DNA of 64,000 nucleotides from Hydrogenovibrio halophilus DSM 15072. GTDB taxonomy: Bacteria; Pseudomonadota; Gammaproteobacteria; Thiomicrospirales; Thiomicrospiraceae. The position numbers and the translations under genes are program-made. Below the pieces are notes generated by a model. It was given only the letters and a program-made list of their open reading frames with translations, was not told the origin of the DNA and did not search any database. The stretch spans positions 496,001 to 560,000 of the forward strand of contig NZ_KB913033.1 of assembly GCF_000384235.1 (NCBI RefSeq). The letters run 5' to 3'. The first letter of the stretch is position 1. Each line of letters opens with the position of its first letter. This document shows positions 1 to 64,000 of this stretch, in pieces.

Positions 1-657
1 CGCCGGCACCACCCCGGCGGTACTGATGGTCACCCGACGCTTGGACAAGCCATACGCGTTGTCGTCCATCAGAATGCGCGCGGCCGGAAAGGTGTGAGTG
101 ACGTTCAGCAGTGGTTCGCCCATGCCCATAAACACCACATTGGAAATCACTCGCTCTTCCTTGGGTAAGCAACCCAGCGCTTTGTTGGCCACCCATACCT
201 GAGCCACGATTTCCCAGTTTTCCAGATTGCGATTGAACCCCTGGCGCGCCGTGGCGCAGAAACTGCAATCCAATGCACAGCCAACCTGCGACGAAATGCA
301 CAGGGTGCCGCGGCTTTTCTCGGGAATAAACACCACTTCCACCGAGTTATGGTGGTCCACTTCCAGCAGCCATTTGCGGGTACCGTCTTCCGAAACCTGC
401 TCCGAGACAATTTTGGGCGTGCGAATCAAAGCCACCTGCGACAGTTTCTCACGCAGAGCCTTGCTCAGATTGGTCATTTCCTCAAAATCGCTGACGCCGT
501 GCTGGTGAATCCACTTCATCACCTGAGCGGCACGAAACGGCTTCTCACCAATGTCGGCAAAAAACGCCTTGAGCGCGTCCAGATCCATGCCCAGCAGATC
601 GGTTTTGTCCTGACGGGGCGTTGTTGGTGTCAGCTCAGTTGGCACTGTCGGCTCCAT
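1..657 (-). CDS. rlmN: 23S rRNA (adenine2503-C2)/tRNA A37 methyltransferase RlmN, 3' end cut by window
   Basis: Radical-SAM enzyme that makes 2-methyladenosine at A2503 of 23S rRNA and at A37 of some tRNAs. The visible N-terminal part carries the family segment [18 protein letters not shown] and the radical-SAM cysteines in the form [11 protein letters not shown], followed by [12 protein letters not shown]. The reading frame runs off the left edge, so the C-terminal part is missing from this view. I take the ATG at 657 as the start, giving [11 protein letters not shown]; an internal ATG at 588 would cut into the conserved N-terminus. The start lies 23 bases inside the end of ndk, so the two genes are probably co-transcribed and coupled. 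The order ndk-rlmN is known downstream of complete isc operons in Pseudomonas-type genomes. Confidence 0.93.
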
Positions 658-1069
658 GCAGTTCCAGACGGGGAAAGAAAAAACCGATCTCTCGCGCCGC
701 ACTCTCAGGCGAATCCGACCCGTGCACCGAATTCTGCTGCATCGACACGGCGTAAAGTTTGCGCAAAGTGCCTGGATCGGCCTTGTCCGGGTCGGTTGTC
801 CCCATCAGGCAACGGTATTGTTCGATCGCCTGATCGCCTTCCAGCACCATAACCACAATCGGCCCGGCGGTCATATTGGTCACCAGGGTTTCAAAAAAGG
901 GTTTGCCCTGATGCTCACCATAAAACGCCTGAGCCTGATCGACGGTGAGATGCAGCATTTTAACCGCCACCACCGTCAAGCCGTTCTCTTCAATGCGTTG
1001 AATGATTTCGCCGATCAGGTTTCTTTTGACCGCGTCCGGCTTGATGATTGCAAACGTTTTCTCTAACAC
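635..1069 (-). CDS. ndk: Nucleoside diphosphate kinase
   Basis: Transfers the gamma-phosphate of ATP to NDPs through a phosphohistidine, balancing NTP and dNTP pools in the cytosol. The motif NSVHGSDS holds the catalytic histidine, and IIKPDAV near the N-terminus is typical of the family. From the GTG at 1069 the protein is 144 residues ([14 protein letters not shown]), the usual family size. An upstream in-frame GTG at 1081 would add MRKK, but the bases AGGAAAAAG there look like the ribosome binding site, so I prefer 1069. The gene has a good promoter of its own about 110 bases upstream. The C-terminus ([15 protein letters not shown]) is a few residues longer than in E. coli. Confidence 0.96.
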
Positions 1070-1180
1070 CTTTTTCCTCACAACTGGTTTGGCTGTTCTG
1101 TTGCGCAGAGCCCGGAAAAATCACTGAAAAACACCGTCTTTCAGTCACCCGCGCCAACAAAAAGCCTTCGAATTTTCAAT

Positions 1181-1209
1181 ATTTTAACAATCTGCACTCA
1201 GAATGTCAG
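1181..1209 (-). promoter_or_regulatory. Candidate sigma70 promoter of ndk-rlmN
   Basis: On the minus strand CTGACA (1209-1204) is followed after 17 bases by TAAAAT (1186-1181), close to the TTGACA-17-TATAAT consensus. It lies in the gap between iscA and ndk and would give ndk-rlmN their own transcript, separate from the isc remnant. Confidence 0.5.
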
Positions 1210-1253
1210 AAAAAGCATCCTTCAACCTTCTGACCTTGTGTGCTGAGGTCTTC

Positions 1254-1282
1254 AAACAAAAAACCCCGGCCGGGCCGGGGTG
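1254..1282 (-). terminator. Rho-independent terminator after iscA
   Basis: Read on minus, a GC-only stem (ACCCCGGC / GCCGGGGT type) is followed directly by TTTTTTG. It lies 30-60 bases past the iscA stop codon and would end the trmJ-cysE-iscR-iscA transcript before ndk. Confidence 0.8.
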
Positions 1283-1312
1283 AATGGGTGTGTTTGCAGA
1301 AAGCCAGGTCGA

Positions 1313-1639
1313 TCAGACGCTGAACGACTCCCCACAACCACAACTGTCTTTGACATTGGGGTTGTGGAATTCAAAGCCTTCATTGAGCAGGCTTTCCTTG
1401 ACGTAATCCAGTTCCAGTCCGTCCAACTTGTCCAGCGCGTCCTGAGACACCACCACTTTGACGCCATGGCTTTCAAACACCGTGTCCGCGTCCGAGATCT
1501 CATCGGCGTAATCCACCACATAAGCAAACCCGGCGCACCCGCTCACTTTTGCGCCCACTCGCAGGCCAACGCCATGACCGCGTTTGTCGAGCATGGTTTC
1601 CACACGATTCGCTGCCGCTTGTGTCAGAGTGACTGCCAT
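1313..1639 (-). CDS. iscA: A-type iron-sulfur carrier IscA
   Basis: Carries or delivers assembled Fe-S clusters to target proteins. The three conserved cysteines are present in [14 protein letters not shown] and in the C-terminal CGCGESF, and the sequence follows IscA more closely than SufA or ErpA (for example [30 protein letters not shown]). The start at 1639 has the site AGGAG seven bases upstream and gives 108 residues; an upstream in-frame codon would add ten residues that do not match the family. It is the last gene of trmJ-cysE-iscR-iscA. iscS and iscU, normally between iscR and iscA, are absent, and hscBA-fdx, normally after it, are absent too. It may therefore serve the SufBCDS machine at 45-50 kb. 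Confidence 0.93.
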
Positions 1640-1678
1640 AGGATTCTCCTTCCGTTGTGAGCACCGCATTGTAACCGA

Positions 1679-2125
1679 TCAGGCCGATGCGGTTTTGCTA
1701 TCAAATTGCACCGGCTTGGAACCGCAGCGTTTGTCAATGATGGTTTGCAGACTGACATCGCTCAAAAACTGATTGATCATCTCGCTCAAATCGGCCCAGA
1801 GCGCATGTGACAGGCATTCCTCACCTTGTTGACAGTTGGATTCACCCCGACAACGGCGTGGTTCCAGGTCTTCGTTAACCGCCAGAATCACTTCATTGAC
1901 CTTGATCTCACCCGCCGGGCGGCTGAGTCGGTAGCCGCCACCCGGTCCGCGTGCGCTCAATACCAGGTCGGCTTTTTTCAGTCTGGAAAAAATCTGCTCC
2001 AGATACGACAGTGAAATCGACTGTCGCTCCGAGATCATCGCCAGCGTAATCGGGCCGTTTGACTGATTCAATGCAATGTCAAGCATCGCGGTGACCGCAT
2101 AGCGGCCTTTGGATGTCAGCTTCAT
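1679..2125 (-). CDS. iscR: Rrf2-family Fe-S cluster regulator IscR
   Basis: Winged-helix Rrf2 repressor/activator that reads Fe-S status through its own [2Fe-2S] cluster. Residues 1-60 form the DNA-binding domain (MKLTSKGRYAVTAMLDIA, ISLSYLEQIFSRLKKADLV, GPGGGYRLSR), and the three cluster cysteines are in RRCRGESNCQQGEECLSH at about 92-104. The length of 148 residues is typical. It stands directly before iscA and after cysE, and has its own promoter. A near-ideal type 1 IscR operator lies on the sufB promoter at 50.3 kb, so this protein very probably controls the suf operon. I do not see an equally clear type 1 site at its own promoter. Confidence 0.96.
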   Translation of the reverse strand: MKLTSKGRYAVTAMLDIALNQSNGPITLAMISERQSISLSYLEQIFSRLKKADLVLSARGPGGGYRLSRPAGEIKVNEVILAVNEDLEPRRCRGESNCQQGEECLSHALWADLSEMINQFLSDVSLQTIIDKRCGSKPVQFDSKTASA

Positions 2126-2158
2126 ACATCACTCTTAGATCTTTGTAAATGAACACCC

Positions 2159-2187
2159 ATCATACAAAAACCCACCAAATAACTCAA
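2159..2187 (-). promoter_or_regulatory. Candidate sigma70 promoter of iscR-iscA
   Basis: On minus, TTGAGT (2187-2182) and TATGAT (2164-2159) are separated by 17 bases. The -35 box overlaps the cysE stop codon, so iscR-iscA can be transcribed apart from trmJ-cysE. Confidence 0.6.
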
Positions 2188-2990
2188 GATTTGTCCAAAT
2201 CCGTTTGAATCGTGTCACGAATGTGCGCGCGCTGAGCCGGGTCATCCGGCTCCAGCACCGCGTCATCCAGGCCTGGTAATTCCACATGCGAATCCTGCCC
2301 GCCCAGCCGCTGCACCTCTCTGTTCAGGCGTTCCAGCTGTTCATCCTGGCCCTGGATGTGATCCAGCAGACTGTATATGGCTTTTTCCACCGGGTCTTCC
2401 ACATTGCGGCTGACCCCATAGGCGTCAAAACCGATTTTTTCGGCCATGGCTTTGCGTTTACGGCTTTTCTCATCCGTCGGTCGCTCCACCACCCGGCCAG
2501 GAATCCCGACCACCGTGCGCATCGCCGGCACCGGCTTGACCACCACGGCATTGGAACCGATGCGGGCGTCGTCCCCCACCTCAATCGGCCCCAGTACCTT
2601 GGCCCCGGCGCCCACGACCACCCGATCCCCCAGTGTGGGGTGCCGCTTACCTTCCTGCCAGCTGGTGCCACCCAGTGTCACCCCATGGTAGAGGGTGCAG
2701 TCGTCGCCAATCTCGGCGGTTTCGCCAATCACCACGCCCATGCCGTGGTCAATAAAAAACCGACGCCCGATTTTCGCCGCCGGGTGAATTTCAATGCCCG
2801 TCAGCCAGCGCGCCAGACCGGAGACAAAACGCGACAGCCACTTGAGGCGCTTGTGCCACAACCAGTGAGTCAGCCGATAGAACAAAATCGCATGCAGGCC
2901 CGGATAGGTGGTCAACACCTCCAGCGTGTTGCGCGCGGCCGGGTCACGGGCAAACACACAGCGAACGTCTTCCCGAATTCGATCAAACAT
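2184..2990 (-). CDS. cysE: Serine O-acetyltransferase
   Basis: Acetylates serine with acetyl-CoA to give O-acetylserine, the first step of cysteine synthesis. The N-terminal part (residues 1-60) is the helical SAT region, followed by a left-handed parallel beta-helix of hexapeptide repeats with [18 protein letters not shown] and [10 protein letters not shown], which hold the catalytic histidines and the acetyl-CoA site. The length is 268 residues, with an acidic C-terminal tail. The start codon overlaps the end of trmJ by eight bases, showing tight coupling. Cysteine supply next to Fe-S genes is functionally sensible, since cysteine is the sulfur donor for cluster assembly. This trmJ-cysE-iscR order is shared with several gammaproteobacteria. 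Confidence 0.95.
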
Positions 2991-3804
2991 CCGTCGTCTC
3001 CCCCACTGCGTCTTCCAGTCCCGCCGCTTTCAGCCGTGACTGCAAAGTGCTTTTTGACCAGGCCTGCCTTTGGGCAGAACGCAAAATGCCGCGCAGAATG
3101 TCGATTTCCTTGATGTCCAGGCCGCTGCGATTGAACAGACGGCGCATGCGACGCATAAAGCGCGCATTTTTGGCCGGATCCAGAAATTCGATGTCCTGCA
3201 GCGCCTGATACAGATGCTCGTAAAACCCTTCCAACTGCTCGGAACTGGCACGTCGATCCCGATAGCCCTGACCTTCCGGCACATCGTCAAAATCCGACGC
3301 CATCCGGCACTCGTAGCTGAACACCTGCACCGCCTGCGCCAGATTCAGGGAACTGTAATCGGGGTTGGAAGGAATGTGGGCCAGATAATGACACAGGTCC
3401 ATCTCGGCATTGGTCAGCCCCGAATCTTCCCGCCCGAACACCAGTGCCACCGAATCGCCGTGCGCGGCTTGCTGCCAGGCCATCTCCGCCGTCTGGCGCA
3501 CATTCACCTGAGGCCAGGCCACTTTGCGCAAGCGAGCACTGGCGCCGAAAACGGTGGCGCAATCGGCCAGGGCCGTTTCCAGATCCGGCGCCACTTCGGC
3601 CCGATCCAGCAGATCGGCGGCACCGGACGCTCTGGCCGACGCCACCTGACTGGGAAATTCGCGGGGACGAACCAGCGTCAGACGCTGCAAGCCCATGTTT
3701 TTCATGGCTCTGGCCGCCGCCCCGATGTTGCCGGGATGCGAGGTTTCCACCAGCACCACCTTGATTCGACTGAACGCCGACAGGTTTGTTTCCGATTCGC
3801 TCAT
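2983..3804 (-). CDS. trmJ: tRNA (cytidine/uridine-2'-O-)-methyltransferase TrmJ
   Basis: SPOUT-class enzyme that methylates the 2'-OH of residue 32 in several tRNAs using SAM. Family motifs visible are [20 protein letters not shown] at residues 17-36, [19 protein letters not shown] and [19 protein letters not shown], which form the knotted SAM site. A C-terminal helical extension (about residues 190-273) is normal for TrmJ. The ATG at 3804 has GGAAAA just upstream. It is the first gene of the trmJ-cysE-iscR-iscA group and diverges from suhB; the same divergent pair suhB/trmJ is found in E. coli and Pseudomonas. Confidence 0.95.
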
Positions 3805-3814
3805 GCTTTTCCGT

Positions 3815-3820
3815 TATAAT
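3815..3820 (+). promoter_or_regulatory. Perfect -10 box upstream of suhB
   Basis: A consensus TATAAT lies about 50 bases before the suhB start, in the short trmJ/suhB divergent gap. A matching -35 box is not obvious, as it would fall inside the trmJ start region. Confidence 0.4.
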
Positions 3821-3868
3821 GGGCCCAATTTTACGAACCCCCATTCTAACAAAACCGGACGGATTGTT

Positions 3869-4696
3869 ATGCACCCGATTCTCAATATCGCCACCCAGGC
3901 CGCCAAAGACGCCGGGGAATTCATCGCCAACCAGCTGCAAAACATTGACCGCTTGAACATCGAACACAAGGGGCGCAACGACTACGTCAGCGAAGTGGAC
4001 CGACAGGCCGAACGCATCATCATCGACACCATCCACAAATATTACCCGGCCCACAGCATTCTGGCTGAGGAAAGCGGTCACCACCACAAGGATTCCGACA
4101 TCGAGTGGATCATTGACCCACTCGACGGCACCACCAACTTTCTGCACCAGTTTCCCCAGTTTGCCGTGTCCATTGCCGTGACCGAAAAAGGGAAATTGAT
4201 GCATGGCGTGATCTACGACCCTCTGCGCGACGAGCTGTTCAGCGCCAGCAGAGGCCAGGGCGCACGAGTCAACAACTACCGCATCCGAGTCAGCAACCAG
4301 AACACGCTGGCCGATGCGCTGATGGCCACCGGCATTCCCTACTACAACTTTGATTACGTGGACGCCTATCTGGAAAGCTTCAAGGAATTCATGATCTCCA
4401 CCGCCGGTATCCGTCGTCCCGGCTCGGCGGCACTGGATCTGGCCTATGTCGCCAGCGGTCGCGTGGATGGGTATTGGGAATTGAACCTCAAGCCCTGGGA
4501 CATCGCCGCCGGCGCTTTGATTGTGCAGGAAGCCGGTGGCATGATCACCGATTTCATGGGCGGAGACGGCTATCTTCAGTCCGGCAACATCATTGCCGCC
4601 AACCCGAAAATGCTCAAGGAAATGGCCAGTGTGATCGGTCGCACCATTCCCGAGGAATTCCGCCGCAACCGTCCGGCACAGGCCAACCCCAAGTAA
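3869..4696 (+). CDS. suhB: Inositol-1-monophosphatase / Nus factor SuhB
   Basis: Mg-dependent phosphatase of the inositol monophosphatase family; in E. coli SuhB also works with Nus factors in rRNA transcription antitermination. The metal-binding motifs are visible: EESG, then DPLDGTTNFLH, and WDIAAGALIVQEAGG near residue 210. The ATG at 3869 gives 275 residues (MHPILNIATQAAKDAG), matching the family N-terminus; a longer open frame upstream overlaps trmJ and is not used. It is transcribed away from trmJ and faces rimI, with an ACCAGGCCTGGT palindrome in the convergent gap. Confidence 0.95.
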   Translation: MHPILNIATQAAKDAGEFIANQLQNIDRLNIEHKGRNDYVSEVDRQAERIIIDTIHKYYPAHSILAEESGHHHKDSDIEWIIDPLDGTTNFLHQFPQFAVSIAVTEKGKLMHGVIYDPLRDELFSASRGQGARVNNYRIRVSNQNTLADALMATGIPYYNFDYVDAYLESFKEFMISTAGIRRPGSAALDLAYVASGRVDGYWELNLKPWDIAAGALIVQEAGGMITDFMGGDGYLQSGNIIAANPKMLKEMASVIGRTIPEEFRRNRPAQANPK

Positions 4697-4758
4697 CCCG
4701 ACGTTGCAAAAGACCGGAAACGGTCAGCAAAAACGGTTAAAAGGCACCTGCAAAACTG

Positions 4759-4770
4759 ACCAGGCCTGGT
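4759..4770. repeat. ACCAGGCCTGGT palindrome, copy 1
   Basis: Exact 12-bp core in the convergent gap between suhB and rimI, with TAA on the right flank. Member of a twelve-copy family in this window. Confidence 0.95.
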
Positions 4771-4778
4771 TAATCCGA

Positions 4779-5267
4779 TCATTTCAGGGAATACGACATC
4801 AGACAGGCGTCTTCCCGACCGCTTTGGGTCGGATAATAATTGGGGCGATGCCCGTCCACCTGAAACCCCAGTGATTGATACAAAATTTTGGCCGGGTTAG
4901 ACACGCGCACTTCCAGCAACACCCGCTGCCAGCCTTGCGCAGAAAAGGTTTCCAGCAGCTGCCCAAATGCCACCCGCCCCAAGCCCTGACGCTGAAAGGC
5001 GGGGGCAATGCAAAAATTGAGCACTTCCACCTCGTCCACCACCGGTCGGCAGAACGCATACCCAACCGGTTGCCAGTCCCCTTCCCGCGCCCGGGCAATC
5101 AGATAATTCAGCCCCTGGTCCAGCGCCAACTCAAACCCTCGACGGCTCCAGGGCCAGGCATACGCCGTCCGCTCCACCGACTGCACCCAATCCAGATCGG
5201 CTTCGTCCAGTGGTTTGAGGAACAACGATTGAGTGACGGGCGATTCGGTAACGGACGATTCAGTCAC
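4779..5267 (-). CDS. rimI: Ribosomal protein S18 alanine N-acetyltransferase RimI
   Basis: GNAT-family acetyltransferase that acetylates the N-terminus of ribosomal protein S18. The acetyl-CoA motif QRQGLGRVAF is present, preceded by EVLNFCIAP and followed by LLEVRVSNPAKILYQSLGF, all typical of RimI. I choose the GTG at 5267, whose bases overlap the stop codon of the upstream holD-like gene, giving 162 residues. The longer frame upstream reads through holD in another frame and has no family match. The repeated TESxVT segment at the N-terminus (TESSVTESPVTQS) is unusual and probably a disordered extension. holD-rimI is a known pair in E. coli, which supports both calls. Confidence 0.88.
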   Translation of the reverse strand: MTESSVTESPVTQSLFLKPLDEADLDWVQSVERTAYAWPWSRRGFELALDQGLNYLIARAREGDWQPVGYAFCRPVVDEVEVLNFCIAPAFQRQGLGRVAFGQLLETFSAQGWQRVLLEVRVSNPAKILYQSLGFQVDGHRPNYYPTQSGREDACLMSYSLK

Positions 5268-5796
5268 GTTCGGTCCAGGCCAGCCATTGCTGATACAGCG
5301 CTTTTTTCTGCAAAGGCGCGGCCAGCATTTGCGAGGCAGGGGGCACCGGCTCAACCATCACCCCTTCGGCCAGCTCCTGCACAAACGGATGTGCCAGATC
5401 GGTGCACAAGGCCAGATCGGGCCCGAAGTCGATCAAGCGTTCCAGACAATCAAACTGGGCGTCGTCGTCAGGCAAGGTTGACGGGTCCAGCCACTGCCAG
5501 TTTTGCGGCGCCACCCCAAAGGCCGCAAACGCGTTCGCGACCAGTGTTTGCGCGCGCTCACCGGCCGCCGTCAAACCCGGTTCCACCCACAAAAACCGCT
5601 GCAGCCCGGCCGCCGCCACGGCTTCGCCATCAGACGCCTCGGCCGCCATCGATCCGCCGGGCACGGATTCCGCGACCTGACTGGTCTGTACGGAATCGCC
5701 CAGGGCGGCCGACACAGGCATGGCAAATTCGGGTTTCAAGCGCCAAGGCTGAACCCCCAGTTGAGCAAAAAAGGACGCGGACAGAGACATCGTCAT
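5260..5796 (-). CDS. holD: Probable DNA polymerase III psi subunit HolD
   Basis: A poorly conserved protein of 178 residues. The N-terminus FFAQLGVQPWRLKPE resembles the chi-binding start of E. coli HolD (QLGITQWSLRRP), and the end PLQKKALYQQWLAWTERD resembles its C-terminal helix (ARAALWQQI...). The protein lies directly upstream of rimI with overlapping ends, the same order as in E. coli. If right, it links chi to the gamma/tau clamp-loader complex. The middle (residues 30-90) is Ala/Glu-rich and longer than in E. coli. The match is seen by eye only and is moderate; a lineage-specific protein remains possible. Confidence 0.6.
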   Translation of the reverse strand: MTMSLSASFFAQLGVQPWRLKPEFAMPVSAALGDSVQTSQVAESVPGGSMAAEASDGEAVAAAGLQRFLWVEPGLTAAGERAQTLVANAFAAFGVAPQNWQWLDPSTLPDDDAQFDCLERLIDFGPDLALCTDLAHPFVQELAEGVMVEPVPPASQMLAAPLQKKALYQQWLAWTERD

Positions 5797-5798
5797 AC

Positions 5799-7352
5799 TC
5801 AGACCGGTGCCTGTGGATGGGCCTTGAGCCCTTCGTCCATCAGTTTGTTCAGCGCATTGATATAGGCCTTGGCCGACGCAATCACAATGTCGGTGTCGGT
5901 ACCCTGACCATTGACAATGCGCCCGCCTTTTTCCATGCGCACCGAGGTTTCGCCCAATGAATCGGTGCCATTGGTCACATTGCTGACCGAGTACAACTCC
6001 AGACTGGCACCGGAATCGACGATGCGTTCAATCGCCTTGAAGGTGGCGTCCACGGCACCGCCCCCCTCGGCGCTGGCCTGTTTTTCTTCGCCATTCAGCC
6101 AGAGCGTGACCTGCGCCATCGGCGACTCGCCGGTTTCGCTTTGCACCCTCATCGATACCAGTTTGACCTGCTCGTTTTCAGTGCGGCGGCTGTCGTTATC
6201 GGTCACCAGCGCCTGGATGTCCTCATCGTAAATTTCGTGTTTGCGGTCCGCCAGCGCCTTAAAACTCATAAAGGCTTCGGACAGTTCGGTTTCGGTCTCA
6301 AACGCAATGCCCAACGACAGACACCGATCCCGAAACGCATTGCGCCCTGAATGCTTGCCCAGCACCATGCGGTTCATGCTCCAGCCCACGTCCTCGGCGC
6401 GCATGATTTCATAGGTTTCGCGATGTTTGAGCACGCCGTCCTGATGAATGCCGGACTCGTGGGCAAAGGCATTGGCCCCGACAATCGCCTTGTTGGGTTG
6501 AACCGCAAACCCGGTAATACTGGCCACCAGACGCGACGCCGCCAGAATTTCCGGCGTATGAATGCGGGTGTCCACCGGAAACACATCCTGTCGGGTGCGC
6601 ACCGCCATCACCACTTCTTCCAGCGCCGTATTGCCCGCACGTTCGCCCAGACCGTTGATGGTGCATTCCACCTGACGTGCGCCGGCCTGAACCGCCGCCA
6701 GAGAGTTGGCCACGGCCAGCCCGAGGTCATTGTGACAATGGGCCGAAAACACGGCCTTGTCGGAATTGGGGATGCGAGTGAGCAATTGGTGAATGCGTTC
6801 GCCGAACTGCTCGGGAATGTTGTAACCCACCGTGTCCGGGATATTGATGGTGGTGGCCCCGGCGTCAATCGCCGCCTCGATCACCCGACACAGAAAGTCC
6901 AGGTCGGAGCGCCCGGCGTCTTCGGGTGAGAACTCCACATCGTCGGTAAAGTCGCGCGCACGCTTGACCGCCCAGACGGCTTGCTCCACCACCTGATCGG
7001 GCGTCATTTTCAGCTTTTTTTCCATGTGAATGGGCGAGGTGGCAATAAAGGTATGAATCCGACCCGCTTCGGCTGGGGCAATCGCTTCGCCGGCGCGGAC
7101 AATGTCGTTTTCCAGAGCCCGTGCCAGGCCACAGACACGGCTGTCGCGGACGGCCTCGGCCACCGAACGCACCGCTTCAAAATCGCCCTGACTGGCGGCA
7201 GGAAACCCGGCTTCGATCACGTCCACCCGCAGTTTTTCCAGCTGGCGGGCAATTCGGATTTTTTCTTCCCGGGTCATACTGGCACCCGGACTCTGTTCCC
7301 CATCACGCAGCGTGGTATCAAAGATAATCAAACGGTCCGTTGCATCAGTCAT
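5799..7352 (-). CDS. leuA: 2-isopropylmalate synthase
   Basis: Condenses acetyl-CoA with 2-oxoisovalerate, the first committed step of leucine synthesis. The N-terminal TIM-barrel starts with [18 protein letters not shown], carries [14 protein letters not shown] and [15 protein letters not shown], and is followed by the LeuA dimer regulatory domain (about residues 390-510) where leucine binds. The length of 517 residues is typical of the bacterial type 1 enzyme. Its start overlaps the end of pssA by eight bases and it is followed after two bases by holD-rimI, so all four are probably one operon. I see no leader-peptide attenuator. Confidence 0.97.
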
Positions 7353-8175
7353 GGCGTTGTGGCTCTTCTTTCTTTGTGGAAGGTTCAGAGGACTCGCTGT
7401 CTACAGTCGCCTCACTCTGAGCGGTTTCGGTCTGAGGGTTTTCCGGTTTGTTACGGCGGCGTTTCTGCCGACGTCGCTGAATTTCTTTCAAGGTCCAGAC
7501 CGGGCCGGAAATGGCATAGAGCAAAAACAGCAAAAACAGAATCATCGAAGGCTTGAGAGTGATCACCACAAAAACCAGCACCGCCAGCAACAGAGTCACA
7601 AACGGCACCTTGTCTTTCAGATTCAGCTCCTTGAACGAACTGAAACGGACATTGCTCACCATCATCAGCCCGGCCACAGCGGTGAGCACCAGCGCCACCG
7701 GCCCGGCCAGATCGGGATTCAACGGATTGGTTTCAAACATCCAGATAAACCCGGCAATCAACGCCGCGGCTGCCGGACTGGGAAGCCCCTGGAAATAGCG
7801 TTTGTCCGCCACCCCGACCTGGGTGTTAAAGCGCGCCAGACGCAGTGCCGCGGCCGCCGTAAACACAAAGGCAACCAGCCAGCCGATTTTGCCGTAACCG
7901 CTCAACACCCACTGGTACATCAGCAGCGCCGGAGCCAGACCAAACGAGATCATGTCGGCCAGACTGTCGAATTCGGCACCAAAGGCGCTGGAAGTCTGAG
8001 TCATCCGGGCAATCCGCCCATCGAGCCCGTCGAACACCATCGCCACAAAAATCGCGATCGCGCCCAGCTGGTAATCGCCGTTCATGCCCGCAATCACGGC
8101 ATAAAAGCCAGAAAACAGCGCGATCATGGTCATCAGATTCGGCAACAGATAAATGCCTTTTTCAAACGATTTCAT
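7345..8175 (-). CDS. pssA: CDP-diacylglycerol--serine O-phosphatidyltransferase
   Basis: Inner-membrane enzyme that makes phosphatidylserine, the precursor of phosphatidylethanolamine. The CDP-alcohol phosphotransferase signature is visible as [26 protein letters not shown] (read here as D-G-x2-A/R-R-x8-G-x3-D-x3-D). Several hydrophobic segments follow, and the C-terminus is a charged tail (residues 240-276) rich in Arg, Glu and Ser. The ATG at 8175 has AAGGA just upstream and gives 276 residues; an in-frame TTG four codons earlier is less likely. leuA follows with an eight-base overlap; pssA-leuA pairs are known in other proteobacteria. Confidence 0.93.
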
Positions 8176-8214
8176 AGCATCCTTCAATCGTAATTGGGTG
8201 AATGTTGTCCCGGC

Positions 8215-9528
8215 TTAAATCGGGTCGCCGCGTCCAACGGCGAAATAACGGAACCCGAACGATTTTAACACCGAATGTTCGTAAATATTACGCCCATCAA
8301 AAATCACCGGTCGACGCATGCGCTCGATCATCTGCTCATAATCGGGCGTCCAGAAACGGCGCCACTCGGTCATCACCATCAGCGCATCGACACCGTCCAG
8401 CGCCTGATACATGTCGTCCACCAGGGTCACGCCCGGGCGCTCGCCCCAGTAACGACGAAAAGACGCCCCGGCCTTGGGATCGTAGGCAACCACTTCGGCC
8501 CCCTGCGCCACCAGCGCTTCAATGGTTTTGACACTGGGCGCATTGTCCACCGTGGCGGTATTGGGTTTGAACGACAGACCCCATACCGCGATTTTGCGGC
8601 CCTTGAGGTCGTTCTTGAAAAAACGCCAGGCCTTACGAAACAGCACTTCCTTCTGGGTTTCATTGTTCTGCAACACCGCCTTAAGCAGGTCGGCATCATA
8701 ACCTTTGGACTGCAGCGTGCCCACCAATGACTGCACATCCGCGGCAAAACTGGGACCACCGAAACCGCAACCGGGGAAAAGGTAATTAAACCCGATCCGA
8801 TTGTCCGATCCCAGTCCCTGACGCACTTCTTCCATATCGATATTGAAATGCTCGGCGTTGTTGGCCAGTTCGTTGACCAGACTGATGCGCGTCGCCAACA
8901 GCGCATTGACCGCGTACTTGGTGTACTCGGCCGCACGGGTCGACATCACCTTGACCTGATCGGTCACATGATTGAACGGGCGCATCAAATCGCGAATGAT
9001 CGCGGTCGATTGTTGATCGTGACTGCCCAGCACCACCCGGTCTGGTTTGGAAAAATCGCTGATCGCCGAACCTTCACTGATGAATTCCGGCATCGACACC
9101 ACCGACACCTTGGCCACCAACCCTCTCTGAGCAAAGGCCAGCTTAATCGAGGCCTCAAACCGATCGGCGGTACCAATCGGAAAGGTACTCTGGTTGATCA
9201 CCAGCACATCCTTGCTGGCGGTCTGGCCAATCGCTTCGATCACCTCTTCGGCCTTTTCGGAGCGCCAGGACGGCATGCTGAGCATGTAAATGCCGGCATG
9301 AGCAATCCCGGCCTGCCAGTCTTCCGAAAACCGCAGACGCCCTTCCGTCACCTGGCTCTTGACCAGCGTGGTCAACCCCGGTTCGTCCCGAGGCAACAGA
9401 CCCTGCTCCAGGTCACGGACCTTCAACAGATTCCCCACTGGCATGGCCAGCACGTCATTGCCGGTATGGGCCAGCGAACCGGCCGTCACCAGCCCGCTGA
9501 GCTCACACCCGAATACCGATATTTTCAT
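8215..9528 (-). CDS. UDP-glucose 6-dehydrogenase homologue lacking key catalytic and NAD-binding residues
   Basis: Full-length (437 residues) member of the UDP-glucose/GDP-mannose dehydrogenase family, aligned easily over its whole length. The nucleophile region, normally GGSCFPKD, here reads GGPSFAAD (residues 257-264): the catalytic cysteine is Ser260 and the neighbouring lysine is Ala263. The NAD fold is changed too: the GxGxxG loop is GCELSG (7-12), the acidic residue after the second strand is Pro30, and the VGTP segment is replaced by MLSMPS. In contrast Lys204, Asn208 and Asp264 are kept. The frame is intact and sits between pgi (four-base overlap) and downstream pssA. I infer an inactive or repurposed enzyme, perhaps a UDP-sugar sensor; a true dehydrogenase is unlikely. 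Confidence 0.85.
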   Translation of the reverse strand: MKISVFGCELSGLVTAGSLAHTGNDVLAMPVGNLLKVRDLEQGLLPRDEPGLTTLVKSQVTEGRLRFSEDWQAGIAHAGIYMLSMPSWRSEKAEEVIEAIGQTASKDVLVINQSTFPIGTADRFEASIKLAFAQRGLVAKVSVVSMPEFISEGSAISDFSKPDRVVLGSHDQQSTAIIRDLMRPFNHVTDQVKVMSTRAAEYTKYAVNALLATRISLVNELANNAEHFNIDMEEVRQGLGSDNRIGFNYLFPGCGFGGPSFAADVQSLVGTLQSKGYDADLLKAVLQNNETQKEVLFRKAWRFFKNDLKGRKIAVWGLSFKPNTATVDNAPSVKTIEALVAQGAEVVAYDPKAGASFRRYWGERPGVTLVDDMYQALDGVDALMVMTEWRRFWTPDYEQMIERMRRPVIFDGRNIYEHSVLKSFGFRYFAVGRGDPI

Positions 9529-11156
9529 GGCACCACCCGTTTGATCAATGTTTTTGTGGACTCGTCAAAGGCATCGAGAAGCGTCGGATCCTTGATCGCT
9601 TGATAGGTTTCCTTGGCAATTTGCTTGCCCAGCTCCACCCCCCACTGGTCAAAGGAATTGATCTCCCAGATTACGCCTTCCACATAAGTTTTGTGTTCGT
9701 ACATGGCAATCAGCATGCCCAGCGTATGAGCCGAAAGGGTGTCGATCAACAGCGTATTGGAAGGCTGATTGCCCGGATAATGCTTGAACGGCGAATCAAA
9801 ACTGGCTTTCAGCGACTCGGGAATGGCTTCGTCCCCCAGCATCAACACCCGCGACTGGGCAAAGCAGTTGGCCAGCGCCAATTCGTGCTGATGGCGCAGG
9901 CTTTCATTTTTCTCTGAATGCAGATTGGGATCAAAATCGTCGCGCGTGGTCGGAGCGATGAAATCGCACATGACGGCCTGGGTGCCCTGATGCAGCAATT
10001 GATAGAAAGCGTGCTGGGCATTGGGACCGACCTCGCCCCACAGCACCGGACAGGTTTTGTAGGCCACCCGGTCGCCCGACTTGGTCACGGCCTTGCCGTT
10101 GCTCTCCATCACCAGTTGCTCCAGATAGGAGGGCAGGTAACGCAGGCGCGCGTCATAGGGCAGAATCGCCTTGTCGTGAATGTCCAGAAAATTGATGTTC
10201 CAGATGTCGATCATGCCCAGCACCACCGGAATATTGTGTTCCAGTTCGGTGGTCATAAAGTGCTGATCCATCATGTGCGCACCGCGCAACAGTTCACGAA
10301 AGCCCTGCATGCCGATTTTCAGCGCAATGGGCAAGCCGATGGACGACCACAGAGAATAACGCCCTCCGACCCAATCCCAGAAAGCCAGCTGATTGGCGGT
10401 CGGGATGCCCCATTCGTCCATTTTTTTGCTGCTGGCCGAGACCCCGATAAAATGCTGCGACAGGATGGCCGCGTCATCGGGAATGCATTCCTGCAACCAA
10501 TCCTTGGCCGTTTCCGCATTCGAAAGCGTGTCAATGGTGGTAAAGGATTTGGACGCCAGAATGAACAGCGTGGTTTCCTGATTCAGATCCCGCAACAGGT
10601 TCGAAGTCTGAGTGCCGTCAATCGAGGAAATAAAATGCAGCCGCACCGGCGACTCAATGGTCTGCAAGCTGTGGGTGATCATCAAGGGCCCCAAATCCGA
10701 ACCGCCCACGCCGATGTTCACCACATCGGTAATGGGTTTGCCGGTATAACCGCGCCAATGCCCGGAACGGATTTTATTCGCCAGCCCCGCCATCTTCTCC
10801 AGCACTTCGGCCACCTGAGGCTGCACCTCGGCGGCATAGCCGGATACGTCCTCGCCCTGGGCGCGCAAAGCCGTATGCAGCGCCGGGCGGTTTTCGGTTT
10901 CATTGACCACCTCCCCTCGGGTCAAACGGTCAATCGCATCCGGCAACTTCTGCTGACGCGCCAGATCCATCAATAAAGCCAGAGTCTCATGCGTGATCCG
11001 GTTTTTGGAAAAATCCACGTACAACTGATCGAATGCCAACGAAAATTCACTGACTCGGTTTGGCTGCCGAAACAGATTGGCCAGATGCTGACTGCCGACA
11101 CCGGCATCGCAATGCAGCTGCAAGGCCTGCCAGGCCGATGATTGTTCTACCCCCAT
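9525..11156 (-). CDS. pgi: Glucose-6-phosphate isomerase
   Basis: Interconverts glucose 6-phosphate and fructose 6-phosphate. Characteristic segments are VNIGVGGSDLGPLM, GGRYSLWSSIGLPIAL and the C-terminal INSFDQWGVELGKQIA, which contain substrate-binding and catalytic residues. The length of 543 residues is normal. The ATG at 11156 has AGAGAGGA upstream. It overlaps the dehydrogenase-like gene by four bases (ATGA) and follows galU after about 50 bases, so galU-pgi-ugd-like form one sugar-nucleotide unit: glucose 6-phosphate supply and UDP-glucose formation. Confidence 0.97.
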   Translation of the reverse strand: MGVEQSSAWQALQLHCDAGVGSQHLANLFRQPNRVSEFSLAFDQLYVDFSKNRITHETLALLMDLARQQKLPDAIDRLTRGEVVNETENRPALHTALRAQGEDVSGYAAEVQPQVAEVLEKMAGLANKIRSGHWRGYTGKPITDVVNIGVGGSDLGPLMITHSLQTIESPVRLHFISSIDGTQTSNLLRDLNQETTLFILASKSFTTIDTLSNAETAKDWLQECIPDDAAILSQHFIGVSASSKKMDEWGIPTANQLAFWDWVGGRYSLWSSIGLPIALKIGMQGFRELLRGAHMMDQHFMTTELEHNIPVVLGMIDIWNINFLDIHDKAILPYDARLRYLPSYLEQLVMESNGKAVTKSGDRVAYKTCPVLWGEVGPNAQHAFYQLLHQGTQAVMCDFIAPTTRDDFDPNLHSEKNESLRHQHELALANCFAQSRVLMLGDEAIPESLKASFDSPFKHYPGNQPSNTLLIDTLSAHTLGMLIAMYEHKTYVEGVIWEINSFDQWGVELGKQIAKETYQAIKDPTLLDAFDESTKTLIKRVVP

Positions 11157-11204
11157 AATCCTCTCTCTTTATTTTTCTGTGGCCGGTTTTTATCAAGGGC
11201 TAAG

Positions 11205-12080
11205 TTAAAACTTGAGTCCTTTGAGGTATTGTTTGAACCCTTTGCCCAGTTGGGCATCGCGCAGGGCATACTCCACATTGGCCTGCAGATAGCCCTGCTT
11301 GTCACCGCAGTCATAGGTGTGACCGTTTTTGAATTCAAATCCGAACATCACTTCTTCTTCCAGCAACTGGTCCATCGCGTCCGTCAGCTGAATTTCGCCG
11401 CCCGCGCCCGGCTTGGTGTCTTTGAGCAACTCCATCAGTCGCGGGGTAAAAATGTAACGCCCTACCACCGACAAATTGGACGGTGCTTCCTGCGGCTTGG
11501 GCTTTTCCACCAGCTCCACAATGCGCATATCCGGGCCTTTCACCCCGGCAATGCCGTACTTCTCCACCTGGTCTTCGGCCACAGCCTCCAACGCCACCAC
11601 ACTGGTGTGCATTTTCTTATACTGCTGCGTCATCTGGGCCAAACACCCTTTTCTCGGGTGATACATCAGCACATCCGGTAACAGCACGGCAAAAGGTTCA
11701 TTGTCCGCAATCACCGGTTCCGCACACAAAATGGCGTGCCCCAAGCCCAGCGCCTCCGGCTGGCGCACACTGACTATGCGCACGCCCTTGGGGGTAATCT
11801 CCTCCAGACTGACCATGCGATCGCTTTTCCCGCGCAAATTCAGCTCGGATTCCAGCTCGTAATGTTTGTCAAAGTGGTTCTCAATCGCCGCCTTGCTGGA
11901 ATGCGTCACCAATATGATGTCGGTAATGCCGGCTTCCGCGGCTTCGTGCACAATGTATTGAATCAGGGGTTTGTCCACCACCGTCAGCATTTCCTTGGGA
12001 ATCGCCTTGGTGGCTGGCAGAAAACGCGTGCCCAGGCCCGCCACCGGAATCACGGCTTTGGTCAGTTTCTTCAAAGACAT
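11205..12080 (-). CDS. galU: UTP--glucose-1-phosphate uridylyltransferase
   Basis: Makes UDP-glucose from glucose 1-phosphate and UTP for LPS, polysaccharide and trehalose synthesis. The N-terminus AVIPVAGLGTRFLPATKAIP is the nucleotide-binding signature, and later segments (GLGHAILCAEPVI, YRPRKG-like loop, DTKPGAGGEIQLTDAM) are typical. The length of 291 residues matches bacterial GalU. It is the first gene of the galU-pgi unit. UDP-glucose is the substrate that the adjacent, apparently inactive dehydrogenase homologue would bind. Confidence 0.97.
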   Translation of the reverse strand: MSLKKLTKAVIPVAGLGTRFLPATKAIPKEMLTVVDKPLIQYIVHEAAEAGITDIILVTHSSKAAIENHFDKHYELESELNLRGKSDRMVSLEEITPKGVRIVSVRQPEALGLGHAILCAEPVIADNEPFAVLLPDVLMYHPRKGCLAQMTQQYKKMHTSVVALEAVAEDQVEKYGIAGVKGPDMRIVELVEKPKPQEAPSNLSVVGRYIFTPRLMELLKDTKPGAGGEIQLTDAMDQLLEEEVMFGFEFKNGHTYDCGDKQGYLQANVEYALRDAQLGKGFKQYLKGLKF

Positions 12081-12193
12081 ACTACTATCCTTTGCTCAGC
12101 AAACCCCGGCCCAATCCAGGCGGATTGCGAAGGCCGAGGTTTCGTTCGATTTTCGTACCAGCCCCGTTGCCGGCAAGCGTGTGACTGTCAGTA

Positions 12194-12199
12194 AGTATA
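12194..12199 (-). promoter_or_regulatory. Candidate -10 box of galU
   Basis: TATACT on minus, about 115 bases before the galU start, in the gap to tusA. The -35 region (GTTCAG at 16 bases) is weak. Confidence 0.35.
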
Positions 12200-12251
12200 A
12201 CGGAGTCCGGGCAAACTGAACACTCTTTGCCGCCCCCATCGCCTGATCGGC

Positions 12252-12476
12252 TCAATCTGGCCGCGTCACCACAAATCGAAAGGGACGGCCGTCTTCCCGG
12301 CTCGGCGACTCACACCCCAATCCCTGCTGCTCACAGAAAGCCGGCAAATCCCGCAGTGATCCCGGGTCGGTCGAATAAAGCTCAAACTGCGTCACTTCCG
12401 GGCCTTCTGCCAATGCCTGCTTGAGTTTCAGCAACGGCATGGGGCAAGGCAAATCACACACATCAATGGTTTTCAT
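12252..12476 (-). CDS. tusA: TusA-family sulfur carrier protein
   Basis: Small (74 residues) cytosolic sulfur carrier. The motif DVCDLPCPMPLLKLKQAL contains the CPxP cysteine that carries persulfide sulfur. E. coli TusA passes sulfur to the TusBCD relay for tRNA thiolation, while in sulfur oxidisers TusA homologues also feed oxidative sulfur metabolism. The C-terminal half is Pro/Arg-rich (SPSREDGRPFRFVVTRPD) as in short homologues. No rhd, dsrE or hdr genes are beside it. It diverges from bepA, and foldback element copy A lies in the divergent gap. Confidence 0.85.
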   Translation of the reverse strand: MKTIDVCDLPCPMPLLKLKQALAEGPEVTQFELYSTDPGSLRDLPAFCEQQGLGCESPSREDGRPFRFVVTRPD

Positions 12477-12495
12477 ACGCCATAATTCCTCTTAT

Positions 12496-12660
12496 ACCCG
12501 AATGTTTCATAAACTTTGTGCCGAGGTCGCGCTGAAACTTGATTTCACAAGGAAATTTTCGAAGAAGTGTCGTATCAAACGATTACGACCGACTGAGAAA
12601 ATATTGCTTGTGGAATCAAGGGGCAAGCGAGATCGGTGTAAATTTGTGAAATATTCGGGT
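12496..12660 (-). repeat. Foldback (MITE-like) element, copy A
   Basis: About 165 bp bounded by ACCCGAA and TTCGGGT, in the tusA/bepA divergent gap. It is inverted relative to copies B (39969) and C (52223) and more diverged from them. Its two halves are imperfect reverse complements, so the whole unit can fold into one long hairpin. It is flanked by TAT on both sides. No open frame for a transposase fits inside. Confidence 0.85.
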
Positions 12661-12748
12661 TATATACTAATGTCATTATCTTACAATAGCATGAATCCTG
12701 CCCGATCTTCGATTGCACCACACCCCTTCAGCCACTAAGATTCCATCC

Positions 12749-14200
12749 ATGACATTCAAACACGGCTTCCCGCTCATGCAGTCCCTTCGGCCCTTGGCTC
12801 GCGCCGCGCTTTTCAGCCTTCTGATCGCGACACTTTCCTGTGCCCAGGCCGGATTGCACAGCGACCTCCCAGACCTGGGCGCGCCCGACCTGGTCTCCTA
12901 CACGCCGGAAAAGGAACAGGCTTTGGGTCGGGCGTTTTCCACCACCCTGCACACCCAATTTGACATGATTCAGGACCCCACGCTGCTGGACTACGTCCGC
13001 CAGATCGGCGCCCGCATCACCAGTCAGACCCAATCCCAGCGGGATTATCGCTTTTATGTCATCGACCGCTCTGACATCAACGCGTTTGCCGGACCCAACG
13101 GCATCATCGGCCTGCATTCCGGGCTGATTCTGGCCGCCCGCTCCGAAGACGAGCTGGCCTCGGTCATTGCCCATGAAATCGCCCACGTGACCCAGCGCCA
13201 CCTTTCCCGGCGCTACGAATACCAGAACAACAACACCGCCACCACCATCGCCTCCCTGATTGCCGCCATTCTGGTCGGATCACAGAACCCGAGCGCGGGC
13301 ATGGCGACCATGATGGGCGCCACCGGCCTCAACTTACAGCAACAACTGAAAAACTCCCGCCTGCACGAGAACGAGGCCGATCACTTCGGGATTCGTTACC
13401 TGACCGAAGCCGGTTACAACCCCTTTGCCATGGGCGACTTTTTTGGGCGACTGGCCCGCGAATCCCAGTATGACGAATTCGCCCTGCCGGAAATCCTCCG
13501 CACTCACCCGGTTTCCGCCGACCGCCTCGCCCGTGCCGACGACCGCGCCGGACAAATGCCGACGGACAGCCAAAAGCGGGCCTCTCAGAAAGACACCCTG
13601 ACACTGATGCAACTGCGTCTGCAAAACCGCCACCCGGAAGACATCAATGCGTTCGAGCAGGCGAAACTGTCATCGGCACAAAGCTGCTACCGCAAAAACC
13701 ACCAGGCCTGGTTAAAACAACAGGACACCGCGGTAGCCTATTCACTGAAATGTCTGGACCAGGCCGAGCAGGACGCTGCAGCGTCCCCTTATTATGCGTT
13801 GCTCAAGGCCCAGATCCAGACCCGGCTCAAACGCCGCGACGCACTGAAAACCCTGGACTACCTCACCGAGATCTACCCACGCAATGCGGCCATGGTCCTT
13901 GCCAGAGCCCGTGCTTTGCAGGCATTTGAAGGTCCGCAGGCCGCCATCGCCTACCTGGAACAAAACGTCGACCGGTTCCTTCACAAGGCCGAATTCTACA
14001 ACCGGTTATCGCAGCTGCACACCGAACAGGAAGACGACTTTTACAGCGATTACTATCAGGCATTACTGCAAGAACATCTGGGCAACATCGAAAAAGCCCG
14101 CTATCTGAGCCGGCAGGCCGAAGCGCACGTGACCGCTGAAATGCGCAAAAAAAATGCAAGGATTGAGCAACTGAAATCGCGCCTGACACAATATCGCTGA
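12749..14200 (+). CDS. bepA: Periplasmic M48 metalloprotease/chaperone BepA-like
   Basis: Zinc metalloprotease that in E. coli assists or degrades stalled LptD and BamA at the outer membrane. A signal peptide is visible (LARAALFSLLIATLSCAQA), followed by the M48 domain with the zinc motif HEIAHVTQRH at about residue 142 and a downstream NEADHFG glutamate ligand. The C-terminal half (about 290-483) is helical and TPR-like. From the ATG at 12749 the protein is 483 residues, close to E. coli BepA (487); another ATG at 12776 would still include the signal peptide. Neither has a strong ribosome binding site. A palindrome copy lies inside the frame at 13701, encoding HQAWLK. Confidence 0.87.
   Translation: MTFKHGFPLMQSLRPLARAALFSLLIATLSCAQAGLHSDLPDLGAPDLVSYTPEKEQALGRAFSTTLHTQFDMIQDPTLLDYVRQIGARITSQTQSQRDYRFYVIDRSDINAFAGPNGIIGLHSGLILAARSEDELASVIAHEIAHVTQRHLSRRYEYQNNNTATTIASLIAAILVGSQNPSAGMATMMGATGLNLQQQLKNSRLHENEADHFGIRYLTEAGYNPFAMGDFFGRLARESQYDEFALPEILRTHPVSADRLARADDRAGQMPTDSQKRASQKDTLTLMQLRLQNRHPEDINAFEQAKLSSAQSCYRKNHQAWLKQQDTAVAYSLKCLDQAEQDAAASPYYALLKAQIQTRLKRRDALKTLDYLTEIYPRNAAMVLARARALQAFEGPQAAIAYLEQNVDRFLHKAEFYNRLSQLHTEQEDDFYSDYYQALLQEHLGNIEKARYLSRQAEAHVTAEMRKKNARIEQLKSRLTQYR
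13701..13712. repeat. ACCAGGCCTGGT palindrome, copy 2
   Basis: Exact core inside bepA, right flank TAA; one of few copies within a coding region. Confidence 0.95.
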
Positions 14201-14310
14201 AAAACAACGCCCTACCCGCTTTCATAAACAAAAATATAACGAGCATTAAATATTACTATGTACGTTTACTGGCAAAAAACTTGCGAAAGCTGAGCAGATC
14301 AGTAACCTAT

Positions 14311-14322
14311 GCTCTTAAGAGC
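14311..14322. promoter_or_regulatory. 12-bp palindrome upstream of soxX
   Basis: GCTCTTAAGAGC is a perfect palindrome in the 199-base bepA-soxX gap, about 80 bases before the soxX start. An upstream TTGCGA-16-TAACCT could be a weak promoter, placing the palindrome just after the start of transcription. It might be an operator for sox control; no known regulator is assigned. Confidence 0.3.
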
Positions 14323-14399
14323 TTTCACTCGCTCAAAAATAAGACCCTGTAAGGGGAGCATAATCGAAAAGTCACTTGGCTTTTTTAGGAGGATATAGA

Positions 14400-14774
14400 A
14401 TGTTGAAAATGAAAATGAAGCAATTCCTGACTGCTGTCGCTGTTTCATCAGCGTGTGTTGCCGCGCCATCCGTCGCGTTCGCCGACAACCACGGTGCCAG
14501 CGCCATTGAGGAAGGAAAGGAATTGTCTTTTGGACGCTCCAAAGGCAACTGCCTGGCTTGTCACATGATTCAGGGCGCCAACATGCCCGGTAACATTGGG
14601 CCGGCTCTGGTAGCCATGGAAATGCGCTATCCTGACAAGCAAAAACTCTACGACAAAATCTGGGGCACACCCGAAACCATCGTAGAAGACAGCATGATGC
14701 CGCATTTTGGAGCCAACGGAATCTTGTCTGACGAAGAGATTCAAAAAATTACCGATTACATCTACACTCTGTAA
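14400..14774 (+). CDS. soxX: Sulfur-oxidation c-type cytochrome SoxX
   Basis: Monohaem subunit of the SoxXA cytochrome, which starts thiosulfate oxidation by attaching it to the SoxY carrier cysteine. The signal peptide ends near SVAFADN, the haem motif is NCLACH, and MPHFG near the C-terminus can give the axial methionine. The strong site AGGAGG precedes the ATG at 14400, giving 124 residues. It is the first gene of soxXYZA. Confidence 0.95.
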   Translation: MLKMKMKQFLTAVAVSSACVAAPSVAFADNHGASAIEEGKELSFGRSKGNCLACHMIQGANMPGNIGPALVAMEMRYPDKQKLYDKIWGTPETIVEDSMMPHFGANGILSDEEIQKITDYIYTL

Positions 14775-14818
14775 TTGTTAATCATTTTAGTTAAACCTTA
14801 ACCGGGAGTTAAAACCTT

Positions 14819-15286
14819 ATGAAACGCAGATCTTTCCTGAAAGGTACCCTTGCCACTGGTGCTGCAGCCGTTGCAGCAAACGCTGGCCTGTTGACCCCAT
14901 CTACCGTACTGGCAGATTGGAACGAGAAAGCATTTAAAGCAGAAACCGTTGACGGTGGTTTGGACGCGATGTTCGGCACCACTTCCACAACCGATTCTGA
15001 TGACATCGACCTGTCTGCACCGGCCATCGCCGAGAATGGCGCGGTTACCCCAATCAAAATCGACGCGTCCAAAATGGACGGTGTTGAGTCCATTGCCATT
15101 ATGGCAACCAAAAACCCAAGCCCAATGGTTTGCCGTTATGACTTCTCCGGTCCAGCCGTAGGGTATGTTTCCACTCGTATCCGTATGGGTGAAACCATGA
15201 ACGTCGTCGCCCTGGTGAAAGCTGGCGGCAACCTGTATAAGAAAGAACAGGAAGTGAAAGTCACCATCGGTGGTTGTGGCGGTTAA
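14819..15286 (+). CDS. soxY: Thiosulfate oxidation carrier protein SoxY
   Basis: Substrate carrier of the Sox system: sulfur intermediates are bound to the cysteine in its swinging C-terminal arm. The frame ends in GGCGG (151-155), the diagnostic tail. The N-terminus KRRSFLKGTLATGAAAVAA is a Tat signal with the twin arginines, and export is expected together with SoxZ. A second cysteine in SPMVCRYDF (about residue 104) is not part of the carrier motif. GGGAG lies upstream of the ATG at 14819. Confidence 0.97.
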   Translation: MKRRSFLKGTLATGAAAVAANAGLLTPSTVLADWNEKAFKAETVDGGLDAMFGTTSTTDSDDIDLSAPAIAENGAVTPIKIDASKMDGVESIAIMATKNPSPMVCRYDFSGPAVGYVSTRIRMGETMNVVALVKAGGNLYKKEQEVKVTIGGCGG

Positions 15287-15337
15287 TTCCCCTCCCTCAC
15301 TTCAAACATTTTTATACTGAATTAAAAAGGAACGACT

Positions 15338-15646
15338 ATGTCTATTAAAATTCGTATGCGTGGCCGCGCAAAAGGCGGCGTTGCAGAAGTAAAAGCACTG
15401 ATCAAGCACAAAATGGAATCCGGTGCTCGCATGAACAAAAAAACCGGCAAGCCATATCCTGCTGACTACATCAACGTGGTCGAAGTCATGGTAAACGGAA
15501 CCAAAGCCATTGATTCTCAGTGGTCTGGTGCGATCTCTGCCAACCCATACATGGGCGTAAAGGTCAAAGCCGACAAAGGTGACGAAGTCACTCTGAAGCT
15601 GCAGGACATGAGCGGCAACACTGGTGAGCACACCATCAAAGTTTAA
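15338..15646 (+). CDS. soxZ: Thiosulfate oxidation carrier complex protein SoxZ
   Basis: Partner of SoxY with an immunoglobulin-like fold; 102 residues, no signal peptide, so it must be exported bound to Tat-dependent SoxY. Conserved segments are IKIRMRG, LIKHKMESGARMNKKTGK and the C-terminal GNTGEHTIKV. The start has AAGGA upstream. It lies between soxY and soxA in one strand-consistent operon. Confidence 0.96.
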   Translation: MSIKIRMRGRAKGGVAEVKALIKHKMESGARMNKKTGKPYPADYINVVEVMVNGTKAIDSQWSGAISANPYMGVKVKADKGDEVTLKLQDMSGNTGEHTIKV

Positions 15647-15659
15647 TCCCGATTAAGCT

Positions 15660-15688
15660 GACAGCAACCCGCTCTGCGGGTTGCTGAT
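15660..15688 (+). terminator. Stable hairpin between soxZ and soxA
   Basis: CAGCAACCCGC and GCGGGTTGCTG form an 11-bp perfect stem with a three-base loop. No run of T follows, so it is more likely an mRNA-stabilising or processing element than a full terminator, and may make soxXYZ more abundant than soxA. Confidence 0.6.
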
Positions 15689-15732
15689 ACCAAAAATAAA
15701 ATATTATCATCGTTTTCGGACGGAGGAATGGG

Positions 15733-16566
15733 ATGAAGAAAACATTGCTAGTCGCCTTAACACTGGGCGCAACCGCAACCGCTGCCACCAACGTAATGGC
15801 CGGTGGAGTCGATCCGGAGAAAAGCCGGATTCAATTAGTTGAGTACTTCCAAGCGAAGAACCCCAACATCGCACCAGAAGAGTACATTAATGGTGCTTAT
15901 ATCTACAACGAGGACAAATTCATGCAGTGGGAAGCTGCTGAAGAGTTCCCTCCCTATTTGGATGCCGTTGATGCCGGTGAAGCGCTTTATCAGCAAGACA
16001 AAGCTGTCTATGACAAGTGTTTCGGTTCGGACGTAACCAAAATCCGCAACCAATACCCACGCTTCAACGAATCAACGCAACAGGTTGAAACCCTGGAAGG
16101 GCAAATCAACCAGTGTCGTGCTGACAATGACCTGAAACCATTCAAGTGGAAGAAAGGCGACATCGCACAGTTGTCCGCTTACATGGCGTATGAAGCCCGT
16201 GGCCAGAAAATCAACGTAGATGCCAGCTCACCAGGCGCCAAAGAAGCCTTTAACAAAGGGCAGGCTTTCTATGTTGAAGAACGTGGTCAGCTCGGCTTGT
16301 CGTGTGCAAAATGCCACACTTACAATGCCGGTCGTAAAGCGCGTTCCAACACTCTGTCAGCCAACCTGGGTCACACCACGCACTTCCCGGTCTTCCGTGC
16401 CAAATGGCAGGAACTGGGTACCCTGCACCGTCGTTATGGCGGCTGTAACAAAAACATGCGTGCCAAGCCGATGAAAGCGCAGAGCGAAGAATATCGCAAT
16501 CTGGAGTTCTTCCAGGCGTACATGTCAAACGGTCTGGAAATCAACGGTCCAGGTTATCGCGAATAA
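15733..16566 (+). CDS. soxA: Sulfur-oxidation c-type cytochrome SoxA (single haem motif)
   Basis: Catalytic subunit of SoxXA. A signal peptide (LLVALTLGATATAATNVMA) precedes the mature protein. Only one CxxCH is present, CAKCH at 191-195; the N-terminal haem of dihaem SoxA is replaced by lone cysteines (C96, C128) that probably form a disulfide, as in type II SoxA. The active-site cysteine is C238 in RRYGGCNKNMRAK. The length is 277 residues. GGAGG lies upstream of the ATG. soxB and soxCD are not in the window; in related sulfur oxidisers they map elsewhere. Confidence 0.95.
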   Translation: MKKTLLVALTLGATATAATNVMAGGVDPEKSRIQLVEYFQAKNPNIAPEEYINGAYIYNEDKFMQWEAAEEFPPYLDAVDAGEALYQQDKAVYDKCFGSDVTKIRNQYPRFNESTQQVETLEGQINQCRADNDLKPFKWKKGDIAQLSAYMAYEARGQKINVDASSPGAKEAFNKGQAFYVEERGQLGLSCAKCHTYNAGRKARSNTLSANLGHTTHFPVFRAKWQELGTLHRRYGGCNKNMRAKPMKAQSEEYRNLEFFQAYMSNGLEINGPGYRE

Positions 16567-16590
16567 TCTGACTGATTGAGACTCTCTGAA

Positions 16591-16613
16591 AACCCGCTTC
16601 GGCGGGTTTTTTT
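16591..16613 (+). terminator. Rho-independent terminator after soxA
   Basis: AACCCGC-TTCG-GCGGGTT stem with a UUCG-type tetraloop followed by a T run, 25 bases past the soxA stop. It ends the soxXYZA operon. Confidence 0.9.
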
Positions 16614-16656
16614 ATGCCTGAACCAAACGTTGCGTCTCAACGCGGCACCCCATTTG

Positions 16657-16668
16657 ACCAGGCCTGGT
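16657..16668. repeat. ACCAGGCCTGGT palindrome, copy 3
   Basis: Exact core in the convergent gap between soxA and the terB-like gene, in the full TTGACC...GGTTAA context. Confidence 0.95.
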
Positions 16669-16703
16669 TAAAAAGGACTCCCCCCAACCTCGCAGCCTGT
16701 CGG

Positions 16704-16733
16704 ACACAAAAAAAAACCGGCCATCGCCGGTTT
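16704..16733 (-). terminator. Rho-independent terminator after the terB-like gene
   Basis: On minus, a stem ACCGGCG/ GGCCGGT type is followed by a run of nine T. It lies about 45 bases past the terB-like stop codon. Confidence 0.85.
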
Positions 16734-16778
16734 CTCTCAATGCGCCCTTCGTTTCGTGCAAGGACGCTCAACAGCCGT

Positions 16779-17180
16779 TCAGACGTCGTCCAGCATGTCT
16801 TCGCCTTCGTACACCCAGTTAAAGCCTTCCCGCACCCATTTTTCGATGCGCATAAACAACTCAGGCTCATTCAGGCCCAGTTTCTGGGCAATGGTAAACA
16901 CATTTTCCTGCTCCTCCTGACCGAAATGGCCGTCCTTGTACGACAGCTTGATCAGTTCCTGAAGCAGAATGATGCGATCGTGCTTGTTCTTAAACACCTT
17001 TAGCAGATCATCGACCTTGAGATCGCTTTTGTCCAGATTGTATTCAATCCCAAAGGCTTCGCTGAAATTGCGCAGGTACTGCTCTTCTTCGCTGGCCAGC
17101 TCCCGGTCGGCATAGGCCAGCATCACGGCCAGGTCAAACACAGCCTGGCGCTGTTGGTTGTTCAATCGGTCTGCAAACAT
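16779..17180 (-). CDS. TerB/DjlA-N-like helical protein
   Basis: A 133-residue, all-helical acidic protein. The pattern AVMLAYADRELASEEEQYL followed by LQELIKLSYKDGHFGQEEQ fits the TerB fold, which has a duplicated helix unit with acidic metal-binding residues and is shared with the N-terminal part of DjlA. The biochemical role of stand-alone TerB proteins is not settled; tellurite resistance is only the historical name. It follows ilvD after 22 bases on the same strand, so it is probably co-transcribed with it. Confidence 0.75.
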   Translation of the reverse strand: MFADRLNNQQRQAVFDLAVMLAYADRELASEEEQYLRNFSEAFGIEYNLDKSDLKVDDLLKVFKNKHDRIILLQELIKLSYKDGHFGQEEQENVFTIAQKLGLNEPELFMRIEKWVREGFNWVYEGEDMLDDV

Positions 17181-17202
17181 GTTCCGTTCCTCATTGTTCG
17201 AC

Positions 17203-19059
17203 TCAGTGGCGCTCTACCTGATCCACGTCTCTGACCGCGCCATAGGCGGCACTGGTGGTCATGGCCGCATAGGCGCGCAAGGCCGCACTGACTTTACGTT
17301 TTCTGGGCAGAGCCGGTTTCCAGGCATCACGCCCTTTTTCATGCATCGCCTGACGACGCTCGGCCAGCTCTTCATCCGTGAGTTTGACTTCAATGGTACG
17401 GTTGGGAATGTCGATTTCAATCGTATCCCCTTCTTCCACCAGGCCGATATTGCCACCTTCGGCGGCTTCGGGCGAACAATGGCCGATGGAAAGCCCGGAG
17501 GTTCCACCGGAAAAGCGCCCATCGGTCAGCAGCGCACACTGTTTGCCCAGTCCTTTGGATTTCAGGTAACTGGTGGGATACAGCATTTCCTGCATGCCCG
17601 GGCCACCTTTGGGACCTTCATAGCGGATCAGCACCACATCACCGGATTTGACATCCCCATTGAGAACGCCTTCCACAGCGGCATCCTGACTTTCATAAAT
17701 GCGTGCCGGTCCGGTGAACTTGAAAATGGATTCGTCCACCCCGGCCGTTTTGACGATGCACCCTTCCGCGGCGATGTTGCCATAAAGGACCGCCAGACCG
17801 CCTTCCTTGGTGTAGGCATTCTCCACACTGCGAATGCACCCGTTCTTGTCGTCATCGTCCAGGCTTTTCCAACGTTTGCTCTGGCTGAATGCCTGAGTGG
17901 TCCGCACATTGCCAGGCGCGGCGCGGAAAAAGGTTTTGACCGCTTCGTCGTCGGTACGGGTGATGTCCCAAAGTTCCAGTGCGGCCCCCATAGTGGAGGC
18001 GTGCACGGTGTACACATCCCGATCAATCAAACCGCCTCGATCCAATTCTCCCAGTATGCGCATGATCCCGCCTGCGCGATGCACGTCTTCCATGTAATAG
18101 TCCTGGGAGTTCGGCGCCACTTTGGCCAGACAGGGCACCTTGCGTGAAATATGGTCGATGTCACTCATATTGAAGTGAACGCCGGTCTCACGTGCGATGG
18201 CCAACAAATGCAGTACCGTGTTGGTGGAACCGCCCATGGCCACATCCAACGCCATGGCGTTCTGAAAGGCTTCGTAAGTCGCAATCGAACGCGGCAACAC
18301 CCGCTCATCATTGTCTTGATAATAGGCTTTGGAGATTTCCACGATGCGACGTCCGGCTTCTTCAAACAGGTGGCGGCGATCCGAGTGCGTCGCCAGTGTG
18401 GTGCCATTGCCCGGCAAAGCAATGCCCAGGGCTTCAGCCAGACAGTTCATGGAATTGGCGGTAAACATCCCGGAACAGGAGCCACAGGTCGGACAGGCCG
18501 ATTCTTCGATCGTGGTCACGTCGGCATCGGAACAGCTTTCGTCCGCGGCCTTGACCATGGCGTCCACCAGATCCAGCTTGATCCCTTCGCCTCCCAATAC
18601 CGTTTTGCCCGACTCCATGGGGCCGCCGGTGACAAAAATGGTCGGAATGTTCAAACGCATGGTCGCCATCATCATGCCCGGGGTGATCTTGTCGCAGTTG
18701 GAAATGCACACCAGTGCATCGGCGCAATGCGCATTGCACATGTATTCCACCGAATCGGCAATCAGATCGCGTGATGGCAGGGAGTAGAGCATGCCGTCAT
18801 GGCCCATGGCAATCCCATCGTCCACCGCAATGGTATTGAATTCCTTGGCCACGCCGCCGGCTTCTTCGATCACTCTGGCCACCAACTGCCCCATGTCTTT
18901 CAGGTGCACATGGCCTGGCACAAATTGCGTGAACGAGTTGGCAATGGCGATGATGGGCTTGCCAAAATCTTCGGTCCCCATGCCGGTAGCACGCCAAAGC
19001 GCGCGTGCGCCCGCCATATTGCGACCGTGAGTACTGGTTTTGGAACGATAATCCGGCAT
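17203..19059 (-). CDS. ilvD: Dihydroxy-acid dehydratase
   Basis: Fe-S enzyme of the valine/isoleucine/leucine pathway, dehydrating 2,3-dihydroxy acids to 2-oxo acids. The cluster ligands are in [12 protein letters not shown] (about residue 122) and [19 protein letters not shown] (about 195). The length of 618 residues is typical of the proteobacterial [4Fe-4S] type. GGAAGGAGG stands just before the ATG at 19059, a very strong site. It depends on the Fe-S assembly genes elsewhere in the window, and its product 2-oxoisovalerate is the substrate of LeuA. Confidence 0.97.
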
Positions 19060-19193
19060 ACTTTCCTCCTTCCATCAGGGTTTTTCCGTTTCCCCGATCA
19101 GACTGTTATACTTACTTTCAAACAATTATTTTCGCACATCCGCCCGCCTCTGTGCATGAACTGTCAGTGGCGGACGAAAAAAGTTTTGATCCC

Positions 19194-20480
19194 ATGAATG
19201 CATCCAGCCCGTCCCCATCTTTCAGCGAATACCTGCGTCAGGCGTCTCCCTATCTGGCGCAGCACCGCGACAAAACGCTGGTACTGTACCTGCCATCGTC
19301 CATGATCTCCGATGCGGCCATGCTGCAATCGCTGGCACGGGACTGTGTGCTGCTCAACAGCCTGGGCCTCAAGCTGGTGATCACGCTGGGGGCCGGGGAC
19401 TGGCTGGATCAGGCCTATCGCGAAGCGGGACTGAGCTGGCAGCACCACCACAACACCCGCATTACCCAGGCCGAACATCTGCCTTTACTGGAAAGCACCA
19501 TCGGCCGGGTTCGCGCCCGGGTCGAATCCTCGATCACCCAGGCCAGCGCCGAACATCACCTGCCCGGCGCTCTGGTGTCCGGCAACTGGGTGGTGGCCAA
19601 ACCCAAAGGCGTGATCAACGGCATGGATTTCCAGCACACCGGCACTGTACGCAAAATCAACCGAACCGCGCTGACCCAGACACTGGCCGCCGGGCAGATG
19701 GTTCTGATCACGCCGCTGACCTATTCGCTCAGCGGCGAGGCCTTCAACATCAACACCCTGGAGCAGGCGTTTGCGATCAGCGACCTGTTGAATGCCGACA
19801 AACTGATGTTGTTTCAACCGGCGGCTGAACTGGCCTCTCTGCCCAAAGCCGTCAAAGGGTCCGAACTTGACCGGCTTCCTCTCTCTGCACGTTTGCAGGG
19901 ATTGATTCATGCCCATGGTCAGGGACTCAAGCGTGTCCATCTGATGGCCGACAACCAACCCGATGCCCTGTTGCAGGAACTATTCAGCCGGGACGGTGCC
20001 GGTACCCTGATCTACACCGACCGCTACCATCAACTGCGCCCGGCCCAGGCCGAAGACATTCCCGGTCTGATGCGACTGATTCAGCCACTGGAAGCGGCCG
20101 GCATCCTGGTCAGTCGCAGCCCGGAACAGTTGGAACAGGCGCTTTCGGATTTCTGGGTGATGGAAATCGATCAGCACCTGATCGGCTGCGCGGCCCTGAA
20201 TGCGATCGATGGCGACCATGCCGAACTGTCCTGTCTGGCCGTGGACCCGGCCTACCGCGATCAGGGACTGGGACAGGAACTGCTGGACCAACTGGAAACC
20301 CAGGCGCGGACCCAGGGCTTTCAGCAGCTGTGGCTGCTGACCACCCATACCCACCACTGGTTTGAGGAGCACGGGTTTCGCCTGACCGATCCGCAAGCCC
20401 TGCCCGCTTCGCGCAAAAACCTGTACAATGCGCAACGGAATTCCAAAGTATTGGTCAAACCCATTGAAACCCGTATCTGA
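19194..20480 (+). CDS. argA: N-acetylglutamate synthase ArgA
   Basis: First step of arginine synthesis. Residues 1-285 form an amino-acid-kinase-like domain (VLYLPSSMISD, KLVITLGAGDW, GVINGMDFQHTGTVRKIN) without kinase activity in this family but binding arginine. Residues 290-428 are a GNAT domain with LSCLAVDPAYRDQGLGQELL. The ATG at 19194 gives 428 residues (E. coli ArgA 443); the open frame extends further upstream but overlaps ilvD's promoter region and lacks family sequence. argJ is also present at 35 kb; the cell therefore has both ArgA and a possibly bifunctional ArgJ. Confidence 0.93.
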   Translation: MNASSPSPSFSEYLRQASPYLAQHRDKTLVLYLPSSMISDAAMLQSLARDCVLLNSLGLKLVITLGAGDWLDQAYREAGLSWQHHHNTRITQAEHLPLLESTIGRVRARVESSITQASAEHHLPGALVSGNWVVAKPKGVINGMDFQHTGTVRKINRTALTQTLAAGQMVLITPLTYSLSGEAFNINTLEQAFAISDLLNADKLMLFQPAAELASLPKAVKGSELDRLPLSARLQGLIHAHGQGLKRVHLMADNQPDALLQELFSRDGAGTLIYTDRYHQLRPAQAEDIPGLMRLIQPLEAAGILVSRSPEQLEQALSDFWVMEIDQHLIGCAALNAIDGDHAELSCLAVDPAYRDQGLGQELLDQLETQARTQGFQQLWLLTTHTHHWFEEHGFRLTDPQALPASRKNLYNAQRNSKVLVKPIETRI

Positions 20481-20485
20481 GGCCC

Positions 20486-21118
20486 GTGTTGATCCAACCT
20501 GGTGACAAAAACTGTATTCGTCAACGCTTTCGGGGCTTTCTGCCGGTGGTGGTCGATGTCGAAACCGCCGGGTTCGACCCCGAAAAAAACGCCCTGATTG
20601 AAGTCGCTGCTGTCACCATCGGCATGACCCCCGAGGGCGAAGTCTATCCCAATGTCGCGGTACAGGCCAATGTCCTGCCGTTCAAAGGGGCTCAACTAGA
20701 CAAAAGCGCACTCAAATTCATTGGGGTGGAAGACCCGACCCACCCGTTTCGGTTTGCGTTGTCGGAGAAAGAGGCCTTAAAGAAATGCTTTGATCCCATT
20801 TTCCGGGAACTCAAAGCCACGGGCTGTACCCGCGCCATATTGGTAGGGCACAATGCCTTTTTTGATCTGGGCTTTATCCGTGCCGCGGCCGATCGTCAGA
20901 AAGTGAAATCGCCGTTTCACAAATTCAGCACTCTGGACACGGTTTCGCTGGCCGGTCTGGCCTATGGGCAGACCGTTCTGGCCAAAGCCACCCGCGCCGC
21001 CGGACTGGACTGGGATGACAGCCAGGCTCACTCTGCCGCTTACGACACCGACAAAACGGCCGAGCTGTTTTGTCGGATCGTCAATGACATGCCCTGGCTG
21101 AATCAAACCGCCCAGTAG
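20486..21118 (+). CDS. rnt: Ribonuclease T
   Basis: DEDDh 3'-5' exoribonuclease that trims tRNA and other stable RNA 3' ends. The exonuclease motifs are VVDVETAGF (Exo I), GHNAFFDLGF (Exo II) and HSAAYDTDKTAELF (Exo III, with the DEDDh histidine). It is 210 residues from a GTG at 20486, five bases after the argA stop codon, so the two genes are probably translated from one transcript. It converges on grxD, with a palindrome in the gap; rnt-grxD is also a gene neighbourhood in E. coli and Pseudomonas. Confidence 0.95.
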   Translation: MLIQPGDKNCIRQRFRGFLPVVVDVETAGFDPEKNALIEVAAVTIGMTPEGEVYPNVAVQANVLPFKGAQLDKSALKFIGVEDPTHPFRFALSEKEALKKCFDPIFRELKATGCTRAILVGHNAFFDLGFIRAAADRQKVKSPFHKFSTLDTVSLAGLAYGQTVLAKATRAAGLDWDDSQAHSAAYDTDKTAELFCRIVNDMPWLNQTAQ

Positions 21119-21191
21119 CGGGGTATTCGATTCACCAGCCGGCGCTCACGCCAAAACCTTAAGCCGATGCACAGTCTCCGACCTGATTTTC

Positions 21192-21203
21192 ACCAGGCCT
21201 GGT
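21192..21203. repeat. ACCAGGCCTGGT palindrome, copy 4
   Basis: Exact core in the convergent rnt-grxD gap. Here symmetry extends five more bases each side (TTTTC / GAAAA), a 22-bp perfect palindrome. Confidence 0.95.
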
Positions 21204-21229
21204 GAAAACTGCACTCGGCTGGCAGTCTG

Positions 21230-21577
21230 CTAGGCGTTTTCCTGGGTCTTGGCGTTGGCCTCGGCCATCAGGGTTTTCAATTCGCCCGACTCACCCAGTT
21301 CCAGAGTGATGTCGCAACCGCCCTGAAGTTCGCCGTCGATGTACAGCTGCGGAAACGTCGGCCAGTCCTGATATTTGGGCAGATGCTCCATAATCAGCGG
21401 GTCGGCCAGCACGTTCACAAACGCAAACTTTTCCCCGGTTTTCACCAGCGCTTCCGCGGTGCGGCTGGAAAAGCCACAGGTCGGCATTTGGGGCGTGCCT
21501 TTCATATACAACACCACGGGATTGTTTTTGACCTGTTCGTCAATGCGCGCGAGAATTTCCTGTTCCTGATCTGCCAT
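21230..21577 (-). CDS. grxD: Monothiol glutaredoxin Grx4
   Basis: CGFS-type glutaredoxin that binds and transfers [2Fe-2S] clusters. The active motif TCGFSSRTAEAL and the glutathione-binding WPTFPQLYIDGEL and GGCDI are all present; length 115 residues, as in E. coli GrxD. AAGGACAGG lies before the ATG at 21577. It is a likely partner of the SUF/IscA proteins encoded in this window. Confidence 0.96.
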   Translation of the reverse strand: MADQEQEILARIDEQVKNNPVVLYMKGTPQMPTCGFSSRTAEALVKTGEKFAFVNVLADPLIMEHLPKYQDWPTFPQLYIDGELQGGCDITLELGESGELKTLMAEANAKTQENA

Positions 21578-21806
21578 AACCTGTCCTTGATCCTAATCGT
21601 TACGTTTCAGAGTATCTACTAGCCGGATGGCTAAACAACCACCAGCTCACTCAATTCTTGAGTCGTTAAGTAGGTTATTCTAACAAACCCCTGCCCAGAA
21701 TCCCACCCCGACCCACCAGCAAAAACAAGATGGGCGTCGGGACAAGACCACGACCAGCCTGAGCAGGCCGAAAACGCTTCACAGACCTGAGACAGGTTCC
21801 GTGTTT

Positions 21807-23663
21807 TCATTCAGCTGAACACAGGTTTCGCTCGCGATACGGGTCCACATGGGTCTGCAGCCACAGTTCCAGCAAAGCGGCATGCCAGAGTTTGCTGCCC
21901 TGAATCCGGGTAAAGCTGGCATCGGCCTCCGGCTCGGCCAGCAAGCGCTCAATGTAATCGGACTGGAACAGTCCCCGTTTTTGCGCCACTTCGCTGGTCA
22001 GCACCGAACGCATCATGTCATAGAAAGGCCCACGCACATACTTCAGGGCCGGCATCGGAAAATAGCCTTTTGGCCGGTCAATCACCGAATCCGGTACCCG
22101 CCCTCTGGCCACAGCCTTGAGCAGATATTTAAAGTCCTGCAGTTTGGTTTCCGGCGGCGCGGTCATCGCAACCTCGACCAGAGAGTGATCCAGAAACGGC
22201 ACCCGTGCTTCCAGCCCCCAGGCCATGGTCATGTTGTCCACGCGCTTGACCGGGTCGTCCACAATCAAGTGACTGGCATCCAGACGCAATACCTGATCAA
22301 TGAACGTGTCCGCATCTTCTTCGCTCAAACGGTCCTGCACCCACTCGGTGGTAACGTCACGAATGTGGTAATCCGGGTGGATCATCTCACTCCATTCGGC
22401 GTGATCCCGGTCAAAATAAAAGGGGGCAAACGCGTCTACGGCCTGCGCCTCCGGTCCCAGTTTTTCCGCGGCCTGCGCCATCTGCGGATACCAGAAATAG
22501 CCGCCGAACACTTCGTCCGCGCCCTGGCCGGACATGACCACCTTGACCTCTTTCGAAACCTGCTCCGACAACAGATAAAACGCCACCGCATCCTGGGCAA
22601 ACATCGGTTCGGACATGGCATCGACCGCTTCCTGCAATCGCGGCAGCACGGCTTCATTGGGAATCAGGAATTTCTGATGACGGGTCTGAAAGCGCTCGAC
22701 CACCTGATCGGAATAGTCGAATTCGCTGCCTTTTTCCTCGGGCACGTCTTCGAAACCGATGGAAAAGGTCCGAATGTCTTCCACACCCGCCTCATCCAGC
22801 AACGCCACAATCAGACTCGAATCCAGCCCGCCGGACAACAACACACCCACCGGCACGTCCGAGGCGGTCAATCGCTTGTGCACCGCTTCTTTCAGGGTGT
22901 CGTGCACCGCTTCAACCCAGGCCTGGTGATCTGTGACACCGCTGAGGGCCTGCAATCGGGACGAAGGGTGATCCGGGCCGGGACGTTCGGCTTTCAAATG
23001 CCACCAGCTTCTCTGATACATCTGTCCGTCCGGATTCACCGTCATCCACTGCCCCGGTGCCAGTTTGCGCACACCTTTGAGCACGGTATGCGGTGCCGGC
23101 ACCACCCCATGCAGGGTAAACTGATGGTGCAGCCCCACCGGGTCCAGATCGATATTGACCCCACCGGCGGCCAGCAAGGCCTGGGTATTGGAGGCAAAAC
23201 GCACCCCGCCTTCAACCGGCGCGTAATACAGCGGCTTGATCCCAAAACGGTCCCGCGCCAACATCAACTGATGTTGGTGATCGTCCCAAAGCGCAAAGGC
23301 GAACATGCCTTCAAACCGGGTCACGCACTCCATGCCCCACTGACGATAAGCTTTGAGAATGACTTCGGTGTCGGAATGCGAGCGAAACGCATGCCCCAGT
23401 TCGATCAACTGTTCGCGCAATGCCACGTAATTATAGATGCAGCCATTGAACACCAGCGTCAGTTCTTCGTCCACCATCGGCTGATGTCCGGCGTCCGAGA
23501 GGTCAATGATCGACAGTCGCCGATGCCCCAGCCCGACCTGATTCTGCAACCAGATCCCGCCGTCATCGGGCCCGCGCTTGGCCAGCTTTTCCAGCATTGG
23601 TGCCAGGGTGGCCTCGCTTGCCTTTTGCCCGTCCCAGTAAATTTCACCGCAAATCCCACACAT
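21807..23663 (-). CDS. asnO: N-acetylglutaminylglutamine amidotransferase (asparagine-synthase-like)
   Basis: Class II glutamine amidotransferase plus ATP-pyrophosphatase domain. The nucleophile is Cys2 (MCGICGEIYWDG), and the synthase domain has the PP-loop VGVLLSGGLDSSLIVALL. Segments such as LHGVVPAPHTVLKGVRKLAPGQW, FSIGFEDVPEEKGSEFDYSD, DDPVKRVDNMTMAWGLEAR and IDRPKGYFPMPALKY match the enzyme that amidates the osmolyte dipeptide N-acetylglutaminylglutamine amide better than AsnB. The protein is 618 residues. The usual partner, the GNAT/ATP-grasp synthetase, is not adjacent. The gene diverges from coaE. A plain asparagine synthetase cannot be fully excluded. Confidence 0.8.
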   Translation of the reverse strand: MCGICGEIYWDGQKASEATLAPMLEKLAKRGPDDGGIWLQNQVGLGHRRLSIIDLSDAGHQPMVDEELTLVFNGCIYNYVALREQLIELGHAFRSHSDTEVILKAYRQWGMECVTRFEGMFAFALWDDHQHQLMLARDRFGIKPLYYAPVEGGVRFASNTQALLAAGGVNIDLDPVGLHHQFTLHGVVPAPHTVLKGVRKLAPGQWMTVNPDGQMYQRSWWHLKAERPGPDHPSSRLQALSGVTDHQAWVEAVHDTLKEAVHKRLTASDVPVGVLLSGGLDSSLIVALLDEAGVEDIRTFSIGFEDVPEEKGSEFDYSDQVVERFQTRHQKFLIPNEAVLPRLQEAVDAMSEPMFAQDAVAFYLLSEQVSKEVKVVMSGQGADEVFGGYFWYPQMAQAAEKLGPEAQAVDAFAPFYFDRDHAEWSEMIHPDYHIRDVTTEWVQDRLSEEDADTFIDQVLRLDASHLIVDDPVKRVDNMTMAWGLEARVPFLDHSLVEVAMTAPPETKLQDFKYLLKAVARGRVPDSVIDRPKGYFPMPALKYVRGPFYDMMRSVLTSEVAQKRGLFQSDYIERLLAEPEADASFTRIQGSKLWHAALLELWLQTHVDPYRERNLCSAE

Positions 23664-23697
23664 GCTCTCATCCTATTGCTTATCACGACGCCCGCTA

Positions 23698-23727
23698 TTC
23701 TAACCAAAAACGTTCTAACCAAAAACG
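23698..23727. repeat. Tandem 15-bp repeat in the asnO/coaE divergent promoter region
   Basis: TTCTAACCAAAAACG occurs twice back to back (23698-23712 and 23713-23727) in the 114-base gap between divergent genes. The spacing of one and a half helical turns may suit a regulator, but it could also be simple duplication. Confidence 0.85.
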
Positions 23728-23777
23728 CATTTGGTGTAGTGCTGCAATCGCCAAAGATTCGTCGTACACTAAGTCGC

Positions 23778-24407
23778 ATGAAAGTTTATGGATTAACCGG
23801 CGGTTTGGGCAGTGGCAAAAGCACCGTGCGCGCGTTGTTTGAACAGCTGGACGTGCCCGGTTGCGACGCCGATCAGGCCGCACGCGACGTGGTGGCCCCG
23901 AATTCACCAGGCCTGGTCAAAATCCGCTCTGCGTTCGGCCCACAAGTGTGTGCGCCTGATGGCACACTCGACCGCGCCCGAATGCGCCAGCGTATTTTGG
24001 ATGACCCCAACGCCAAACGCACCCTGGAATCGATCACCCACCCCTTGATCCGCCAAAGGCTGGCCGACTGCGTGGCGCAGCTCAAAACCCAACACCCCAA
24101 AGCCATTGTGGTGGAAATCCCGCTGCTGGTCGAGACCGGAAAACCGGACTTCATCGACCAGGTGATCGTCTGTGATCTGCCCGAATCACTGCAGAAACAA
24201 CGCGCACTGGCACGAGCCAGAACGCAAAAAGAGGCACAGAAAAACGCAGGGAAAAACACCATGACTCCGATTCAAGTGGATGCCATTCTCAAAAGCCAGG
24301 CCAGTCGGGCAGATCGACTGGCTCAGGCCGACTGGGTTATCGACACCAGCCAACCCAAAAAAGCGGTACTCGAACAAATCAAAGAACTGCTGGCTGCCAA
24401 CACCTAA
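23778..24407 (+). CDS. coaE: Dephospho-CoA kinase
   Basis: Last step of coenzyme A synthesis, phosphorylating the 3'-OH of dephospho-CoA. The P-loop is [12 protein letters not shown] at the N-terminus; [11 protein letters not shown] and [11 protein letters not shown] follow the family pattern. From the ATG at 23778 it has 209 residues; the same frame is open far upstream but only as antisense to asnO. A palindrome copy lies in the frame and encodes SPGLVK. It converges on the MutT-ThiE gene, whose stop is only two bases away. Confidence 0.95.
23906..23917. repeat. ACCAGGCCTGGT palindrome, copy 5
   Basis: Exact core within coaE, flanks TTC and CAA; reads Pro-Gly-Leu-Val. Confidence 0.95.
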
Positions 24408-24409
24408 CC

Positions 24410-25357
24410 TCACATAGGCTGCGGCCAGAGGCCGGAAATGGCGGCGATGCCCTGTCCGCCGCTGGATCGGGTCTGATCCACGTCCCCAGACTTTACGCCA
24501 CCCAAGGCGTAAACCGGCACCGGGCAATCTTTGACCCACTCGGCAAACTGCGCCCAGCCCAATGGCGTCATCTCCGGATGCGACGCGGTTGGCTGCACCG
24601 GCGACAGCAACACACAATCGGCCTCCAGTTCCAACGCTTTGGCCAGTTCGGCCTGGGTATGCACCGACGCACTCAACCATTTGCCCCGGCTTTGTGCTGG
24701 CCGCTCGGTCAAGGCCATCAGCGCCTGAGACGACAACTGCAGTCCGTCCGCTTCCGGCAAGGCCGCCAACCATTTGGCCGGGCCATTGATCAGCACCTGG
24801 GCCCCGTATTCATGACACCGCTCTATCGCTTCTCTGGCCCAGGCCATGAATGGCGCTTCGTCCAGATGCTTGGCCCGAAGCTGAACCAGACGCACCCCCT
24901 CTTCCAGCGCCGCGTTCAATCGGGCCAGCCCGTCTTCGAAGTCGGCGAAGCGTCCGCTGATCATCATGGTGTGCGGCAATTGCAATGCCGCCAGAATGCC
25001 TTGATTGGCAGGCGGAAACCCATACTCAGTCAGTTTCGCCAACGGACACCACTTCAGTGTCTGGCCTTCCTCACCGACAGGCGTTCCCTCAAACCGATCG
25101 GTCTGATACACCTTCAGCCGTACCGACCGCGTTTCGTACACCCAGGGAATCTCGATCAACGGCCGCCAGCCATGGGTCGCGACCCCCACTTCCTCTTTGA
25201 ACTCCCGAATCAAAGCGTCCTCCGGAACTTCCCCCGGTGCGATCTTCCCGCCCGGAAATTCCCACAAACCGCCCAGATGCTGATGCGCCTGACGTTTGGC
25301 AATCAAGCAGGCGCCATCCTGCACCAACACACCAACCGCAATCTCTTTCTCCGACAT
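24410..25357 (-). CDS. Nudix hydrolase fused to a ThiE/TenI-like domain
   Basis: Two domains: residues 1-130 are MutT-like, with a Nudix box [15 protein letters not shown]...REFKEEVG, expected to sanitise 8-oxo-dGTP. Residues 140-315 are a TIM-barrel like thiamine-phosphate synthase/TenI ([50 protein letters not shown]). This fusion is known in Pseudomonas-type bacteria; whether the second half is catalytically active is unclear because the HLGQ-type motif is changed to GLQLS. The start at 25357 has AGGAAGG directly upstream. In Pseudomonas the gene lies near secA-argJ; here it is 11 kb away beside coaE. Confidence 0.9.
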
Positions 25358-25543
25358 CTTCCTTCCTCTCGTTTGTCTGTCCATCGTGATCTCAACATCA
25401 TCTCAAATCCTGCTGAGTGCGGCAAACATGACCGGGCTCCACACCCTCACAGCAAATACATTCACAATTCCGATTCAAAACCTATACAATATTTATTTAA
25501 CGGTTTTCCAAATTCAACCTTACACCAGTTACATAGGGGTAGC

Positions 25544-27814
25544 ATGAACAACTTGAACATTTCCACACGCCTGATCCTCGGCTTTGCCCTGATCTTACTG
25601 TTAATGGTCGCTCTGGTCGTAATCGGTCTGCAAAGGGTCAATATCATTGACAATAACATGCAATTTGTCGGGCAGATGGAAGCGCCCAAACAACGCGCCG
25701 CCATCAACTTTCGAGGCAGCGTGCACGATCGGGCCATCGCCCTGCGCGACTTGGTGTTGACGGAATCCGAGTCTGAGGCAAAGCAGCATTTGAAAGACAT
25801 CAAGCAATTGGCCAAAGCCTACACCCAGGCAGAAGAAAAGCTGCAAACCCGTCTTGACATGAGCGCCATTTCGGCAACCGAACAGAAACTGATCGATCGT
25901 ATTTACGCCATTGAAAGCGAAGCGCTTCCTCTGACAGACAGGCTGATTGAAACCAGAATGCGCGGGGAAATTGACGCCGCCAGAGCGTTTATGAGCAAGG
26001 AAACGGCCGGGGCTTACACGGAATGGCTGGCCAGAATCAATGCGTACATTGATTTCAAGGAAGAAGCCATTGCCACTCAGGTCGATGAAGTCGAAACCGT
26101 TGCCACCACGTTTGCCCTGATCATGATCATCACCACACTGGTGGCATTGATGTTCGCCATGTTCATCACTTTTTACATCATCCGCTCCATCAGACGCCCG
26201 ATCAACAATCTGGTCGAAAGTCTGACTGCGGTTGAGAACCAGGGCGATTTCAATACCCGCGCCACCGTTATGGGCAACGACGAACTGGGCATTCTGGCAG
26301 AGTCTTTCAATCGCTTTATTGCCAAAACACAAACCGCCCTGAAAGAAGTCAATACCGTTGTGGCGGACATGGCAAATGGTCGATTTGAAAAACAGGTGGA
26401 GACAGACGTTGTCGGCGACCTTGGCCGCCTAAAACAAGGCGTGAACGAATCCACTCAATCGGTGGCTGAGACGATGGGCGAGTTGCACAAACTGCTCAAT
26501 GCCATGAGCGATGGCAAATTCGATGTGCGCATCGATGCCGATGTCAAAGGCGAATACCTGGAACTGGTCAATTTTGCCACCAATACCATGGAAGGCCTCG
26601 ATCAGACCATCGATGGCATCATTGATGTGATGCAGTCAATGGAAAAAGGCGAATTCGATCAGCGCATCCACACCCAAGCCAAAGGCGATCTGTTGAAACT
26701 CAAGGACGGGGTCAACAATTCAATGGAGGCGATTGAAGCGGCGATCAAAGAGGTCACCGAGGTGGTGGTCGCCCAATCACACGGCGATCTGACCCAGTCG
26801 ATCAAAGGCAACTATCACGGCGATCTGAAAACCCTGAAAGACTCGGTCAACAAAACCACCGACCGTCTGCTGGACGTGGTCAAAAAAGCACTGAACGCCA
26901 CCCAGATTGTCAATGGGGCTTCTTCGGAAGTGTCACAGGGGTCTCAGGATCTGAGCCAGCGGGTGCAGGAACAGGCGGCGTCGGTGGAAGAAACGTCCGC
27001 CACCATGGAGCAGATGAATTCGGCGGTGCAGAACAATGCCAATCACGCCAAGGATGCCACCCGTGTGGCCCATGAGGTGCAGGAAAAAACCACCGAGGGC
27101 ACGCGCGTGATGCAGAAAACCGTGGAGGCGATGTCGGCGATTCAGGAATCGAGCCACAAGATTTCCGACATTGTGACCCTGATTGATTCGATTGCGTTTC
27201 AGACCAATCTGCTGGCGTTGAACGCGGCGGTGGAAGCGGCACGGGCCGGAGAACACGGTCGTGGCTTTGCGGTGGTCGCAGGTGAGGTGCGTGCGCTGGC
27301 ACAGAAGTCGGCGGATGCGGCCAAGGAAATCACCGGACTGATCAATGAAAGTGTGACCCGCATTGATGAGGGCACCAAGCTGGCGTCGGAGTCGGGTGAG
27401 ATGCTCGACACCATCGACAAGTCGGTGGACGATGTGGCCAATATGATCGAGCAGATCTCAGCGGCGTCCACCGAACAGATGACCGGAATCGAACAGGTCC
27501 ACAAGGCGATCAGTCAGATTGACGAAGTGACCCAGCAGAATGCGGCGCTGGTGGAAGAGACCTCGGCGGCGGCCGAAAGCATGAGCGAGCAGGCGGGGAT
27601 TCTGGACAAGGACATGTCGTTCTTTAATACCGGACAGGCTGGCAGCGCGCCTCAAAGTAAGCCGGCACCGAAATCGGTGCCCAGATCGGAACCGAAACCG
27701 GCGTCCAAGCCCGCATTGCCGGCAAAGTCGTCGCCATCAGGAACAAGCCAGCCAAAACCAGAACCTGACTCCAAACCTAAGAGTCACAAAGGCGATGAGT
27801 GGGCGGAATTCTGA
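25544..27814 (+). CDS. Methyl-accepting chemotaxis protein 1, multi-HAMP
   Basis: Transmembrane chemoreceptor of 756 residues. Membrane helices at about 9-28 and 187-210 enclose a periplasmic four-helix-bundle sensor. After the second helix I count five HAMP-like units (about 211-262, 268-308, 314-354, 359-398, 403-442), several with the pattern GDL-x2-LK-x-GVN. The signalling domain carries the hairpin tip [21 protein letters not shown]. The C-terminus is a flexible Pro/Lys/Ser linker ending GDEWAEF, a likely CheR/CheB tether. From about 26.5 kb on, the DNA is nearly identical to MCP3. The ATG at 25544 has TAGGGG upstream. Ligand unknown. Confidence 0.93.
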
Positions 27815-27840
27815 TTCCACCCGTTCCTTTTGATTGTTGA

Positions 27841-27870
27841 AACCGGCCATAGGCCGGTTTTTTGTTTGGT
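27841..27870 (+). terminator. Rho-independent terminator after MCP1
   Basis: AACCGGCC-ATA-GGCCGGTT stem followed by TTTTG and further T runs, about 25 bases past the stop codon. Confidence 0.9.
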
Positions 27871-28012
27871 TTTTTTCCAGTCTGGCAACAATCATGCTTG
27901 ACCTGTCAGGTACAATTTGTCATCAAACCATGATATTCGCCTTCATCATTTTGGCTAGGATACACCCGCAGGCCGAACACCTGCCCTGAATCAAGCAAGA
28001 GGATTTTTTCAG

Positions 28013-30277
28013 ATGAGCGTCAAAAACCGTATTCTGACACTGACCGGCATTCTGCTGGCATTTGCCCTCCTGGCGATCATCGCCGGTCTGGTCAACATGA
28101 ACAGCAACAACAAAACGTTCAATGCGCTCTATAATGATCGCATTGTGCCGTTGGAAGATCTGAAAAACATTGCCGACGCCTATGCGGTCAACATCGTGGA
28201 CACCAACCACAAACTGCGCAATGGCAATATTGACTGGGCGCAGGCGGAAAAAAACATTCGCTCGGCGGAAAAACAGATTCAGACACTCTGGTCGGGCTAC
28301 ATGCAAACCACCCTGACCTCAAAAGAAGCGCAACTGGCCGAAAAGGCCCAAGGGCTGATGCAGACAGCCGATCAGGCAGTCAAACGCCTATTGACACTGG
28401 TCCAACAGCGCGATCAGCAGGCCATTACCCAGTTCAGCATCGAACAGTTGTATCCGGCCATCGACCCGATTTCGGACGCCATCACCAATCTGGTCTCTCT
28501 GCAATTGCGTGAGGCCGAAAAAATGCAGCAGAGACAAAAAGCCGCCTACGACACCACTCTGACGGCGGCCATTGTGATTGCCCTTCTGGTGTTTCTGGCG
28601 GTGCTCTGGCTGGCGCGTCAGACCCTGCTGGCGATTACCCGACCGCTCAACGAATTGGTGGCCGTTTCCAAAACCGTGGTCACGGAAGGCGACTTTTCCC
28701 GACGCGTGCAAGTCTCTCGCCAGGACGAAGTGGGTCAGGCCGCGCAAGCGTTCAACCATCTGCTGGAAAAAACCGCCGACGCCATTCAGGATGCCAATCA
28801 TGTGGTGGATGCCATCGCCCAGAGCGACTTTGATCAACGCATCAAACGTCCATACAGCGGTGACCTGGATCGTCTCAAGCAAGGCATCAACAACTCGGCG
28901 GAAAGCGTGAGCTTTATGATGTCGGAACTGGAACGGATTATGAACGCGCTGGCCAATGGCCAGCTTGACGCCAAAATGGACGAGCAAGTGCCGGCCAATT
29001 TCCGCAACAAGGTGGAAGGCGCTTTGAGCGTGACCAACGACGTGGTTCAAAACATTATTGCCGTGATGAACAGAATCGACGAAGGCGAATTTTCAGAGCG
29101 CGTCACCGTCGATGCCAGAGGGCAATTTGGTTCCTTGAAACAGGCCATCAATTCGTCCATGGAAGACCTCAACAAAGCCATTGATGAAGTCACGGACACG
29201 GTGGTTTCCCTGTCTCATGGAGATTTAACCCAAAAAATCAACGGCCAGTACAAAGGCGATCTGAAAACCCTGAAAGACTCGGTCAACAAAACCACCGACC
29301 GTCTGCTGGATGTGGTCAAAAAGGCGCTGAATGCGACCCAGATTGTCAATGGGGCTTCTTCGGAAGTGTCACAGGGCTCGCAGGATCTGAGCCAGCGGGT
29401 GCAGGAACAGGCGGCGTCGGTGGAAGAAACCTCGGCCACCATGGAGCAGATGAATTCCGCAGTGCAGAACAACGCCAATCACGCCAAGGACGCCACCCGT
29501 GTGGCCCATGAGGTGCAGGAGAAAACCACCGAAGGCACACGCGTGATGCAGAAGACTGTGGAGGCGATGTCGGCGATTCAGGAATCGAGCCACAAGATTT
29601 CCGACATTGTGACATTGATTGATTCGATTGCGTTTCAGACCAATCTGCTGGCGTTGAACGCGGCGGTGGAAGCGGCACGGGCCGGAGAGCACGGTCGAGG
29701 CTTTGCGGTGGTCGCAGGTGAGGTGCGTGCGCTGGCGCAGAAGTCGGCGGACGCAGCCAAGGAGATCACGGCGCTGATAAATGAGAGTGTGACCCGCATT
29801 GATGAGGGCACCAAGCTGGCGTCGGAGTCGGGTGAGATGCTCGACACCATCGACAAGTCGGTGGACGATGTGGCCAATATGATCGAGCAGATCTCGGCGG
29901 CCTCCTCCGAGCAGATGACCGGCATTGAGCAGGTGCACAAAGCGATCAGCCAGATTGACGAAGTGACTCAGCAGAATGCGGCTCTGGTGGAAGAAACCTC
30001 GGCGGCGGCCGAAAGCATGAGCGAGCAGGCCGCGATTCTGGACAAGGACATGTCGTTCTTTAATACCGGGCAGCCCAAATCGTCGGCTCAGGAAAAGTCG
30101 GCCTCAAAAGTGGCCAAAACGCCTCACAAACAGGCGGCGGCGAATACGCCCAAACAGGCGGCTTTGCCCAAGGCCAGTCCGACAGAGGCCCGGCCTGCCA
30201 AAGACGCGGGCCAGGCATCAAAGCCCAAAGAAGCATCCGCTCAAAGCGGCAGTGGTGATGAGTGGGCCGAGTTTTAA
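28013..30277 (+). CDS. Methyl-accepting chemotaxis protein 2, multi-HAMP
   Basis: Chemoreceptor of 754 residues in tandem with MCP1. Its sensor (residues about 30-180, between membrane helices near 10-28 and 185-205) is unrelated at sequence level to that of MCP1 but also looks like a helical bundle. Five HAMP-like units follow; units 1-4 differ from MCP1, while the fifth unit and the signalling domain ([21 protein letters not shown]) are nearly identical at DNA level. The Ala/Lys/Pro-rich tail ends GDEWAEF. AGAGGA precedes the ATG at 28013. A palindrome overlaps its stop codon by one base. Ligand unknown. Confidence 0.93.
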
Positions 30278-30288
30278 CCAGGCCTGGT
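30277..30288. repeat. ACCAGGCCTGGT palindrome, copy 6
   Basis: Exact core beginning in the last base of the MCP2 stop codon, flanks TTA and CAA, just before the MCP2 terminator. Confidence 0.95.
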
Positions 30289-30308
30289 CAATTTGTTCTA
30301 TCCATCCA

Positions 30309-30331
30309 AACCGGCTTTCAGCCGGTTTTTT
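30309..30331 (+). terminator. Rho-independent terminator after MCP2
   Basis: AACCGGC-TTTCA-GCCGGTT stem followed by a T run; same design as the terminators of MCP1 and MCP3. Confidence 0.88.
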
Positions 30332-30469
30332 AATGGCTCTCACGGCCAGCTGGCCTACTGCTTGCTTCTCAGTTCTCATTAGTTTTTTTAATACGAACCC
30401 TTGTTCGCTATGACAATTTGTTATAGCATGAGCAAAGATACCAATTCCTGACCAAAAAACGGGGTTATT

Positions 30470-33064
30470 ATGTTCAAGACGATTCGCGCCAAACTGATTG
30501 CCAGTTTCAGTTTATTAACCATCTTGGTCATAGCCATGGCCGTATTCAGTATTTATGAAATTAACAAATCCGCAGACGGGTTTTCCGATTATCGGGCAAT
30601 CGCCAAGGACTCATTGCTGGTCAGCAATGTTCAGAGCGACATGCTGATGGTGCGAATGAATGTCAAAGACTATCTGAACAACCCGGTCCAGAAAGAAGTG
30701 GATGAGTACACAGACTATTTTAATCGAACCAACGAATTGCTGACCGAAGCCCAGACCCAAATCCAGAACCCGCAACGAGCAGAATGGGTAGACCGCATGG
30801 ACAATACTCTGGACAAATACCATGAAGCGTTTGGCCAGGTCCAGGCATACATGGCTCAGCGCAATGACATCGTCCACAACACCCTGAATGTCGACGGCCC
30901 TGAAATGGAGCAATTGCTGACCAAAATAAAGCGTACGGCCTATCGGGATGGCGATGTCCCGGCAACCATTGCCGCTGCGGACGGCCTGCGCACCCTTTTA
31001 TTGGCTCGCCTCTATACCGTCAAGTTCATTGAAGACAATACCCAGGCATCGATGGAACGGGCTCTTGAAGAATTTGATGCGCTTGATGGCAACATGAAAA
31101 CCTTGTTGGCCGAGGTTCAGGACCTGACCCGCCAGCAACAGCTTCAACGAGTGCTTGAATTGGAAAACAATTACGTTAAGAACGTACAGCAACTTGACCA
31201 GGTAATTAAAGACCGCAATGAGGTCATTGATAACACCCTCGACCAATTAGGGCCTGAGATTGCCGAACTGGCGGAAAACATCAAAGAGTCGGTCAAAGCC
31301 GATCAGGATCGCATTGGTCCGGAAGTGCAGCAACTGAACGACAGCATTATCTCGGTATTGATTGTGGTCGCAATTGTGATCGCCCTGTTTGCCATTGCCA
31401 CCGCCATCTTTATTCCCCGTTTGATTGCCCAAGGCATTCAATCCATTCAGACCCAACTGGGCAAACTCAGCCAGACCGGTGACTTTGCCATTCGTGCTGA
31501 CGAGCAGCGCCAGGATGAAATCGGGGACATGGGCAAAGCGGTCAACAAACTGCTGTCCGACATGCAAACCGCGATCAGGGAAGCCAATGACGTGGTCTGC
31601 GCCATGGCAGACGGCCAGTTTGACCAACGGGTTAAGGCCGACCTCAATGGTGACTTGAAAGCACTCAAGGACGGCATCAACGAATCCGCTGACTCCGTGG
31701 CCGAAACCATGGGCGAGCTTCGCAAACTGCTCAACGCCATGAGCGACGGCAAATTCGATGTGCGCATCGATGCCGATGTCAAAGGCGAATACCTGGAACT
31801 GGTCAATTTTGCCACCAATACCATGGAAGGCCTCGATCAGACCATCGATGGCATCATTGATGTGATGCAGTCGATGGAGAAAGGCGAATTCGATCAGCGC
31901 ATCCACACCCAAGCCAAAGGCGATCTGTTGAAACTCAAGGACGGGGTCAACAATTCAATGGAGGCGATTGAAGCGGCGATCAAAGAGGTCACCGAGGTGG
32001 TGGTCGCCCAATCACACGGCGATCTGACCCAGTCGATCAAAGGCAACTATCACGGCGATCTGAAAACCCTGAAAGACTCGGTCAACAAAACCACCGACCG
32101 TCTGCTGGACGTGGTCAAAAAAGCACTGAACGCCACCCAGATTGTCAATGGGGCTTCTTCGGAAGTGTCACAGGGGTCTCAGGATCTGAGCCAGCGCGTG
32201 CAGGAACAGGCGGCATCGGTGGAAGAAACGTCCGCCACCATGGAGCAGATGAATTCGGCGGTGCAGAACAACGCCAATCATGCCAAAGACGCCACCCGTG
32301 TGGCCCATGAGGTGCAAGAGAAAACCACCGAGGGCACACGTGTCATGCAGAAGACTGTGGAGGCGATGTCGGCAATTCAGGAATCGAGCCACAAGATTTC
32401 CGACATTGTGACCCTGATTGATTCGATTGCGTTTCAGACCAATCTGCTGGCGTTGAACGCGGCGGTGGAAGCGGCAAGGGCCGGGGAACACGGTCGTGGC
32501 TTTGCGGTGGTCGCAGGTGAGGTGCGTGCGCTGGCACAGAAGTCGGCGGATGCGGCCAAGGAGATTACGGCGCTGATCAATGAGAGTGTGACCCGCATTG
32601 ATGAGGGCACCAAACTGGCGTCGGAGTCGGGTGAGATGCTCGACACCATCGACAAGTCGGTGGACGATGTGGCCAATATGATCGAGCAAATCTCGGCGGC
32701 GTCCAGTGAGCAGATGACCGGGATTGAACAGGTGCACAAAGCGATCAGCCAGATTGACGAGGTCACGCAGCAAAACGCGGCGCTGGTGGAAGAAACCTCG
32801 GCGGCGGCCGAAAGCATGAGCGAACAGGCCGCGATTCTGGACAAGGACATGTCGTTCTTTAATACCGGGCAGTCTGGAGGCAGCACTGCGCACAACAAAC
32901 CCGCGCCGAAATCGGTATCCAAACCGAAACCGGCGTCCAAACCAGCGTTGCCGGCTCAGTCGTCGCATTCGGTAGCAAAGCCGACCCCTAAGTCGGAATC
33001 GAAGTCGCCCGCCAAACCGGAAACCACCAAAAATGACAGTGGCGATGAGTGGGCGGAATTCTGA
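30470..33064 (+). CDS. Methyl-accepting chemotaxis protein 3, HBM-type sensor, multi-HAMP
   Basis: Largest receptor here, 864 residues. The periplasmic part (about 32-285) is long and fully helical ([33 protein letters not shown] and later [19 protein letters not shown]), which fits the helical bimodular (HBM) sensor of receptors such as McpS for organic acids. The second membrane helix is about 291-314. Five HAMP-like units follow; the third to fifth and the signalling domain are almost identical in DNA to MCP1. The linker is Pro/Lys-rich and ends GDEWAEF. GGGG precedes the ATG at 30470. Organic-acid sensing is an inference from the fold. Confidence 0.93.
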
Positions 33065-33092
33065 CAAAAACCACTCGCATGCAACCAAAGCA

Positions 33093-33115
33093 AACCGGCC
33101 TCTGGCCGGTTTTTT
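33093..33115 (+). terminator. Rho-independent terminator after MCP3
   Basis: AACCGGCC-TCT-GGCCGGTT stem followed by a T run, 28 bases past the stop codon. Confidence 0.9.
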
Positions 33116-33204
33116 ATTGCCTGACGAACGCTTAAAAGATGCTCTGAACGAGTGGCTTGGTTACAATAGGCCACATCCATGTAATCGAAAGCCAAAGGAC
33201 CACC

Positions 33205-34263
33205 ATGCCGCGTTTCTGGAACCCGACCATCGATGCTTTGACCCCCTACACGCCGGGCGAGCAGCCCAAAGTCGCCAATCTGGTCAAACTCAACACCAAC
33301 GAAAGCCCTTACCCGCCTGCGCCGGGGGTGCTGGACGCGATCCATGCGGCAACGGACGACGCGCTGCGTTTGTACCCCGACCCCAATGCCACCCCGCTCA
33401 AACAGGCGCTGGCCGATTATTACCGACTCTCCACCGATCAGGTGTTTGTGGGCAACGGCTCGGACGAAGTGCTGGCCCATGCGTTTCTGGGTCTGCTCAA
33501 GCATGAGGTGCCTTTGCGCTTTCCGGACATTTCCTACAGCTTTTACCCGGTCTACTGCGGACTTTATGGCATTGCCCCCCAAAAAATTCTTCTCGATCCG
33601 ACCTTGGCGATTGATCCCGATGACTATCAGGGCGACTCGGGGCCGATCATTTTCCCCAATCCCAACGCCCCCACGGGGCGCTTGTTGACACTTGATCAGA
33701 TTACACGGATTCTGCAACAGAACCCATCCCATGTGGTGGTGGTGGACGAAGCCTACATTGATTTTGGCGGCGAGTCGGCCACCCAATTGATTGCGCGTTA
33801 CCCCAACCTGCTGGTGACACAAACCTTTTCCAAATCCCGCGCCCTGGCCGGTCTGAGACTGGGCATGGCGTTCGGTCAGGCCCACCTGATCGAAGCGCTG
33901 GAGCGGGTCAAAAACAGCTTCAATTCCTATCCAGTGGATCGACTGGCCATGGCCGCTGGCATCGCGTCTTTGCAGGAAGAAGCCTATTTCGCCGAAAGCT
34001 GTCGCAAAGTGATGGCCACCCGTCAGGCTCTGACCGAATTTTTGCAGGAAAAAGGGTTTGATGTGGTGCCGTCTCACGCCAACTTCGTGTTTGCCCGCCA
34101 CCCGGAACATTCGGCCAGCGAACTGGCGCAACAGTTACGCGATCGGGCGATCATCGTGCGTTACTTTGACAAGCCTCGGATTGATCAGTATCTGCGCATC
34201 AGCATTGGCTCGGAGGAAGAGAACCGACGCCTCTGCGATGCACTAAGCGAGATTTTGGGATAA
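33205..34263 (+). CDS. hisC: Histidinol-phosphate aminotransferase
   Basis: PLP-dependent step of histidine synthesis converting imidazole-acetol phosphate to histidinol phosphate. Seen are [53 protein letters not shown] and the PLP lysine in [14 protein letters not shown]. The ATG at 33205 follows AAGGA and gives 352 residues. No other his gene is adjacent; it stands alone after the chemoreceptors and converges on argJ. Some HisC paralogues act on aromatic amino acids, so substrate range is not certain. Confidence 0.93.
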
Positions 34264-34340
34264 GTGTTGGCCCATCAGCGCTTGCCAGGCGTTGAAAGAT
34301 CAGATATGTCAGAAATGACAGAATCCCAAGCCAGCCTTTC

Positions 34341-34400
34341 TGTCACCCCAACCAAACACTTGTCATCCCGACCGAACACTTGTCATCCCGACCGAAGCGG
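34341..34400 (+). repeat. Three tandem 20-bp units
   Basis: Three consecutive 20-base units starting TGTCAYCCC (34341, 34361, 34381), the last two identical in their first 15 bases. The third unit is also the left arm of the larger hairpin repeat that follows. Confidence 0.85.
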
Positions 34401-34460
34401 AGGGATCTTTGAAGCCCGGCCTTGTCTTAAAAAGATCCTTCGGCTTCGCTCAGGATGACA
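34381..34460. repeat. Hairpin repeat H, copy 1
   Basis: Left arm TGTCATCCCGACCGAAGCGG and right arm ending CGCTCAGGATGACA form an imperfect long stem with a loop of about 25 bases. A second copy is at 54333. Such TGTCATCC...GGATGACA hairpins are known as widespread REP-like intergenic elements in many bacteria. This one fills part of the hisC-argJ convergent gap. Confidence 0.85.
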
Positions 34461-34489
34461 GTGTTTTATCATCCGGCGGCTTCTTTCCC

Positions 34490-34694
34490 CATCACAAAGA
34501 TTTCGTCGTGCTTCTTAGGCCTGTCACAGGAAATGCCCCTTGCGCTGTCCGAGCGAAGCGAGTTCGCAAGGGCCCTGTGACAGGGCTTAGAATGCACAGA
34601 AAGCGTGTGCTGGGTGTGCTTTTTTGGTTCGTTTTTTACACAAGTAAACGAAGAACTCGGCGCCCGCAGGGGTAAGCCGAGAAAAAATGAACAC
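34490..34694 (+). repeat. Structured repeat S, copy 1 (long form)
   Basis: 205 bp, shared with 54128-54268. The common part holds an inverted repeat TTCGTTT/AAACGAA and a CTCGGC/GCCGAG stem followed by A6 (a T run on minus). This copy has about 64 extra bases (near 34520-34590) that form a strong nested hairpin: outer arms CCTGTCACAGG and CCTGTGACAGG, inner arms CCTTGCG and CGCAAGG. Short frames across it (for example HRKRVLGVLFWFVF) occur in both copies but lack ribosome sites; I treat them as non-coding. Confidence 0.85.
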
Positions 34695-34756
34695 ATCCAG
34701 GATCGCATAACCATAAAGTGTCTGCACCCCAGCAAACATGATCAAAGAAACAATTC

Positions 34757-34768
34757 ACCAGGCCTGGT
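34757..34768. repeat. ACCAGGCCTGGT palindrome, copy 7
   Basis: Exact core in the convergent hisC-argJ gap, 25 bases before the argJ stop; flanks TTC and CAA. Confidence 0.95.
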
Positions 34769-34792
34769 CAATTTTGGGATGAATACGCCCGT

Positions 34793-36046
34793 TCAGGTAC
34801 GGTATTCGGCGTTGATTTTGACGTAGTCGTAGGAAAAATCCGACGTCCAGACGGTCTCGGACACCGCACCGCGATGGAGCACAATGCGAATCGTGATGTC
34901 GGTCTGATCCATCACCGCCTGGCCGGCGGCCTCCGTGTAACTGGCCGCCCGTCCGCCCTGGGTGACCAGCAGAACGTCGCCCAGATAAATCTCCACCGCT
35001 TCAATATCAAAATCTGGGCTGGTCGCGTCCTCGCCCACACCGGCACGACCCACTGCGGCCAGAATCCGTCCCCAGTTGGGGTCACAGGCAAACAGAGCGG
35101 TTTTCACCAGAGGCGACAAGGCCACCGCGTGCGCAACCTGCAGACATTCCTCGGAATCCACACCCTTTTCCACCTGCACCGCCACAAATTTGGTCGCGCC
35201 TTCGCCGTCGCGCACAATTTCATGCGCCAGATGCTGCATCAGTCTGGCCAGACCGGTTTCAAAAGCCTGGTAGGCCGGACTCTCAACATCATCGATCCAG
35301 GGCATATCAGCCTGCGCCGTGGCCGTCAAGGTGCAGGCATCGTTGGTGGAGGTATCGCCATCGATGGTGATGCGATTGAAGGAACGGTCCGACGCGTTTT
35401 TCAGCGCCTGATCCAAGCAGGCCTGGTCAATTCTGGCATCTGTGGCCACAAAGCCGAGCATGGTGGCCATATTGGGATGGATCATGCCCGAGCCTTTCGC
35501 CATGCCCGTCAACAACACCCGATGACCGTCAATGTCCAGTGCCAGACTGGCCACCTTGGCGTAGGTGTCGGTGGTGCGTATCGCTTCGGCCGCGCGCTCC
35601 CAGCCGCTGATGGACAGATCGGCCAGCGCATCGGGCAACCCGGACTGAATTTTGTCCATGCTCAACGGCTCACCAATCACCCCGGTGGAAAAGGGCAAAA
35701 CCGCGTCGGCCGACAGGCCCAGCTCTTCGCCCAGCCACTGACAGGTCTGCTCGGCGTCTTTGAGGCCCTGAGCCCCATTGCCGGCATTGGCATTGCCACT
35801 GTTGATCACCAGACACTGAGGCGACCCGGCGTTGAGATGGTTTCTGGCCATCACCACCGGGGCAGCGCAGAATGCATTGCGGGTAAACACGGCCGCGGTG
35901 CGCGCGCCTTCCGCCAACTGCAACACCGTCAGGTCCAGCGCCCCACTTTTTTTGAGACCACAAGCCGTGGCCCCCAGATACACTCCGGCAATCGGATGCG
36001 GCCGGGTCAGCACGCCCGTGTCTGTCTGTTCTTTGGGTTCAGCCAT
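34793..36046 (-). CDS. argJ: Glutamate N-acetyltransferase / amino-acid acetyltransferase ArgJ
   Basis: Moves the acetyl group from N-acetylornithine to glutamate, and in bifunctional forms also uses acetyl-CoA. The self-cleavage site is in KGSGMIHPNMATMLGFV, where the threonine becomes the nucleophile of the beta chain. NSGNANAGNG and DGDTSTNDA are further family motifs. Length is 417 residues; AGGAGAG lies before the ATG at 36046. As argA is also present in this window, ArgJ may be needed only for acetyl recycling. The reading frame contains one imperfect palindrome copy (35416). secA-argJ order is shared with Pseudomonas. Confidence 0.95.
   Translation of the reverse strand: MAEPKEQTDTGVLTRPHPIAGVYLGATACGLKKSGALDLTVLQLAEGARTAAVFTRNAFCAAPVVMARNHLNAGSPQCLVINSGNANAGNGAQGLKDAEQTCQWLGEELGLSADAVLPFSTGVIGEPLSMDKIQSGLPDALADLSISGWERAAEAIRTTDTYAKVASLALDIDGHRVLLTGMAKGSGMIHPNMATMLGFVATDARIDQACLDQALKNASDRSFNRITIDGDTSTNDACTLTATAQADMPWIDDVESPAYQAFETGLARLMQHLAHEIVRDGEGATKFVAVQVEKGVDSEECLQVAHAVALSPLVKTALFACDPNWGRILAAVGRAGVGEDATSPDFDIEAVEIYLGDVLLVTQGGRAASYTEAAGQAVMDQTDITIRIVLHRGAVSETVWTSDFSYDYVKINAEYRT
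35416..35427. repeat. Palindrome with one mismatch inside argJ
   Basis: AGCAGGCCTGGT, one base off the core, followed by CAA as in exact copies. Confidence 0.6.
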
Positions 36047-36112
36047 GCGGCTCTCCTTCTCCAGCCAATGGTCCAGTCAGCGCCAGCTCCCGGCGCGGAT
36101 CCGGCAGCGGGT

Positions 36113-38854
36113 TTATTGCAGCCGCCCGCAACACTGTTTGTATTTTTTACCGGAACCGCAGGGGCAAGGGTCATTGCGCCCCACTTTGGGCACATCGCGA
36201 CGGAAGGTACCCGGCTTCTGCTCGTCCTCCGACTCCGCTTCGGCCTTTTCTTCCGGTTGAACCGCCTGTGCAATCGACTGGGCCGCCGGATGCGTGGCTT
36301 CGAGCTGATCCGGGCGCTCGTCCAGTTGCTGTTGCTCGTAGGCATTCACGTCATCACGGCCCTGAATCTGCACCAGCGACAGCGTCTGAACCGTCTCGAA
36401 CATGACTTCGTCCAGAAACGCTTCAAACATGCTGGCAGCGGTTTTGCGGTATTCCTGGAAGGGGTCTTTCTGGGCAAAGCCTTTCAGGTGAATCCAGCGA
36501 CGCAGATAATCCATTTCATTCAGATGCCCGCGCCATTGCTTGTCAATGGTGCGCAGCAACACTTCTTTTTCAAAATGATGGCGGGTCTGTGGGTCCACCA
36601 CCTGCATTTTTTCTTCGTAGGTAGCTTTGGCGGCCTCGACGATTTTTTCGCGCAGGGTTTCCTCATAAAGCGACTTGTCCGCTTCCAGCCAATCCTGAAT
36701 CGGCAGATCCACACCGAAATCTTCGTGCAACTGTCGGGTCAGGCCCGGAATATCCCACTGCTCATCCAGGCTGCCCGGCGGGACGAATTGCGCCATCGCA
36801 TTCTCAATCACCGTTGCGCGCAGGGAATCAATGATCTCGGAAACGTCCTCGACTTCCATCAGTTCATTGCGCTGGGTGTAGACCACTTTGCGCTGTTCGT
36901 TGGCAATGTTGTCGAACTTGAGCAGGTTGGCCCGCTCGTCCTGATGCATGCGCTCCACCTGTTTCTGGGCCCGTTCGATCGACTTGGAAACCATGTTGTG
37001 TTCGATCGCTTCGTCCGACTTCATGCCCAGACGCCGCATCATGCTCTTGACCTTGTCCGAGGCAAAGCGTCGCATCAGGTCATCGTCCAGCGACAGATAA
37101 AAACGGGTGACGCCGGGATCGCCCTGACGCCCGGAACGCCCACGCAGCTGATTGTCAATGCGGCGCGACTCATGCCGCTCGGAACCGATCACCATCAGAC
37201 CGCCCTTGTCCAGCACTTCCTGGTGGCGTTTCTGCCAGTCGGCCTTGACCTGAGCCACCGTGGCTTCGTCCTTGTTTTCCAGCCGTTCCAATTCCATGTC
37301 CAGATTGCCGCCCAGCACGATGTCGGTGCCGCGCCCGGCCATATTGGTGGCGATGGTCACCGCGCCCGGCTGACCCGCCTGAGCGATGATGTGGGCTTCT
37401 TTTTCGTGCTGTTTGGCATTGAGAACCTTGTGCGGAATACCGGCCTTGTCAAAATGCGCTGACAGGACTTCCGACATCTCAATCGACGCCGTGCCCACCA
37501 GCATTGGCTGGCCGGTTTTGTGGATTTCCTTGACGTCACGCACCAGCGCGGTCAGCTTGCCTTCCACATCCAGAAACACCAGATCGGGCAGATCCAGACG
37601 CTGCGGCGTCTGGTTGGTAGGCACCACCACCACTTCCAACTGGTAGGTGGACAAAAATTCACCGGCTTCGGTGTCGGCGGTACCGGTCATGCCCGACAGG
37701 GTTTCGTACTGACGGAAATAGTTCTGGAAAGTAATCGACGCATAGGTCTGGCTTTCCGCCTGAATCGCCACACCTTCCTTGGCTTCGACCGCCTGGTGCA
37801 GGCCGTCGCCCCAACGGCGGCCATGCATTTTTCGGCCGGTGAATTCGTCAATGATCACCACCTGACCGTTTTCGACGATGTAGTCCGTGTTTTTTTCAAA
37901 CAACAGGCTGGCGCGCATGGCGGCGGTGACGTATTTCATCAGACTGATGTGTTCGGCGTCGTAGAGCGAATCCCCTTCTTCCAGCAGCCCGACCTGGGTC
38001 ATCTTCTCCTCGATCTTGCTGTGGCCTTCGTCGGTCAGGTGAATCTGCTTGCTCTTTTCATCAATGGTGTAATCGCCGCTGGCGGTTTTGGTTTCCGGGT
38101 CTTCTTCGCCCCGTTCCAGATCGGTGACCAGCGGGGTAATGGTCTGATAGAGTTCCGACTGGTCTTCCGCCGGCCCGGAGATGATCAACGGCGTACGCGC
38201 CTCATCAATCAGAATCGAATCGACTTCGTCCACAATGGCAAAGTTCTGCCCGCGCATCACCCGCTCTTCGGCAAAAATCGCCATATTGTCACGCAGGTAA
38301 TCAAACCCGAATTCGTTGTTGGTGCCATAGGTAATGTCGGCATTGTAGGCGGCCTTTTTTTCTTCCGGCGACTGACCGGAAAGGATGGTGCCGGTTTCCA
38401 GTCCCAGGAAACCGTAAATTTGCCCCATCCATTCCGCGTCCCGGCTGGCCAGATAATCGTTGACCGTGATCACATGCACGCCTTTGCCCGAAAGCGCATT
38501 CAGGTAGGCAGGCAGGGTCGCGACCAGGGTTTTGCCTTCGCCGGTGCGCATTTCGGCAATGTTGCCGTGATGCAGCACCATGCCGCCGATCAGCTGGGTA
38601 TCGTAATGGCGCAGGCCGGTCACCCGCTGCGAGGCTTCACGCACCACCGCAAACGCTTCCGGCAGCAGGTGTTCCAATGAGGTGCCGGACTGATACGCCT
38701 GTTTGAACTCGTCCGTTTTCGCCTGCAGGGCTTCATCCGACAGGGCCTGAAGCTCAGGTTCGAATTGATTGATCTGGGCCAGTTTTTTGTCGTATTTTTT
38801 CAGCAGACGGTCGTTGCGGCTGCCGAAGAGTTTTTTCATCAGTGTCAGTGGCAT
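36113..38854 (-). CDS. secA: Preprotein translocase ATPase SecA
   Basis: Motor ATPase of Sec-dependent protein export at the inner membrane. The Walker A motif is in [20 protein letters not shown], followed by [13 protein letters not shown], and [20 protein letters not shown] is the DEAD-type Walker B region. The C-terminus is the zinc-binding SecB/ribosome-contact motif [17 protein letters not shown]. Length is 913 residues. GGAAG is three bases before the ATG at 38854. It follows lpxC as in Pseudomonas and E. coli. Confidence 0.98.
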
Positions 38855-38897
38855 AGACTTCCAATCCAGTTAAATTTGTTCGTTTTGCAAAGCGGCA

Positions 38898-39818
38898 TCA
38901 CATCAGAATTTTGCTGCTGCCATAATGAATCGGTGGTTCGTCCTCGGAAAAAGTCACCACCTCAAACGCATCCGGGTCATGCACCAGCTTGCGTAGCAGT
39001 TCGTTGTTGAGGGCATGTCCCGATTTGTGGGCCACAAATTCGCCCAGAATCGGATGACCGGCCATATAAAGATCGCCCACGGCGTCCAGAATCTTGTGGC
39101 GCACAAATTCGTCCTTGTCGCGCAGGCCTTCCTGATTCACCACCCCGTCGTCATCGAGGCCGATGGCGTTGTGCAGGCCCGCCCCCAGACCGAGGTTGTT
39201 GGCGCGCAACAATTCCATGTCTTTCATAAAGCCAAAGGTCCGGGCACGACTGACTTCCTTGAAATAGGCCGTGGAGGAAAAATCCAGGGTCATGCTTTCC
39301 GCGGTCTGGTCAAAGGCCGGATGATCGAAATCAATGGAAAAGGTCAGACGGAAACCTTCCAGCGGTCGAAACTCCGCCCAAGACCCTTTGTCGTTCTGGA
39401 CGTGAATATGACGTTTGATCCGGATAAAATGCTTGGGCGCTTCCTGCAAACGCACACCGGCCGATTGCAGCAGAAAAATAAAATGCGAGGCACTGCCATC
39501 CATGATCGGCACTTCGTCGGCGGTGATGTCGATGTAGAGGTTGTCAATGCCCACCCCAGCCAGTGCCGACATCAGGTGCTCGATGGTGGCAATTTTTGCG
39601 GGCCGGGTGGGTGTGTCTTTGACGATGGTGGTGCAAAGCATGGTTTCACGCACCAGATCCGGCGAGACCGGAAACTCGACCGCAGGCGAAAGGTCCACCC
39701 GACGAAAGACGATGCCGGTATCGACTGGGGCGGGAGAGAGCGTCATCACCGACTGGTGACCGGTATGCAGGCCGACGCCTTTGGCTTTGATGGTATTGGC
39801 TAGGGTTCGTTGCTTCAC
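38898..39818 (-). CDS. lpxC: UDP-3-O-acyl-N-acetylglucosamine deacetylase
   Basis: Zinc amidase at the committed step of lipid A synthesis. Visible are KGVGLHTG at the N-terminus, TIEHLMSALAGVGIDN (with zinc-binding histidine), and HKILDAVGDLYMAG and HKSGHALNNELL near the end (further ligands and catalytic residues). Length is 306 residues from a GTG at 39818. In most gammaproteobacteria ftsZ lies directly upstream; here the upstream neighbour is ftsA, separated by 331 bases with a foldback element. Confidence 0.97.
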   Translation of the reverse strand: MKQRTLANTIKAKGVGLHTGHQSVMTLSPAPVDTGIVFRRVDLSPAVEFPVSPDLVRETMLCTTIVKDTPTRPAKIATIEHLMSALAGVGIDNLYIDITADEVPIMDGSASHFIFLLQSAGVRLQEAPKHFIRIKRHIHVQNDKGSWAEFRPLEGFRLTFSIDFDHPAFDQTAESMTLDFSSTAYFKEVSRARTFGFMKDMELLRANNLGLGAGLHNAIGLDDDGVVNQEGLRDKDEFVRHKILDAVGDLYMAGHPILGEFVAHKSGHALNNELLRKLVHDPDAFEVVTFSEDEPPIHYGSSKILM

Positions 39819-39968
39819 AGAATGTCTTTCATTGTTGGGTCAAGCCTGACCAGGGCGAATCACAGAGGCGCCCGGAAATGTCCAGAGGCCTTGAAAAAAG
39901 CATTATTCTAGCACAGCCCCGAATCCGGCATGACCGGATTGGGTCGCAAAAAGGGTTTGTCACCCTTA

Positions 39969-40150
39969 ACCCGAACATTTCATAAATTTGCACCGATCTC
40001 GCTTGCCCCTTGATTCCACAAGAAATATTTTCTCAGTTGGTCGTAATCAAGGATACGACGCGCCTTCTAAAATTTCCTTGTGAAAACAAGTTCCTGCGCG
40101 ACCTCAGCACAAATTCATGAATCGAAGAAACCGAAGGTAAACATTCGGGT
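39969..40150 (+). repeat. Foldback (MITE-like) element, copy B, at the position where ftsZ is expected
   Basis: 182 bp bounded by ACCCGAA and TTCGGGT and flanked by TA on both sides. It is nearly identical to copy C over its first 150 bases but has about 19 extra bases before the right end. The last base of the element is also part of the ftsA stop codon (TAA at 40152-40150). The rest of the 331-base gap (39819-39968) has no recognisable gene or ftsZ remnant. Confidence 0.9.
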
Positions 40151-41403
40151 TAGAAATTCTGACTGAACCATTGTTTCATCTGCGCCAGTATCGAGGCCCG
40201 GTTTTGAGGAGCGTCACTGGCTGCGCTGGAGTCACTCACCTGACTGGGGTGTTCGCGCGCATACATCAGCAGACCGACGGTGGTGGCATAGGCCGGACTG
40301 GCCACCTCTTCCTTCAGACCACTGACATGCTGGGGCGTGCCCAGACGCACCGGCATGTGAAACACCTCTTCGGCCAATTCCACAGCCCCTTCAATCAGAC
40401 TGCTGCCGCCGGTCAATACAATGCCGGCGGCGATTTTGTTTTCAAAATCGGTGCGACGCAACTCGGCCTGAACCAGTTGGAACAGTTCTTCGTAGCGGGG
40501 TTCGATCACCTCGACCAGAGTGTGACGCGACAGACAGCGGGCAGGTCGGTCGCCCACGCTCGGCACTTCGATTTCTTCGTCTTTGGCAATCAGCTGTGCC
40601 AGCGCACAGGCATGGTTCTTTTTGATGTCTTCGGCGGCCTGCTTAGGGGTCCGCAAAGCCATGGCAATGTCGTTGGTCACCTGATCGCCCGCCACCGGAA
40701 TCACCGCCGTATGGCGGATGGCGCCGTTTTGAAACACCGCAATATCGGTGGTACCGCCGCCAATGTCCACCAGGCAGACACCCAGTTCTTTTTCGTCTTC
40801 GGACAGCACGGCTTCGGAGGAAGCCAGCTGTTCCAGAATCAGATTATCGACCTTGAGCGAGCAGCGTTCCACGCACTTGGTGATGTTCTGGGCCGCGCTG
40901 ACCGAACCGGTCACCATGTGCACCTTGGCTTCCAGACGCACACCGGACATCCCGACCGGTTCGCGAATGCCGCCCTGATTGTCGATCATGAATTCCTGCG
41001 CCAGAATGTGCAGCACTTCCTGATCACCGGGAATGGCGATGGTCTGGGCCGCTTCCAGCACGCGGGTCACGTCTTCGGCCTGCACTTCCTGATTGCGGAT
41101 CGCCACCATGCCATTGGAGTTGAAACTGCCAATATGACTGCCAGCAATGCCCACCGACACCGAATGCGCCTTAACGCCCGACATGCGTTCGGCTTCGTCA
41201 ATGGCGCGTTGAATCGAGTCCACCGTGGCATCAATGTTCACCACCACGCCTTTTTTCAGACCGCGTGACGGGTGCGTCCCCATGCCGACCACCTCAATTT
41301 CCCCATCCGGTTTGACTTTGCCGATGATGGCGGCGATTTTGGAGGTGCCGATGTCCAAACCGATGACGATATTGGTTTCTGACATTGCTTGCTTTCTTGC
41401 CAT
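40150..41403 (-). CDS. ftsA: Cell division protein FtsA
   Basis: Actin-like ATPase that tethers FtsZ to the membrane and recruits later division proteins. IVIGLDIGTSKIAAIIG, VCLVDIGGGTTDIAVF and GIVLTGGSSLIEGAVELAEE are the phosphate and nucleotide motifs; the C-terminal NRASILAQMKQWFSQNF is the amphipathic membrane-targeting helix. Length is 417 residues; AGAGGCAC precedes the ATG at 41403. The C-terminal end is intact although the stop codon is supplied at the boundary of foldback element B. No ftsZ follows. Confidence 0.97.
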   Translation of the reverse strand: MARKQAMSETNIVIGLDIGTSKIAAIIGKVKPDGEIEVVGMGTHPSRGLKKGVVVNIDATVDSIQRAIDEAERMSGVKAHSVSVGIAGSHIGSFNSNGMVAIRNQEVQAEDVTRVLEAAQTIAIPGDQEVLHILAQEFMIDNQGGIREPVGMSGVRLEAKVHMVTGSVSAAQNITKCVERCSLKVDNLILEQLASSEAVLSEDEKELGVCLVDIGGGTTDIAVFQNGAIRHTAVIPVAGDQVTNDIAMALRTPKQAAEDIKKNHACALAQLIAKDEEIEVPSVGDRPARCLSRHTLVEVIEPRYEELFQLVQAELRRTDFENKIAAGIVLTGGSSLIEGAVELAEEVFHMPVRLGTPQHVSGLKEEVASPAYATTVGLLMYAREHPSQVSDSSAASDAPQNRASILAQMKQWFSQNF

Positions 41404-41507
41404 GTGCCTCTACTTCCTGATCTGATGCTTTGTTGCGAATCCTTGCACGAAACAAAAACTCGTTGCGTTGGCCGCTTAGGCCGTTATGCCGCTTGGGTCG
41501 CAACACA

Positions 41508-42236
41508 TTATGATGCGTTTGATTCGTCGTTTTCCGACAGGCCTTGGCGCTCGGGCGCTGGCTCTGTGTTTTTGCGAATGACAAAACCGTTACTATAGCG
41601 CAAATCAAACACCTGTGCGAACTTTCTCAGGTCGGGGTCAATCCGCGGGTAACTTCGCACAAACCGGTCCAGCATGGACTGCGCATTTTCCGCTGGCAGC
41701 AACAGGGTCTGACCGCCATCCAGCCTGACCCGCCAGACCCCATCGGCCAGCATGGACAGGGCCGAAATCTGCCAATCCAAAACCTTCAACTGCGATTGTA
41801 ACTGTTCGAGCTGCTCCAATACCAGTTGCGAGCGCACCGCCGGACCATCCAGACGCACATAGTCCGCAAACGACGCCATCTGAGTGGGGTAAAAAATTTC
41901 ACCGAACTGATTCAGCAAAGCCTGTTCGCCCCATCTGGCTACTGGGGTTTGCTCCTCTATCCGAATTCGCAACTGATCGGGCCAGCGACGGGTCACACTG
42001 ACACGGTACACCCACTCCATCCGGGTCAACCGGGCATGCAAGGCTTCGAGATCGGCTTCCCAGAAAGGCTGTCCCAGAAACGGTGCCACCCGCTGGGCCA
42101 CCTGTGCCTGTTCCACCCGCTCAAAGTCGGCCTGGTAGGTGACGGTGGACAAGGTTTTGCCGGAAAAGAACCAGACCAGCAACAGTCCCGTCCCGACCAG
42201 ACTCAATAACGAAAGAAGCAGGGCGCGGCGCGTCAA
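41508..42236 (-). CDS. ftsQ: Cell division protein FtsQ
   Basis: Bitopic inner-membrane protein of the FtsQBL complex. A short N-terminus precedes one membrane helix (LLLSLLSLVGTGLLLVWFF), then the POTRA domain (STVTYQADFERVEQAQVA, WVYRVSVTRRWPDQLRIRIEE) and the beta domain. The length is 242 residues. The start is a TTG at 42236, two bases after the ddlB stop codon, suggesting translational coupling. ftsA follows after 104 bases. Confidence 0.93.
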   Translation of the reverse strand: MTRRALLLSLLSLVGTGLLLVWFFSGKTLSTVTYQADFERVEQAQVAQRVAPFLGQPFWEADLEALHARLTRMEWVYRVSVTRRWPDQLRIRIEEQTPVARWGEQALLNQFGEIFYPTQMASFADYVRLDGPAVRSQLVLEQLEQLQSQLKVLDWQISALSMLADGVWRVRLDGGQTLLLPAENAQSMLDRFVRSYPRIDPDLRKFAQVFDLRYSNGFVIRKNTEPAPERQGLSENDESNAS

Positions 42237-42238
42237 GA

Positions 42239-43213
42239 TCAGCCCCCTTCTGCCTTCGTATCGGGGCCGCCATGCTCCAACGTCAACCCCAACAGATGGC
42301 AGACCAGTTGCGAAAAGGACAGCCCGGCCTGTCGCGCCGCCATCGGCACCAGAGAATGGTCGGTCATGCCCGGCGCGGTATTGACTTCAATCAGCCAGGG
42401 ATTCTGCTGTGCGTCCAGCATGAAATCGACCCGGCCCCAGTGGCGACCACCCACCGCTTCAAAAGCCTGATACACCAGCGCATCCAGCTTTTTGACCAGG
42501 CCTGGTGACAAATCCACCGGACAGAGGTATTCGGTGGTGGTGGATTCGTATTTGGCGGTGTAGTCATAGAACACATGATCGGTTTTCAGTTCAATCAGCG
42601 GCAAGACCCGGTCCCCGACCACTGCGGCGGTGAATTCGCGGCCGGTGACCCACTGTTCCAGCAGAATTTCCGAATCCAATGCCTGAGCCGCTTCCACCGC
42701 TTGCGGCAACTGGTCGGCGCTGTCCACCTTGTGCATGCCGATGCTGGAACCTTCGTGACTGGGTTTGATAATCAAAGGGAAATGGTCGGGCCACGAGATC
42801 CGATCCAACGACTGGGTGGCCGACACGGACTGAAAAGCCGGTGTCGGCAGCCCCATGCCCTGCCACAGCCATTTGGTGCGGATTTTGTCCATCGACAGGG
42901 CACTGGCGGCCATGCGGCTGCCGGTATAAGGAAAATCCAATGCATCCAGAATCGCCTGAACCCCGCCGTCTTCGCCCCAGCGTCCGTGCAGCGCCACAAA
43001 GGCCCGATCAAAGCGTCGGGTCATGGCCACCACCTGCTCCACCGTCTGCACATCGACCGCTTCGGCTGCGACCCCGGCTTCACAGAGCGCTTCGGTCACG
43101 GCCTGACCGCTGCGCAGGGACACCGCCCTTTCGGCCGACACCCCGCCCATCAGCACGGCGACGCGCCCCAGAGATTCGGGTTGTGGCAACGCAAAGTCCG
43201 TGTGCTCGGTCAT
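42239..43213 (-). CDS. ddlB: D-alanine--D-alanine ligase
   Basis: ATP-grasp enzyme that makes the D-Ala-D-Ala end of the peptidoglycan stem peptide. VAVLMGGVSAERAVSLRSG, FVALHGRWGEDGG, KPSHEGSSIGMHKV and LIEVNTAPGMTDHSLVPMAA are the family motifs. Length is 324 residues. It overlaps murC by four bases and is followed by ftsQ. A palindrome copy in the frame encodes LSPGLVKK, giving a Pro-Gly-Leu-Val segment. Confidence 0.97.
   Translation of the reverse strand: MTEHTDFALPQPESLGRVAVLMGGVSAERAVSLRSGQAVTEALCEAGVAAEAVDVQTVEQVVAMTRRFDRAFVALHGRWGEDGGVQAILDALDFPYTGSRMAASALSMDKIRTKWLWQGMGLPTPAFQSVSATQSLDRISWPDHFPLIIKPSHEGSSIGMHKVDSADQLPQAVEAAQALDSEILLEQWVTGREFTAAVVGDRVLPLIELKTDHVFYDYTAKYESTTTEYLCPVDLSPGLVKKLDALVYQAFEAVGGRHWGRVDFMLDAQQNPWLIEVNTAPGMTDHSLVPMAARQAGLSFSQLVCHLLGLTLEHGGPDTKAEGG
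42495..42506. repeat. ACCAGGCCTGGT palindrome, copy 8
   Basis: Exact core within ddlB, flanks TTG and GAC. Confidence 0.95.
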
Positions 43214-44631
43214 ACCGGCAAACGCCCCTGCTGACCGGTTTCGGCCACAGGCGGGTGTTCCGACCAGTGCCGTGCCATCTGGCCAATGTCACCGGCCCCC
43301 ATCATCAACACCACATCGTCATCGGCCAGCACCGTTTGCGCCAGTTCATTCAACTGGGTTTCGTCGTGCGCATGCAGATTGTCCTTGTGCCCACGCAGAC
43401 GCATCGCGCGCAGCAGGGATTTGGCATCGAACGCGGGCAACGGGGTTTCTCCGGCCGGGTACACGTCCAACAGAATCACCAGATCGGCTTTGGTCAGTGC
43501 CTGGACAAAGTCATCAAACAAATCCCGCGTCCGGCTGTAACGGTGCGGCTGAAACACCAGCACCAACCGCTGTTGCGGAAACGCCTGACGCGCGGTGGCC
43601 AGTGTGGCCTGCAATTCGGTGGGGTGATGGCCGTAATCATCGACCAGAGTCACATTGTGCCCGCCGATGCCACGCTGAGGGTACACCTCAAAACGGCGAC
43701 CGACCCCGCCGAATTCCGCCAGCGCCGTTTGAATCGCTTCGATCGACACGTTCAATTCCAGCCCGATGCCGATGGCCGCCAACGCATTGAGCACATTGTG
43801 CGCGCCGGGCTGATTCAAGGTGACCTCGAATTCGGGCAAATCCAGCGCCTTGACCCGAAAATGCATGCGCAGCCCGTCCGGCTGCAGGCCAAGCGCCTGG
43901 ATGTCGGCAACCGACTCAAAGCCATAGGTGCGCACCTTGCGCGACAGTTTGGGCAGCATGGCCTGCACATTCGGGTCTTCCAGACACACAATCGCCAGTC
44001 CGTAAAACGGCAATCGGTGCACAAATTCGACAAAACTGCTTTCCAGGTACTGGTAGTCACCGTGATAGGTGTCCATGTGATCCTGATCGATGTTGGTCAC
44101 CACCGACATCATCGGCGACAGATGCAGGAAGGAGGCATCCGACTCGTCGGCTTCGGCCACCAGATACTGGCTGCTGCCCAGCCGCGCATTGGAATCGACC
44201 TGATTGAGCTTGCCGCCAATCACAAAGGTCGGGTCGAGCCCGCCCTGAGTAAGAATGGCTGCGGCCAGACTGGTGGTGGTGGTTTTGCCGTGGGTGCCGG
44301 CAATGGCAATGCCAAAGCGCATCCGCATCAGTTCGGCCAGCATCGCGGCCCGGGGAATCACCGGAATTCGGCTGTCGCGGGCAAAGGTGACTTCGGGGTT
44401 GTCATCGGAAACGGCGGTGGACACCACCACCACATCGGTGGCTTTGACGTGCTCGGCGCTGTGGCCGATGTGAATCTCAGCGCCCAGCGATTGCAGGCGC
44501 TGCACCGTGGCATTGCGACGCAGATCCGATCCGGTGATGCGAAACCCCAGATTGAGACAGACCTCGGCAATGCCGGCCATGCCGACCCCGCCGATGCCGA
44601 CAAAATGAATGTGTTGAACTTGGTCTTTCAT
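43210..44631 (-). CDS. murC: UDP-N-acetylmuramate--L-alanine ligase
   Basis: Adds L-alanine to UDP-MurNAc, the first step of stem-peptide synthesis. HFVGIGGVGMAGIAEV is the Rossmann start, AIAGTHGKTTTTSLAAAIL the ATP P-loop, and DDYGHHPTELQATLA a C-terminal family motif. The ATG at 44631 gives 473 residues; an in-frame extension of 33 codons upstream has no family sequence. It overlaps ddlB (ATGA). murG, normally upstream, and murB are absent, so the division/cell-wall cluster begins abruptly here. Confidence 0.96.
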   Translation of the reverse strand: MKDQVQHIHFVGIGGVGMAGIAEVCLNLGFRITGSDLRRNATVQRLQSLGAEIHIGHSAEHVKATDVVVVSTAVSDDNPEVTFARDSRIPVIPRAAMLAELMRMRFGIAIAGTHGKTTTTSLAAAILTQGGLDPTFVIGGKLNQVDSNARLGSSQYLVAEADESDASFLHLSPMMSVVTNIDQDHMDTYHGDYQYLESSFVEFVHRLPFYGLAIVCLEDPNVQAMLPKLSRKVRTYGFESVADIQALGLQPDGLRMHFRVKALDLPEFEVTLNQPGAHNVLNALAAIGIGLELNVSIEAIQTALAEFGGVGRRFEVYPQRGIGGHNVTLVDDYGHHPTELQATLATARQAFPQQRLVLVFQPHRYSRTRDLFDDFVQALTKADLVILLDVYPAGETPLPAFDAKSLLRAMRLRGHKDNLHAHDETQLNELAQTVLADDDVVLMMGAGDIGQMARHWSEHPPVAETGQQGRLPV

Positions 44632-44692
44632 GCGGCGTATGATACCGCGTTTTGGGTCTGCAAAGAAACAAAACCTGTCAAGAGAGTGCGCC

Positions 44693-45124
44693 TCAGTGCA
44701 GGGTTTCGCTGTCGGTCTGCTTCGGGTCACCGGGCTGTGCCACCGGTTCGGGAATCGCCCAGTAATGCTGGGCCAGAACCGCCGCCAGTTCCGAAGGCTT
44801 ACTCAAAGGGTCGGTCATTTCCATGTGATTGAGACTGGGACTTTGGATGTGGCCATCGGCTTTGGCTTTCGCCGCCAGTTCAGCCACGGTTTCGGCGCCC
44901 TCGCCCACCAGTTCCTGAGTCTCCGGATTCCAGAAAATGACTTTTTGCACATGATCGGTGCCGGGCAAAGGGTGCAACTCCAGCCGAATCCACTCCAGCG
45001 GAGGCTTGTGCCCGTCCGGCTGCGCCTCGGTGACCGGGCTGAACTGATCGGGATAGGCCTGGTCGGCCTGAGTTTCGATGATGTTGTCGGGACCGCTAAA
45101 AGCTTGTTTGGAAGAGTTTGTCAC
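44693..45124 (-). CDS. Hypothetical protein of 143 residues between sufS and murC
   Basis: I do not recognise this protein. It is acidic, Pro/Glu/Gln-rich at both ends, and has a central segment (PLEWIRLELHPLPGTDHVQKVIFWNPETQELVGEGAETV) that looks like a small beta-rich fold. No signal peptide, membrane helix or cysteine pattern is present. It lies 61 bases before murC on the same strand and about 140 bases after sufS. The coding-like composition and good frame length support a real gene, but there is no family evidence. Confidence 0.5.
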   Translation of the reverse strand: MTNSSKQAFSGPDNIIETQADQAYPDQFSPVTEAQPDGHKPPLEWIRLELHPLPGTDHVQKVIFWNPETQELVGEGAETVAELAAKAKADGHIQSPSLNHMEMTDPLSKPSELAAVLAQHYWAIPEPVAQPGDPKQTDSETLH

Positions 45125-45261
45125 GTTTGAATCCGCCTTGTTGATTAAGGCACCTGTCCACGGGAAACCGTCGTTTCACGCCAGGGAGCGCCTGTCAAAA
45201 TCGTGATGACCGTGATGGCCTTTACCGAGATGGCTTTGAATCGCCACCACAAAATACGGAT

Positions 45262-46494
45262 TCAGACTAACATATCCAGCGCTTCCTGCACAGAGGCCAC
45301 CAGCCGATCCACGTCGTCAAAGGTGTTGTACACGCCAAACGAGGCCCGGACAGTGGCCGGTACCTGAAACTTCTGCATCACTGGCTGGGCGCAATGATGA
45401 CTGGCGCGCACCGCAATGCCATCCTGATCCATCAAGGTGGCCAGGTCATGCGGGTGCGCGCCTTCGATCTTGAATGAGATCACGGCGGCTTTGTGGCGCG
45501 CCTGTCCAATAATCACCAGGCCTGGTAAGTTTTGCAGTTGCTCGGTGGCGTAATCCAGCAATTCGCGCTCGTAGGCTTCGATCGCGGCCCGGTCCAGCGA
45601 CTGCATGAACCGCACCGCCGCGCCCAGACCGACGACACCGGCGATATTGGGCGTGCCGGCTTCGAACTTATAGGGCAGTTCGTTGTATTCGGTTTTTTCA
45701 AAGGTGACGGTATGGATCATATCGCCCCCGCCCTGATAAGGCGGCATCTGCTCCAGCAGCGCTTCTCTGGCCCAGAGAACGCCAATGCCGGTGGGCCCGT
45801 ACATTTTGTGGCCGGAAAACACATAAAAATCGCAGCCAATGGCCTGAACGTCCACCGGCAGATGCGCTATCGCCTGAGCCCCGTCCACCAGCACTTTGGC
45901 ACCCTTTTCCTTGGCCAGCCGCGCCATGGCGGTCACGTCATTGATGGTGCCCAGTGCGTTGGACATGTGCGAAATCGCCACCAATCGGGTCCGGTCGGAC
46001 AAAGCGGCCTCAAAGTCGGCCAACGGCACTTCGCCCCGTTCGTTGATCGGCACCACCACCAGCTTGATCCCGATCTGTTCACGCAGAAACTGCCAGGGCA
46101 CAATATTGGAATGGTGCTCCAGTTCGGTGATCAGCACTTCGTCCCCTGGCTGCAAAAACGCACGTCCATAGCTCTGTGCCACCAGATTGATCGCTTCGGT
46201 CGCGCCGCGCACAAACACCAGTTCTTTGCGCGAAGGTGCATGGATAAAGTCGCGCAGCTGATCCCGAGCCCCTTCATAAGCCTCGGTCGCCCGCTCGCTC
46301 AGGGCATAAACGCCGCGATGCACATTGGCGTTGTCGTGCCGGTAGTAATCTCGTACCGCCTCAATCACCGTGTCCGGTTTCTGGGTGGTGGCCCCGCTGT
46401 CCAGATACACCAGCGGCTGACCGTTTTCGGTTTGCGCCAGAATGGGGAAGCGGGCACGGATGGCCGCAATGTCCAGAGTGGTTTCAACGCTCAT
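45262..46494 (-). CDS. sufS: Cysteine desulfurase SufS
   Basis: PLP enzyme that takes sulfur from cysteine for Fe-S assembly. The N-terminal DIAAIRARFPIL and YLDSGATTQKP, the PLP lysine in VFSGHKMYGPTGIGVLWA, and the catalytic cysteine in RASHHCAQPVM mark it as group II (SufS). Length is 410 residues. It overlaps the sufD stop by four bases and is the last gene of sufBCDS. No sufE or sufU is seen next to it, so the sulfur-transfer partner must be elsewhere. A palindrome copy inside the frame encodes LPGLV. Confidence 0.96.
   Translation of the reverse strand: MSVETTLDIAAIRARFPILAQTENGQPLVYLDSGATTQKPDTVIEAVRDYYRHDNANVHRGVYALSERATEAYEGARDQLRDFIHAPSRKELVFVRGATEAINLVAQSYGRAFLQPGDEVLITELEHHSNIVPWQFLREQIGIKLVVVPINERGEVPLADFEAALSDRTRLVAISHMSNALGTINDVTAMARLAKEKGAKVLVDGAQAIAHLPVDVQAIGCDFYVFSGHKMYGPTGIGVLWAREALLEQMPPYQGGGDMIHTVTFEKTEYNELPYKFEAGTPNIAGVVGLGAAVRFMQSLDRAAIEAYERELLDYATEQLQNLPGLVIIGQARHKAAVISFKIEGAHPHDLATLMDQDGIAVRASHHCAQPVMQKFQVPATVRASFGVYNTFDDVDRLVASVQEALDMLV
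45515..45526. repeat. ACCAGGCCTGGT palindrome, copy 9
   Basis: Exact core within sufS, reading Pro-Gly-Leu-Val; its flanks (ATC, AAG) deviate from the wider consensus. Confidence 0.95.
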
Positions 46495-47969
46495 TGGTCA
46501 CACCCGGCAAGGTATTGCAGAGCAGGCAGTTGCGCCAGTCGCTGCGAAACCAGATCGTGCAGCCAATGGCGCATGGCCGACTGGGCAATCGATTCCAGAG
46601 GTTCCAACAGAAACGCCCGGGTAATCATCCGCACCGCCTCATCCCGCTGAATGCCTCGCGCCTGAGCATAAAAAATCTGGTCGGCGTCGATTTCACCCGA
46701 GGCACAGCCGTGCGAGCAGGCCACATCATCGGCATAAATTTCCAGTTGCGGCTTGGTGTCCATTTTGGCTTTGGGAGAGAGCAACAGATTTTTGTTGTCC
46801 ATCTGACCGTCGGTTTTCTGGGCCGCTCTGGCCACGCCGATCATGCCGTTGAACACGCCACGCGCCTGATCCTGCACCACAAATTTGTGCAGCTGGCGGC
46901 TGGTGCAATGCGGTGCCCCATGCTGGGTTTCGGTGCGCGAGTCGGTCAGTTGCTGACCGCGAACCCAGGCCAGGGTATTCTGTTCGGCATCCGCGCCTTC
47001 GCCATTGAGGCAGACGTATCCTTGCTGGCGCGACCAGCGTGCTCCCAGTGCCAGACTGTGGGTCTGCCATTGGCTGTGGGCGGCCTGATCCACAAACGTC
47101 AGACCGGTGAACAGGCTTTGCGCATTCAGGTCCTGCCAGTCGAGTTGACGCGCCACTGCGCCTTCGCCCAATGACACCTGTTGCAGCCGATTGACCCAGC
47201 TTCGGGGTTGATCTGACAGCGACACCACCTGATTGAGCCAGGTCATCTGAGCATGATGGCCCAACTCGAACTGGGTGCGCAGATTGACCAGCTTGCGGTC
47301 CTGAGTCACCACCTGAAGAATCTGCAAAGGCTGTTCCAGCACCGCATTGGGAGCCAGACGGATGGTCAGCCCCTGATCCAGCAGCATTTCATTGATGTGA
47401 ACAAACACGTCGTCCACGTTGGGCTGATCCGATGGCGCCACCGGTCTGGCCGCATTGCGGGTACCATCCTGCACGCCCGCATAGCCTTTGAGGTCTTCCA
47501 ACGTAAACGCCTGAATGGCATCGGCATCGGCCATTTCAATCGACAGCGAGTCGTCAATGGCGTCCAGCCCGGCCGACAGGGAATCGGAATAGACGCCGTC
47601 CACAAACACCAGCCGGATGGTGGCAAAAGGCGGCAGACAGTCGGCCAGCATCGCCTCGGTCACGGCCGCCGTTTCCGCCGGATCGCGGTCGTCATCGGGT
47701 GTGTCCGCCAAAGCAAACGGGGACTCAAACAAAGGCGTCAGACCGGTGTAATGCCAGTTTTCATGCTTGCGTGTGGGCCAGCCGGTCTGGTTCAAGCATT
47801 CTCTGGCGGCTTCCCGCCGGGCCACCAGTTTGGCACGCGCCGCATCGTCCTGATCGCGTTCATTGAGCGCCTGACTCTGTTGTTCCAGCGCCTCCAACAG
47901 CTGCCGGGCATTGGGTGGCATCTTGGGGGACATTTTGGGAGGCCTCTTTGTCTGCGTAGATTCTGTCAT
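46491..47969 (-). CDS. sufD: Fe-S cluster assembly protein SufD
   Basis: Scaffold subunit that pairs with SufB in the SufBC2D complex. The beta-helix core ends in the family segment KAKMDTKPQLEIYADDVACSHGCASGEID, which includes the conserved histidine, followed by QARGIQRDEAVRMIT. Length is 492 residues, somewhat longer than E. coli SufD (423), with an N-terminal helical region. It follows sufC after 12 bases and overlaps sufS. Confidence 0.93.
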   Translation of the reverse strand: MTESTQTKRPPKMSPKMPPNARQLLEALEQQSQALNERDQDDAARAKLVARREAARECLNQTGWPTRKHENWHYTGLTPLFESPFALADTPDDDRDPAETAAVTEAMLADCLPPFATIRLVFVDGVYSDSLSAGLDAIDDSLSIEMADADAIQAFTLEDLKGYAGVQDGTRNAARPVAPSDQPNVDDVFVHINEMLLDQGLTIRLAPNAVLEQPLQILQVVTQDRKLVNLRTQFELGHHAQMTWLNQVVSLSDQPRSWVNRLQQVSLGEGAVARQLDWQDLNAQSLFTGLTFVDQAAHSQWQTHSLALGARWSRQQGYVCLNGEGADAEQNTLAWVRGQQLTDSRTETQHGAPHCTSRQLHKFVVQDQARGVFNGMIGVARAAQKTDGQMDNKNLLLSPKAKMDTKPQLEIYADDVACSHGCASGEIDADQIFYAQARGIQRDEAVRMITRAFLLEPLESIAQSAMRHWLHDLVSQRLAQLPALQYLAGCDQ

Positions 47970-47981
47970 AGCGTTGCCTGA

Positions 47982-48749
47982 TTATTGGCCGGATTTGTGA
48001 GACTGAATGATCTGATCATAGCCTTCGTTTTCAAGCTGCTGCACCAGCTCAAAGCCGCCCGACTGCACGATTTTGCCGTCATACAGCACATGCACAAAAT
48101 CGGGTTTGATGTAGTCCAGCAAGCGCTGATAGTGGGTCACCACCAGAAAGCTGCGTTCTTTGGAGCGCAGTGCATTGACCCCGTTGGCCACGACCTTGAG
48201 CGCGTCGATGTCCAGACCGGAATCGGTCTCGTCCATAATGCAGAGCTTCGGTTCCAGCAACGCCATCTGGTACATGTCGTTGCGCTTTTTCTCCCCGCCG
48301 GAAAAGCCCACATTGACCGAGCGGTCCAGCAGGTCCGAGTGCATGTTCAGCAGCGACATTCTGGACTGGGCGTATTCATCGAAATCGAACATGTCCAACG
48401 GCGGTTCGCCCCGCTCTTCGCGAATGGCATTGACCGAGGTCTGCATAAACAGCTTGTTGCTCACACCGGGGATTTCCACCGGGTACTGGAACGCCAGAAA
48501 CAGGCCTTTGCGTGCCCGCTCTTCCGGGTCCATCTCCAGCAGGTCTTCGCCATCAAAGCTGGCGTTGCCATCGGTCACTTCGTAGTCTTCGCGCCCGGCC
48601 AGCACACTCGACAGCGTGCTTTTTCCAGCACCGTTGGGACCCATAATGGCATGCACTTCGCCCGGGTTCACCTGAAGGTTCAAACCTTTCAGAATGGGCT
48701 GACCGCCTTCGGCGACCGCCGCATGTAGATTGTCAACATTCAATAACAT
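47982..48749 (-). CDS. sufC: Fe-S cluster assembly ATPase SufC
   Basis: ABC-type ATPase of the SufBCD scaffold, not a transporter. The Walker A motif GPNGAGKSTLSSVLAG, the signature FSGGEKKRNDM (typical SufC variant) and Walker B LCIMDETDSGLDIDALK are present; length 255 residues. It lies between sufB and sufD on the same strand, with a palindrome copy in the short sufB-sufC gap. Confidence 0.97.
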   Translation of the reverse strand: MLLNVDNLHAAVAEGGQPILKGLNLQVNPGEVHAIMGPNGAGKSTLSSVLAGREDYEVTDGNASFDGEDLLEMDPEERARKGLFLAFQYPVEIPGVSNKLFMQTSVNAIREERGEPPLDMFDFDEYAQSRMSLLNMHSDLLDRSVNVGFSGGEKKRNDMYQMALLEPKLCIMDETDSGLDIDALKVVANGVNALRSKERSFLVVTHYQRLLDYIKPDFVHVLYDGKIVQSGGFELVQQLENEGYDQIIQSHKSGQ

Positions 48750-48767
48750 AACGTCTCTCTCTGGTTA

Positions 48768-48779
48768 ACCAGGCCTGGT
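48768..48779. repeat. ACCAGGCCTGGT palindrome, copy 10
   Basis: Exact core in the sufB-sufC gap within one operon; symmetric TTA / TTAA flanks give GGTTAACC overlap. The only copy between co-directional genes of one operon. Confidence 0.95.
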
Positions 48780-48831
48780 TAAAATAGCGCTCTCCTGGCG
48801 CTTACCAGGGGGCACTGTTGCAAATAATTCC

Positions 48832-50301
48832 TCAGCCGACCGAGCCTTCCAGGCTCACGGCCAGCAGCTCTTCGGCTTCCTGGGCAAATTCCAGCGGCAG
48901 TTCGCTGAACACGTCTTTGCAGAAGCCGTTCACGATCATGGAAATCGCGTCCTGCTCGCTGATGCCGCGCTGCTGGCAATAAAACAACTGGTCCTCGCCA
49001 ATGCGCGAGGTGGTGGCTTCGTGCTCCATCTGCGCCGACGGGTTTTCCACTTCGATGTAGGGAAAGGTGTGGGCGCCGCACTGATTGCCGATCAGCATCG
49101 AATCGCACTGGGTGAAGTTGCGGGCGTTGTCGGCACCGGGCAGAATCCGCACCAGTCCGCGATAGGTGTTGTCGGAATGCCCGGCCGACAAGCCTTTGGA
49201 AATGATGGTGCTGCGGGTGTTCTTGCCGATGTGAATCATTTTGGTACCGGTATCGGCCTGCTGACGGCGATTGGTCAGTGCCACCGAATAGAACTCGCCA
49301 ATGGAATGGTCGCCTTTGAGCACACAGCTGGGGTATTTCCAGGTGATCGCCGAACCGGTCTCGGCCTGAGTCCAGGACAGTTTGGCGTGCGCGCCTTCGC
49401 AGACACCGCGCTTGGTCACAAAGTTCAGAATCCCGCCTTCGCAGTCTTCGTCGCCCGGATACCAGTTCTGCACGGTGGAATACTTCACTTCCGCCCGTTC
49501 GTGCACAATCACTTCCACCACCGCCGCATGCAGCTGATAGGTGTCACGCACCGGCGCCGAACAGCCTTCCAGGTAGCTCACATAACTGCCTTTCTCGGCA
49601 ATGAGAATGGTGCGCTCGAACTGACCGGTTTTGGCTTCGTTGATACGGAAATAGGTCGACAGATCCACCGGACAGCGCACGCCTTCGGGCACATAGACAA
49701 AGGTGCCGTCCGAGGCCACCGCGGAATTGAGGGCGGCGAAATAGTTGTCGTGGTACGGCACCACCGAGCCCAGATATTGCTGTACCAGTTCCGGGTAGTC
49801 GTGCACCGCTTCGGAGAAGGAACAGAAAATGATGCCCAGCTCCGACAATTCTTCGCGTTTGGTGGTCGAAACCGACACCGAATCAAAAATGGCATCGACC
49901 GCCACATCCGAGTCGCCACTGCCATCCAGTGGCACGCCCAGCGCCGCGAAGGCTTTGGCCACTTCCGGATCGATTTCCTGCTCAGACGGTTCGTCCTCAC
50001 CGACCGCACACTGGTTGCACTCCGGGGCCGAATAATAACTGTAATCCTGATAATCCAGCGGCTCGTATTCGGCTTTGGCCCAGTGGGGTTCGGGCATGTT
50101 TTTCCAGTGCTCAAACGCCTTGAGACGGAAATCCAGCATCCATTCGGGCTCGTTCTTTTTGGCCGAAATCGCGCGGACCACCGTTTCATTCAGACCCTTT
50201 TCAAAGGTTTCCACCGCGGTCCGGGTGAAAAAGCCCTCTTTGTAATGCTGATTCTTGCTCAGCAGGTCATTGATTTCCTGATATTGCGTCGCGTCTGTCA
50301 T
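48832..50301 (-). CDS. sufB: Fe-S cluster assembly protein SufB
   Basis: Main scaffold subunit of SufBC2D. The family segments [57 protein letters not shown] and [20 protein letters not shown] are all seen; the conserved cysteine of GVCEGA is retained. Length is 489 residues. It is the first gene of sufBCDS. The promoter just upstream overlaps an IscR-type operator, so the operon is expected to rise under iron limitation or oxidative stress. Confidence 0.97.
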
Positions 50302-50322
50302 GCAAAATCTCTGGCTTGATTA

Positions 50323-50347
50323 ATTTCTGACCATTTTAGTCAGAAAT
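50323..50347. promoter_or_regulatory. Type 1 IscR operator on the sufB promoter
   Basis: ATTTCTGAC and GTCAGAAAT form a perfect 9-bp inverted repeat with a 7-base spacer, 25 bp in all, the same size and spacing as the known [2Fe-2S]-IscR consensus (core GACT-RWWW-YAGTC; here GACC-ATTT-TAGTC). It covers the -10 box of the sufB promoter, predicting repression by holo-IscR. Confidence 0.8.
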
Positions 50348-50361
50348 AGGCTCGGTGTCCA
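50333..50361 (-). promoter_or_regulatory. Candidate sigma70 promoter of sufBCDS
   Basis: On minus, TGGACA (50361-50356) and TAAAAT (50338-50333) are separated by 17 bases, about 32-60 bases before the sufB start. The -10 box lies in the centre of the IscR operator. Confidence 0.65.
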
Positions 50362-50487
50362 GAGCCTGTCGGCGTTAAAGATAAAGGGATGTCGCCACAG
50401 ATCAGGCATTTTGCGAGGAATTTGCGATTTTCCGAGCCGGCTCGGGACCGACAAAACGTCGCCACCGCCAGGTTCAAGTCAGACCGA

Positions 50488-51252
50488 TCACACCACACTG
50501 CCGTTCACCAGTGCTTTCAGCCAATCGGTATCCAGACCCGTGCCTTCCAGTCGAATCCAGTCGGTTTCGGTTCCCGGTTCTGCCGCATAGGGAGTAACCC
50601 CCTGATAGTGGCCTTCCAATGTCACACGATTGTCGTACTCGAAGGTCATAATCTCACCCCGCACCCGCAACAGACCCATGCCGAGATTGCACTGCGCCGC
50701 GTAAAGCCCGGCCAGCAAGCCATCCAGCATCGGTTTCGGCGTGGTTTTTCCTGTCAATTCCGGCAAGCGCCAATCCAGAACCTGCCAGTCCTCTGCCAGC
50801 GACTGACGCCAGGCCTGCCACTCTCGCCGCGCCGCTTCCATCGCAGAACTGGGCGTCGATTTCAACCAGCCCTGAAGGCGTGCCAGCTCCAACCCGGTCT
50901 GAGTCAACCCGGCCTGAGTCAACCACCAATAACGCGGACACGTCTCAGCGCCCTGCTGTTTTAACCAGGCCTGCCATTGGCCCTGCCGAATCAAATCCGC
51001 CTGATCGGCAAAACTCATCACCACCGCATCGGCCACAGCCAGATCCCGTACCAACCATTGTTCCGCCTCGCTTGCGGCCGTTGGCGGCAACGCGCGCGCG
51101 TCCACCACACACCAGACCCGGTCCGTTTCTTTCACCCGGTCAGGCAACTGAGGCTGACTGGCTTCCAGCCAGGTCACGGGCAAGTCCGATGCGGCCTGAA
51201 TCAGGCGGGTTTTGCCACTGCCGGGCAGCCCGGTCACAAAGATGCGCATCAT
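50488..51252 (-). CDS. CobW/COG0523-like P-loop protein coupled to znuA
   Basis: 254 residues. The P-loop is RIFVTGLPGSGKTRLIQ at the N-terminus, and VWCVVDARALPP with AVADAVVMSFADQADLI corresponds to the middle of COG0523 GTPases. The C-terminal part (RVRGEIMTFEYDNRVTLEG) resembles the CobW C-terminal domain. Two hallmarks are missing: the CxCC metal motif and the NKxD guanine-specificity motif (here SFAD). The start ATG overlaps the znuA stop codon (ATGA), with GGGAGG upstream, so translation is coupled to znuA. Zinc handling or metallochaperone function is inferred from context. Confidence 0.65.
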   Translation of the reverse strand: MMRIFVTGLPGSGKTRLIQAASDLPVTWLEASQPQLPDRVKETDRVWCVVDARALPPTAASEAEQWLVRDLAVADAVVMSFADQADLIRQGQWQAWLKQQGAETCPRYWWLTQAGLTQTGLELARLQGWLKSTPSSAMEAARREWQAWRQSLAEDWQVLDWRLPELTGKTTPKPMLDGLLAGLYAAQCNLGMGLLRVRGEIMTFEYDNRVTLEGHYQGVTPYAAEPGTETDWIRLEGTGLDTDWLKALVNGSVV

Positions 51253-52184
51253 TGGCCTCCCAGGCAATCCGAGTAGCCGTCGGCCAACGATTGCAGCAAC
51301 CGATTGTAAGGCAAGGCCGCCTCATCGGCGCGAATGGCCGACGCATCCGGCCAGAGCCCGTGCCCGAGCGGGTCCAGAGTGCCCAGACGCACGGGCAGTT
51401 CATCGATCACATAGCGTACCTGACGCTCGGGAAACTGACGGTCCTTGAACACACAGCGAATCTGTTGGCTTTGGATTTTGTCGCGCAAATGCAACACATG
51501 GCGCACACCGGGACGAATCATCGGCGACAGCTGAATCGCGCCCTGAAAATTCAGTCCGAAGGCCTGCTCAAAATACTGATAGGCGTCGTGCAACACCAGA
51601 TACGGCTGGTTTCGAACCGGGGTCAACTGGGCGTCTATGGCCTCAACTTGGGTTTGCAGTGCCTGCAACAAGGCCGGTGCCGCGGATGACGCCTGACCAT
51701 TCAGCTCACCCCAGGTCCGGGCAAAGGTCTGAAGAAACGCCGCCGCATTGTCTGGCGACAACCAGACATGCCCGTCTTCCGGTCCGTGGTGATCGTGGTC
51801 GTGATCAGAGGCGTGCGTCTGTCCGTCGGCTTCGGCCTCCAGTACCCGTTTACGGTAATGTTTGACCGCCGAATCGGCCATTCTCAACCATTTGGCTCCG
51901 TCGGCCTGCGCCTGCGCAAAGGCATCATTGGCCCAGGCATCGACCGGCGTACCGACCGAAATCAACACATCGGCCTGAGTCACGGCCATCCGCTGAGACG
52001 GACGAAATTCAAACCCGTGGGGCGACGTCCCCGGTGTCAGCAAAACCACCAGGCGGTCTTCCTCGGCCAGAAAAGGGGCCACCAGCGCCCCCAGAGGCGG
52101 CAGTGTCACCACCACCGTTTTGGCCCAGACAGATTGACCGACCATGATCAGCAGCCACGCGGCCAGCATTATCCCCCGTTTCAC
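51249..52184 (-). CDS. znuA: Zinc ABC transporter substrate-binding protein ZnuA
   Basis: Periplasmic Zn-binding protein of the ZnuABC uptake system. It has a signal peptide (RGIMLAAWLLIMVGQSVWA), the metal histidines in SPHGFEFRPS, DGHVWLSPD and LHDAYQYFEQ, and a His/Asp-rich loop (HASDHDHDHHGPEDGH, about 125-140) typical of zinc-specific members. I choose the GTG at 52184 because GAGGAG stands seven bases before it, giving 311 residues; the frame is open further upstream but runs into foldback element C. It diverges from znuCB. Confidence 0.92.
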   Translation of the reverse strand: MKRGIMLAAWLLIMVGQSVWAKTVVVTLPPLGALVAPFLAEEDRLVVLLTPGTSPHGFEFRPSQRMAVTQADVLISVGTPVDAWANDAFAQAQADGAKWLRMADSAVKHYRKRVLEAEADGQTHASDHDHDHHGPEDGHVWLSPDNAAAFLQTFARTWGELNGQASSAAPALLQALQTQVEAIDAQLTPVRNQPYLVLHDAYQYFEQAFGLNFQGAIQLSPMIRPGVRHVLHLRDKIQSQQIRCVFKDRQFPERQVRYVIDELPVRLGTLDPLGHGLWPDASAIRADEAALPYNRLLQSLADGYSDCLGGQ

Positions 52185-52222
52185 ACACTTCTCCTCTACC
52201 AAAGACATGGCATATCCACGAA

Positions 52223-52385
52223 ACCCGAACATTTCATAAATTTGCACCGATCTCGCTTGCCCCTTGATTCCACAAGAAATATTTTCTCAGTTGGTCGTAA
52301 TCAAGGATACGGCGCGCCTTCGAAAATTTCCTTGTGAAAACAAGTTCCTGCGCGACCTCAGCACAAATTCATGGAATATTCGGGT
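52223..52385 (+). repeat. Foldback (MITE-like) element, copy C, in the znuA/znuC divergent promoter region
   Basis: 163 bp bounded by ACCCGAA and TTCGGGT, flanked by AA on both sides, and nearly identical to copy B. It occupies almost the whole gap between the divergent znuA and znuC; only 38 and 12 bases remain on either side. Promoters for both genes must overlap or lie within it. No clear Zur box is visible in what remains. Confidence 0.9.
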
Positions 52386-52397
52386 AAAATCCAATCA

Positions 52398-53165
52398 ATG
52401 AACTCAACACGATTACTTGAAGCCCACCAGGTCAGCCATTGGTTTGATGATCAGGAAGCGCTTTCCAATGTTTCTCTGACCCTGCATCAGGGGGAAATTC
52501 TGACCCTGATCGGGCCCAATGGCGCCGGCAAATCCACCCTGCTCAAACTGCTGCTGGGGTTGATGACGCCGACAAAAGGCCACATCTGGCGCAAACCCGG
52601 TTTGAACGTCGGCTTTATGCCGCAAAAAATCCAGATCGACGACAGCCTGCCGCTCAGTGTGCAGCGCTTCCTGAGTCTGGCCCGGCCCAGACACAGCGAA
52701 CGCAAAAAGTTTATCACAAAGCTGGAACAGGTCGCAGACGAGTTGGGCCTGAACCAGCTGCTGACCCGGCCGGTGCAGAAAATTTCCGGCGGCGAAATGC
52801 AGCGGGTGCTGCTGGCCCGGGCCCTGCTGAAATCCCCGGACCTGCTGGTGCTGGACGAACCGGTTCAGGGCGTGGACCTTCAGGGGCAGACCCAGCTTTA
52901 CGAATACATCAATGCGGTGCGCCAACGTCATCAGTGCGGCATTCTGATGGTCAGCCACGACCTGCACATCGTGATGAAAGACACGCACCAGGTGCTGTGC
53001 CTGAATCGTCACATCTGCTGTCAGGGCCATCCCCAGGCCATTTCCGCCACCGACGCTTTCAAAACCCTGTTTGGCGACGGCTTTGAGCAACTGGCCGTGT
53101 ACGAACACCATCACTCCGATGCCTGTGACCACATTCACCCAACCCGCAACGAGCCGTCCGCATGA
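52398..53165 (+). CDS. znuC: Zinc ABC transporter ATP-binding protein ZnuC
   Basis: ATPase of zinc uptake. Walker A GPNGAGKSTLLKLLLG, signature ISGGEMQRVLLARALL and Walker B LLVLDEPVQGVD are present; the C-terminus is His-rich (EHHHSDACDHIHP), which may bind zinc. The ATG at 52398 gives 255 residues (MNSTRLLEAHQVSHWF); an in-frame ATG at 52371 lies inside the foldback element and is unlikely. It overlaps znuB by four bases. Confidence 0.95.
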   Translation: MNSTRLLEAHQVSHWFDDQEALSNVSLTLHQGEILTLIGPNGAGKSTLLKLLLGLMTPTKGHIWRKPGLNVGFMPQKIQIDDSLPLSVQRFLSLARPRHSERKKFITKLEQVADELGLNQLLTRPVQKISGGEMQRVLLARALLKSPDLLVLDEPVQGVDLQGQTQLYEYINAVRQRHQCGILMVSHDLHIVMKDTHQVLCLNRHICCQGHPQAISATDAFKTLFGDGFEQLAVYEHHHSDACDHIHPTRNEPSA

Positions 53166-53968
53166 CCCTGGAAACCCTGATCCACCTTCCCGATTTTCTG
53201 CTATATGCCTTTGCCGGTGGCTTGCTGCTGGCCATGATCTCTGCCCCGCTGGGCGTGTTTGTGGTCTGGCAGAAGCAATCCTATTTTGGGGCGGCGCTGG
53301 CGCATTCGGCCTTACTGGGGGTCAGTCTGGGGCTTTGGTGGCAAATGGACCTGACTCTGGCGGTGATTGCCGTCTCCATTCTGGCCGCACTGAGCATCGA
53401 CTGGCTGACCCGCCACACCCGCCTGCCGACCGACACCCTGCTTGGCATCTTCGCACACGCCTCACTGGCTTTCGCTTTGATTTTCATCAGCCTCAAGCAA
53501 CCGGCGCAACTGGACATCATGGCCTATTTGTTCGGCGACATTCTCAGCCTGCAGAAAGCGGAACTGGTGGGCATCGTGTTATTGGGAGTCTGGGTGACGG
53601 CCTTTTTCTGGCGGCACTGGTCGGACATGCTCAACCTGACGTTGAATGCGGATCTGGCACAGATTGAGGGCGTTCATACCCGGCAATTGCAACGGCATTA
53701 TCTGTTGCTGCTGGCGATTCTGATCGGGCTGGCGATCAAAGTGGTGGGGGTGTTACTGATTACGTCGTTGCTGATCATGCCGGCGGCCAGCGCACGACGG
53801 TTTGCGCGCTCGCCCGAAGGCATGTTGATCGGTGCGATCATTATGGGAGGCTTGAGTGTGCTGGGCGGGCTGCTGGGGTCGTTTTTATGGGACCTGCCCA
53901 CCGGCCCGGCGATTGTCGCCACCGCCACCGGTTTCTTCCTGTTCAGCCTGTTCAAACGTGCCCGTTGA
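53162..53968 (+). CDS. znuB: Zinc ABC transporter permease ZnuB
   Basis: Polytopic inner-membrane permease of 268 residues with about seven or eight hydrophobic helices. FVVWQKQSYFGAALAHSALLG and LFGDILSLQKAEL are characteristic of the ABC-3 (manganese/zinc) permease family. Translation is coupled to znuC by an ATGA overlap. The C-terminus ends in a basic tail (FSLFKRAR). Confidence 0.95.
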   Translation: MTLETLIHLPDFLLYAFAGGLLLAMISAPLGVFVVWQKQSYFGAALAHSALLGVSLGLWWQMDLTLAVIAVSILAALSIDWLTRHTRLPTDTLLGIFAHASLAFALIFISLKQPAQLDIMAYLFGDILSLQKAELVGIVLLGVWVTAFFWRHWSDMLNLTLNADLAQIEGVHTRQLQRHYLLLLAILIGLAIKVVGVLLITSLLIMPAASARRFARSPEGMLIGAIIMGGLSVLGGLLGSFLWDLPTGPAIVATATGFFLFSLFKRAR

Positions 53969-54045
53969 TCTGGCTCGAATGTTGACTGTTGTTTCTTCGG
54001 GTTAAGAACAGCCCGTCCACCAGATCAAACTGAAACCCCTTTTTG

Positions 54046-54057
54046 ACCAGGCTTGGT
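54046..54057. repeat. Palindrome with one mismatch after znuB
   Basis: ACCAGGCTTGGT, one base off the core, with TTG on the left flank; it lies in the same convergent gap as exact copy 11. Confidence 0.6.
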
Positions 54058-54127
54058 TGTTTTTCAACCAGAACAATCAAAACGGTTCATAACCAATCGT
54101 GCCACAAGCCATGCCTGGGCAAGTTCC

Positions 54128-54268
54128 CATCACAAAGATTTCGTCGGCCTGCCACAGGGCTTAGAATGCACAGAAAGCGTGTGCTGGATGTGCTTTTTTG
54201 GTTCGTTTTTTACACAAGTAAACGAAGAACTCGGCGCCCGCAGGGGTAAGCCGAGAAAAAATGAACAC
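54128..54268 (+). repeat. Structured repeat S, copy 2 (short form)
   Basis: 141 bp, near identical to 34490-34694 except that the roughly 64-base nested hairpin is replaced by a short GCCTGCCACAGGGC. It keeps the TTCGTTT/AAACGAA and CTCGGC/GCCGAG stems. With hairpin repeat H it fills the znuB-MCP4 gap (53969-54474), in which I see no gene. Confidence 0.85.
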
Positions 54269-54332
54269 GTCAGGGCTTGCTGAAGCAGTAAGTTGAAGCA
54301 AGTCATGAACCTTGGCGAAAACACGAAACGCA

Positions 54333-54412
54333 TGTCATCCCGACCGAAGCGGAGGGATCTCTTGGAGTCCGGCTCCGTCTTTAAAGACCCTTCGGCTGCG
54401 CTCAGGGTGACA
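54333..54412. repeat. Hairpin repeat H, copy 2
   Basis: TGTCATCCCGACCGAAGCGG on the left and CGCTCAGGGTGACA on the right, an imperfect stem like the copy at 34381-34460. Here it lies after repeat S; at 34 kb it lies before it. Confidence 0.85.
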
Positions 54413-54421
54413 ATGTTTTTT

Positions 54422-54433
54422 ACCAGGCCTGGT
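54422..54433. repeat. ACCAGGCCTGGT palindrome, copy 11
   Basis: Exact core in the convergent znuB-MCP4 gap, flanks TTT and CAA. Confidence 0.95.
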
Positions 54434-54474
54434 CAAAAAACAGGCGTTTCAGCTTCGTGAAGGGCGGTCGATCC

Positions 54475-56937
54475 TCAGACTTCGTCCATCAATCTGTACA
54501 ACAAGGCCACCACTTCGTCCGACTGTCGATCCACCTGTTCCAGCCCCGCGTCCACGGTTTCGGTGTCGTCAATGGCTTTGGCGTCCATGACCTTCTTGAT
54601 GGCCGCGTGCATCTGCGCATGTTCTTCGCCCAGCTTCTGCATGGTCGGCTTGTCCGCGTACTTCTGACCTTCGCCGTAATACCATTTGCCGAGCACACAG
54701 GCCGTGGGATCGGTCGCGGTTTCATAGGTCACGCCAATGTCCATGCCATCGACAAAGGCGCGAATTTTGGCTTTCCAGGCCAAGTGCGCCTGCACCATCT
54801 TGTCAAACTGCTGGGCATCCTCTGACGACTTGGCTTTGATCGTACGGGTCTGAGTGGCCTGATCGATCTGGAATTCGCCCACCAAATCCAACAGATCCGA
54901 AGCCTGATGCAACAGATCCTGACTGCCGGCGGCGGCTTCTTCCACCAATCCGGCGTTCTGCTGGGTGGAATTTTCCATTTGCGAGACCGACTGGCTGACC
55001 GAGTCGATGCCGACCGATTGCTCATTGGTGGCGGTGGCGATGGTGGACACGCGTTCGGAGATCTCATCCATGGAGGAATGGATTTCCTGAAGCACATCGC
55101 TGGTTTCACGGACGTAACGCCCGGACTCATCGCTGATGGCCACGGAATTTTCAATCAGTTTTTTGATGTCGGCGGCCGCATCAGACGACTTGCCCGCCAG
55201 ACTGCGGACTTCGCCCGCCACCACGGCAAAGCCGCGACCGTGCTCACCGGCACGTGCGGCTTCCACCGCGGCGTTCAGGGCCAGCAAATTGGTCTGAAAG
55301 GCAATGCCGTCAATCAGGGTAATGATGTCGTTGATCTTCTGACTGGCTTCGCTCATTCGATCCATGGACGCCAGCGCTTTCTGCATCACCTGACCACCCT
55401 CGGACAGCTTGTTCTGCGCCGTCTGTGTGACCTCATTGGCATGGTCCGCACTTTCCGCGTTCTTTCGAACGGTGTCGGTCATGGACGCCATCTGCTGAGC
55501 GGTCTGTTCCAGTGACTGGGTCTGCTGCTGAATGCGATCGGAAATGGACTCACTGCCATCGGCAATGCTGCGGGCCTCATCGGCCACAATGCGGGTCACG
55601 GCCCCGACCTTGCCGATCATGTCCGACATATTCTGCGTCGAGGAATTCAACGAATCCTTGAGCACCGCCATTTTGCCATGGTAATTGCCCTGCACCCGGT
55701 GGGTCAGGTCGCCCTCGCTGATGCGGGTCTGAACCATGGCCACATCCTCCACAAAGGCTTCCAGTCCTTCCAGAGTTTCATTGATCGCATCCTTGAGCGT
55801 GACCAGTTCGCCACGCGCTTCGGCGGTAACCCGGCGGGAGAAATCGCCTCGTGAAAGCGCTTTCAATGTTTTGGCAATGTCCTGAACACTGTTGTCCAGA
55901 CGTTCCATCGCCACCGACAGATCGGTCATCACCCGCTCGTATTCACCACTGAAAGAGACCGAACTTGACGAAGGCATCTCAAACTTGCCGTTTCGGAGGT
56001 TGTGGGCGGTTTCGGTCAGAATCTGAATCATGGAATGCACCTGCTCCACCGATTCGTTCACCCCTTGTTTCAAGGTGGAGAAATCGCCCTGATAGTCTTT
56101 TTCGATGGTGTTGCCGAATTCGCCGTTGGACACGTCTTTCATCACGCCGTTGACGTCATCGATGGCATCGTGAATGGTGCTGAGCAGACCGTTGATCGCT
56201 TTGGAGGTTTCGCCCAGCTCGTCTTTGGAAATCACGGCCACCCGGTGATTCAGCTCGCCGGTTTCGCGGATTTTGAGCATGGTGGCACGCATGGCTTCGA
56301 TCGGCTTCATAAAGCTGCGGGCCACAAAGAACCCGGCAATGGAAAACAACACCACACTGACAATCAACACCGACCAGAGGGTAGTGACCGCAAAGGATTC
56401 CTGCTCGCTCAACTCCTGGGCCGCGCGTGCATTCTGCGCCTGCTCGTACGCCTGAAAATTCTTCACAATGTCGGTAAAGGCCTGATACTTTTCACCGAAC
56501 TCGCCAATCAGAATGTCCACCGCGTCTTCATAAAACTGTTCGTCGGCCATCATTTTAAAACTGCCGAACGCCCGGTTGGCCGCGATCACATTTTCCTGAA
56601 TCGCTTCAAAATAGGCCTGCTCTTTTTTGTCGAGCGGCATGGCTTCCAGCTGTGCGAACACCGCACCGATCTCATCGGCGGTCTCCTTGAGGCGGGCCGC
56701 CGAACGTTCCAGAAAGGCTTCGTCTTCGGTAATGACCAGATCCCGTGAGAGCACGGCCCGCTCATCCGTCAGGTTTTTCAGCTCATTGAGCAGCGCCACC
56801 TTGACCTGGGTTTCGTTGACAATGCGGTTGATGGTCTGACTGCTCTGATCAAACACATATTGCGCGATCAGGTTGGAAGTCAGCAGAAAAAACAGTGCGC
56901 CGAACACACCGATGAACATGCGGGTTTTGATTCCCAT
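54475..56937 (-). CDS. Methyl-accepting chemotaxis protein 4 with C-terminal zinc-binding CZB domain
   Basis: 820 residues. Membrane helices near 8-28 and 188-210 enclose a helical sensor; five HAMP-like units follow (for example [60 protein letters not shown]), then the signalling domain with [21 protein letters not shown]. The last 110 residues form a CZB domain: [26 protein letters not shown] and [12 protein letters not shown] supply the expected His/Cys/His/His zinc ligands. CZB domains are known zinc-binding redox or zinc sensors. It has no EWAEF tail, unlike MCP1-3. It lies next to znuCB, suggesting zinc taxis or signalling. Confidence 0.92.
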
Positions 56938-57194
56938 AGAGCGGTCCTTCCTCTTTATTCACAGGCCGTGCCTTTCAACCGGCACAATCCCGGCCACAGA
57001 CTCGATTCGTTTCGATTTCAAGTGCGGATGTTATTTTTATTATGAAGTGAGCAAAAACCATACCGAGTATAAAACGACAGGCTTGATCAATGCAGGCTGC
57101 TAGGCATTCTATAGAATTTCAGGCAGAAACCGGATTGAAGTTTTTTATCCAATTCTCAGGCAAACTGATATTTCGTAAAAGTGATAAGCGACGC

Positions 57195-57770
57195 TCAGGT
57201 CAGGCGTTGGTAGGTCACAAAATCAAAGGCATAGGAATGGCGCGCATCCGCAGAATGGTGGGTCCGATGCACTTCCTGCCAGGCCTGGTCATCCCAGGCC
57301 GGAAACGCGGCGTCGCCGTCGATTTCTGTGTCCACCCAGGTCACATAGAGACGCTGCGCCACCGGCAAAAACTGCCGATACAATTCACCGCCGCCCATGA
57401 TCATCACTTCCGGTGGCTCGGCATAGGCCTGACGGAGGGTTTTCAACGCGGCTTCGGGCGAAGACACAAACACCAGTCCGGTTTCCGAAGCATTGGTCAC
57501 CCGGTCGGCCGGGACCGCCGGTTTCGGCTGGCGGGTCACCACCAGATTCAAACGTTTGGGCAGCGGACGGCTGCCGATGGACTCAAAGGTTTTGCGCCCC
57601 ATCACCACCGGCTTGCCCAGCGTATGACGTTTGAAATGTTTGAAATCGTCGGGCAGATGCCAGGGCATCTGATTGTCCCGACCGATCAGCCGGTTCCGAT
57701 CCATGGCCGCGATCATCGCAATCGACAAGCCTTTTGCCGCGTCAGTCAGACTCTCAGGCGCTTCGTTCAT
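57195..57770 (-). CDS. folA: Dihydrofolate reductase
   Basis: Reduces dihydrofolate to tetrahydrofolate, closing the thymidylate cycle. [30 protein letters not shown] with the catalytic aspartate (here given in parts: [10 protein letters not shown]), [12 protein letters not shown] and [14 protein letters not shown] are the family motifs. Length is 191 residues, with about 12 extra at the N-terminus. The ATG at 57770 overlaps the thyA stop by four bases, a sensible coupling because ThyA makes the dihydrofolate that FolA recycles. One imperfect palindrome copy (57278) is inside the frame. Confidence 0.96.
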
Positions 57771-58600
57771 ACCGACACCTCGGCCTTGATCCGCGGGTGA
57801 GACTGGTAATTGAGCACCTCAAAATCGTCATACTGATAGTCAAAGAGGCTGGACGGCTGACGCTTGATCCGCAATTCCGGCAAGGGGTAGGGTTCCCGTG
57901 TCAATTGCAATTTGGCCTGCTCGATCGTGTTCCGGTACAAATGCACATCGCCACCGGTCCAGACAAAGTCGCCGACATCCAGCCCGCTCTGCTGCGCAAT
58001 CATGTGCGTGAGCAAGGCATAGCTGGCAATGTTGAACGGCACCCCCAGAAACGTGTCCGCACTGCGCTGATACAATTGGCACGACAGACGACCATCGGCC
58101 ACGTAAAACTGAAAAAAGGCATGACAGGTCGCCAGTGCCATCTTGCCCATGGCCACGTTTTCCTGCGGACTGAGGTTTTCGTCCGGCAGATCGGCCGGAT
58201 TCCAGGCCGACACCAGCATCCGTCGGCTGTTCGGGTTCTGTCTGAGGGTGTCGATGATGGCCTGAATCTGATTGATCTGCTCGCCATCGGGCGTTTCCCA
58301 GGCCACCCATTGTTTGCCGTAGATCGGCCCAAGGTCGCCGTTTTCCAGTGCCCATTCGTCCCAGATGCGCACACCGTGTTCCTTGAGGTAGGTGTTGTTG
58401 GTGTCGCCACTGAGAAACCACAGCAATTCGTGTATGATCGATTTGAGATGCACTTTTTTGGTGGTCACCAGCGGGAAACCCTCGCTCAGGTCAAAGCGCA
58501 TCTGGTAGCCGAACACCGAGCGGGTGCCCGTGCCGGTGCGGTCGCCCTTGTCGGCACCGTGTTCCAGAATGTGTTCCAGCAGCTGCAAATATTGTTTCAT
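57767..58600 (-). CDS. thyA: Thymidylate synthase ThyA
   Basis: Methylates dUMP to dTMP with methylene-tetrahydrofolate. [19 protein letters not shown], the catalytic cysteine in [32 protein letters not shown] and [11 protein letters not shown] are visible. Length is 277 residues. The residue before the catalytic cysteine dipeptide is threonine, where the family usually has proline (PCH). lgt lies directly upstream, as in E. coli lgt-thyA, with one base between the lgt stop and the thyA start. Confidence 0.96.
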
Positions 58601-58601
58601 C

Positions 58602-59441
58602 TTATCCGTCCTTATGAATCCCGTTTCGATACGACCAGAGTAACAGCCCCAGGCCGGCGAGGATCATCGGCAGCGACAACACCTGCCCCATTGTGACCCA
58701 GCCCCAGGCCAGATAACCCAGTTGCGGGTCCGGCACCCGCCAGAATTCCACCAGAAACCGAAACGCCCCATAGCCGATCAGAAAAGCCCCGGACACGGCG
58801 CCCAGAGGCGGTCGCCGGAAATGATAGACCAGCAGTATGGCAAACAGCACCAGCCCCTCGAGCAAGGCTTCCAGCAATTGGGTGGGGTAGCGCAACACCC
58901 ACTCGTTCAACTGCGGATCGAACAGACGCATGCCCAGCGGCGACTGGGTAATCGCGCCCCAAAGTTCGCCGTTAATGAAATTGCCAACCCGTCCGAAAAA
59001 CAGACCCATCGGCACCAGCACCACCACAAAATCCGACACCGCCAACGGTGACACCCGCATCCGGTAGCGTGCAAACCACAACATGGCCACCATCACGCCC
59101 AACATGCCGCCATGAAACGACATGCCGCCCTGCCAGACTTTGAGCACATCCAGCGGTTGCTCAAGGTAATGCGCCAGATCGTAAAACAGGATGTAACCCA
59201 GACGCCCACCCAGCATCACGCCAATGGCCCCGTAAAACAGAAAATCGTCCACATGCTGGCGTGTCCAGAACGGATGCCGCCCGGCCAGAAAACGCCCGAA
59301 CAACCAGAAAAACGCAAAGCCAAACAGATACATCAGGCCATACCAGTGCAGCTGAAACACGCCAATGTCCAGCGCCACCGGATCAATCTGCGGATAGGAC
59401 CAGAACGGCTCGGGCAAATCGGGGCTTACGGAACTGAACAC
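58602..59441 (-). CDS. lgt: Prolipoprotein diacylglyceryl transferase
   Basis: Polytopic inner-membrane enzyme that attaches diacylglycerol to the lipobox cysteine of lipoproteins. [17 protein letters not shown] is the N-terminal start, [11 protein letters not shown] holds the essential histidine, and [15 protein letters not shown] is the Lgt signature with the conserved arginine and asparagine. The GTG at 59441 follows AGGAG at eight bases and gives 279 residues; an upstream open frame of 74 codons has no family sequence. First gene of lgt-thyA-folA. Confidence 0.94.
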
Positions 59442-59514
59442 AATGGTGACTCCTGGCACAACCAACAACAACGATAAGGGCGTCGGCAAAAAAGCGATCG
59501 AATAATGTGGCCAT

Positions 59515-59543
59515 ATTATACATGTTTGGACTTCGCCTGAGCG
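59515..59543 (-). promoter_or_regulatory. Candidate promoter of lgt-thyA-folA
   Basis: A perfect TATAAT on minus (59520-59515) lies about 75 bases before the lgt start. The -35 at 17 bases (CGCTCA) is poor. Confidence 0.4.
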
Positions 59544-59766
59544 CCGGGCCGAACCAAAGTGTGCCCCGACAACGCCAACCCTTGAAAAACCATGAATCCC
59601 CTCCCCCATATCAATGGGCGGTTTGCCGGTCATTAAATAATGTGCTAACGTGCAAACGACCATTTATTACGACGCGTTCAATCGAAAAGGGCAAACGGGC
59701 GCAAACACTGCGAACGCACTGGCCCTTTTCCTGCGTCCAAACTGACCATCTGCCAGGCTGCGGTCG

Positions 59767-59832
59767 GTGTCCCCCTCTTTTCAAGATGGGGATTTCCGCC
59801 ACGGCCTGCGATGACAACCATCAAGGGGACAC
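59767..59832 (+). promoter_or_regulatory. Possible translation-control RNA switch before the Gln-rich protein gene
   Basis: GTGTCCCC (59767-59774) is an exact complement of GGGGACAC (59825-59832), which includes the ribosome binding site AAGGGGA just before the ATG at 59836. The same left arm can instead pair locally with GGGG at 59788-59791, forming a hairpin with a second TCTT/AAGA stem. The two structures exclude each other, as in riboswitches and RNA thermometers. The 394-base lgt/59836 gap also holds an AAAAGGGC/GGCCCTTTT inverted repeat near 59683-59728. Confidence 0.45.
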
Positions 59833-59835
59833 TTT

Positions 59836-60441
59836 ATGTCTAAGAAATCGTTACGTCTGACTCAACTGTTTACCGCGGCTGCCCTGTCTGTCGCCATGGT
59901 CAGCGCTCAGGCTCAGCCCGGCATGGCACAAGGCCAGGGACAAGGCCAGCCGCAAATGAGTCAGGAACAGCAACAGATGTTGCAGAAGATGCAACAGACC
60001 CAACAGCAACTGCAACAGACCCAACAACAACTGCAAACCTATCAGCAGCAGGCCTATGAAGAGACGCCCGAACTGCAAGAGAAGCGGGATCAGTTGCAGG
60101 ACAAAATCGCCCAGAAAATGAACACCGGCGGCTACAATGCGGAAGACGAAATGGCGGCTCTGAACGAAATGGTGGCCAAATATCAGGAAAGCGAGCAAGA
60201 GCCCAGTCAGAAAGACATTCAGGCTTACCAGAAGCGTCAGCGTACCTTCCAGCAGAAACAGCAGGAAGCGTTTCAGGACCCAGAAGTCCAGGAGATGTCT
60301 GCCGACCTGCAGGAACAGGTGCGCAGTGTGATGACCGAGATCGCGCCCAAGAGCAAACAGCTACTGGAAAAAATGGAAACCCAGATGCAGGAATTGCAGC
60401 AACTGCGTCAACAGGCACAAGGCATGATGGGCGGACGCTAA
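59836..60441 (+). CDS. Gln-rich secreted coiled-coil protein, unknown function
   Basis: 201 residues. A signal peptide (LTQLFTAAALSVAMVSAQA) is followed by a low-complexity region rich in Gln and Met (MSQEQQQMLQKMQQTQQQL and continued), then helical coiled-coil sequence with Glu/Gln/Lys to the end. No cysteine and no lipobox are seen, so it is predicted to be a soluble periplasmic protein. It resembles Skp/OmpH-like or Spy-like helical chaperones only in composition and I do not assign it to a family. AAGGGGA precedes the ATG at 59836 and takes part in a possible RNA switch. A terminator follows. Confidence 0.8.
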   Translation: MSKKSLRLTQLFTAAALSVAMVSAQAQPGMAQGQGQGQPQMSQEQQQMLQKMQQTQQQLQQTQQQLQTYQQQAYEETPELQEKRDQLQDKIAQKMNTGGYNAEDEMAALNEMVAKYQESEQEPSQKDIQAYQKRQRTFQQKQQEAFQDPEVQEMSADLQEQVRSVMTEIAPKSKQLLEKMETQMQELQQLRQQAQGMMGGR

Positions 60442-60473
60442 ACCGACTCAATCGCGATCCAATCGCCTGAACC

Positions 60474-60501
60474 AAAAAAGCGCCTGAACGGCGCTTTTTT
60501 T
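60474..60501. terminator. Bidirectional terminator between the Gln-rich gene and cheW
   Basis: AAAAAAGCGCC-TGAAC-GGCGCTTTTTT: a strong stem with A run on one side and T run on the other, so it can stop transcription from both directions. Confidence 0.9.
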
Positions 60502-60524
60502 ATGTCTTGCTGATGATGGTTTTT

Positions 60525-60536
60525 ACCAGGCCTGGT
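60525..60536. repeat. ACCAGGCCTGGT palindrome, copy 12
   Basis: Exact core in the convergent gap before the cheW stop. Symmetry extends seven bases on each side, making 60518-60543 a perfect 26-bp palindrome. Confidence 0.95.
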
Positions 60537-60551
60537 AAAAACCGGGGCAGA

Positions 60552-61127
60552 TCAGGATTGCTTCATCGCTTTCAGCTGATCAAACACGCCGTCGCCGAGC
60601 ATGACGTCCACATTCAGCACAATCAGCATCTGCTGGACTTCCGACTGCTCCACAACCGCCAGCCCTTTGATGAATTCGTCGTCAATGCGGTCAACGCCGG
60701 TATCAAAGCTGGGCGTTTTCTGCAGGGTATTGGGGTCCACATCTTCCACATCGCTGACGCCATCGACCACCAGACCCACGGTTTTTTCCTTGAAGCCACC
60801 GTTTTCGTCTTCGGTATGGAATTTGGTGATGATCACCACCGTGGAATCGTCGTAGGTCACATTCTGAAAATTAAAGCGTTCGCGCAGGTCGATGATGGGC
60901 ACCACCGCCCCACGCATATTGATCACACCTTTGACATAATGCGGCACATTGGGCAGTGGCGTGGCATTTTCCCAGCCACGGATTTCCTGAATCCGCAGGA
61001 TGTCGATGCCGTAGATTTCTTCTCCCAGAATGAATGACAGGTATTGCTCCATGTCATCACTGGCGATATTGAGCACCTTTTCTTCAACCTGCTTTTCGTC
61101 ATGCTGTTGCTGTGGTTCCGCACTCAT
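60552..61127 (-). CDS. cheW: Chemotaxis coupling protein CheW
   Basis: Links chemoreceptors to the CheA kinase. The CheW fold is shown by EQYLSFILGEEIYGIDILRI, VPHYVKGVINMRGAVVPIID and VGLVVDGVSDVEDV. The length of 191 residues includes an acidic Gln-rich N-terminal extension of about 28 residues. GGGGAAGG precedes the ATG at 61127. No cheA, cheY or cheB is in the window, but receptors MCP4 and MCP5 flank it at a distance of a few kb. Confidence 0.96.
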   Translation of the reverse strand: MSAEPQQQHDEKQVEEKVLNIASDDMEQYLSFILGEEIYGIDILRIQEIRGWENATPLPNVPHYVKGVINMRGAVVPIIDLRERFNFQNVTYDDSTVVIITKFHTEDENGGFKEKTVGLVVDGVSDVEDVDPNTLQKTPSFDTGVDRIDDEFIKGLAVVEQSEVQQMLIVLNVDVMLGDGVFDQLKAMKQS

Positions 61128-61271
61128 GATGCCTTCCCCTGATTTTTAGCGTCTGTTTGCCATTATGGCAAATTCCCATTTGAAAACAACCGATTTTTTG
61201 CCAACCCCTCAAGCTATAGTAAACTGGAGGCATTCCAAATTTAGGGCTTGATTGCCTGAGAGGTCCGATCC

Positions 61272-62150
61272 ATGCATCTTCCCATGAAAGCCGGCATTGA
61301 AAACGCCACCCGCATCCTCAAACAAACGCCGATGACGGCCGTACCGCCGGAAATCTACGAGCTTGAGAGCCTGATGCAGCAGGAGGCACCCAATGCACAC
61401 GATGTCGCCGACCTTCTGGCCCGAAACCCGGAAATTCTGGGCGAGTTTCTCAGTCTGACCAACCGGGTGCTCAACCGCCCCGAAGACGACTTGATTCTCA
61501 ATGCCATGGCCGCCGTCAACCTGCTCGGACTGGACGAAATCCATCATCTGTTTTTAAGCACCTATCTGCAAAAGCACCTGCCGGTCAGCCTGGCAGACCG
61601 CAAATTGATTGCTCACGATCTGCGCGCCGGACTGGCTGCGGCCGAACTGTCCTACTGGGTCGGGGGCATTGGCCGCACCCAGGCCTATCTGTACGCGTTC
61701 ATGCAGAACATCGGCGCGCTGGTGATGCTGCGCCATGACCCGGAAGCGTACGGCGAACGCTTTCTCAACCCTCAGATGAACCAGCCGGTCAGTGCGCACC
61801 AAAGTGAAATCGCGCATTACCAGACGGCCCACACGTTTGTCGGCAGCATCATAGCCCGTCGCTGGCATTTGGGCGACGCTCTGAGCAAAACCCTGTTGTT
61901 TCATCATCAGCCTGATCTGATCGAGCTGGAGGACTACAATCCCTCCGTGGCCAAAATGGTGGCCCTGATTCACATTGCCAATTATCTGGTGTTCCAGCAT
62001 TTCTCGGACCACTTCATGGTGCGCGAACTGGAAAAATTGTATGAAGAGGCCGTGCATTATCTGGCACTGCCGGACAATGCCATCAGCGCCGCCGAAGCGG
62101 CACTGGAAAAATGGGGCCACAGCGGCCACTTACCGGACGCGGCGCACTAG
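61272..62150 (+). CDS. HDOD-domain signalling protein
   Basis: 292 residues, almost entirely the HDOD domain: PPEIYELESLMQQEAPNAHDVADLLARNPEIL at the start, then LLGLDEIHHLFL, and the later HHQPDLIELEDYNPSVAKMVALIHIANYLV with the HD-like histidines. HDOD proteins are related to HD-GYP proteins but generally lack phosphodiesterase activity and act as signalling adaptors. No GGDEF, EAL or receiver domain is attached. AGAGG precedes the ATG at 61272. It diverges from cheW and converges on MCP5, which suggests a role in chemotaxis or motility control. Confidence 0.85.
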   Translation: MHLPMKAGIENATRILKQTPMTAVPPEIYELESLMQQEAPNAHDVADLLARNPEILGEFLSLTNRVLNRPEDDLILNAMAAVNLLGLDEIHHLFLSTYLQKHLPVSLADRKLIAHDLRAGLAAAELSYWVGGIGRTQAYLYAFMQNIGALVMLRHDPEAYGERFLNPQMNQPVSAHQSEIAHYQTAHTFVGSIIARRWHLGDALSKTLLFHHQPDLIELEDYNPSVAKMVALIHIANYLVFQHFSDHFMVRELEKLYEEAVHYLALPDNAISAAEAALEKWGHSGHLPDAAH

Positions 62151-62164
62151 CCCGAACAGTCGTT

Positions 62165-64000
62165 TTAAATTTTGAACTGTCGTACCAGCTCGTCCAGCTT
62201 GCTGGCCAGCTGCTGCAGGCGGTTGCTGGAGGCTTCGGTATTGCCTGCGCCATCGGCGGTGTTTTGCGACACATAATGAATCTTGTTGATGTGCGCATTC
62301 ACCTCTTGCGCCAGCGCTGTCTGCGCCTGCGCCGCGGTCAGCATTTCCGAGCTCATGTGATTGATGTCTTCAATCAGAATCACCACCGGACTGAGCACCT
62401 CTTCCACCCGCATGACCGAGTCATAGCCTTGCTTGGTGGTTTTGCGGCCGACTTCGACCACACTCACCGTGCTTTCGGTGGCTTTCTGGATTTTTTCGAT
62501 CACTTCTTCGATCTGCGTGGTCGACTCCTGGGTGCGCTGAGCCAGCACCCGAACCTGATCGGCCACCACCGCGAACCCGCGACCGTGCTCACCGGCCCGC
62601 GCCGCTTCGATCGCCGCATTCAGCGCCAACAGATTGGTCTGTTCCGCAATCTCGCGAATCACGTTGGTGACCGTACTGATGGTCTGGCTGTCGTGATTGA
62701 GCTGATTGACCGCTTCGGTGATTTTTTCCATTTCAGTGGAAACCTGGCGAATGGTCATGCCGGCGCTCTTGACCACTTCGCCCCCTTCCTTGACCCGTTC
62801 GGCCGCCTGCTCGGTCGAACGTGAGGTGTTGTGCGAATGGTCTTCCACGCTCTTGGCTTTTTCCGACATCGAAATCATGGATTCCGACAACTGGTTTGAG
62901 GCGTCCAGCTGTTCGTCCGTGCCTTCCTTGGTGGAATGGGTCACTTCCAGCATGCTGCGTGACGCGGTTTCCAGTTCACGCACCGTCTCGGTGACTTCGC
63001 GCAGAGTCTGCTGCATGCGACTGATGAACTCATTGAAATAATAAGCCAGACTGGCCAGTTCGTCCTTGCCGTCCACATGCAGGCGTCGGGTCAGATCGCC
63101 TTCGCCATAGGCGATGTCTTTCATCGCTTCGGCCGAACGTTTGACCGGACGCACCACCGAATCGGTGACGCGCTTGGAAATCAGCATCCCGACCAGTTGA
63201 CCGAAGACCGACAGCGCCAGCAGAATGATCAGGTTGCGCAGGGTGGAATCCACCACCTCATCACTGGTTTCCTGCATCGCCAGCGCAGCGCCGGAGGAAA
63301 TCTCTTCCAGCTGCGTTTCCAGTGAATGGAACAACGGCTGGATTTTATTCTGCATCAACCAGGTGTCCATGCGCCATTTGGGGCCTTCGTGGATCAGCTT
63401 GAGCTGCATGAAATTTTCGCGGTAGATTTCGTAGGCTTTCTGTGCGGATTCCACGCCCATTTCTTCTTCGAACGTCAGTTCCAGCGCATCCTGCTCGGCC
63501 AGTTCGCGCAAACCGGACTCGACCTGATCCAGATAATCCTCGGTGGAACTGACCATGTTGTCAGAGCGGAAGGCCACATAGCCGCGCACACCGCTGAGCA
63601 CATTCAGCCAGTTTTTCTGCAAATCCAGCAGAATGTCCAGAATCGGTTTGCGCTCGGGGCGCAAATCGTTCCATTCGGATTGGATCATCAGGCTGATTTG
63701 CTGCTGAATGGTCACCGCGTGCGGCATCAAATTTTCGTCAACAAAGGCAAAAGCGGGGAATTTTTTGCCGCGATCGGACTGCAGGGCCTGCACCTGCTTC
63801 ACATATTCCGGCAAAGCGCTCAGGCTGGTGGCAATTTTTTCCAGGTTTTCAGATTGAATGTCGGATTGACCAGCGGCTTTCTTTTTCAGCCCCGAGAGCA
63901 TGGATTCGGTCTGAGACAAGCCATTGCGCACCGCGTCCAGGGTTTTGTCCTCCCCGGTCAGCATGTACTGCCCCAGGGTGCTCATGGTTTTTTCAAGTTG
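62165..64000 (-). CDS. Methyl-accepting chemotaxis protein 5, 5' end outside the window
   Basis: The frame is open to the window edge, so the start and first membrane helix are missing. Visible are a periplasmic helical sensor (about 220 residues), a membrane helix ([21 protein letters not shown]), one HAMP unit ([24 protein letters not shown]) and the signalling domain with [21 protein letters not shown] and [12 protein letters not shown]. Unlike MCP1-4 there is a single HAMP unit and no CZB domain or EWAEF tail. The [13 protein letters not shown] and overall plan are those of Pseudomonas/Vibrio-type receptors. An ATG at 63985 is internal and not the real start. Confidence 0.92.

Follow-up and report, generated by a model that had tools for sequence, protein, structure and literature searches.

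In a 64,000-nt stretch of the Hydrogenovibrio halophilus DSM 15072 genome (contig NZ_KB913033.1, positions 496,001 to 560,000; hereafter the window), we identified a gene that, judged from its sequence, encodes a pseudoenzyme belonging to the nucleotide-sugar dehydrogenase superfamily. This pseudo-UGD (pUGD) has lost the NAD-site and catalytic residues of UDP-glucose dehydrogenase (UGD), keeps the residues that contact UDP-glucose, and overlaps the gene for glucose-6-phosphate isomerase (Pgi). These features suggest that it is no broken gene but a so far unrecognised protein that senses or regulates the flow of sugar. The most likely reading, to which we give about an even chance, is a UDP-glucose sensor acting on Pgi and perhaps on GalU. 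The galU-pgi context described in the original prediction was confirmed, the minus-strand order being galU, pgi, pUGD, pssA and leuA:

11205..12080, minus strand: galU, UTP-glucose-1-phosphate uridylyltransferase (TIGR01099, 342 bits, cut-off 326.8)
9525..11156, minus strand: pgi, glucose-6-phosphate isomerase (NF001211, 721 bits, cut-off 492)
9525..9528, minus strand: ATGA, in which the pgi stop and the pUGD start share 4 nt (52 of 60 pseudo loci have an overlap here)
8215..9528, minus strand: pUGD, 437 aa, ATG start, assigned from UGD-superfamily profiles and the predicted fold
7345..8187, minus strand: pssA, downstream neighbour in the window's branch (profile search)
5799..7352, minus strand: leuA, after pssA in the window's branch (profile search)

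The N, central and C domains of the UGD superfamily are all present in the window's pUGD according to both profiles and predicted fold. All three UGD Pfam domains scored far over their cut-offs and TIGR03026 (nucleotide sugar dehydrogenase) matched with 306 bits against a cut-off of 189.8, bearing out the full family length claimed earlier. Every NCBIfam and Pfam match at E 0.001 belonged to the UGD superfamily, with none pointing to GalU homology. The nearest solved structure by sequence is BceC (2y0e). An AlphaFold model reached a pLDDT of 92.5 and a pTM of 0.86 from 47 aligned sequences, mostly canonical enzymes, so that the model may lean towards the canonical shape. Its top VIA-align match was BceC 2y0d_B (Z 49.9, 1.6 Å over 433 residues, 41% identity), and Foldseek likewise placed BceC first. 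pUGD therefore resembles the BceC-type UDP-glucose 6-dehydrogenases (2y0c/2y0d/2y0e) in its three-domain fold and UDP-glucose residues, but is without their NAD site, VGTP loop, Tyr10 and Cys260.

For the residue comparison, 60 pseudo proteins from 59 genomes (57 from the window's order, 2 from another order) were set against 107 reference rows, among which sits one further pseudo-type protein, L113; Streptococcus pyogenes UGD numbering was mapped through shared motifs, not by alignment with that enzyme. The accessible part of PMC4794789 lists 18 invariant residues with roles from an alignment of 229 nucleotide-sugar dehydrogenases, and by motif mapping the window's pUGD keeps 15 of these, without Gly9, Thr83 and Cys260. 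Tyr10, Asp29 and Arg327, described there as "highly conserved", are also missing, and all six lost residues have NAD-binding or catalytic roles. The same part of that paper mentions a few sequences lacking Tyr10, Asp29 or Arg327, their function being unproven. The main lesions are as follows:

9493..9510, minus strand: Rossmann loop GCELSG, codons 7-12, Gly7 and Gly12 kept, Gly9 and Tyr10 gone
9439..9441, minus strand: NAD-ribose Asp position, codon 30, here Pro (P 31, G 23, others 6 of 60; D never)
9259..9276, minus strand: codons 85-90, site of the canonical VGTPPxEDGSAD, Thr83 loop deleted
8749..8751, minus strand: catalytic Cys260 position, here Ser (S 23, N 19, H 10, Y 5, D 2, G 1; C never)

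Gly9 is absent in all 60 pseudo proteins, and the conserved columns deleted with the VGTP loop are occupied in none of the 60 rows. Tyr10, which takes part in thioester hydrolysis, is Leu in the window and Tyr in 4 of 60, while residue 263 is Ala in the window and A, R, K, E and others across the group. Arg327, which salt-bridges the NAD pyrophosphate in S. pyogenes UGD (PMC4794789, accessible part), corresponds to Asp328 in the window and is Arg in just 2 of 60; the Lys of the KST motif is lost altogether (0 of 45 rows). The substitutions predicted at positions 260, 263 and 30 and the loss of the VGTP segment (VGTPPxEDG) were all confirmed. The predicted GCELSG form of the GxGxxG loop was also confirmed, with the refinement that both outer glycines stay and only Gly9, together with Tyr10, is lost. 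The view of five independent losses in this one gene had to be abandoned: most losses are common to the whole pseudo group, 45 members of which form a single tree group, and are thus old, and further losses exist at Arg327 and the KST Lys. Since pUGD has neither an NAD site nor the nucleophile, we strongly infer that it would be unable to make UDP-glucuronate by the known mechanism.

Residues of the UDP-sugar site have fared differently:

8917..8919, minus strand: Lys204, codon 204, sugar site, 60 of 60
8905..8907, minus strand: Asn208, codon 208, sugar site, 60 of 60
8797..8799, minus strand: Arg244, codon 244, 60 of 60
8737..8739, minus strand: Asp264, codon 264, general-base residue, 59 of 60
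8566..8568, minus strand: Lys321, codon 321, diphosphate contact, 60 of 60
8290..8292, minus strand: Arg413 (FDGRN), codon 413, 60 of 60

The UDP-glucose site formed by Lys204, Asn208, Arg244, Gly257 and Lys320 is thus present in all 60 pseudo proteins, as are Asn219, Gly258 and Asn289. Arg413 presumably corresponds to human Arg442, which has a ligand role. The preservation of Lys204, Asn208 and Asp264, predicted for the window alone, extends to its relatives at the counts given above. According to the accessible part of PMC4794789, Lys204, Asn208, Arg244 and Lys321 touch the substrate in active relatives, Asp264 is the base, and Arg244 of S. pyogenes UGD reaches the glucose bound in the adjacent subunit; all UDP-glucose-contacting residues named there remain in the window's pUGD. 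Retention of UDP-sugar binding is therefore well supported by the sequence, the kept site including the Arg that serves the neighbouring subunit. Some of the kept residues could nevertheless be partly structural. Glu148 has become Asp in 38 of the 60 proteins and Thr115 is kept in only 26. The whole site is not kept in every copy, since L076 (G007) has Gly for Asp264 and Lys for Glu152; this protein (397-1704) is the most diverged pUGD, with a long tree branch, and the sole PF00984 member found in its genome.

The pseudo group has also acquired invariants of its own: Arg214, Trp301 and Gln342 are pseudo-specific in 45 of 45 rows, and Trp393 is likewise a pseudo-specific conserved residue. Over 45 of the 60 pseudo rows and 28 of 106 canonical rows, mean column entropy was 1.82 in pseudo vs 1.25 in canonical proteins for the N domain, 1.10 vs 0.84 for the central domain and 1.58 vs 1.43 for the C domain. 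The greater variability of the N domain is what one would predict had the NAD site been freed from constraint while the UDP site stayed under it.

Of the 62 genomes from the window's order, 57 gave a match to the pUGD profile. Four of the five negative genomes are also without a pgi match, and in the fifth (G011) the pgi match stops at a contig end, so gaps in the assemblies or a loss of both genes together seem to account for these absences. The second order has pUGD in 3 of 6 genomes, with two of the three negatives at least 95% complete. The group carrying pUGD is probably made up of autotrophic sulfur oxidisers. A survey of the class, in which 158 of 370 genomes passed E 1e-140 and 25 new loci were read (2 pseudo, 23 canonical), may miss weaker or unrelated dead UGDs; among the best 80 contig-scan matches listed, L108 and L113 were pseudo-type and the other 78 had Cys. 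L113 is encoded by a Methylococcaceae MAG (DTSI01000100.1), where, within 1958-4767, the pseudo-UGD follows a seeming decayed insertion sequence and precedes a PGM/PMM-family gene; pgi was not found upstream of it.

In a tree of 73 proteins, built from the same rows as the entropy values, a branch of 1.24 changes per column (support 100/100) separates the 45 pseudo rows from the 28 canonical ones; as the tree is midpoint-rooted, "clade" presumes an outside root, and the trait's own columns were kept in it. Canonical UGDs of the same family (L054, L059, L078 and L207) group with the canonical rows. The reading frame is open in all 60 pseudo sequences, L049 being cut by a contig end. Of 18 hand-picked pairs, 12 had a pUGD dS above 2 or undefined, and in the remaining six dN/dS for pUGD (pgi in brackets) was 0.031 (0.041), 0.018 (0.017), 0.060 (0.046), 0.057 (0.048), 0.067 (0.066) and, for L041-L077, 0.22 (0.15). 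These ratios are low and, in most of the six pairs, near the pgi value. The pUGD protein diverges faster than pgi in some pairs, with for example 76 vs 86% identity in L055-L188. Loss of catalytic residues under continued purifying selection characterises a pseudoenzyme, and both are found here. These results agree with the original prediction of a changed function under selection: orthologues with the same substitutions exist (60 proteins, none with Cys260 or the VGTP loop), the UDP-sugar residues are invariant among them, and a high nonsynonymous rate was looked for in these pairs and not seen.

The window's genome does hold another ugd, as the original prediction had proposed to check. This second, short-type gene (G000:C1, from about 3768; 397 aa) lies far from the window and encodes GYGGYCLPKD with the catalytic Cys; it is of a distant type, sharing 28% identity with pUGD over query residues 88-351. 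Twelve of the 57 genomes yielded no PF00984 gene other than pUGD (G007, G013, G014, G023, G033, G058, G061, G067, G069, G073, G074 and G077); genomes showing a single such gene may be incomplete, and completeness is 99% or higher in G013, G023, G033, G058 and G061. Hence pUGD appears to need no other UGD, and the suggestion that it modulates another dehydrogenase is ruled out as a general role.

All but one of the 60 pseudo loci have pgi at most 300 bp upstream, and in the remaining one, the second G024 copy, it is 1.6 kb off. Among 104 canonical UGD loci, only L051 has pgi there (L113 was dropped, and two more canonical rows with short flanks were set aside). The window's pgi served as the tblastn query, and a very diverged pgi beside canonical UGDs could escape. 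At L238 (G429), included in the pgi check only, pgi is 20 bp away. The overlap between the pUGD start and the pgi stop measures 4 nt in 35 loci and 11 nt in 17. At the junction of pUGD with the next gene, estimated for 49 loci with starts taken from alignments, no overlap occurs. Because the pseudo loci are related, the adjacency and overlap counts are not independent events and may be inherited; the constancy of pgi while the downstream genes change is a stronger argument than the raw counts. What lies downstream of pUGD varies between branches: 27 loci have pssA-leuA and 22 a PMM/PGM-family gene, while neither was found in 11, several of which have little flank. Of the 22 PMM/PGM-family genes, four were checked with Pfam and scored above the cut-off, and the best NCBIfam match of two of these genes was phosphomannomutase CpsG, below cut-off; phosphoglucomutase activity for them is a guess.

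The original prediction also named GalU as a possible partner. Upstream of pgi, galU is present in 44 of 60 loci, 15 others holding too little flank and L195 showing none; galU-to-pgi distances, calculated from alignment-estimated starts, are too rough for use, many being negative. Common as this linkage is, the overlap is with pgi, which makes GalU a less likely specific partner than Pgi, and GalU as a fixed partner was rejected. Scanning 4700-12800 for promoters and terminators gave uninformative counts: a single promoter-like site against 3.1 expected, and 15 terminator-like sites against 9.9 expected (sd 3.3).

Several individual loci deserve mention. At L199 (G065:C187, 2447-5245), Pgi and pUGD share a single open frame of 932 aa; the genome is a draft and 88% complete. 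The close relative L198 has an 11-nt overlap, and a minor difference within a stretch rich in A sets the two junctions apart; since the fusion hinges on this difference in a draft genome, it may be an assembly error. Two contigs of G024 (L047 and L049) each carry galU, pgi and pseudo-UGD, reflecting duplication or a mixed assembly (4% contamination). In Alteromonas oceani (L128, 5001-10400), a canonical ugd and galU are followed by suhB-, trmJ-, cysE- and iscR-like genes, as read from translations, and the same set stands near galU-pgi-pUGD at 1679-4696 of the window; this shared neighbourhood hints that pUGD may descend from an old ugd-galU locus. Small genes resembling sox thiosulfate-oxidation genes, also read from translations, lie near the galU operon at 14376-16566.

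In the reading we favour, pUGD would be a dimer that has probably retained its binding of UDP-glucose, or of a closely related UDP-sugar, and would be unable to oxidise it. It would be made together with Pgi through translational coupling at the overlapping stop and start, bind Pgi and perhaps GalU, and let the amount of end product feed back on the opening step of the route from F6P through G6P and G1P to UDP-glucose. This route is implicated by the pgi overlap and by the neighbours Pgi, GalU and, in one branch, the PMM/PGM-family enzyme. The more specific proposal, a dead UGD turned UDP-glucose-sensing regulatory subunit of phosphoglucose isomerase with end-product feedback at the exit of the F6P pool provided by the two proteins and perhaps by one natural fusion of them, is tentative. 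To our knowledge, no such UDP-glucose feedback control point is known for Pgi.

Known proteins offer partial parallels. OpgH of Escherichia coli and UgtP of Bacillus subtilis respond to the UDP-glucose level and affect cell size through FtsZ. Both are glucosyltransferases by which a nutrient signal influences cell size (PMC3723540, PMC5889556, accessible parts); their likeness to the proposed pUGD lies only in how they work, as UDP-glucose-linked proteins with a second job, and is independent of homology. GalF, a paralogue of E. coli GalU, is called a regulator and its catalytic ability is disputed in the accessible part of PMC4643126, and the TIGR01105 family is named 'GalU regulator GalF'. 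Like GalF, pUGD is a relative of a UDP-glucose-pathway enzyme with doubtful catalysis, but GalF is a relative of GalU and pUGD a relative of UGD tied to Pgi. No report of a dead UGD of this kind was found in a literature search of titles and abstract openings covering few subscription journals.

Among the other explanations, it is rather unlikely that pUGD serves Pgi, or an assembly of GalU with Pgi, as a scaffold or assembly partner without regulated ligand binding, the kept residues holding the dimer and loops. Adjacency to and overlap with pgi would fit such a role, as would the classification of the invariant Asn219, Asn289 and Gly258 as loop or turn residues in the accessible part of PMC4794789, and the pseudo-specific R214, W301, Q342 and W393 could form a contact surface; however, the substrate contacts Lys204, Asn208, Arg244 and Lys321 and the base Asp264, as assigned by that source, are invariant or nearly so. 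The persistence of Asp264 in 59 of 60 proteins and of Lys204 and Asn208 in all of them would also suit an NAD-independent UDP-sugar enzyme using these three residues for new chemistry. We regard this as doubtful, because position 260 drifts among S, N, H, Y, D and G and position 263 drifts too, which is unusual for a working active site.

It is very improbable that pUGD is a modulating subunit of an active UGD encoded elsewhere: the Cys-bearing second gene of the window's genome could supply the partner, but that protein is only distantly related to pUGD, and no other PF00984 gene accompanies pUGD in the 12 genomes listed, five of them at least 99% complete. No more credible is a UDP-sugar dehydrogenase that is still active through an unusual mechanism or use of its cofactor, for which full length and an intact predicted fold speak, given that Cys260, Thr83, Gly9 and the ribose Asp are gone in 60 of 60 proteins, with Tyr10 left in 4 and Arg327 in 2. 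A decaying gene, which the lost catalytic residues might suggest, has a negligible chance in view of the orthologues kept across a deep group, 60 open frames of 60, and a dN/dS that, among the six pairs with dS below 2, is 0.02-0.07 in all but one (0.22).

Because pUGD passes the cut-off for nucleotide sugar dehydrogenases (TIGR03026), automatic annotation would give it an activity that its sequence does not support. pUGD offers a natural experiment in which a two-substrate enzyme has lost one site and kept the other. If the coupling to Pgi is functional, it would be a new control of the branch from central carbon to UDP-glucose, and a clean two-protein system.
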